Shown here piece after piece: positions 1-33,217 of a stretch of 33,217 bases of DNA. How positions within the stretch are numbered: the first letter of the stretch is position 1; every line of letters begins with the position of its first letter. Source of the stretch: Planctomycetaceae bacterium (GTDB lineage: Bacteria > Planctomycetota > Planctomycetia > Planctomycetales > Planctomycetaceae); NCBI GenBank assembly GCA_015485495.1, contig WFTL01000089.1:1-33217 (forward strand). Reading direction: 5' to 3'. The translations under genes and the position numbers were made by a program. The notes under the pieces were generated by a model, which saw only the letters and a list, made by a program, of their open reading frames with translations, was not told where the DNA came from and searched no databases.

Positions 1-80
1 GTCTTCCCGGCCGCCAGCATCGCATCCGCTTCCCGAAGCTTCCGGATGATCTGCTCCGGCGTGTGTCGTTTTCGTTTCAT
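1..80 (-). CDS. IS3-family transposase OrfA, N-terminal 26 codons (runs off window)
   Basis: Reading the minus strand from the ATG at 80-78 gives a peptide beginning MKRKRHTPEQIIRKLREAD and continuing through AMLAAGK, the typical start of an IS3-family OrfA protein, the helix-turn-helix subunit that binds the element ends and joins OrfB by programmed frameshifting. A good ribosome-binding sequence (AAGGAG) lies 7 bases before the ATG. The gene is cut by the window edge, so whether the element is complete is unknown. Family identification is from recognition of this conserved N-terminus; confidence is high for IS3 and low for any subgroup. Confidence 0.85.
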   Translation of the reverse strand, partial: MKRKRHTPEQIIRKLREADAMLAAGK

Positions 81-119
81 GACAGTCTCCTTGCCCGATT
101 GGGCGCTAGAGACTCTCAT
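79..119 (-). promoter_or_regulatory. RNA hairpin hiding the transposase ribosome-binding site and start codon
   Basis: In the minus-strand transcript an upstream arm ATGAGAGTCTC (plus positions 119-109) can pair with GAGACTGTCAT (89-79), 10 of 11 positions paired. An inner GCCC/GGGC stem closes a 4-base loop. The 3' arm holds part of the AAGGAG ribosome-binding site and the first two bases of the ATG. Such structures are known in insertion sequences to block translation from transcripts that read in from outside; that role here is inferred. Confidence 0.55.
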
Positions 120-146
120 ACCACCTGGACCAGTTTTTGGGGAGCA

Positions 147-1200
147 TGCCACGGCCAACGCCACGATCACCCGGATCAGGACGGCCGACGACATCACCGA
201 CAGGAACCACCTGCTGCCGCTGGAAGAACTTTACGCCGACCTGAAAGACTGCCGCGCCGCAACGAAGCTGCTGATCGTCGACGCCTGCCGCAACGACCCC
301 ACGCAGCCCGGTGTGTTTCGCCCCGGCCTGGCCAGCGCCACACTGCCCCGTGTCCCCCCGCCGCCCGGCATCGAATTCGTCCGCATCCCCGCCGGCAGCT
401 TCATGATGGGTGGCGATCAAACCCCTGCCGAAATTGCTCGAATCGCAGATATGGATTCCGAATTCTTCGCCGACGAACAGCCCGTCCACCGCGTCGCGAT
501 CACCCGGCCGTTCTACGCCGGCAAATACGAAGTCACGATCGGCCAGGTGCTCAGGTGGCTCAACGCCCCCGGCGTGCGTTTCGACGAAAAGTGGATCGAC
601 CTCGACAGCGACTGGTGCCCGATCAGACGCTCCGGCAACCGGTTTGTGCTCAATACGTCCGCGAAAAACAGCCTGGGCGAATCGGAACAGCAGCCGATGG
701 TGACGATTTCGTGGTACGGCGCGAAAGCCTTCTGCGACTGGTGTTCGCAGCAGGATCCGCACTTCCGGTACCGCCTGCCGACCGAGGCGGAATGGGAGTA
801 CATGGCCCGCGCCGGCAGCACCACGGCGTTTCCGTGGGGCGATTCGCTCAACGGCCGCGAAGCCAACGTCAACGGCGATTTTCCGTACGGCACGCAAACC
901 AAAGGCCCGTATCTAAACAGGACAACGAAGGTGGGCTGGTACCGTCCGAACGCGTGGGGCTTGTATGATACGGTGGGCAACGTGTGGGAGTGGTGCGAAA
1001 ATTCGTATGATTCGAAGGCGTACGCGGGTCGTGGCGACGTGACGCGCGGTCCGGTGGTGGAGAAAGGCTCGGGGTGGTCTTGCGTGTTGCGTGGCGGGTC
1101 GTGGATCAGCTTCGCGATCCGCGCCCGTTCGGCGTTCCGCTACTACCTCACGCCCGACAACCGCAACGACAACGTTGGTTTTCGCGTCGTTGCTGAGTGA
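147..1200 (+). pseudogene. 5'-truncated caspase-like / FGE-fold fusion gene
   Basis: The remaining 350 codons begin directly at the IS boundary. The first part holds a metacaspase-type block, LLIVDACRNDP, with the presumed catalytic Cys encoded at 286-288; the catalytic His segment that normally precedes it is missing, removed by or beyond the IS end. From about position 370 on there is an FGE/SUMF1-type domain (VRIPAGSFMMGG, YRLPTEAEWEYMARAG, GNVWEWCENSYD, VLRGGSW, DNVGFRVV). The two catalytic cysteines of true formylglycine-generating enzymes are not visible after LRGGSW, so this is probably a non-catalytic FGE-fold (binding) domain. The frame stays open into the IS end (ATG at 79), so a chimeric protein lacking the caspase His could be made, but no convincing ribosome-binding site for it was seen. 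Planctomycetes carry many such caspase-FGE fusions. Confidence 0.75.
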
Positions 1201-1577
1201 GTTTCTTCCCAGTCATCACTCATTCCTGATGCCGGTTCTGCAGTGCGTCGCCCGACGCGCAGGCACGACCGGCCCGTGACAAGTGGATGACACGGTTCGT
1301 CTCCAGGTTCCCGGACGTTGAGATTTGAGATTTGAGATTTGAGATTTGAAACCTGAGATTCGAGATCTGACGGTTCACCGGGAGCCGAATCGGCGATGGG
1401 GAAACCGGGGCTGGTAGCAGACGCGAACGTCCCGGTTTCCCTGCCGGGTCGAGATGTCAGATTTGAAATCTGCGGTCTCAGATGTCACAGTTGAGATCTG
1501 AAATCTGATATTTGAGATCTCAGAATTCAGATCTCTGATTTCAACTTCCGGTTTCCTTCAGTCTCAGGATCGTCCCC
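1201..1577. other. Gene-free stretch filled with ATTTGA-type repeats
   Basis: No plausible gene was seen. It holds the GAGATTT tract at 1318-1371 and a second degenerate zone at 1451-1543 made of short inverted copies such as CAGATTTGAAATCTG (1458-1472) and GAGATCTCAGAATTC. The stretch ends at the GTG start of the four-helix-bundle gene. No strong promoter was recognised. Confidence 0.7.
1318..1371. repeat. GAGATTT heptamer tandem repeat
   Basis: Four perfect GAGATTT units lie at 1320-1347, followed by degenerate copies to 1371. The tract is in the gap after the truncated caspase/FGE gene. AT-rich heptamers of this type stand out against the GC-rich surroundings. Confidence 0.9.
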
Positions 1578-2138
1578 GTGAAGTATGACCGCTTTGAAGA
1601 CCTCCCCGTCTGGCAGGCGGCAGCGGATCTGGCGGCGGAGATGTTCTCCTGGACCAGTCAGGCGGTTTTTCGAGGGAAAGGCGATCTGGCAAATCAGCTC
1701 CAGCGCGCGGCCCTGTCGGTCAGCAACAACATCGCTGAAGGCTTCGAACGCGGAACCACAAACGAACTGATCACGTTTCTGTACTACGCCCGGGGGTCTG
1801 CAGGCGAAGTCCGGTCGATGCTGTGTGTCATGGACCGCATGCCGGAGTTTGTGGAGTTGGCTGCGAAGATTCAGGAGTTCCGCCGGCTTGCAGAGTCAAT
1901 CTCACGCCAGATTCGCGGCTGGACGAACAGCCTGCAGAATTCCGAGATCAAAGGCCAGCGGCACCTGAACGATCGCACGCGTGCGGCTTTCGAACAGCAG
2001 CAGCGCAGCGCCGCGTTTCGTGAACGACTGGAAATGCTGCGGGGGGAAGCGGAAAGGCGACGAAAACGCGAACGGGCCGAAGCTGCTGACACCGCAGATG
2101 CAGAATCTGCCGGACCGGGCGACACGGACCGGCTGTGA
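1578..2138 (+). CDS. Four-helix bundle protein (23S rRNA intervening-sequence protein / bAvd-like family)
   Basis: This 186-residue protein starts at a GTG (1578). Residues 1-118 match the family pattern: YDRFEDLPVWQAA at the start, then LANQLQRAALSVSNNIAEGFERG, then a helix carrying ELITFLYYARGSAGEVRS. The family includes proteins encoded inside 23S rRNA intervening sequences and is structurally related to the Avd accessory protein of diversity-generating retroelements; the function of free-standing copies is not known. Residues about 130-186 are an extra, highly charged Arg/Glu tail not typical of the 110-130-residue family core. No reverse transcriptase or variable repeat is visible nearby, so a retroelement role is not supported. 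An 8-bp inverted repeat (ACCGGCTG 2128-2135 / CAGCCGGT 2152-2159) spans the stop codon. The gene is bracketed by heptamer repeats on both sides. Confidence 0.8.
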   Translation: MKYDRFEDLPVWQAAADLAAEMFSWTSQAVFRGKGDLANQLQRAALSVSNNIAEGFERGTTNELITFLYYARGSAGEVRSMLCVMDRMPEFVELAAKIQEFRRLAESISRQIRGWTNSLQNSEIKGQRHLNDRTRAAFEQQQRSAAFRERLEMLRGEAERRRKRERAEAADTADAESAGPGDTDRL

Positions 2139-2623
2139 CCGGCAGAGCGGCCAGCCGGTGGAGGGCGGGATCTGAGATCTGAGATTAGAAATTTGAAATT
2201 TGAAATTTGAAATTTGAAATCTCAGACAGCCTGAGGGGGCCCCGTTTTCTGTACCAGGCGTTATGAGAGTGCGGGTGGGTAAAGAATTCCGCGCGACGTC
2301 TGTGCGGAGTCTCTCCTGCCGGACACGTGGCTGCAGAACCACCCACAGCGCAGATGGACCACCGCCGGACGCCGCGAAAAAAACAACACAGGAAGAACAA
2401 TCTGTCGTTCAGGACCGCCAACACACGCTGCTGCGGGATCGGCGTCGCGCCGCTCCCTCATCCGGCCTGCACGCTGTCGTTCGCCGTGCGCATACACAGA
2501 CACGTCAGCAGCGAACCGTGACGTCTCTTCAGACGAAACGCCGACAACGCGCCCGCTCTCCGGTCCCCGGCCGGAACAGACGGTCTTCCGGTCGCAGAGC
2601 CGTCGCTTCTTACTCCGCTGCAG
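2139..2623. other. Gene-free stretch downstream of the four-helix gene
   Basis: Apart from the heptamer repeat at about 2169-2224 nothing is recognisable. Open frames here have Arg/Pro/Thr-rich compositions typical of non-coding GC-rich DNA. The stretch separates a plus-strand gene from the 3' end of a minus-strand operon. Confidence 0.55.
2188..2215. repeat. GAAATTT heptamer tandem repeat
   Basis: Four perfect GAAATTT units (2188-2215) lie within a longer degenerate tract (about 2169-2224) that begins and ends with GATCTGAGAT-like and ATCTCAG copies. It mirrors, in the same orientation and with a one-base variant unit, the tract upstream of the four-helix gene. Confidence 0.9.
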
Positions 2624-3112
2624 TCACGCGTCCGGTTCGGCTGCCGCAGACTCTGCAGAAGAATCGGCGGAATTCGTCCACGGACGCACCTTCACGAAAC
2701 CGCTGATCCCCACGATGACGGCCGCCAGCAGCAGAAGAAGGCCCAGCCAGCGGCGCGGCTGATCTCGGAATTTCTGACTTCCCGGACGACGGCCGACCAG
2801 GACGGACGCCAGAAAAAAGACGCCCAGGGCCAGCAGGATTTTTGTCCCCACCAGAGCATGATACAGTCCGTCGCCCCGGTGACGCGGCAGAGCCAGCATG
2901 AAATTATAAAACCCGCTCACCAGAAAAATCACAATGCCCGGATGCACGATGCGCCGCCAGCGGACCCGGATTCGTTCGTGCAGTTCTTCCGGCTGATCCT
3001 GAAGCACCGGCTGCAGAACCAGCCAGATGAAAGCGCTGCCGCCTGTCAGCACGATGGCACAGCCGATGTGGGCCCAGCGGGAAATCACAGGAAGAATCAG
3101 ATCACTGTCCAT
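2624..3112 (-). CDS. Four-TM membrane protein, CopD-like
   Basis: The 162-residue product has four clear hydrophobic segments (about 8-32, 58-77, 88-107, 122-140) and a polar Ala/Ser/Glu-rich tail (145-162). Conserved-looking His residues sit in the first and second segments (H15 in RWAHIG, H57 in RIVHPG), as in small CopD-like/DUF integral membrane proteins related to the copper-resistance CopD domain. Copper or haem handling cannot be shown. The ATG at 3112 was chosen because GAGG lies 8 bases upstream and the 18 residues before it in the open frame are not membrane-like. It follows the POT transporter gene by 69 bases on the same strand and may be co-transcribed. Confidence 0.6.
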   Translation of the reverse strand: MDSDLILPVISRWAHIGCAIVLTGGSAFIWLVLQPVLQDQPEELHERIRVRWRRIVHPGIVIFLVSGFYNFMLALPRHRGDGLYHALVGTKILLALGVFFLASVLVGRRPGSQKFRDQPRRWLGLLLLLAAVIVGISGFVKVRPWTNSADSSAESAAAEPDA

Positions 3113-3181
3113 CACAGGCCTCACGTCTGCGGAATCGAAACAGGAACCATTGAGCCACCGCGCCACTGCGGTCGCAGGCGG

Positions 3182-5191
3182 TCACTCCATCTCCGCGGCG
3201 GCCTGTTCGCGGGCTGCCGCATCGCCGTTTTCATCCTGAATGTACGATTTTTCTTTGTAGAAATATCCCACCGGAACGAACAAAACGGCCGTGACGGCCA
3301 GCACTCCGACCCAGAACAGAAAATAGTCGGCACCTTCCAGCAGATCCTGGCCGCCCACCGTGATGGATGAAGACATTTCCGTTTCCGGAATGTCTCCCCG
3401 CTTCCGCTGAACTTCCGCCCGGCCTTCTTCTCCCTTCACGGCAATGATGCGTTTTTCCAGCCAGGTGTATTCGTCGCTCTGCTGATCGGCCGTCTGCTGC
3501 CGGGCCCGACTGACCGTTCCGGTCAGAATGACGTCCCACATCGTCTGGGGCGTTTCATCGGCGCCCATGGAGATCACTCGAAACACATCGATCGTCACCT
3601 GATCGTACTTCAAAGGCCGGCCATGAGAATCCCGCAGATCGGCCAGCAGGGCCTGACCGGCTTCATCGGACGGCAGCATCCCCTGCGATGCATCTTCGGC
3701 CGATGCGAAGAACGCCGTGCGGATGCGTTCGAAAGCTTCCTGCAGCACCCGGCTGTCCGCGGTTTCCACGGCCGTCAGCCGGCGGTCCGCATCGAACCGC
3801 ATGACGACATCGTCGGCCGTGTCCGGCTGTCCGTCCGGACCCATGATGCGCACTGTCAGATGCGAACCGTTCTCGGGATCACGACGGGCGATGTATCGGT
3901 AAGGACCGACGGATGCCGCTTCGGAAATCTTCAGATCCCCCGCAGCCGCTTCGATCTGCCGGATGCCCGGCACCTGAATCTGTGAATTGACGATTCCTGT
4001 GAACAGATTGCCCAGAGACACCGAAAACAGCCACACCGCCATGATGACCGACTTCATTTTTTTCGGAGCCTGGGTGTAGGAGAATTCGAGTCCCGTGATG
4101 GAAATCATCACTTCTCCCGACGACAGCAGCAGATAGGCCCACAACTGCCAGGCAATGGACGGCACGTGTCCGCGGTCGATGAGCTGCTGAGCCGCCATCA
4201 CCACCGCGAACGACGCCAGCGTCAGAAAAAAGCCGATGGACATGCGGCGAATGGCGGTCAGAGGAAACACGCGGTCGATGAGCGGATAGATGACGAACTG
4301 GAACAGGGGAATCAGAATCATGATCAGGACGGGATTGACGACCTGAATCTGAGATTCCAGCCAGTCGATGCCCAGAAACCGACGGTTCATGTTCTGCGCC
4401 TGGAGCACCCACGATGATCCGGTCTGATCGAACACTCCCCAGAACACCGCCACGAACAGATAGATGATGCACAGCTTCGCCAGAGCCGTCAGACCTTCCC
4501 GGCTGAATGTTTCTTCGAAAAAACGCCGTCCCCCCGGCGGCACGTGAACGAATCGGTTGCGCCCCAGCCAGAACAGCAGCGTGGCCATGGCCATCAGGAC
4601 TCCCGGAACACCGAATGCCACGTGCGGCCCGTACCACTTCAGCAGCAGCGGCGTGATCATCGTGGAAATCGTCGATCCGAAGTTGATGGAAAAATAGAAC
4701 CACTGGAACACTTTCGTCATCAGGTGGCTGTTGCGGCGCCCGAACTGGTCGCCCACATGAGCGGACACGCAGGGTTTGATGCCGCCGCTGCCCACTGCAA
4801 TCAGGCCCAGGCCGATCAGCAGCCAGGCCGACGGCGACAGCCCCGCTCCGCCCATCAGTGCCAGAGCCGCATGCCCCAGACAGTAGACGATCGACAGCCA
4901 CAGAATCGTGCGGTACTTGCCGACAAAGATGTCCGACAGCAGCGATCCGAAAACGGGAAACAGATATGTTGCCGTGACGAACAGATGGTAGTACTGACGG
5001 GCCTGCGCATCGCTCATCGGCGTGCCGATTTCCCCGTCGACCATCAGGTGCAGGTACTTCGTCATGAACACGACGAGAATCGTTCTCATGCCGTAGTAAC
5101 TGAACCGTTCGGCCGCTTCATTTCCGATGATGAAGGGAATGCCGGGAGGCAGACGGTCGGTGTCATGGGGGGTCTGACGGTATTCAGCCAT
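3182..5191 (-). CDS. POT/PTR2-family proton-dependent oligopeptide transporter with large extra domain
   Basis: This 669-residue MFS protein imports di- or tripeptides with protons in its family. Family signatures are plain: EAAERFSYYG (residues 25-34), GSGGIKPCVSAHVGDQFG (134-151) and the PTR2 motif FYFSINFGS (165-173). The core has the expected run of membrane helices, including SSGEVMISITGLEFSYTQAP (357-376). Between residues about 405 and 620, just before the final membrane helix (623-645), lies an unusual soluble domain of over 200 residues, containing GPDGQPDTADDVV (451-463), which resembles the Asp-rich calcium-site loop of type II secretion pseudopilins, and a beta-rich VTIDVFRVISM stretch. 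Usual bacterial POT proteins are about 450-500 residues. It is downstream of rph (113 bases) and upstream of the CopD-like gene. Confidence 0.88.
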   Translation of the reverse strand: MAEYRQTPHDTDRLPPGIPFIIGNEAAERFSYYGMRTILVVFMTKYLHLMVDGEIGTPMSDAQARQYYHLFVTATYLFPVFGSLLSDIFVGKYRTILWLSIVYCLGHAALALMGGAGLSPSAWLLIGLGLIAVGSGGIKPCVSAHVGDQFGRRNSHLMTKVFQWFYFSINFGSTISTMITPLLLKWYGPHVAFGVPGVLMAMATLLFWLGRNRFVHVPPGGRRFFEETFSREGLTALAKLCIIYLFVAVFWGVFDQTGSSWVLQAQNMNRRFLGIDWLESQIQVVNPVLIMILIPLFQFVIYPLIDRVFPLTAIRRMSIGFFLTLASFAVVMAAQQLIDRGHVPSIAWQLWAYLLLSSGEVMISITGLEFSYTQAPKKMKSVIMAVWLFSVSLGNLFTGIVNSQIQVPGIRQIEAAAGDLKISEAASVGPYRYIARRDPENGSHLTVRIMGPDGQPDTADDVVMRFDADRRLTAVETADSRVLQEAFERIRTAFFASAEDASQGMLPSDEAGQALLADLRDSHGRPLKYDQVTIDVFRVISMGADETPQTMWDVILTGTVSRARQQTADQQSDEYTWLEKRIIAVKGEEGRAEVQRKRGDIPETEMSSSITVGGQDLLEGADYFLFWVGVLAVTAVLFVPVGYFYKEKSYIQDENGDAAAREQAAAEME

Positions 5192-5304
5192 GAATCGGAC
5201 TCAATGCCTTCACAGATGGACCTTCACAGACGGGCCTTCAGGCCGTCCGAACGGTTCCGCAATTCCGGAAACAGTCGGCTGCGGCGGATCGCGGCACACG
5301 CAGC

Positions 5305-6039
5305 CTATTTCAGCGGCCACGAATTACCAAACGACTCCCGCTGCCGCTCTGAAAGCTGCTGAATTCCGGACCGCCCCAGCCGCAGCAGTTCCTGCAGCAC
5401 CGCTTCATCGAATGGTTCCCCCTCCGCCGTTCCCTGGACTTCGATGAAACGTCCGCTGCCGGTCATGATCACGTTCATGTCGACATCGGCGGAACTGTCT
5501 TCGGCGTAATCCAGATCCAGCACCGGCCGGCCTTCAACGACACCCGCACTGACAGCCGCGACGCTGTCTTTCAGAACGGGCCGCGGGGTTTCCAGCGTCA
5601 GAACCGCTTCGCACAGCGCCAGGAACCCGCCCGTGATGCTCAGCGTTCGTGTCCCGCCGTCCGCCTGCAGCACATCGCAGTCGATGACGATCGTCCGCTC
5701 TCCCAGAGCTTCGAAATCGACCACAGCCCGCAGGCTGCGTCCGATGAGACGCTGGATTTCCGTGGTGCGTCCGTCCACTCGTTTCCGGTCCCGAGGTTTG
5801 CGGGGCGTCGTGCTGCCCGGCAGCATGCTGTATTCGGCCGTCACCCAGCCGGGCACGGGGGCGTTGTCGTCCTGAGGCCGGCGCCATCCCGGAACGGACT
5901 GTTCCACACTGGCTGTGCACAGAACCATCGTCTGCCCGGCCTGAATGAGCACACTGGCGGCTGCCGTCTGAACAAATCCTCGCTGAATTGTCACAGGACG
6001 CAGCTCATCTGCGTCACGTCCGTCATGGCGCGTCGTCAC
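5305..6039 (-). CDS. rph: Ribonuclease PH
   Basis: RNase PH is a phosphorolytic 3'-5' exoribonuclease that trims tRNA precursors and other RNAs, forming a hexameric ring. The 244-residue length is normal. Diagnostic segments are DELRPVTI near the start, [19 protein letters not shown] (90-108), [18 protein letters not shown] (121-138; phosphate-binding GTR) and [20 protein letters not shown] (188-207). The start is a GTG at 6039: it is preceded by AAGGAG at good spacing and begins just before the conserved DELRPV; the frame is open further upstream but without family similarity. The gene is followed by the POT gene and preceded, after 273 bases, by the HAD gene, all on the minus strand. A 14-bp imperfect tandem repeat (CCTTCACAGAtGGa/cGGg, 5207-5234) sits in the rph-POT gap. 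Confidence 0.95.
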
Positions 6040-6312
6040 AGGGTCTCCTTCCTGACCGCTTCGGTCCGCATTCGGCCTTCGATCGGTTCGATCGGTACAC
6101 GGCCGGAGTACCGATCTGTTCCGGACGAAGTTTTCGATCTGGCGCGGGCAGATCCGTCTGTCTCTGCCGCGCGTGTGCGGCCTGAATACCGCATCCTGCG
6201 GCACACCCGCAATACGGAATCCAATCTGCGTCCTGGAAATCGTTCCGCGCTTCTGCAGCCGGCGTCCGACAGGGGTTCCGCCGGCCGGGCCCGGGAACAC
6301 AGCCCCCTGGCG

Positions 6313-7050
6313 TCACGAATCCAGAAACGACCGCAGTTCGGTCAGATGCCGAATCACGGTTGTCCGGCCCGGCCGTTCCGCCACGGAATCCGCCCCACCG
6401 GACTGTTCCTCACCGCCCTGCCGTTCCGGAACATAAGCAAACACCTGCATCCCGGCAGCCAGACCGGCCTGAATTCCGAATCCGCTGTCTTCCACCACGG
6501 CACACCGATGCGGCGGAACTCCCAAAGCGGTGGCCGCATGAAGGAACAGGTCGGGAGACGGCTTCCACGACTGAATGTCCCAGGCACTGAACACGCGGTC
6601 CGGTGTGAAAAACCGATCCAGCCCGGTCGTCTGCAGGCACACATCGATCTTTGTCATCGGGGCGTTGGACGCCACACAGACAGGCCGATCCATTCCGGCC
6701 AGCACTTCGGCCGCTCCGTCTGTCGCCCGCAGTTCCCGACGCAGCAGATCGATCTGACGAGCACGGAAGCGGTCGACGAAATCGTCCGGCAGCGGCCGGC
6801 CGAGACGATCTTCCATGTCCTCAAGAACCACCGTCAGTTCATTACCGGAATGATCGCGCAGCATCTGTTCGTAAGAAACCGCCAGCCCCAGTTCCCCGAC
6901 GCATTCGACCAGCAGGCGCATGCTGAGTCGTTCGCTGTCGACGAGTGTCCCGTCGCAGTCGAAGATCACCGCATCGATTCCGGCGAACGGCGGTGACCGG
7001 CCCGGAAGTGTTTCCCGATGCTCCGCAGAAACAGAACGGTCATCCGGCAT
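6313..7050 (-). CDS. HAD-superfamily phosphatase / phosphomutase-like hydrolase
   Basis: The 245-residue protein has all HAD motifs: DCDGTLVDSE (31-40, nucleophile D31 and acid/base D33), a SNAP segment (motif II), WKPSPDLFL (motif III Lys) and VVEDSGFGI (motif IV). An alpha-helical cap between motifs I and II puts it in the beta-phosphoglucomutase/YieH-like subfamily (small phosphorylated substrates), but the substrate cannot be read from sequence. Its ATG overlaps the end of the upstream ECF sigma factor gene by 11 bases, which suggests translational coupling. Residues 1-20 and a Gly/Glu-rich segment near 208-222 are not conserved features of the family. Confidence 0.88.
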   Translation of the reverse strand: MPDDRSVSAEHRETLPGRSPPFAGIDAVIFDCDGTLVDSERLSMRLLVECVGELGLAVSYEQMLRDHSGNELTVVLEDMEDRLGRPLPDDFVDRFRARQIDLLRRELRATDGAAEVLAGMDRPVCVASNAPMTKIDVCLQTTGLDRFFTPDRVFSAWDIQSWKPSPDLFLHAATALGVPPHRCAVVEDSGFGIQAGLAAGMQVFAYVPERQGGEEQSGGADSVAERPGRTTVIRHLTELRSFLDS

Positions 7051-7789
7051 CCGCGTCGCCTTCCGTCGGCCGCAGCAGCGGCCGGCAGTACTGAAACAGG
7101 TTCAGATCGATCAGTTCGTGTTCCAGCGCTTCCTGATCTGAGGATGCCAGGGAATCGCGTACGAGGGCGATGAGGATTTCTGCGAACCGCTCCCGGGCCC
7201 GATGTACCAGGACCCGCACGTTTCCGGGACTGATTGTTTTGCCCAGTTGTTCCCCGACTCGTTCCGCCAGTTCCGGCGATCGCAGTTCGGGATGCTGCGA
7301 ACGGGTTTTCAGCACCGTGTGCCAGGCCTTTCCGGACGTTTCTTCATCCTGTCGAAGCTGCTCCCAGGCCTGTCCCAGCAGGCTGTCGCGCCACGATGTC
7401 TGGAACTGTTCTTCCAGGTCTGTGGTCGCGTCATCACGGCCGGCCAGCAGACTTTCGTGTTCCAGTGCGGCGGCGGCGTACTTTTTCCGCCGCCTTCCGA
7501 AATCGGCCACCAGATGAAAGATGACGGTCTTGATGTAACTGCGAAACCGGCCTTTTTCCGGGGACACGCCGGAAAAATCGCCGCGCACAAACCGCAGTGA
7601 AAATTCCTGAAACACTTCGTCCACGGCGTCCTGATCCCGCAGGCAGGCCGTCAGGTAACGCCGAATGGCACCGCCGTATCGTTCGATGAGCCGGGCGCGG
7701 GCGGCCGCTGTTTCTTCCGACGGCTCCGCATGCGCCTGACGAACGACGGACCACAGCGTTTCAATCTGACTCAGACGTGCATCCGCCAT
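7040..7789 (-). CDS. ECF-type RNA polymerase sigma-70 family factor
   Basis: The 249-residue protein has region 2 at about 34-103 (LIERYGGAIRRYLTACLRD, DEVFQEFSLRFVRGDF, GRFRSYIKTVIFHLV) and a region-4 helix-turn-helix near 170-205 (LAERVGEQLGKTISPGNVRVLVHRARERF). It should direct RNA polymerase to a small set of promoters. The linker (105-165) is long, and a 40-residue acidic C-terminal tail (210-249) follows region 4, as seen in several planctomycetal ECF groups. No anti-sigma gene is adjacent, so control may act through the tail or at expression level. The ATG at 7789 has GGGGAG about 8 bases upstream; the longer upstream open frame has no family similarity. It overlaps the HAD gene by 11 bases and lies 85 bases after rnhA. 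Confidence 0.85.
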   Translation of the reverse strand: MADARLSQIETLWSVVRQAHAEPSEETAAARARLIERYGGAIRRYLTACLRDQDAVDEVFQEFSLRFVRGDFSGVSPEKGRFRSYIKTVIFHLVADFGRRRKKYAAAALEHESLLAGRDDATTDLEEQFQTSWRDSLLGQAWEQLRQDEETSGKAWHTVLKTRSQHPELRSPELAERVGEQLGKTISPGNVRVLVHRARERFAEILIALVRDSLASSDQEALEHELIDLNLFQYCRPLLRPTEGDADAG

Positions 7790-7874
7790 GATACGACTCC
7801 CCGGAAACCGCCGGCAAGACAGCACGCAGCCAGGTCGATTCACGCCGATTCGGGCCGCTTCTTCCCGATCCGTG

Positions 7875-8351
7875 TCAGCCACTGTGGCGAAAACGTTCGG
7901 CGGCTGCAACTGCCAGCTCATCGCACCGTTCGTTTTCCGGGTGTCCCGTGTGTCCCCGCACCACTGTGAAACGGACATCGTGCTGCTGCAGCAGCCGATC
8001 CAGCTTCTGCCAGCGATCCGCATTTTTGACGGGAACGAGTTTCTTTCCCTGCCGGCGTTTCCAGCCGTTCCGTTTCCAGCCGCTCAGCCACGAACGGCAG
8101 CCGTCGGCCACATAACGGCTGTCCGTGACGATTTCCACCCGGGACCGCCGCGACAGCCGGGACAGGCCTTCGATGACGGCCTGAAGTTCCATCTGATTGT
8201 TGGTTGTGCGGCGTTCTCCGCCGCTGAATTCCCGTTCGGTGCCGCTGGCCGGATGCCGCAGAATACAGGCCCAGCCGCCCGGGCCGGGATTCCCGCGGCA
8301 GGCTCCGTCGGTGAACAGCCGCACGAACGGCAGCGACGTTTCTTCAGACAT
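7875..8351 (-). CDS. rnhA: Ribonuclease HI
   Basis: RNase HI cleaves the RNA strand of RNA-DNA hybrids, removing R-loops and primers. The 158-residue length fits the bacterial enzyme. The catalytic carboxylates are all present: D15 (LFTDGACRGNPGPGGW), E55 (NNQMELQAVIEGL), D77 (VTDSRYVADG) and D144 (NERCDELA), plus the conserved His in VRGHTGHPEN. The basic handle region (GWKRNGWKRRQGKKL, 91-105) is also present. The ATG at 8351 is chosen because similarity starts at residue 8; there is no obvious ribosome-binding site. It lies about 110 bases downstream of infA. Confidence 0.95.
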   Translation of the reverse strand: MSEETSLPFVRLFTDGACRGNPGPGGWACILRHPASGTEREFSGGERRTTNNQMELQAVIEGLSRLSRRSRVEIVTDSRYVADGCRSWLSGWKRNGWKRRQGKKLVPVKNADRWQKLDRLLQQHDVRFTVVRGHTGHPENERCDELAVAAAERFRHSG

Positions 8352-8461
8352 GGCGGCTGTCCGCCGGAACCGGCCGCCGTGCGGCCTCCGCAATCCGTTT
8401 CGACCCGCGCAGCATCCACACGCTCCCCGAACGACCGCCAGTTCCGAGCATTTCGACGCGC

Positions 8462-8680
8462 TCAGCGTTCGCGGTAGACGATGCGGCCGCGATTGAGATC
8501 GTACGGAGACACTTCGACGACAACGCGGTCGCCCGGCACGATGCGGATGAAATGTTTCCGCATCTTGCCGGCCACGTGAGCCATGACCCGATGGCCGTTT
8601 TCGAGTTCCACGCGAAACTGCGTGTTGGCCAGGGCTTCGATCACGTTGCCTTCGACCTGAATTGCTTCTTCCTTCGCCAT
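8462..8680 (-). CDS. infA: Translation initiation factor IF-1
   Basis: The 72-residue protein is a single S1-type OB fold that binds the 30S A site during initiation. It matches the family end to end: [40 protein letters not shown], then the [20 protein letters not shown] block and GRIVYR. The length is exactly that of most bacterial IF-1 proteins. It heads a minus-strand run with rnhA and the sigma factor, away from its more common ribosomal-protein neighbourhood. Confidence 0.97.
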
Positions 8681-9074
8681 GTTCTACCGATGAACTGAAG
8701 AGGACCACGCCGCAGAAAATCTGAGGGCCGTTCGCGGAACGCCGGGCAGCCGGCCATGCAACGGAGACGGGCAGGAAAACGCGGCTGAATTCTGCCGTTC
8801 CGCGAACAGGGCAGACCGAATCACTCGCGGCCTGCCACAGCAGAGACAGACGATCCGGACCGGACCGGCCTGTCTGGCATGATCGGCAGATTCTGGCAGA
8901 ATGCGGCCGACATGCTCACTGATGCATACTCGCAGCCGGCTCCCGGAAACTCAAGCCGGTTTTTCGTTTCCTCCTCCGGCCGGCCGGGAAGCCGGATGCT
9001 CTCTCCCGGTCCGCATCCACATTCTCCGCGGCGGATCGGCAGAATCTGCCGCATCAGACGGAAACCCGGCCTTC
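8681..9074. promoter_or_regulatory. Divergent intergenic region infA / HD gene, with a 12-bp inverted repeat
   Basis: This stretch must carry promoters for infA (leftward) and the HD phosphohydrolase gene (rightward); no clear -35/-10 pair was picked out. It holds a perfect inverted repeat, GTTCGCGGAACG at 8730-8741 and CGTTCCGCGAAC at 8796-8807. Each arm is itself a short palindrome (GTTC-N3-GAAC), so it could be a pair of operator sites or a long-looped hairpin. No gene is supported here. Confidence 0.4.
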
Positions 9075-10412
9075 ATGATCCACCCGTATTCTCAGATTCC
9101 GGAGATCGCTGACGGCACATGCCGCACCGGACTGATCCGTGTCCCCACGGAACAGGATGTCCCGTTTTCCGACCGCGTGCGGGCTCTGGTCGACACACCC
9201 GAATTCCGGCGTCTGTCACGCATCACGCAGCTGGCGCTGACGTCCCGTATCTATCCTGGAGCCACGCACACGCGGTTCGAACATGCCCTGGGCGTGTTCG
9301 ACAACGCGCTGTCGTGCCTGAGACAGCTGGGGCGGGATGAGCGATTCGCTGCCACGGTGACTCCGCACGATGCCGAAGTCCTCATGGCGGCCGCTTTGCT
9401 GCACGACATCGGACACTGGCCCTTCTGCCATCCCATCGAAGACATGGCCCTGCCCGACATGCCTCCGCACGAATCCTGGGCCGAACAGTTTCTGCAGCCG
9501 GATTCCGAGCTGGCCTGCGTTCTGCAGCGCGACTGGAACATCGATCCCCAGGAAGTCCTCGACCTGCTGTCGAAACGCAGCGGCGATCCGGCGTCCCGGC
9601 TGAGGCGATCGATTCTGTCCGGCCCGGTCGACATCGACAAGATGGACTACCTGCAGCGCGACAGCCGACACTGCGGAGTCCCCTATGGGTGCAACTTCGA
9701 TCGCAGCCGCCTCATCAGTTCGCTCATCGTCAATCGAACGGGCGACGGACTGGCCATCACGTCCAAAGGACGCACCGCCGCGGAAATGATGGTCTTCGCC
9801 CGCTACGTCATGTTCAGTGAAGTGTACTGGCACCACGCCGTTCGTTCGGCCACGGCCATGTTCGCCCGGGCCTTTTTCGAAACCCGCAGCCATCTGAACC
9901 TTCCGGAACTGTTCCGGATGGATGAACCGCAGATGATCCACACGCTGTGCGAAGCGGCCGATGCAGAAACCCGGCGGCTGACCGACGGCATCTTCGGTCC
10001 CCGCCGAAAACTGTACAAGCGGCTCGTCGAATACAGCGTGTTCAGTCAGCCCGAACTGTACCTGTCGCTGCGGCGCCGATCCTGCGAGGACCTCGTACGC
10101 TGTTCCGACCGCCTGGCCGAACTGATGGATCAGCGGACCGATGTCCCCGTCCGCCGTCTGGATGTTCTCATCGATGCCCCGCCCGTCCATCGGGAAGTGG
10201 AATTCCGCATCGACGTTTATGATCGCGGATCCGAAAGCTGGATGCCGCTGCAGCAGGTGTCCCCCATCGTTCAGGCCATGTCGACAACGCAGTTCGACGA
10301 CTGCGTCAAACGTGTCCGCATCTTCGTGGCCGAACACCTGCTGCCGTCTTTGAAAGCGCTGTCGGACCTGGACGACCTGGTCCGCACCGCTGCGGACGAA
10401 ACGGAGTCCTGA
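9075..10412 (+). CDS. HD-domain phosphohydrolase, dNTPase (SAMHD1/dGTPase)-like
   Basis: The 445-residue protein belongs to the HD superfamily group that includes dGTP triphosphohydrolases and SAMHD1 (COG1078-type). Metal-site residues line up: H70 in THTRFEHALGVF, the H110-D111 doublet in LLHDIGHWPFCHP, and D186/D188 in VDIDKMDYLQRDSRHCGV. Members hydrolyse dNTPs to deoxynucleosides and triphosphate; other phosphomonoester substrates are possible, so the substrate is not certain. The ATG at 9075 is chosen because family similarity begins close after it; the open frame upstream reads as low-complexity. No good ribosome-binding site is visible. It converges on the Nramp-like gene. Confidence 0.82.
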   Translation: MIHPYSQIPEIADGTCRTGLIRVPTEQDVPFSDRVRALVDTPEFRRLSRITQLALTSRIYPGATHTRFEHALGVFDNALSCLRQLGRDERFAATVTPHDAEVLMAAALLHDIGHWPFCHPIEDMALPDMPPHESWAEQFLQPDSELACVLQRDWNIDPQEVLDLLSKRSGDPASRLRRSILSGPVDIDKMDYLQRDSRHCGVPYGCNFDRSRLISSLIVNRTGDGLAITSKGRTAAEMMVFARYVMFSEVYWHHAVRSATAMFARAFFETRSHLNLPELFRMDEPQMIHTLCEAADAETRRLTDGIFGPRRKLYKRLVEYSVFSQPELYLSLRRRSCEDLVRCSDRLAELMDQRTDVPVRRLDVLIDAPPVHREVEFRIDVYDRGSESWMPLQQVSPIVQAMSTTQFDDCVKRVRIFVAEHLLPSLKALSDLDDLVRTAADETES

Positions 10413-10450
10413 CAAAGGCAGATTCTCCCGTCACGTCTCAGCGGACAGCG

Positions 10451-10465
10451 CAGACAGCCTGTCTG
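10451..10465. terminator. Possible bidirectional terminator hairpin
   Basis: CAGACAGCCTGTCTG can form a tight 6-bp hairpin with a 3-base loop. It sits between two converging genes, 39 bases after the HD gene stop and 51 bases beyond the Nramp-like gene stop. There is no T-run on either side, so an intrinsic terminator function is only a suggestion. Confidence 0.25.
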
Positions 10466-10516
10466 ACCTGGCACAGATTCCGTGTCCCTGGAAACCGGGC
10501 CGGTTCACGGCGCCCT

Positions 10517-12241
10517 TCAGACACCCGACATCAATCGGGACAGTTCCCGGTACACTCCCCAGCCGCCCACGATGAACATGGCCACGCACGAAAGCACCAG
10601 GGCCGCATCCCACAGCCGGCCGGGATGCAGCCGGATGTCCGTTTCTTTCCAGCGAAAATACAGAGCGCTCAGCCCCAGCACCGGCAGCAGCAGACTCTGA
10701 CAGATTCCCGAAATCATGATCAGCAGCAGCGGGGAGCGGACCACCAGAAAAATCACGACGCACACCACCGGCAACGCAAACGACAGCGCGCGGACGAGCG
10801 TCTGTCTCTGCCGGGAATCCGGACGAGGATCCGTCAGTCCGGCCACGCCCGTGAAGTCCGCGAAGATCCGCGCATTGGACGCATTGGCCACCAGGTAGGT
10901 CGAATACAGCACGGAGACCGCTCCGGCCAGCAGCAGCAGCCGCCCCCACGTCCCGAAGACCGGGACGTAACTTTCTGCCAGCGTTGCGACCAGGCGGGAA
11001 TTGTCGGGGGTCCGCCCATCGCGGTGCAGCACGGCAGCTCCCATCAGGAAAAACGCGGCCGTGGACAGCGTGTAGATGATCATCGATGTGAAGGCATCGT
11101 ACCGCATCACACGGATCCAGCCGGCGGCCCGCTGCAGCCAGGCATCGGAAGGCTCCCGCGGACCGGCCGCGCGGGCGTAGCCTTTTTCCAGACACCAGTA
11201 CGGGTACATGACCAGTTCCGACGCTCCCACGCCGATGATGCCGAAGGTCGCCAGGGCCGTGACCACGGCGTCCGAAGTGTCCGGCAGTCCGAACGACAGC
11301 CCTTTCACGAAATCCGCCTTCGAAAGAGCGTACCCGGTGGTCTGCAGAGCCACCACGTTGCCGATGGTGAGGAAGGTGAACGACACCACCAGGGCTACAG
11401 AAAAATTCTGAATCAGATGATAGCGGCCGAAGAACAGAATCACGGCGGTGAATGCACCGATCATCACGGCCCAGATGCGGTCATCCCAGGTGCCAGGAGA
11501 CGTCATGGATTCCAGCACGGCCTTCTGCCGTGCGTGTTCTTCCGGATCGTGCCGACAGACAATGACCCGCTGAGCCTGTTCGAGAAGGGCCGCGCGGCGG
11601 GCGAAATCGAGTTCATTGAGCTGCGCATCCACCCAGGACAGATGACGGGACCGGGCATCCTGCTGCCGCACAGCCACCCGACGCACAATGTCGGAAGCGG
11701 CCGGACACCGCATGGTCTCCTGGTAGTCTCCCGTGATCGGGATCGTGATGGCCGCCGCCTGACTGACCCCTCCGACGATGCCGCCAAGCTGACCGACCGT
11801 CGTGACCGCCATCACGGCCCACAGCAGCACGACCCAGTTCAGCCGACCGACGCGGGGACCGGGGACCCGGCTGAGTGCGGTGAGGGTGGTTTCGCCGCTG
11901 CTGATGGAAAAGCGGCCCAGTTCCAGCTGCACGAACACCTTCACCATGCATCCGACCAGAATGAGCCATAACAGACCGATGCCCGCCGTTGCGCCGGTGC
12001 GCGTGGTCATGATCAGTTCGCCGGACCCGACGATGTTGGCCGCGATGATCAGTCCCGGACCGATCTGCCGCAGAATGCCGCCGACGGACCGAGGCGGTTC
12101 TTCCACATCGGCCGCCCGCCGCAGATCCTGACAGGCCGCCTGTCCGGCCGTCCGTCCGGCCCCCTCCGTGCCACGGGCCCCGTCCTGTTCATCGGCCGCT
12201 GACATTTCCTCAGACATGGACTGGCTGACTCCCTCGTTCAT
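10517..12241 (-). CDS. Divergent Nramp-family membrane transporter
   Basis: The protein (about 574 residues from the chosen ATG) has the Nramp/LeuT-like layout of about 11-12 membrane helices, starting with IGPGLIIAANIVGSGELIMTT. In true Nramp manganese/iron transporters helix 1 carries DPGN and helix 6 carries MPH; here these positions read GSGE (residues 72-75) and MYPYW (345-349), so the metal-coordinating Asp, Asn and Met are absent. Substrate is therefore unknown. A charged segment of about 80 residues (roughly 171-251) lies between hydrophobic parts, longer than in ordinary Nramp proteins. The N-terminus has an acidic 50-residue leader before helix 1. The ATG at 12241 was preferred for its AGGG upstream; 12217 and 12205 are alternatives. 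The gene is divergent from lepA. Confidence 0.75.
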   Translation of the reverse strand: MNEGVSQSMSEEMSAADEQDGARGTEGAGRTAGQAACQDLRRAADVEEPPRSVGGILRQIGPGLIIAANIVGSGELIMTTRTGATAGIGLLWLILVGCMVKVFVQLELGRFSISSGETTLTALSRVPGPRVGRLNWVVLLWAVMAVTTVGQLGGIVGGVSQAAAITIPITGDYQETMRCPAASDIVRRVAVRQQDARSRHLSWVDAQLNELDFARRAALLEQAQRVIVCRHDPEEHARQKAVLESMTSPGTWDDRIWAVMIGAFTAVILFFGRYHLIQNFSVALVVSFTFLTIGNVVALQTTGYALSKADFVKGLSFGLPDTSDAVVTALATFGIIGVGASELVMYPYWCLEKGYARAAGPREPSDAWLQRAAGWIRVMRYDAFTSMIIYTLSTAAFFLMGAAVLHRDGRTPDNSRLVATLAESYVPVFGTWGRLLLLAGAVSVLYSTYLVANASNARIFADFTGVAGLTDPRPDSRQRQTLVRALSFALPVVCVVIFLVVRSPLLLIMISGICQSLLLPVLGLSALYFRWKETDIRLHPGRLWDAALVLSCVAMFIVGGWGVYRELSRLMSGV

Positions 12242-12711
12242 ATTTTCGCCCTGGCACGCCATGACGACTTCGCAGCATAACCGGACGGCATCGACAACGC
12301 ACGGCTCCTGGTGTGTTCGCTGAAACCCGACCAGCACCTTCTCGCATCGCCCATTCGTCCTCATTCCTGCCCCCCCTCCGCCCGGCGCGTCTGCCTGGGT
12401 CGTCTGTCGCAGAGGGAAGAAGTTTTTTCGGCGGTGCGTTGACTCCGGTTTCAGAGTCTCATGAGATCCGTCTGCGTCTCAGGTTCCCTTCGCCGGAATT
12501 CCCCGAACAGCAGTCTCGACCGCATCCGGCCTCCCGCGATACGATGCCTCTTTCCCGCCGGCGGCCCGACTCCGGTCGCTTCCCGGCGGCTGCGGCCACG
12601 GTCCCGGTTGATTCGGCCGGCGTCTGCCATCACACTTCGCCGCATTCCGCTCTGAACGGTTCGGCCCTCCGTTCGGCCGCCGGCGACGGCCTTCTGGATT
12701 CACAAAACACC
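12242..12711. promoter_or_regulatory. Divergent intergenic region Nramp-like gene / lepA
   Basis: This 470-base stretch must hold promoters in both directions. The lepA frame stays open upstream to 12313, but the translated extension has no similarity to EF4 and is rich in Arg/Pro/Ser. A TGGCACG string at 12252-12258 lacks a matching -12 GC and was not counted as a sigma-54 site. No other structure was recognised. Confidence 0.4.
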
Positions 12712-14514
12712 ATGGACACGCGGTTCATTCGCAATTTCAGCATCGTGGCGCACATCGACCACGGAAAAAGCACGCTGGCCGATCAGCTTCTGCTCAAAAG
12801 CGGCACCATCACGGAACGGGAGTTCCGCGAACAGATTCTGGATGATCTGGAAATCGAACGGGACCGGGGAATCACCGTCAAAGCGCGATCTGTCACGATC
12901 AACTACACGCTGGACGGACAGGACTACGAACTCAACCTGATCGACACCCCCGGACATGTGGACTTCCACTATGAAGTGAATCGCAGTCTGGCTGCCTGCG
13001 AAGGGGCCCTGCTGCTGGTGGATGCGTTCCAGGGCGTCCAGGCGCAGACCGTGGCCAATGCCTACGCGGCCATCGAAACGGACCTGGAAATCATCCCGGT
13101 GGTCAACAAGATCGACCTGCCCGTCACGCGGATCGATGAAGTTCTGGAAGAAGTGGAAACGGTTCTGGGACTGGATGCATCCGAAGCCCTTCAGGTCAGT
13201 GCCCGCACCGGGAAAAACATCGACGACGTGTTCGAAGCCATCATTCGCCGGATTCCTGCTCCCGGAGGAAACGCTCAGGCCCCTCTTCGGGCGCTGGTGT
13301 TCGACGCCAAGTATGACCGGTACCGCGGCGTCATCACGTATGTCCGCATGGTGGACGGAGTGATTCGCCGGGGCGATACCGTCCGTTTCATGCGGGAAGC
13401 TCTGCAGAGCGAGGTGATTGAGATCGGGCAGTTCCGTCCCGATCTGACTCCCTGCGACGAACTGGGACCGGGGCAGGTCGGTTACATCCTCACCGGAATC
13501 AAGGATCTCAGCCGCATCACGGTCGGCGACACGGTCACTCAGGCCTCCCGGCCGGCTGCCGAACCGCTTCCCGGCTACAAGAAGCCGACGCAGATGGTCT
13601 TCTGCGGCATGTATCCGATCGACGCGACCGATTTCGAAAACCTGCGGGATGAGCTGCAGAAACTGGCTCTGAACGATTCGAGTTTTTCGTTTCAGCCGGA
13701 AACCAGCGATGCGCTGGGCTTCGGATTCCGCTGCGGGTTCCTGGGGCTCCTGCACATGGAAATCATTCAGCAGCGGCTGGAACGTGAACAGAACATGGAT
13801 CTCATCCAGACGGCTCCCAACGTCACCTATGAACTGCTGCTGCGGACCGGAGAAACACGGATCATCGACAATCCGCAGGAAGTCCCCGATTCCGGTGTCA
13901 TCGAAGAGTTCCGGGAACCGATCGCTCTGGTCACGTTCATCGTTCCGTCCGAGAACGTGGGGACTCTGATGCAGCTGTGCCAGGACAGGCGGGGCATTTA
14001 CCGGAACACGGAATATCTGGGTCCTCAGCGTGCTCAGCTGACCTACGAACTGCCTCTGAGCGAAATCGTGTACGACATGTACGACCGGCTCAAAAGCGTC
14101 ACGCGGGGCTACGGCACCATGGACTACGACGTGATCGGGTTCCGCCCGGCCGATCTGGTCAAAATGGATATTCTCGTCAAAGGCAGCCGCGTGGATGCTC
14201 TGTCGACGATCGTGCATCGTTCCGATGCCGAACGGCGGGGGCGTGCCCTGGTCAAACGCCTCAAAAAAGAAATCACGCGGCACCAGTTCGAAATCGCCAT
14301 CCAGGCGGCCATCGGCACGCGGGTCATCGCCCGTGAAACGATTTCCGCTTTGAGAAAAAACGTGACGGCGAAGTGTTACGGAGGCGACATCACCCGCAAA
14401 CGCAAGCTGCTGCAGAAACAGAAAGAAGGCAAGAAACGGATGAAGCAGTTCGGCGCCGTGGAAATCCCGCAAAAAGCCTTTCTGTCCGTGCTGGAAGCCG
14501 GTCACGATGACTAA
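12712..14514 (+). CDS. lepA: Elongation factor 4 (LepA)
   Basis: EF4 is a ribosome-binding GTPase linked to back-translocation and to efficient initiation or 30S assembly. The 600-residue length is exactly typical. G motifs are AHIDHGKST (13-21), the switch I block RDRGITVKA, DTPGHVDFHYEV, NKIDLP and SARTGKN. EF4-specific segments include FCGMYPIDATDFENLRDELQ, LGFGFRCGFLGLLHMEI, and the C-terminal domain with GTRVIARETISALRKNVTAK, CYGGDITRKRKLL and KQFGAVEIPQKAFLSVL. The ATG at 12712 gives the normal N-terminus (DTRFIRNFSIVAHIDHG). Its stop overlaps the stop of the converging IIA gene by 3 bases (14511-14514 region). Confidence 0.97.
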   Translation: MDTRFIRNFSIVAHIDHGKSTLADQLLLKSGTITEREFREQILDDLEIERDRGITVKARSVTINYTLDGQDYELNLIDTPGHVDFHYEVNRSLAACEGALLLVDAFQGVQAQTVANAYAAIETDLEIIPVVNKIDLPVTRIDEVLEEVETVLGLDASEALQVSARTGKNIDDVFEAIIRRIPAPGGNAQAPLRALVFDAKYDRYRGVITYVRMVDGVIRRGDTVRFMREALQSEVIEIGQFRPDLTPCDELGPGQVGYILTGIKDLSRITVGDTVTQASRPAAEPLPGYKKPTQMVFCGMYPIDATDFENLRDELQKLALNDSSFSFQPETSDALGFGFRCGFLGLLHMEIIQQRLEREQNMDLIQTAPNVTYELLLRTGETRIIDNPQEVPDSGVIEEFREPIALVTFIVPSENVGTLMQLCQDRRGIYRNTEYLGPQRAQLTYELPLSEIVYDMYDRLKSVTRGYGTMDYDVIGFRPADLVKMDILVKGSRVDALSTIVHRSDAERRGRALVKRLKKEITRHQFEIAIQAAIGTRVIARETISALRKNVTAKCYGGDITRKRKLLQKQKEGKKRMKQFGAVEIPQKAFLSVLEAGHDD

Positions 14515-15035
14515 CGGCTGTCGATTTCCTGCAGCACAGCGTGCAGATCCTTCGGCGTTGCGGCGGACAGCAGCCGCAGCCGGCCGGCCTGGTCGCCGGC
14601 CAGTGCCACCAGACGGCTGAGCAGATCGGCATGCTGCATCCGCTCAGCAGCCGGCGACAGAGTCAGAAACACCAGCCGCGTCCGACCCTCATCCCCCTGT
14701 GCGAAACGGATTCCCTGCGGGGCAATGCCGACCGCACCTGCAAAATGGTTCACATCCGATGTCTGCAGGTGCGGAAACGCCAGACCGTTCGCCGCTGTTT
14801 CTGCGTGTTGTTCGCGTTCCAGAATCCGACGGATGATCCCCTCGGCATGCTGCCGGTCGATCCGTTCCTCCCTGGCCAGACGACGAACCAGCAGGCTGAC
14901 CACGGACGATTTCCCCGTTCCCGACCGAATCACTTCCATGCAGTTCGGGCGAAAGACGTCAGCCAGCAGCACTCCCGAAGGGCTGTCGGAACCGGTCGAA
15001 GAAGAATGAGAGGACCAGGCGGGCATCGTTGGCAT
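14511..15035 (-). CDS. PTS EIIA component, PtsN/fructose type
   Basis: The 174-residue protein fits the EIIA-Fru/Mtl/Ntr fold. The phosphorylated His is H89 in ANGLAFPHLQT, and the second conserved active-site His is H135 in MQHADLLSRLVALAG. It would accept phosphate from HPr or NPr. No EIIB, EIIC or EI gene is in the window, so a regulatory (nitrogen-PTS-like) role is more likely than sugar transport. The first 28 residues are a Ser-rich extension. The ATG at 15035 has CGGAG upstream. It lies 102 bases after an NtrC-type activator gene on the same strand; in other bacteria ptsN is often found near rpoN, which fits a sigma-54 setting. Confidence 0.8.
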   Translation of the reverse strand: MPTMPAWSSHSSSTGSDSPSGVLLADVFRPNCMEVIRSGTGKSSVVSLLVRRLAREERIDRQHAEGIIRRILEREQHAETAANGLAFPHLQTSDVNHFAGAVGIAPQGIRFAQGDEGRTRLVFLTLSPAAERMQHADLLSRLVALAGDQAGRLRLLSAATPKDLHAVLQEIDSR

Positions 15036-15137
15036 CGCAGAACTCCGGATTCGTCGGAATTCGAACGTGCAAACCACATGCCATGCCACCGGAAAGCAGC
15101 CGGGCTGCCGGCATCCGGACCGCGGCGGCAGGAAAAC

Positions 15138-16517
15138 CTACTGCAGATTGTAGCGGTTCATTTTGTAATGCAGTGTGCGCACGCTGATCCCCAGAGCGCG
15201 GGCGGTCTGTTCCCGATGGCAGCCGTTGGCCTTCAGAGCTTCGCGAATCGCCTTCTTTTCCGCCGCTTCCGCGACTTCCGCCAGAGTGCGACCTTCTGTC
15301 GACTCTTCACGACCGGCCGATTCCGTCAGTTCGTCCGGCAGATCATCGGCTGTGATGCACTCGCCGGGGACGGTGACCACGAGACGTTCCATCATATTCC
15401 GAAGCTGCCTCACATTTCCGGGCCAGTCCGCACCGACCAGCCGCTCCAGGGCCCCCGCGTCCACGGTTTTCACCGGCCGCCGATGCCGCGTGCAGAAATG
15501 ATTCAGGTAGTGATCCACGAGCAGCGGGATGTCGTCCCGGCGCTGTCTCAAAGGAGGCACACGGATGGGGACGATGTTCAGTCGATAATACAGATCTTCT
15601 CGAAATTCGCCGTTTCGAACGAGCTGATCGACGGGACGGTTGGTGGCTGACACGATCCGGGCATCCGATGTCAGCAGTTCCTCGCCTCCCACCCGGAAGA
15701 ACTGACCTGTTTCCAGAACACGCAGCAGATCGACCTGGCTTTTCGCCGGAATCTCCGTGATTTCATCCAGAAACAGTGTGCCGGATTCCGCCTGTTCGAA
15801 ACAGCCGGGCTTCTGTCGAACGGCACCGGTGAATGCTCCCGGGACATGGCCGAACAGCTCGCTTTCCAGCAGAGATTCCGGCAGCGCGCCCAGGTTCACA
15901 GCCACGAAGGGGCCGGACGCCCGGTCGCTCAGGTCATGAATGGCCCGGGCGATCAGTTCCTTGCCGGTTCCGCTTTCTCCCTGAATCAGCACCGTGGCAT
16001 CCGTTCCCGCCACCTGACGCACCTGATCCAGCACACTTCGCAGCGCCGGAGAACTTCCGACCAGCCCGCTCACCTCACCGACATCCGCCAGACGGTTGCG
16101 GAGCAGGCGGTTTTCGGACTGCAGCCGGTGATGTTCTATGGCCCGGGACACCTGTTCCCGAATGAGATTCAGATCGACCGGTTTGGTAATGAAATCGAAC
16201 GCTCCCCGCCGCATGGCTTCCACCGCTGTCTCCACGGTTCCATGGGCGGTGATCACGATGGCCGTGGTGTCCGGATATTTCTGACGGACCAGCGACACCA
16301 GATCCAGACCGTCCCGGTCTCCCGGCAGCCGCACGTCAGCAATCAGAAGCTGAAACGAATCTTCGTCGAAACAGTCCAGAGCCTCATTGACCGATCCGGC
16401 CACCCGCACGTCCGCCAGTTTTTCCAGGCCTTTGGCCAGCCCGGAGCGGATGTTCGGTTCGTCATCCACGATCAGGATGCGAAACGCATCTTCCACGGAA
16501 GAATCATTCGTTGTCAT
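15138..16517 (-). CDS. NtrC-type sigma-54-dependent response regulator
   Basis: This 459-residue protein has the three domains of a sigma-54 activator. Receiver, 12-125: acidic pair D18-D19, phospho-acceptor D61 (LLIADVRLPG) and K112. AAA+ domain, about 150-380: Walker A GESGTGKE (180-187), the sigma-54-contacting GAFTGA loop (227-232), Walker B TLFLDE (247-252) and DWPGNVRQLRN (364-374). Fis-type helix-turn-helix at the end (REQTARALGISVRTLHYKMNRY). It should bind enhancer-like DNA and drive open-complex formation by sigma-54 polymerase. The ATG at 16517 overlaps the kinase stop by 14 bases, so the pair is probably translationally coupled; a GTG two codons upstream is an alternative. Possible targets are the sigma-54 promoters at 20488 and 27339. 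Confidence 0.95.
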   Translation of the reverse strand: MTTNDSSVEDAFRILIVDDEPNIRSGLAKGLEKLADVRVAGSVNEALDCFDEDSFQLLIADVRLPGDRDGLDLVSLVRQKYPDTTAIVITAHGTVETAVEAMRRGAFDFITKPVDLNLIREQVSRAIEHHRLQSENRLLRNRLADVGEVSGLVGSSPALRSVLDQVRQVAGTDATVLIQGESGTGKELIARAIHDLSDRASGPFVAVNLGALPESLLESELFGHVPGAFTGAVRQKPGCFEQAESGTLFLDEITEIPAKSQVDLLRVLETGQFFRVGGEELLTSDARIVSATNRPVDQLVRNGEFREDLYYRLNIVPIRVPPLRQRRDDIPLLVDHYLNHFCTRHRRPVKTVDAGALERLVGADWPGNVRQLRNMMERLVVTVPGECITADDLPDELTESAGREESTEGRTLAEVAEAAEKKAIREALKANGCHREQTARALGISVRTLHYKMNRYNLQ

Positions 16518-17874
16518 TCTCACGGACTTCCGGATGGCGAGGCAGTGTCACGCGAAACACGGTTCCGCAGTCGGAAGAACGGAAATCCAGACTGCCATTG
16601 TGCTGGCGAACGATTTTGTCGCACAGAGCCAGACCCAGCCCGGTTCCGCTGCTTTTCGTCGTAAAATACGGGTCCAGAACGCGATCCATCTGATCTTCCG
16701 GAATCCCGCAGCCCGTGTCGGCGACTTCGATTTCCACCGTCTGATCGGACGCGGTGGCCGTCACGGTGAGTCGGCCGCCGTCGGGCATGGCATCCATCGC
16801 ATTGACCAGCAGGTTGAGCAAGACCTGTTCCAGTCGCACGCGGTCGGCGGAAACTGTCAGTGGTCCGTCCGGCAGACACACCTCAGCCGTCACGTTCTGC
16901 TGCCCGGCCTGAGGCTGAATGAGGCGGATCTGGCGGCGGATGAGATCCTTCAGGTCGACGGTGTCCCGATTCAGCCGGCCGATGGAAGCAAAGTCGCGGA
17001 ATCCCTCCAGAACACCGCCCACACGAGCCACCTCAGTCCGAATGACGCCCAGCATTCGGTTGATGTCATCCCCGGGATTCGTTTCTTCGAGCTGTTCTTC
17101 CAGCAGCTGGACATGCAGCGACAGAGCCGCCAGGGGATTCTTGATTTCGTGATGCAGCCCGGCTGCCAGCGACCCCAGTCCCATGTACCGTTCCATGCGA
17201 CGCATGCGTTCTTCGGCCAGAACCCGGTCCGTCACGTCGCGCAACTGCAGAACCAGGCCGATTTCCCGGCCCTCATTGTTCGTCAGCGGCTGGCAGTACC
17301 CCCGCAGCGTGCGGCGGCTGCCGCGGAGCACCGTCTGAAAATCCCGGACCGGATCCTCCGATCGGTCCCGTATCCAGTCCTGCCGAAACGTGTCCAGAGG
17401 CAGTTCAGCCGAAAGTTCTGCCAGGGGCCGCCCCACGCATTCTCCGTCCGGTTCCAGAAGCTCCAGCCCCCTCCGATTGATGCTGGTCACCGTGCCGGCG
17501 GAATCTGTCGTGATCACCGCCTGATCCATGCTGCTCAGAATGTCACCCGTCAGAGCCTTGATATCGCGGAGCGATTCCTGAGACGAACGGTAGGCTCTCC
17601 ACAGGAGCACCACGGCGAAGCCCGTCACCACAAGATTCAGCACGACCAGAGCCGTCAGGCGAAACTGCCACCGCAGCTCCCCGGCCAGCTCCTCGGCAGA
17701 ATCCGCAGCTTCCCGGGGCAACTGGCGGATGAGCTGTTCCACGATTTCCTGCTCCCGCAGAAAATCGATCATCACCCAGACCGTCACGCCGAGCGCGGCG
17801 GTACTCAGAATCAGCAGACCGGCGACGGCCGCTCGGTACGTCTGATCGGTTTCGGATGGACGAACGCGAAACAC
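16504..17874 (-). CDS. Membrane sensor histidine kinase, NtrB/AtoS-like
   Basis: From a GTG at 17874 the product is 456 residues: helix at about 15-37, a short extracytoplasmic segment of about 35 residues, helix at 72-91, a PAS domain (about 107-215, MDQAVITTDSAGTVTSINRRG), HisKA with phospho-acceptor H242 in LHHEIKNPLAALS, and HATPase_c boxes (N box LLVNAMDAM, G boxes DTGCGIPED and SSGTGLGLALCDKI). The kinase partners the downstream NtrC-type regulator, whose gene it overlaps. The GTG is preferred because GGGGAC lies just upstream and hydrophobic sequence follows soon; an ATG at 17979 would add 35 Arg/Gly-rich residues. The signal is unknown; the small periplasmic segment argues for membrane or cytoplasmic (PAS) sensing. 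Confidence 0.9.
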   Translation of the reverse strand: MFRVRPSETDQTYRAAVAGLLILSTAALGVTVWVMIDFLREQEIVEQLIRQLPREAADSAEELAGELRWQFRLTALVVLNLVVTGFAVVLLWRAYRSSQESLRDIKALTGDILSSMDQAVITTDSAGTVTSINRRGLELLEPDGECVGRPLAELSAELPLDTFRQDWIRDRSEDPVRDFQTVLRGSRRTLRGYCQPLTNNEGREIGLVLQLRDVTDRVLAEERMRRMERYMGLGSLAAGLHHEIKNPLAALSLHVQLLEEQLEETNPGDDINRMLGVIRTEVARVGGVLEGFRDFASIGRLNRDTVDLKDLIRRQIRLIQPQAGQQNVTAEVCLPDGPLTVSADRVRLEQVLLNLLVNAMDAMPDGGRLTVTATASDQTVEIEVADTGCGIPEDQMDRVLDPYFTTKSSGTGLGLALCDKIVRQHNGSLDFRSSDCGTVFRVTLPRHPEVRENDNE

Positions 17875-18410
17875 AGTGTCCCCGCCAGGGAATTGTTCGG
17901 CCCGGACACCCTGACAGCCCCCCTGCCACGTTGCAGGCAACCGCCTGCTGCCGATCCGGCATGCCGGAAGAAACATCATTGCATGACAGACTCAGGCAAA
18001 CAATCCAGCCGGACTTCGGTATCCCCCTTTCCCACACCATGGTTCCCACGTCACTCCTTCAGAAACCCCGAACCGGTTCTTCATCCGACTGACGTGCTCC
18101 GGAAATTCCCGCCGTCCGTCGCGGTGGGCGGTCGACTCCATCAGATTTCCGACACATTTTCTCCGCCACTCCGATGCGGCAGCCTGCCGACTCCCTCTGC
18201 CTGCACAAACCTGCAGACACTCTGCATTTTTATGCATGATATTCAGCCAGAAGCGGACACTCACGCGTGCCGATCCGGAAGCCGCTTTTCGATCCGCTCC
18301 GTCGGAATCAGCCCCGACCGCTCTGATGTCTGCGGGCACGCCGGGAGATCGTCCGCTTCGATGGGCTCCACGGACGATCGTCCGGTTCAACCTGAAAAAC
18401 GCCCGCGTCC
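17875..18410. other. Gene-free stretch between the CA-like gene and the kinase gene
   Basis: Both flanking genes are on the minus strand, so this should hold the terminator of the carbonic-anhydrase-like gene and a promoter for the kinase. No sigma-54-type or strong housekeeping promoter was recognised and no open frame is convincing. The distance argues that the kinase pair has its own transcript. Confidence 0.4.
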
Positions 18411-20051
18411 CTACGGTTTGCGTGGTGTTCGCCGGGAGCGGCTCTGAACGCCGGTCTGCGACGGACGGCGATCAGCGGACCTGCTTCCTTTGGAAGAACG
18501 CCTTCCTTCCGAAGAACGCTTCGCGGAAGGGCGGCGAGACGAGATGCCGGAACGGCTGGTGTAGGCATTTTCCCGGTCGCGCATGCGATCGGCGGAAAAG
18601 TCGTCCGGTGTCACCACGTCGCACAGATTTTCGGGACAGACGATCAGTCCGTCGTCGGGATTCGGATTCAGCGGGAAAAACTGCTTGTAGGTATCCATGC
18701 CGCGAACACCGTGTGCATAGGAATAGGTGGTCATGACACGGACATTCGATTCGGCCTCGAACACGCTCCGAATCACGGCCATCTTCGTATTCATCCTGGC
18801 CAGCACGGTGGTGAATTCCTGCCAGGTGGCGATGGGAGTGTCCAGTTCGATGTTGATGTGGACGAGCGGATGGCGGGGCAGCCGGCGGCGGTCGGCCACG
18901 CTGTCGATCACATGTCTGGCGACGCGGATGGCCTGACGGTCATTGCCGCTGCCCGGCTTGACCAGCAGCATGTTGTTGTGCTTCGTGGCCGCTTCGAACC
19001 CGTTTCCGTAACCGATCAGCCGTTCGTCGTGGCCCACTCGGTGATCCAGCGCATCCGGATCTTCTTCCAGCAGCAGCAGCTGATGGCTCTGATCCAGGGC
19101 ATAGGCCACGTTCCACGCCATCAGGTACGCCAGAAAACCGGCCAGAGACTTCGGCAGCCTGTCGGCTCGACGAAGTGCTTCTCCGATCGCATCCGCCGCC
19201 GCCCGGCTGACGACAGACCGCAGATCGCCTCCGTCCGAACAGACTCTGTTGAACTGCTTCAGCAGATGAGCTTCCAGCGCGATTTTCACACGGGGACTGG
19301 CCACGGCTTCTGCCGGCGTTCCGGAGAACAGCGCCCGCAGGGTCCGGCCCTGAATCGATTCATGAGCTTCCGGATCATCAATCGGGCTGTCCAGAAACTC
19401 CCGGGAAAACACCTGAGACGGAGCCATCCAGCGATTGCGTGCCATCAGTTCCTCGGCATTGAACAGCTCCTCGCCGCCGGGAAGGTGCAGTTCCATGGCC
19501 CCGGTATCGGTGTTGGTCATGGCCGCCAGGGTGTACAGTCGATCTGCATCGGGAGTGCCGTACAGAGCGTTTTCAACGTCGAGTGCCTGGTCGATCACTC
19601 CCTGCAAAGCCCGGCGATCGGTGTTTTCCTTACGGTCGTGCGGTTTCGCATAGGCGGCACAGGAACCGCTCAGTGTCGATCGGTGCGCAGCCGTGATGAA
19701 CATGGCCGGCCGGCCGGGAGTCCGGCAGGCGGCCCGAATCATCCTCACACGGATAGGAAGCCAGAAATCCGTGTTGTTGGGGTCCACGATGGCCCGGTTG
19801 CCGTCGCTTCTTTGATTATCCACTGTGGTGGGCGGACACCCCTTGTGATCGGTCGTGTTGGTCCGGCCGTCCATGCACTTGCGGAGAACGATTTCCGGCG
19901 CCTCCCGGCGGAACTGGTCGATGGTCGAGGCCATTTCCCGAAGCAGGGCCGCGTTGCTCCGGTTTTCTGCCAGGTACTCCGTGAAATACGCCCTGGCGAA
20001 TTCATCCGCTCCCAGCGTGCCTGCTATGTTCTGAAGCTGTTTGGTCTTCAT
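18411..20051 (-). CDS. CsoSCA-like (beta-class) carbonic anhydrase homologue
   Basis: The 546-residue protein carries a beta-carbonic-anhydrase type C-x-D-x-R motif at C59-M-D61-G-R63, and a second zinc-ligand pair candidate at H123 and C131 (AAHRSTLSGSCAAY). Several further blocks resemble, from memory, the carboxysome shell carbonic anhydrase CsoSCA: SCAAY followed by DRRAL...VIDQALDVENAL (145-163), MTNTDTGAMELHLPG (178-192), and VGHDERLIGYGNGFEAA (339-355), plus a C-terminal half of similar length. The His-Cys spacing is wide, as in CsoSCA and unlike the H-x2-C of ordinary beta enzymes. Residues 499-546 form a Ser/Arg-rich basic tail. No carboxysome gene is nearby; instead dabA is divergent at 20641. 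Start: ATG at 20051 with GGGAAG upstream. Activity is inferred, not shown. Confidence 0.72.
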   Translation of the reverse strand: MKTKQLQNIAGTLGADEFARAYFTEYLAENRSNAALLREMASTIDQFRREAPEIVLRKCMDGRTNTTDHKGCPPTTVDNQRSDGNRAIVDPNNTDFWLPIRVRMIRAACRTPGRPAMFITAAHRSTLSGSCAAYAKPHDRKENTDRRALQGVIDQALDVENALYGTPDADRLYTLAAMTNTDTGAMELHLPGGEELFNAEELMARNRWMAPSQVFSREFLDSPIDDPEAHESIQGRTLRALFSGTPAEAVASPRVKIALEAHLLKQFNRVCSDGGDLRSVVSRAAADAIGEALRRADRLPKSLAGFLAYLMAWNVAYALDQSHQLLLLEEDPDALDHRVGHDERLIGYGNGFEAATKHNNMLLVKPGSGNDRQAIRVARHVIDSVADRRRLPRHPLVHINIELDTPIATWQEFTTVLARMNTKMAVIRSVFEAESNVRVMTTYSYAHGVRGMDTYKQFFPLNPNPDDGLIVCPENLCDVVTPDDFSADRMRDRENAYTSRSGISSRRPSAKRSSEGRRSSKGSRSADRRPSQTGVQSRSRRTPRKP

Positions 20052-20316
20052 GCCTGATCACTTCCCACTGGCCGCATTCCGCACACAGCCTCTGCTTCCC
20101 GCAAACGGTTCCCTTCCGTTCCGAAGGGCCCTGTCCCCGGACCGCCCGGAGGCTCTGAAGCCAGATACAGGAATGGCCGGGCGGTTCTGCTGCTATCGTA
20201 TCTCACGAGACCAGCCGTCGCGGAATCATTTCTCCGAAACAGACCGGAGACCGCACACAGCCGACATCGGAAAATCCTGATGAATCCGCTCCATCGGAGC
20301 ACCGGTCCGCTGTGAC

Positions 20317-20354
20317 TGTGCATAATCCTGCACATCAGGTGCAGTCATCTGCAG
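20317..20354. promoter_or_regulatory. Helically phased TGCA array, candidate enhancer-binding site
   Basis: Four TGCA cores start at 20319, 20329, 20340 and 20350, spaced 10, 11 and 10 bp, so they face the same side of the helix. They form overlapping dyads: TGTGCA-N6-TGCACA (20317-20334) and CTGCAC-N5-GTGCAG (20328-20344). The array is about 136-170 bp upstream of the -24 element of the dabA sigma-54 promoter, the usual distance for an NtrC-type activator site. Binding is inferred. Confidence 0.55.
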
Positions 20355-20487
20355 GCCAGGGAGGAGTCGGATTCGGCTTTCATCGGTCCGGGATCCGTTC
20401 CGAGAAATGATTGGGGCCGGTCGGAAGGCGGACTTTTTGTTTCGCGCCGCCTTGTGCCGGTCCTGGGCAGTGTCCCTGTCACGGCGA

Positions 20488-20503
20488 TGGCACGCCCGTT
20501 GCT
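20488..20503 (+). promoter_or_regulatory. Sigma-54 promoter upstream of dabA
   Basis: TGGCACGCCCGTTGCT matches the sigma-54 consensus TGGCAC-N5-TTGCW with GG at 20489-20490 and GC at 20501-20502, separated by exactly 10 bases. Transcription would start near 20514, leaving a leader of about 127 bases before the dabA ATG. Confidence 0.8.
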
Positions 20504-20640
20504 TCCCGAATCCGCCTGCATCGCCGATCTCAGCAGCGACAGTCTGCCGATCGCCGACTGAAACACACTCACCGTACCGGTTTTCCGGACAGCTTTTCCG
20601 GATGCCCCTGCAGCACACCGGAATCATCCGGCTTTCATGA

Positions 20641-23600
20641 ATGGCGTCGATCTCGCGGCGCAGGATCCCGCCCGTGACAGCAACATCCGTATCGACCGCA
20701 TCAGAAGCCGGCCGGCCCATCGAACCGGCAGGGGCATCTGCGCCCGGCGACGCAGAAGCGATTGAAAGAATCCTGGATGCCGTTCAGCACGCCGCGCACT
20801 TCCTTCCGGCTCAGGGACCGATCGAGGTTTTCGTTCATCACAACACGCTGCATGCGTTCGAGCATCTTCCGTTTCATGAAGCCGTTTCGGCAGCGCAGGA
20901 AATGTTCGGGGCGGAGCCGTACTTCACGGAGAAGCAGTTTCGTGATCTGCTGATGGAAGAACGAATTCTTCCTGAAGACCTGAAGGCGGTGATCGACGAC
21001 GACCTCGGAGAACGCGGTGACGAGATGATCGGTGGGCTGGCATCCCGCCGGAACATCCGGCTGACCATGCTGCAGCACAGCGTTCAGGCGGGATCCGACG
21101 CGGAACTGCGATGGCAGATCGCCGAATCGGACGCGCTGCGTCGTTTCCGTGACGATGTTCCTTATCGCATTCGCGAACAGCTTCTGGACAGAACCCGCGA
21201 ATGGATGAGCAACCCTTCTTCGCTGACGGCCGCTGACGTACGGGACGACATCGGACGCAGGTACGGCTGGAGGCTGGAGCACTGGCGGGAAGATCGCTGG
21301 GAAACCGTGCTTCTTCATGCGCTGTGGCGCATCTGCCTGAGCGGTGTGAGAGAGGTGCTTCAGATCCGCAGCGAAGACACGCCTTCGATCCCCCTGCGGC
21401 CGCGGGACATTCTGCTGCAGGCGACCGGAGACGACCCGGACCGCTATTCCAACACGCTTCTGATCCGCTTCTGCGCCGCCTTCCTCGATCAGGGCTATGC
21501 CGACTGGAACCTTCCGGATCGCGAGCAGGGACTGTTCCGTTCGTTCATTTCCATTTACCGGCATTCCAAAGGGCCGTTCGACCGGTGGATGCGCAATCTG
21601 CGAGCGGAGCTGCGGGCCCTGTGGAAATCGCGGATCACACCGGAACAGTCGATTCTCGACTCGCTCAGACTTCTGGGAGTGGCTCCCGAAGAATTCGACC
21701 GCTTCATTACCGAATCGCTTCTCGCCCTGCGCGGATGGGCCGGAATGGTGTGGCAGATGGAATCATCGGCCGACTGGGCAGCGCGGCCGGCCCCGCCGGG
21801 ATCTCTGCTCGAATTTCTCGCCATCCGTCTCATTCTGGACCATCAGGCCGTTCTTTTCTTCGGCGAAGAGTATCTCGGCTGCAACAGCAGTGCGACGGAA
21901 GTCATCGAACGCGCAAAGAAGCGGATTCGCCCTGCCGCCCATGCCGACAGTGAGCGCCGTGCGTTCGAAATTTTTCAGCTCGCTCAGCTTTCCGGGTGGC
22001 ATCCGCAGCAGCTTCTGACGCTCAGCCGCAGACAGTGGGCGTCACTGGTCCGTGAAGTGGAAACATTTTCCCACCTGGAACGCCGCCGATTGTTTCAGGA
22101 GGCCTATGAACGGCGTTACCGAATTCAGGCTCTGGATGCCTTCGCCATCCATTCGTCCCGCTGCCGAAAACGATCGCACGGATGTCCTGACACAGCGCCG
22201 GTGCCGGAAGCGGATGCTGCCTCGGCCGAGGCGGTTCGGGAAGACGATTCGACCTCGACCGGGTCGGACACTTCGTTTCCGGCCGCTGCTCCGGACGGAT
22301 CCCCGCCCCGCCCCCTGTTCCAGATCGTGTGCTGCATCGACGAACGGGAAGAATCGTTTCGGCGTCACCTGGAAGAAGTCGTTCCGGAATGCGAAACACT
22401 GGGAGCTGCCGGATTTTTTGGCGTGGCGATGAACTACCGGGGCATCGGAGAAGCGCACTTTCGCCCTCTGTGCCCGGTGAATATCCGGCCCGATCACTAT
22501 GTCCGCGAAGACGTCCCGTACCCGCTGAGAGAACTGGAACGGCGGCGGTCGTATGCCAGAAGGCGTGTTGGAGAAGCCACGCTTCTGGTCCATACCCGAA
22601 GCCGCACGTTTTTCGGAGGCATCCTGACGGGGCTGGCCGGATCGCTGGCGATGGTTCCCATGGTCGCTCGGGTTCTCTGGCCGCGGCTGACAGCCAGGAT
22701 CCGTGCGGTCGTCGGTCGGGTGGTTCAGCCGCCGCCGATGACACAGCTGGAAATCGAACGGTACCTGGAACCGCCGGGAGCGGACAACGGTCATACCGGA
22801 TACACGACCGAGGAAATGACGGACATTGTCGAAGGTCTGCTCACAGGGATGGGACTTTCGACCGTGTTTTCGCGCATCGTGGTCATCTGCGGACACGGTT
22901 CTTCGAGCTGGAACAATCCGCATGAAGCCGCTCATGACTGCGGGGCATGCGGCGGTGGACGCGGCGGGCCGAACGCACGGGCATTCGCCCGCATGGCCAA
23001 CGACTGGCGGGTTCGGGCCCGGCTGGCATCCCGCGGTATTTCCATTCCGGACGACACGACGTTTCTGGCCGCTTATCACAACACATGCGACGACAGCATG
23101 ACCTGGTACGACCTGGAACTCCTGCCGGCCTCGCACCGGAACGACTTCGAAAAAATCCGCGGGTTCGTGGATGAAGCACGCATGCTGAGTGCTCATGAAC
23201 GATGCCGCCGTTTCCATTCGGCTTCTCTCAGTCTGACTCCGGCCGAAGCACTGGAACACGTTGAGAATCGTTCGGAGGATCTGTCGCAGACCCGGCCGGA
23301 ATACGGACACGCCACCAACGCTCTGTGCGTGGTCGGACGGCGCGACTGGAGCCGCGGTCTGTTTCTCGATCGCCGCGCGTTCCTCACATCGTACGACCCG
23401 AAACAGGATGACGCCCGCGGGACCGTTCTGGAACGGCTGCTGCAGGCAGTGATTCCGGTGTGTGCAGGTATCAATCTCGAATACTATTTTTCGCTGGTCG
23501 ATCCGGTCCGGTACGGGTGCGGCACAAAACTTCCGCACAACATTTCCGGCCTGCTGGGAGTCATGAACGGCGCTTTCAGCGACCTGCAGCCGGGACTGCC

Positions 23601-23901
23601 CTGGCAGATGGTCGAAATCCACGAAGCCGTTCGTCTGCTGTTCATCATCGAAGCGGCGCCGCAGACCGTTCTGGACATCGTCGATCGCAGCGAAGCGATC
23701 GCCCGTCTGGTTCAGGGAGCATGGGTTCAGGTGGCCGTGATCGATCCTGATACGTCGGAAATCCATCTGTTTCGCGAAGGACGATTCCAGCGATACGAAC
23801 CGACGACCGACCATCTGCCGACCGTGGACAGGTCCGCCCGGTGGTATGCCGGTCACCGTGAACATCTGGGATTCGCAACCGTGTCAGAGGCTCTCAGATG
23901 A
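20641..23901 (+). CDS. dabA: DabA, CO2-hydrating subunit of the DAB inorganic carbon accumulation complex (DUF2309)
   Basis: DabA is a cytoplasmic, membrane-associated, beta-carbonic-anhydrase-like subunit that hydrates CO2 vectorially when coupled to its membrane partner DabB. The 1086-residue protein has the C-x-D-x-R motif at C565-I-D567-E-R569 ([20 protein letters not shown] region) and the other zinc ligands H752 ([12 protein letters not shown]) and C767 ([14 protein letters not shown]); the 15-residue H-to-C gap equals what is known for Halothiobacillus DabA. Other family blocks are [14 protein letters not shown] (65-78), [12 protein letters not shown], and the C-terminal [36 protein letters not shown]-like region. 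Residues about 505-558 are an acidic/Ser-rich linker, longer than usual. Start: ATG at 20641, no clear ribosome-binding site; a GTG at 20674 is possible. It is led by a sigma-54 promoter at 20488. Confidence 0.93.
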   Translation: [1086 protein letters not shown]

Positions 23902-24098
23902 CGACACCGACCGCCACAGCACCGACTGCGATGCAGGACGAACCGACACCGCCCGTTCACCCCTGTCCCGGGGCCCGCGCCGCGGTGACGTGTGCCGGTC
24001 ATTCCGGCAGTTGCGGTTCCGGAATGCGCCGCATCGCCGAACGTCGCGGGCAAACGCACCCTGTCGATTCCTTTCAGGATGAATGTCTGTCCCGATGA
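23898..24098 (+). CDS. Possible small protein coupled to dabA
   Basis: A 66-codon frame starts with ATGA overlapping the dabA stop (23898-23901) and ends 16 bases inside dabB, filling the whole dabA-dabB gap. The product is Pro/Thr-rich at the start ([19 protein letters not shown]) with several Cys residues in the middle, and matches nothing recognised. The ATGA junction and exact fit favour translation, but composition is close to that of random frames in this GC-rich DNA. It may be only a device to couple dabB translation. Confidence 0.3.
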
Positions 24099-25492
24099 TG
24101 ACTCAGCCGGAACTCCTGCACATCCTGGGTGTGGCGACTGTCGCCGCACCGGCATTTCTGCTGCTGGCCCTGGGCGGTCTGTGGCTGGCCGGTATTCCCG
24201 TCCGTGAGCGGACATCAGCTCATCTCACGCATGCGTCCGTGATGACCGGCCTGCTGGCAGCGGCAGGCATTCTGGTTCTGATGCTGACAACCGGTATACG
24301 GAACGTTCCGATTGAACTTGGCAACTGGGTGGAAATCCCGGAGGAACATTTCCATTTCCACCTCAAATTCGCCTTCGACCGACTCAGCGTTCCCTTTGTC
24401 ATCCTGTCCTTCGTGCTGTGCGGCACGGTGGGAGCATTCGCCAATGTGTACCTGCACCGGGAACCGGGATATCGTCGATTCTTCCTGTTCTATGCCGTCT
24501 TTCTCCTGGGGATGACCGTTTCATCGCTGGCCGCGACCATCGAAACGCTGTTTCTCGGCTGGGAGCTGGTCGGAATTTCATCGGCTCTGCTGGTTGCCTT
24601 CTTTCACGACCGAACCGCTCCTGTTCGAAACGGGCAGCGTGTCTGGAGCGTCTATCGGTTCGCCGATGCCGCGTTTCTGATCGCTGCTCTGACGATGCAT
24701 CATCTGACCGGATCCGGAGACTTCGACGGACTCATGGGAACCGGCCCGTGGCCGGACAGCACGGCATCGATCAGTTCCCGGCATGCCCTGTTTGTCGGTC
24801 TTCTTCTGCTGACGGCGGCAGCGGGAAAAAGCGGCATGATCCCGTTTTCCGGATGGCTTCCGCGGGCGATGGAAGGTCCCACTCCATCCAGCGCCATCTT
24901 CTACGGTGCTCTGTCTGTTCATCTGGGAGCCTATCTGCTGCTGCGAGTCAGTCCTGTTCTGGCAGCGTCCGTACCGCTGCAGATCTGCGTGATTCTGATC
25001 GGCGGAATGTCGGCCGTGTTCGGTGCCGTTGCTTCCCGCGTTCAGTCGGACGTCAAGAGCGCTCTGGCATTTGCTTCACTGACTCAGGTCGGCATCATTG
25101 TCGTGGAAATCGGTCTGGGGCTGCATTATGTGCCGCTGATCCACATGATCGGTCACGCCTGCCTGAGGACACTGCAGCTTCTGCGGGCTCCTTCGCTGCT
25201 GCGCGACCATCACACCCTGCAGAACGCCATTGGCGGACTCCATGCGCAGCACAACGGCGGGCCGCTGTCGGACATTCTGAGTCCGCATCAGAGAAACTGG
25301 CTGTACCGATTCGCCCTCGAACGCGGCTACCTCGATGCGTTCCTGGATGAATTCATCGTCCGTCCCTTCACACGTCTTTTCCGATACACCGATTTTCTGG
25401 AACGCCGCTGGACAGAATTCCTCAGCGGAAGCGACTCGCGGCAGTCCGTCTCCGAGGCCTTCTCCGATCAGTCGGTGGACGATCTGGGATGA
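24083..25492 (+). CDS. dabB: DabB, NuoL-like proton-conducting membrane subunit of the DAB complex
   Basis: DabB is the membrane partner that couples ion flow to DabA. The 469-residue protein is a shortened NuoL/MrpA-type antiporter subunit with about 12-13 hydrophobic segments. Channel residues are kept: W160-E161 in [16 protein letters not shown]249 in [26 protein letters not shown] (266-271), K325 in [14 protein letters not shown], and H358 in [17 protein letters not shown], the last block being typical of DabB rather than of complex I. The C-terminus lacks the NuoL lateral helix and ends in a soluble tail. The ATG at 24083 has AGGA just upstream, supporting this start. It follows dabA by 181 bases and precedes a second antiporter-like gene by 146 bases. 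Confidence 0.9.
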
Positions 25493-25638
25493 ACGATACG
25501 GGAATCTCCATCGATGTCTGATACGGCCTCTGTTCGAACAACGTCCGCACGAACACACCGTTTCGTGTGCAGAAGCTCCGGACATCGTGAACACCGCGGA
25601 CCTTCCGCCTTTCGCAATCTTTTTTCGATTTCACTGTC

Positions 25639-27132
25639 ATGACGGAACTGCATCTGCCCTGGCTGGAGTGTTCGATCCTGATTCCGCTGGTCACAGCCGC
25701 CGGCGTCCGCCGCATCAGCGAACAGGATGCGGCCCGACGAATCAGCACGGCCGTCTGTCTGGTCACGCTGCTGTGTACGCTGGGTGCCTGGGCAGATTTC
25801 AGCACCCTGCATTCATCCGCTGCGTCCGATCCATGGGACGTTCTTTCTTTGCTGTTTCACCGGCCCATGCTGGTGGTCGACGCCCTCAGCGCTCCGCTCC
25901 TTCCGCTGGCAGGCCTGCTGTATCTGCTCACCGTGGCGACCACCAGCCGCACCAAGGTCAATCGCTTCTCATTCACCTGGACCCTCATTTCGGAAGCCGT
26001 CCTGCTGGCCACGCTGAGCTGCCGTGATCCGTGGATTCTGACGTTCCTGCTGAGTGCTGCCACAATTCCGCCATGGATGGAATTTCGGATGCGCAGCCGG
26101 CCGACCCGAATCTATGTGCTGCACATGGGCCTGTTTGTTGTGCTGCTTGTCACAGGCGTCTGGCTGACCTATGCCGATCCGTCCCCTGCCGGGCCGTCTG
26201 TCATCGGAACGGGCCTCATCGGAATGGCGGCCCTGCTGCGCAGCGGCGTCGTTCCTCTGCACTGCTGGATCACGGACCTGTTCGAAAATGTTTCGTTCGG
26301 CACGGCGCTGCTGTTTCTGACTCCGATGACCGGTGCGTACGCTGTGATCCGTCTGGTCCTTCCGGTCGCGCCGGACCGGATGCTCCAGACCATCGCCGTC
26401 CTGTCGCTGACCACGGCCGTGTATGCTGCCGGCATGGCACTGGTTCAGACTGAATCACGACGCTTTTTCTGTTATCTGTTTCTGAGCCATTCCTCACTGG
26501 TGCTCGCCGGCCTCCAGGTCGTCACCCCCATCGGACTGACCGGGGCTCTGTGCGTATGGCTGTCCGTGGGACTGTCCCTGCTCGGGTTTGGGCTGACACT
26601 TCGCAGCGTCGAGGCGCGCACGGGACGGCTTTCTCTGAACCGTTATCACGGACTGATTGAACACACGCCCGTCCTGGCAGCCCTGTTTCTTCTGACGGGG
26701 CTGTCGTCCATCGGATTCCCCGGAACCGTGGGGTTCGTCGGGACGGAACTGCTTGTCGAAGGCGCGGCCGGAGTTTCCGCAATGGTCGGTCTGGCACCTG
26801 TCGTGGCAGCCATGCTGAACGGAATCGCCGTTCTGCACGCGTGGTTTCGGGTCTTCACGGGAACCCGCCGCGAAACAACCGCGTCCATGGAATGCCGCGT
26901 CAGTGAGCGGCTCAGCGGAGTCGCTCTGATCGCACTGATCATCGCCGGCGGCCTGTTCCCGCAGCCGGGGGTGTCATCACGGTACCAGGCAGCCGTGGAG
27001 CTCATGAACAGCCGCCACGAATCGCCACAGACACCGTCCGCTCAGGTGTCCCTGCAGACGGCATCGTTCCAGACCGTGCCAGGGAAACCGCTTGGCCCGA
27101 CAGACCACAGCGGCCCCGCAATACGTCACTGA
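25639..27132 (+). CDS. Second complex-I-like (NuoM/NuoN-type) membrane subunit of the dab locus
   Basis: The 497-residue protein is a Proton_antipo_M-type membrane protein with about 13-14 hydrophobic segments. It is most like NuoM: RSGVVPLHCWITDLFENVSFG (201-221) aligns with the KVPLFPFHTWLPDAH block, and LLTGLSSIGFPGTVGFVGTELL is a well-kept late-helix block. Two key residues differ: the TM5 Glu of active subunits is replaced (LLSAATIPPW, 137-146) and the TM7 Lys is Arg (R201). It may therefore be a structural or modified channel subunit. Residues about 455-497 are a Gln/Ser/Thr-rich tail. No clear ribosome-binding site is seen before the ATG at 25639. Position right after dabB indicates a role in the same complex; this is inferred, as characterised DAB systems have only DabA and DabB. 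Confidence 0.78.
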   Translation: MTELHLPWLECSILIPLVTAAGVRRISEQDAARRISTAVCLVTLLCTLGAWADFSTLHSSAASDPWDVLSLLFHRPMLVVDALSAPLLPLAGLLYLLTVATTSRTKVNRFSFTWTLISEAVLLATLSCRDPWILTFLLSAATIPPWMEFRMRSRPTRIYVLHMGLFVVLLVTGVWLTYADPSPAGPSVIGTGLIGMAALLRSGVVPLHCWITDLFENVSFGTALLFLTPMTGAYAVIRLVLPVAPDRMLQTIAVLSLTTAVYAAGMALVQTESRRFFCYLFLSHSSLVLAGLQVVTPIGLTGALCVWLSVGLSLLGFGLTLRSVEARTGRLSLNRYHGLIEHTPVLAALFLLTGLSSIGFPGTVGFVGTELLVEGAAGVSAMVGLAPVVAAMLNGIAVLHAWFRVFTGTRRETTASMECRVSERLSGVALIALIIAGGLFPQPGVSSRYQAAVELMNSRHESPQTPSAQVSLQTASFQTVPGKPLGPTDHSGPAIRH

Positions 27133-27182
27133 TCTCCGGATGGTTTCATGAATCGTTTCCCTGCTCGCCGGCCGGAAGGGTG

Positions 27183-27223
27183 TTGCAGACCGCCTGCAGA
27201 AACCTGCAGGGGGCGTCCTGCAC
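27183..27223. promoter_or_regulatory. TGCA cluster, candidate enhancer-binding site for sulP
   Basis: TGCA cores start at 27184, 27195, 27205 and 27219 (spacing 11, 10, 14 bp), in contexts TTGCAG, CTGCAG, CTGCAG and CTGCAC. The cluster is about 118-156 bp upstream of the -24 element of the sulP sigma-54 promoter. It resembles the array upstream of dabA in core, spacing and distance. Confidence 0.5.
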
Positions 27224-27338
27224 TGCTGAGAAACCGCCGCCACCATTACCAGGAAAAACAGATGCAGTCCGGTAAAACCCGGGGCGTGGTGACCGATTCG
27301 CCGCTCCGACGACTCAATCGCTTCAGTCTGCAGATCCG

Positions 27339-27354
27339 TGGCACGCACGTTGCA
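27339..27354 (+). promoter_or_regulatory. Sigma-54 promoter upstream of the SulP gene
   Basis: TGGCACGCACGTTGCA matches the sigma-54 consensus, with GG at 27340-27341 and GC at 27352-27353 exactly 10 bases apart. Transcription would start near 27365, giving a leader of about 184 bases before the ATG at 27549. Confidence 0.8.
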
Positions 27355-27548
27355 AACTGAACGGGCACGTCGTCGCCGGAATTCCGTCACAGGACAGAGC
27401 CTCCGGCGAACTGCCAGGGACGTCATCGGGCAGCTTCAGGCTCCCGTTTCCAGCCTGTCCCGACCCACTGTTTTGCAGCCGGATTCGATCCGACCGGCTC
27501 CTCACCGCCCCGGTACGAAACTGAAAACAATCGATAAGGACAGCCCTG

Positions 27549-29579
27549 ATGAGTGAACCTGCTGCAGCCGATGCCGCCGCAATTGACCTCCAGGAAAAAC
27601 CGACGAACGGTCTGCGCGGACTGAAACACTGGATGTACGACCTGCGGTCCGGGTTCATGGTGGCCATGATTTCGCTGCCGTTTTCAATGGGGATCGCGAT
27701 CACATCGGGGGCCCCGCCGATCACGGGCGTGATCTCCGCCATCATCGCCGGATTTCTGCTGCCGTTCCTGGGCGGGTCCTATGTCACCATCAGCGGTCCG
27801 GCAGCCGGTCTGGCTCCGGCGCTGTTTTCCGGAATGATCGCTCTGGCCACGGCGGAAATCGGCAAGCAGGCGGCGGCAGGCAAAACGACTCAGGAACTGC
27901 TGGAAATCGGCTACCCTCTGGTTCTGGTCGCGATCTGCATCGCCGGGGTCGCCCAGGTGATCCTTGCCCGTCTCAAAGTCGCCCGTCTGTCGGCCATTTT
28001 TCCGGCAGCGGCGATCGAAGGGATGCTGGCGGCCATCGGCCTGATCATCATGGTCAAGCAGCTCCCGCTGCTTTTCGGAGTCGACTTCGAAGAGCACGAA
28101 TTCTGGGGCATGATCTTCGAAGCTCCCCACCACGTCGGACATATCTACACGCCCGCCATGGTGACCGGCGTGGGATGCATCGTGGCACTGTTCGTTCTGA
28201 ATTCGCTGCCCTTCCGTTTTCTGAAAGTCATGCCGCCGCCCGTGTGGGTCTTCATCTTCGGCAGCATCATCTCTCAGGCCGTTTTTCACATTCCGAACGG
28301 ACAGTTCACTCCGGAACAGCGGGAAGCCCACGAACTGATGAAACGACAGCTCGCACCGGAACAGCGGGCGACACTCATCAAACTCGATGAGGAACTGGAA
28401 GCCGATCTGGAACGAACCGACCTGACGCCCGATGAGCGGCAGGCGATCGCTGAGCTCCACGAAAAGATTGAGCAGGATCTCCGAAACGGCGAATTCACGC
28501 CCGAACAGGAAGAAGCCATCGCCCGACTGCAGCGGGAACTGACCCCTGAACAGATCAAAGCCTACGAAGAACTCCCCCATCTGGGATACTGCATCTACAT
28601 TCCGGAAGATCCGCTGGGAGGCATCCACGTGCCGCACTTCGACCGGATCATCAACTACCCGCATACCTGGCCGGTTCTGTTCTACGTGGTGTTCGTGCTG
28701 CTGCTCATCGACGCGACGGAATCACTGGCAACCATTGTGGCCGTCGACAAGCTCGACCCGTTCAAACGACGGTCGGATCCGGACAAAACGCTTCAGGCCA
28801 TGGGCTGCTGCAACCTGGCATCCAGTGTCGTCGGCGGACTGACCATCATTCCAGGAATCGTCAAAAGCACGGCCAACATCATTGGCGGCGGACGGACTCT
28901 GTGGGCCAACTTCTTCAACGCGATCATGCTGCTCATGTTCATGTTCGTGGCCCGCGACTGGATCAATCACGTTCCGCTTGCCGTTCTGGCCGCCATTCTG
29001 ATCTTCATCGGCTGGAAACTGTGCGGACCGAAAGTCTGGAAGCACACGGCCGCCATCGGCATCGAACAGCTCGGAGTCTTCGTGATCACGCTGATCGTCA
29101 CTGTTTCCACCGATCTTCTGATCGGGATCGGTGTGGGTGTCCTGGTCAAACTGCTGATGGACGTGTCTCTGATCGGACTGGCCAATCGACTGAGCGGCCG
29201 GGTGCGGCATCTGACCATCTGGCAGCGAATCCGGGAAATCTTCTACAACCCGGTCACTCGCAAAGAATCGACGAACGGCACGTATCACGTCTATTTCGAA
29301 CGTCCCCTGCACTGCTTCAATCTGCTGCATGTGATTCGTGAGCTGCAGAATGTCCCCGAAGGAACGGAAACGCTGTGCCTGCACTTCACACCTCTGGCCA
29401 ACGTGATCGACCACACCGCCGCCGAAACCGTGCTGCACTATCTGGAAGACTACAAACTGAACGGAGTGCGGGTGGAAATGGAAGGCTGGGAGAATTTCAC
29501 TCCCCTGTCGGAACACGAATCGGCCATCCGCATCGCGCTGGCAGACAGCGGCCGCAACGGCTCACCGGGCGTCGTCTGA
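27549..29579 (+). CDS. SulP/SLC26-family anion transporter with internal TPEQ-repeat insert
   Basis: This 676-residue protein has a SulP membrane domain: LKHWMYDLRSGFMVAMISLPFS at the start, GSYVTISGPAAGLAPALFSG (76-95), AAIEGMLAAIGL (154-165), DATESLATIVAVDKLDPFKR (388-407) and GGLTIIPGIVKSTANIIGGG (429-448). A STAS-like domain follows (about 575-662). SulP members carry sulfate, bicarbonate or other anions; bicarbonate (BicA-type) is favoured by the dab context only. Residues about 250-345, in a loop between membrane segments, form a charged helical insert with five (F/L)xP(E/D)(Q/E) motifs at 253, 268, 292, 316 and 331. Ordinary SulP proteins of about 550-600 residues lack it. AATCGATAAGGAC before the ATG supplies AAGGA. 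It has its own sigma-54 promoter and converges on pnp. Confidence 0.9.
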   Translation: MSEPAAADAAAIDLQEKPTNGLRGLKHWMYDLRSGFMVAMISLPFSMGIAITSGAPPITGVISAIIAGFLLPFLGGSYVTISGPAAGLAPALFSGMIALATAEIGKQAAAGKTTQELLEIGYPLVLVAICIAGVAQVILARLKVARLSAIFPAAAIEGMLAAIGLIIMVKQLPLLFGVDFEEHEFWGMIFEAPHHVGHIYTPAMVTGVGCIVALFVLNSLPFRFLKVMPPPVWVFIFGSIISQAVFHIPNGQFTPEQREAHELMKRQLAPEQRATLIKLDEELEADLERTDLTPDERQAIAELHEKIEQDLRNGEFTPEQEEAIARLQRELTPEQIKAYEELPHLGYCIYIPEDPLGGIHVPHFDRIINYPHTWPVLFYVVFVLLLIDATESLATIVAVDKLDPFKRRSDPDKTLQAMGCCNLASSVVGGLTIIPGIVKSTANIIGGGRTLWANFFNAIMLLMFMFVARDWINHVPLAVLAAILIFIGWKLCGPKVWKHTAAIGIEQLGVFVITLIVTVSTDLLIGIGVGVLVKLLMDVSLIGLANRLSGRVRHLTIWQRIREIFYNPVTRKESTNGTYHVYFERPLHCFNLLHVIRELQNVPEGTETLCLHFTPLANVIDHTAAETVLHYLEDYKLNGVRVEMEGWENFTPLSEHESAIRIALADSGRNGSPGVV

Positions 29580-29617
29580 TCATCGTGTCGGCCCCCGGGC
29601 ACGCCATCCGGACCGAA

Positions 29618-30535
29618 TCATTCCGAAGATCGCGATTGTGCTGCTGAGTCGTTCACCAGCAGAGTCACGAGATTCTGCAGCCACGCGGTGAACGGCCCGG
29701 ACACGGCCGCGGCCGTCTGCGTGACATCGGTGTGCCGGACCGGTCCGGCACACCGTCCGGCCGCGGCGTTGGTCAGACAGGAAATCCCCACAACATCCAT
29801 TCCCAGACGGTGTCCCAGCACCGCTTCCGGAACGGTGCTCATGCCGACCGCATCCGCTCCCAGGCGTTCCAGCATCCGCACTTCCGCCGGCGTTTCGTAA
29901 TTCGGACCGCTCATCATCGCATAACAGCCCCGCTGGATGGGCAGGGGCGTCCGAATCGACGCAGCCGCCACCAGAAGCCGTTCATTCCAAACAGGCCCCG
30001 TTCCTCCGAATCGGCAGCGCTCCGTTTCCACGTTCAGCGGCGACAGGTCGACCAGCGTGATGTGATCGTCGATGAGCATGAATGATCCCGGCTGCATCGA
30101 CTCCGCGATGGCTCCGGCCGCATTCGTGAGAATCAGTTGCCGCACCCCCAGTGCGTGCAGCAGCCGGATGGAAAAGGTCACTTCCTGCAGCGACCTGCCT
30201 TCGTAGCCGTGGCAGCGTCCCTGCATCCAGATGCAGTCCGGACCGCTGGTTGTTCCGGCAATCAGCCGTCCGGCATGATCGGGCACTCCGGGAACCGGCA
30301 TTCCCGGAATATCCCGATAATCCACGGCACACGCCCCCCGTGCCAGCGCCTGTTCCGCCGCTTCCTGCAGCCCCGATCCCAGAACCACGCCGACACGGCA
30401 GTCCGGCGTCCTCCCGTGGAAAGCCCATCGCCCGCGAACGGCCGCCGCAGCCTGCTCGGCCGCGGCCGACTGCCCGGCTGTCAGCCGGCCGCCGCCCACC
30501 CCATCCGACGCTGTGCGCAGGGAAACATGAAACAT
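29618..30535 (-). CDS. Purine nucleoside phosphorylase (trimeric, PNP-I class)
   Basis: The enzyme splits purine nucleosides with phosphate to base plus ribose-1-phosphate. The 305-residue protein has the trimeric-class motifs: GVVLGSGLQ (49-57, phosphate-binding S54), WMQGRCHGYEG (103-113, H109), ILTNAAGAI, then MMSGPNYETPAEVRMLERLG (207-226, base-contacting E214), VGMSTVPEAVLGHRLGM and ISCLTNAAAG (251-260, N256). The ATG at 30535 was chosen because GGAG lies about 10 bases upstream and 30-odd residues then lead into the conserved region; the frame is open further back without similarity. It may also act as MTA phosphorylase, but the base-site residues favour guanosine/inosine. The gene is divergent from recG. 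Confidence 0.92.
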   Translation of the reverse strand: MFHVSLRTASDGVGGGRLTAGQSAAAEQAAAAVRGRWAFHGRTPDCRVGVVLGSGLQEAAEQALARGACAVDYRDIPGMPVPGVPDHAGRLIAGTTSGPDCIWMQGRCHGYEGRSLQEVTFSIRLLHALGVRQLILTNAAGAIAESMQPGSFMLIDDHITLVDLSPLNVETERCRFGGTGPVWNERLLVAAASIRTPLPIQRGCYAMMSGPNYETPAEVRMLERLGADAVGMSTVPEAVLGHRLGMDVVGISCLTNAAAGRCAGPVRHTDVTQTAAAVSGPFTAWLQNLVTLLVNDSAAQSRSSE

Positions 30536-30876
30536 TCGCAGTCGCTCCGCCGGCAGCCGAAAACAGGCGCCGCATAGTCTGCTGCCGTCCCCGTCCGCTG
30601 CCGTCTGTTCCAGGCCAGGCAATCTACTGAACGGAACGTCTTCCTTCCATCCCCGCTGTGCGGAATGCTCCGCCGCGAAATCTCAGACGTCCGCCTGCTG
30701 CCGCATCCTGTTCACGATCGCTGGTTGCCGCCTGGACGGACGACTGCCATACTTCGCCCGCGTCGGCGGACCCACAGCCGCCGGCTGTCGTTCCACCGGT
30801 GAACCGGAGTGTTCTCCAGACCGCCGTTGTCTCCGGTGGATCCCGTGTCTGTTTCCTGAACCTGCTGTTCTGCCGT
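30536..30876. other. Divergent gap between pnp and recG
   Basis: This stretch of 341 bases should hold promoters for both genes. The recG frame is open back to 30658, but the translated extension is Pro/Ser/Arg-rich and not RecG-like. No promoter or repeat was recognised. Confidence 0.4.
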
Positions 30877-32979
30877 ATGTCCGGTCAGCCGGAATCTTCT
30901 GCCGCCGCCTCACCGCTGGATACACCGGTGCAGTTCGTCCCGGGAGTCGGTCCCGGACGCGCCCGGCTGCTGGCGCGGCTGAACATCAGAACCGTCGCCG
31001 ATCTGCTGTATCACGTTCCGCATTCATGCAGCGACTTCAGCCGCATCCGGCCGGTGCCCCGGCTGGTGGAGGATGCCGAACAGTCCGTTGTGGGCCGCGT
31101 GGTCGAACGGGATTCGCGGCGGCTGTCTCGCGGACGGTCGCTGGTTGCCGTTCTTCTGGACTGCGACGGGCATTTTGTTCGATCGACCTGGTTCAACCAG
31201 CCGTGGATGTTCGGCCGGTTTCGCGAGGGAGACCGGGTTCTGTTCAGCGGCGTCCCCCGCCGGCGTGACGGCCGCTGGGAATTCAGCAGTCCCACGGTGC
31301 ACTGGATCACGGATGAGGACGACCCGGAAACGGCCGCCGGAGTGCTGCCGAAGTATGCGCTCACAGAGGGCATTTCGATGTCTCAGATGAGACGCATGAC
31401 GCGGTCGGCGGTCGAACAGTTCGCGGAGTATGTCGTCGATCCCCTGCCCGAGGATTTTCGTACTCACCATCGTCTGCCCGAACTGTCCGAAGCGCTGTGC
31501 ATGCTGCATCGGCCGGACAGCGTCGATGCTTTTCGCAGAGCCCGCCATCGGCTGATTCTCGATGACCTGCTGGAATTTCAGCTCGCGCTGGGACTGCGGC
31601 GGCGGCAGTGGAGCCGGGAATCGCGGAGCCGACCGATCCCTGTGTCCAGGCTGGTGGATTCCCGAATCCGCCGGCTGTTCGATTTCCGTTTCACCGACGG
31701 CCAGAATGCGGCCATCGAAACGATCGTGGCGGACATCGCCCGGCCGGTGGCCATGCATCGCCTGCTGCAGGCCGATGTGGGTGCCGGCAAAACGGCGGTG
31801 GCCGTGTACGCCATGCTGGCCGCCGTCGCTGCCGGCTGCCAGACAGTCCTCATGGCCCCCACAGAAGTTCTGGCCAGCCAGCACTGGGAAACACTGGATG
31901 CGCTGCTGCGTAACAGCCGGGTGCGCCGCGGCCTGCTTGTCGGCGGGCTGCCGGCTGCCCGCCGTCGGCAGCTTCTTCACGAAATCGCTTCCGGTGAATG
32001 CCAGCTCATCGTTGGCACGCAGGCTGTCATTCAGGATGCCGTCGAGTTCCGGCACCTGGCTCTGGCGGTCATCGACGAACAGCATCGTTTCGGCGTGCGG
32101 CAGAGAGCCCGGTTCGGCCGCAGCGGCCGGATCGCGCCGCACGTCCTGGTGATGACGGCCACTCCCATTCCCCGCAGCCTGTGTCTGACCCGATTCGGCG
32201 ACCTGGATGTGTCCGTCATTCGTGACGTGCCGCCCGGTCGTCAGCGGGTCATCACGTCGCTTGTTTCCGATGCCGCTCAGCGCAGTCAGGCCTGGACATT
32301 CCTTCGCCGTCACATCGCCAAAGGACGCCAGGCCTACGTGGTGTGCCCACGGGTGGAAGGCCAGGACAGCGACGATGACGCCGCTGCGGAAACCCTGTTT
32401 CAGCAGCTGGCATCCGGAGAACTGCAGGGGCTGCGTCTCGGACTGCTGCACGGGCGGATGGATCGGCAGCAGCGTCACGAAGTGATGAGTCGGTTTCATG
32501 ATCACGATCTGGACGTCCTGGTCAGCACCACGGTGATCGAAGTGGGTATCAACGTTCCCAACGCCACACTGATGGTCGTGCAGCAGGCCGAACGGTTCGG
32601 TCTGGCCCAGCTCCATCAGCTCCGGGGCCGGATCTGTCGAGGCCGTTTTCAGGGCTATTGTTTTCTGTTTTCCGAATCGGATTCTTCGGAAGCGGCCGCC
32701 CGCCTGCAGGCTCTGGTGGAATCTGCTGACGGTTTCGAACTGGCGGAAAAAGATGCGGCCCTGCGGGGGCCCGGCGATGTTCTGGGAACACGTCAGAGCG
32801 GGGCGCTGCCGCTGCGCTGCGCCCACCCTGTGCGCGATCTGGCCATCCTGACCTCGGCCCGAAAAATGGCATTCGACCTGATCCGCACGGGTGAATTCGA
32901 CCGGCCGCCCTGCGCAGCACTCAAAGCCGCCGTTCTGGATCGTTTCGCCGATGTGCTCGATCTGCCGCGAACCGGATAA
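30877..32979 (+). CDS. recG: ATP-dependent DNA helicase RecG
   Basis: RecG remodels stalled replication forks and Holliday junctions. From the ATG at 30877 the product is 700 residues, normal for the family. The N-terminal wedge/OB region starts with VQFVPGVGPGRARLLARLNI and TVADLLYHVPH. Helicase motifs follow: Walker A ADVGAGKT (299-306), APTEVLASQH, DEQH box (400-403, VIDEQHRFGVRQR), TATPIPRSL, then STTVIEVGINVPNA and motif VI QLRGRICRG (581-589), where most bacteria have QLRGRVGRG. The C-terminal block DVLGTRQSGALPL is kept. No ribosome-binding site is obvious. The gene ends 11 bases before the IS-end remnant at 32991. Confidence 0.95.
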   Translation: MSGQPESSAAASPLDTPVQFVPGVGPGRARLLARLNIRTVADLLYHVPHSCSDFSRIRPVPRLVEDAEQSVVGRVVERDSRRLSRGRSLVAVLLDCDGHFVRSTWFNQPWMFGRFREGDRVLFSGVPRRRDGRWEFSSPTVHWITDEDDPETAAGVLPKYALTEGISMSQMRRMTRSAVEQFAEYVVDPLPEDFRTHHRLPELSEALCMLHRPDSVDAFRRARHRLILDDLLEFQLALGLRRRQWSRESRSRPIPVSRLVDSRIRRLFDFRFTDGQNAAIETIVADIARPVAMHRLLQADVGAGKTAVAVYAMLAAVAAGCQTVLMAPTEVLASQHWETLDALLRNSRVRRGLLVGGLPAARRRQLLHEIASGECQLIVGTQAVIQDAVEFRHLALAVIDEQHRFGVRQRARFGRSGRIAPHVLVMTATPIPRSLCLTRFGDLDVSVIRDVPPGRQRVITSLVSDAAQRSQAWTFLRRHIAKGRQAYVVCPRVEGQDSDDDAAAETLFQQLASGELQGLRLGLLHGRMDRQQRHEVMSRFHDHDLDVLVSTTVIEVGINVPNATLMVVQQAERFGLAQLHQLRGRICRGRFQGYCFLFSESDSSEAAARLQALVESADGFELAEKDAALRGPGDVLGTRQSGALPLRCAHPVRDLAILTSARKMAFDLIRTGEFDRPPCAALKAAVLDRFADVLDLPRTG

Positions 32980-32990
32980 CCGGATTGGCG

Positions 32991-33062
32991 TGCTCCCCAA
33001 AAACTGGTCCAGGTGGTATGAGAGTCTCAAGAGCCCAATCGGGCAAGGAGACTGTCATGAAG
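32991..33062 (+). mobile_element. Decayed 5' end of the same IS3-family element
   Basis: The first 70 bases match the IS end at 146-77 (read on the minus strand) with only two differences, beginning at the same TGCTCCCC and ending just after the transposase ATG (33057). After ATGAA the sequence diverges completely: the next codons read KYAHGELQAR instead of KRKRHTPEQ, and the frame stops after 30 codons. It is therefore a solo end without transposase. The two IS ends in the window are in inverted orientation, both pointing outward. Confidence 0.8.
33018..33058 (+). promoter_or_regulatory. Conserved leader hairpin in the IS-end remnant
   Basis: The arms ATGAGAGTCTC (33018-33028) and GAGACTGTCAT (33048-33058) are unchanged from the copy at 79-119. 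The only two base differences between copies fall at positions 33029 and 33032, in the unpaired bulge between the outer and inner stems. Confidence 0.5.
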
Positions 33063-33217
33063 TATGCGCACGGCGAACTGCAGGCAAGAGCCGAAACACA
33101 TGTGTCAGCGGCGGCTTCGTCGAGCATCGAGACTGGTCCCGTCCGATGAAAAGGGGACTCTCACGGAGGCTCAGAGCCACAGAGGTCCGGCGTCCGACAC
33201 GCCGGATCAGATGGCCA
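33063..33217. other. Unassigned DNA beyond the IS remnant
   Basis: No gene is supported. A short repetitive string, CACGGAGGCTCAGAGCCACAG (near 33172), resembles a dispersed repeat I associate with planctomycete intergenic DNA, but this is recollection only. Confidence 0.3.

Follow-up and report, generated by a model that had tools for sequence, protein, structure and literature searches.

Sequence comparison suggested that the minus-strand gene at 18411..20051 probably encodes a cytosolic zinc carbonic anhydrase (CA) of the CsoSCA superfamily, standing in the CA position of a DAB locus. What is new is a branch that lies outside the Pfam models, occurs in 6 of the 170 genomes of one family and, in two of these, takes the CA position beside dabA. 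The stretch of DNA that was analysed (33,217 nucleotides, hereafter the window) is the whole of contig C89 of its own genome, G000, which comprises 4.67 Mb in 180 contigs. The features that concern this locus were as follows:

15138..16523, minus strand: sigma-54 (NtrC-type) response regulator (Pfam)
16504..17979, minus strand: PAS histidine kinase (Pfam); a similar kinase is divergent from dabA in other sampled loci
18411..20051, minus strand: CsoSCA-like carbonic anhydrase gene, 546 aa, ATG start (profile evidence)
18414..18581, minus strand: Ser/Arg-rich basic tail, residues 491-546, not conserved
18702..19064, minus strand: C-terminal domain, about residues 330-450, with H341 and E343 (hhalign)
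19452..19919, minus strand: catalytic domain, residues 45-200, with C59-x-D61-x-R63 and H123-x7-C131, invariant in six sequences (hhalign)
20641..23901, plus strand: dabA (PF10070, E 1.5e-234), with C-I-D-E-R and H-x14-C motifs
24083..25492, plus strand: dabB-type antiporter subunit (PF00361/PF00662)
25639..27132, plus strand: second NuoM/MrpD-like antiporter subunit (PF00361; TIGR01972 under cut-off)
27549..29579, plus strand: SulP family transporter (PF00916; BicA model NF050096, E 3.5e-32, under cut-off)

A PTS EIIA gene was also located to the left of the CsoSCA-like gene, on the same strand as the kinase and the regulator. The open reading frame was as the sequence-only reading had described it, with C59, D61 and R63, H123 and C131, and VGHDERLIGYGNGFE (residues 339-353 of the window protein) in their places; H341 and E343 fell in a GHxExxxGxGxGFE-like block. 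No signal peptide was evident by eye in the window protein, so it should be cytosolic. A sigma-54 promoter pattern was absent from the scan of 17900-20800, and none was found in the sigma-70 promoter scan of 17900-20900.

Relatives and remote homology to CsoSCA

The closest relative (78% identity, range 77-78%) was found on contig WGMU01000036.1 of MAG RI_301 (G138:C179, match L004), and four further relatives, at 33-34% identity, all belonged to one other genus, g30 (G031, G374, G375 and G376). The count of six carriers in the family, with the window's genome counted, was obtained with a three-row profile (A1); in the phylum sample, the same profile recovered 1 of 199 genomes, namely the window's own. 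Single-sequence searches matched 3 of 59 genomes in the near-relative sample (own genome, G031 and one weak match that was later dropped) and 3 of 118 in the class sample (own genome, G138 and the same weak match). A wider scan of genome contigs with the single sequence gave L004 as the sole match; L005 and L010 duplicate the contig of L004, which was counted once. The weak match (L003; 28% identity over residues 274-384, E 3.2e-4) was rejected as spurious because its frame was short, broken by stops and without C-x-D-x-R. No match was obtained in plasmids and phages by tblastn with the window protein, or in viral contigs scanned with the three-row profile and with true CsoSCA.

Searched alone against Pfam (E up to 1), NCBIfam and the PDB (phmmer), the window protein gave noise only and no significant CsoSCA match. 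In Pfam it matched neither Pro_CA (PF00484), having H-x7-C instead of H-x2-C, nor DabA (PF10070). The models PF20686, PF08936 and PF20687 gave no match to the five relatives at E up to 10, and the same three strongly matched two true CsoSCA as a positive control. NCBIfam, including TIGR02701, gave no CsoSCA match in three of the six proteins, and its models do match true CsoSCA; PF20686 matched 0 of the 246 genomes of the phylum sample, own genome included, and no control genome matched either. When the profile of six sequences was compared with the PDB, the top four matches were 9g4t, 2fgy, 9skx and 9skr, all of them CsoSCA, with E values of 0.0013-0.0075; the next match had an E of 1.1. The best of these values is modest. 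The CsoSCA profile match by which the sequence-only reading would have its claim judged was thus missing for the single sequence and appeared, at E 0.0013, for the six-sequence profile.

The six-sequence profile was further aligned by hhalign with four CsoSCA, two from annotated plasmid loci and two copied from PDB alignments, and each target was controlled by 40 column shuffles; the alignments were shallow (Neff about 2). The overall comparison gave an E of 3e-6, a probability of 88 and a score of 54.4, against a shuffle mean of 16.9 and maximum of 25.2. It was observed that the catalytic part scored 52.3 against the CsoSCA catalytic domain (shuffle mean 12.9, z 18.8, probability 95, E 3.9e-8) and that the C-terminal part scored 31.0 against the CsoSCA C-terminal domain (shuffle mean 12.7, z 8.8, probability 42, E 2.7e-4). 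At the level of sequence profiles, these results supported a remote homology to CsoSCA across both domains and, together with the PDB matches, bore out the CsoSCA likeness that had been claimed. The C-terminal half compared with the protein's own catalytic half gave a z of 0.3, at which likeness was undetected, so a pseudo-dimer is argued from CsoSCA.

It is highly improbable that the likeness to CsoSCA reflects convergence or a generic beta-CA motif in a separate beta-CA-like family. In its favour, C-x-D-x-R also occurs in DabA and in the canonical beta-CAs that were read, the single sequence had no CsoSCA match, and the catalytic part scored above every shuffle of the target against both canonical beta-CA (score 23.0, shuffle maximum 20.2, z 3.9) and DabA (score 27.7, shuffle maximum 23.6, z 4.0). 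Part of the signal is therefore common to beta-CAs, as would be expected of distant kin with a common zinc site. However, a z of about 4 is far under the 18.8 obtained for CsoSCA, and the C-terminal domain matched that of CsoSCA independently but did not match canonical beta-CA (z -1.0).

Active site, basic tail and host context

Table 2 of PMC9164163 lists the active-site residues of CsoSCA as C173, D175, R177, H242, C253, H397 and E399, and PMC12646314 gives Cys173, His242 and Cys253 as the zinc ligands. In the joint alignment, these seven fell on C59, D61, R63, H123, C131, H341 and E343, each invariant in 6/6 sequences; the last two ligands were spaced H-x7-C here versus H-x10-C in CsoSCA. 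The six-sequence alignment (window protein and five relatives) showed no variation at C59, D61, R63, H123 and C131. Its invariant Cys and His residues numbered five (C59, H123, C131, H341 and H398), and its C-terminal half was without invariant Cys. AlphaFold predictions of residues 1-492 and 1-205 from a two-sequence input (window protein and L004) had pLDDT values of 34.8 and 35.9.

By homology, C59, H123 and C131, together with a water, would hold the catalytic zinc, and D61-R63 would form the gate-keeping dyad. H341 and E343 would be contributed to the site by a C-terminal pseudo-domain that itself has no zinc ligands. We propose that the protein may be a cytosolic type I beta-CA of the CsoSCA superfamily, in a branch that current Pfam and NCBIfam models do not cover, and that it would interconvert CO2 and bicarbonate. 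It is very unlikely that the protein instead keeps a CsoSCA-like fold but has lost CA function and, for instance, regulates DAB or is a structural partner of it. Such a pseudoenzyme is suggested by the C-terminal domain without invariant Cys, by an H-to-C spacing three residues shorter than that of CsoSCA and by the canonical beta-CAs elsewhere in the genome (one match in G000 and two in G138), but the seven published active-site residues stay invariant at identities down to 33%.

The last 60 residues of the window protein contained 19 K+R versus 5 D+E. The corresponding counts were 8 and 12 in the sister from G138 (about 78% identical), and 6-7 and 10-12 in the four g30 relatives. The basic Ser/Arg tail, which the sequence-only reading had taken as a mark of the protein, is thus real and is peculiar to the window protein among the six; it is not a feature of the family.

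The gene had also been described as lying outside any carboxysome, and this held. A cso operon with RuBisCO around the CsoSCA-like gene was absent, judged from the window genes and from the RuBisCO large-subunit search, which gave no match in G000, G138, G001, G002 and G376 (5 of 14 controls matched). Partial matches to the large subunit (positions 2-171 of 299) were obtained in the g30 genomes G031, G374 and G375 (L048, L049 and L050) and are perhaps RuBisCO-like proteins. BMC shell domains occurred in 6/6 carriers, and their neighbours were read in G000 only. There, the BMC pair (L193, G000:C6) was accompanied by a PduL-type phosphate propanoyltransferase, an aldehyde dehydrogenase and a lactate/malate dehydrogenase. 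These neighbours suggest a catabolic compartment and no carboxysome; the locus is probably a catabolic microcompartment.

Position beside dabA across the family

The CsoSCA-like gene and dabA are divergent, with 589 bases between the two ORF starts. The back-to-back arrangement that had been noted was therefore confirmed, and the linkage recurred in a second genus, that of G138. The window reads response regulator, histidine kinase, CsoSCA-like gene, dabA, dabB, antiporter and SulP. In G138, the order is response regulator, histidine kinase, porin gene and CsoSCA-like gene (C179:84082-85710), followed 1.8 kb on by dabA (from 87548, same contig) and two antiporter genes; this locus stands outside the 85-locus count given below. 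Identities between the window and G138 were 78% for the CsoSCA-like protein, 59% for DabA, 76% for DabB, 68% for the second antiporter, 66% for the regulator and 49% for the kinase. The linkage in the two genomes may represent one event. Canonical beta-CA was found in 154 of the 170 family genomes and DabA in 128. DabA is thus so common that finding it in every one of the six carriers says little, and co-occurrence with DabA was set aside as weak support.

To compare positions, dabA loci were sampled as 100 stretches and 12 more from among the DabA matches listed. The stretches taken first included loci in which a beta-CA had already been seen close by, and later ones followed the sequence of the remaining long-form rows; at least a dozen of the long-form dabA rows listed, some without upstream sequence and most near the foot of the list, were left out. 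Among the 117 sampled dabA frames (fetched stretches, the window, L009 and neighbours), 17 had a canonical beta-CA upstream, always in the divergent orientation and never on the dabA strand. Of the 85 long-form sampled loci with at least 2.5 kb upstream, 16 had a divergent CA no more than 2.5 kb away, comprising 15 canonical beta-CAs and the CsoSCA-like gene of the window; the remaining 69 were without one. The 17 canonical cases are these 15 and two loci with shorter upstream sequence. A tree was constructed from 34 sampled beta-CAs, which are fewer than all those found, with the second beta-CA of G138 left out. The 17 dabA-divergent members fell on one side of one branch (support 99/99), and the beta-CA of G000 and the one examined from G138 fell outside this group. 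The clade divergently paired with dabA comprised L072, L073, L074, L093 and 13 other loci, in five genera.

The order in L072, L074 and L093 was response regulator, histidine kinase, beta-CA, dabA, dabB, antiporter and SulP. In L071, L116, L134, L140 and L157, the kinase adjoined dabA and no CA was found between them; L157 is from G378, of the same genus as G138. The pattern of loci is what a swap of one CA for another would leave, in either direction and in one or more events. In L066, L073, L092, L095 and L120, beta-CA-like frames were also seen downstream of dabA, at a distance of about 5 kb and in the same orientation; they may be either fusions of SulP with CA or CA genes in their own right. 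A gene like the second NuoM/MrpD-like antiporter of the window, which follows dabB, was present downstream in 64 of the 71 sampled loci whose sequence ran at least 4.5 kb past dabA, and a third component thus seems to belong to the DAB operons here. In several other genera, a pair of NtrC-type regulator and PAS kinase like that of the window (15138-17979) was divergent from dabA, and the pair is a candidate regulator of DAB.

In the four g30 relatives, dabA was not adjacent in the short stretches read; the neighbours encoded the phenylalanyl-tRNA synthetase beta subunit, a pseudouridine synthase, a glutamine amidotransferase, an LRR protein and a cytochrome c domain protein. The protein therefore need not adjoin dabA, and the link is not general.

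Free-standing homologues have been named CsoSCA2, occur in several phyla and were yet to be studied as of 2022 (PMC9164163). In variant two of these, the N-terminal part is cut down to about 40 residues and the Rubisco-binding part is missing (PMC9164163, section 6). A non-cso CsoSCA cluster without the hook has been described from a set gathered via PF08936, with genes near nicotinamide adenine dinucleotide or [Fe-Ni] hydrogenases or permeases (PMC11086599). The free-standing branch proposed by the sequence-only reading thus stands as homology without a carboxysome, and is not new as an idea because these descriptions were already in print. The window protein might be a divergent member of this published group, a housekeeping CA whose place beside dabA has no functional meaning. 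We consider this unlikely, though it deserves real weight: the 58 residues before C59 are much like the short N-terminal part of variant two, no link to dabA was seen in the stretches read from the g30 relatives, and some hydrogenase or permease neighbours reported in PMC11086599 could be dabB-like. However, PF08936, PF20686 and PF20687 miss all six proteins, and the family described in PMC11086599 was drawn from PF08936. In addition, chance does not account for the canonical beta-CA that 17 other sampled loci have in the same position.

Proposed role and comparison with known systems

The preferred reading remains that of a zinc CA in the CA position of the DAB locus. In the window's genome and in G138, the gene occupies the place that a dabA-linked canonical beta-CA has in several relatives, so its function is most likely that of the beta-CA. 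The suggestion of the sequence-only reading that the protein works with a CO2/bicarbonate uptake system was likewise strengthened, because other dabA loci have a canonical beta-CA in this divergent position. The role would be to equilibrate CO2 and bicarbonate for carboxylases, in a cell without RuBisCO, beside the DabA-DabB pump and the SulP transporter. Beside the pump, the enzyme may supply bicarbonate when the pump is off, or may keep the pool equilibrated for carboxylases that use CO2 and those that use bicarbonate. Control shared through the neighbouring two-component genes is favoured as probable.

A bolder and more doubtful possibility is that a third branch of the CsoSCA superfamily is a dedicated CA partner of the DAB pump in cells without RuBisCO and displaced the canonical beta-CA. 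If this were true, the CsoSCA architecture, with one active and one defunct lobe, would have served cytosolic CO2/bicarbonate handling beside DAB before or apart from carboxysomes, perhaps in contact with the pump. CsoSCA is usually studied as a part of the carboxysome, and a branch in a DAB locus offers a concrete partner and a testable role, which bears on the origin of the CsoSCA architecture. It also bears on the puzzle, raised in PMC8552792, of why a cell would have a CO2/bicarbonate pump alongside a CA expected to cancel its effect. Hydration of CO2 by DabA-DabB is regarded as vectorial (PMC13144422). A putative CA lies directly downstream of mpsAB homologues in three Firmicutes, MpsAB and CA expressed together gave no growth benefit, and a cytosolic CA was argued to undo the pump (PMC8552792). 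In the literature searched, with supplementary files outside the scope, we found no CsoSCA homologue reported next to dabA or from this group, and the main text of PMC9164163 contains neither 'Planctomycet' nor 'DabA'.

Compared with CsoSCA (2FGY, 8THM and 9G4T), the window protein has the same succession of domains (a catalytic one, then a C-terminal one lacking invariant Cys), the full set of seven active-site residues and a GHxExxxGxGF-like block. It differs in having 58 residues before the first Cys ligand, whereas the CsoSCA of L016 has 183, so the N-terminal hook and Rubisco-binding parts are absent; PF20687 matched neither the window protein nor the five relatives. Further differences are H-x7-C in place of H-x10-C, inserts between and inside the domains, the missing CsoSCA Pfam match and a host without a RuBisCO large-subunit match. 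CsoSCA2 and the non-cso CsoSCA are described as free-standing, with a short N-terminus and an active and a defunct domain, in heterotrophs too (PMC9164163, PMC11086599), and the window protein likewise has a shortened N-terminus and a full active site outside cso loci. Unlike that group, the window branch is missed by PF08936; the two are compared here through published descriptions. The DabA/MpsB proteins (PF10070) share C-x-D-x-R and distant H...C zinc ligands with the window protein, but they are pump subunits of twice its length with H-x14-C and a z of only 4.0. The dabA-linked canonical beta-CA (PF00484) belongs to another subclass, with H-x2-C, about half the length and a z of 3.9, yet it occupies the same divergent position beside dabA and is expected to catalyze the same reaction.
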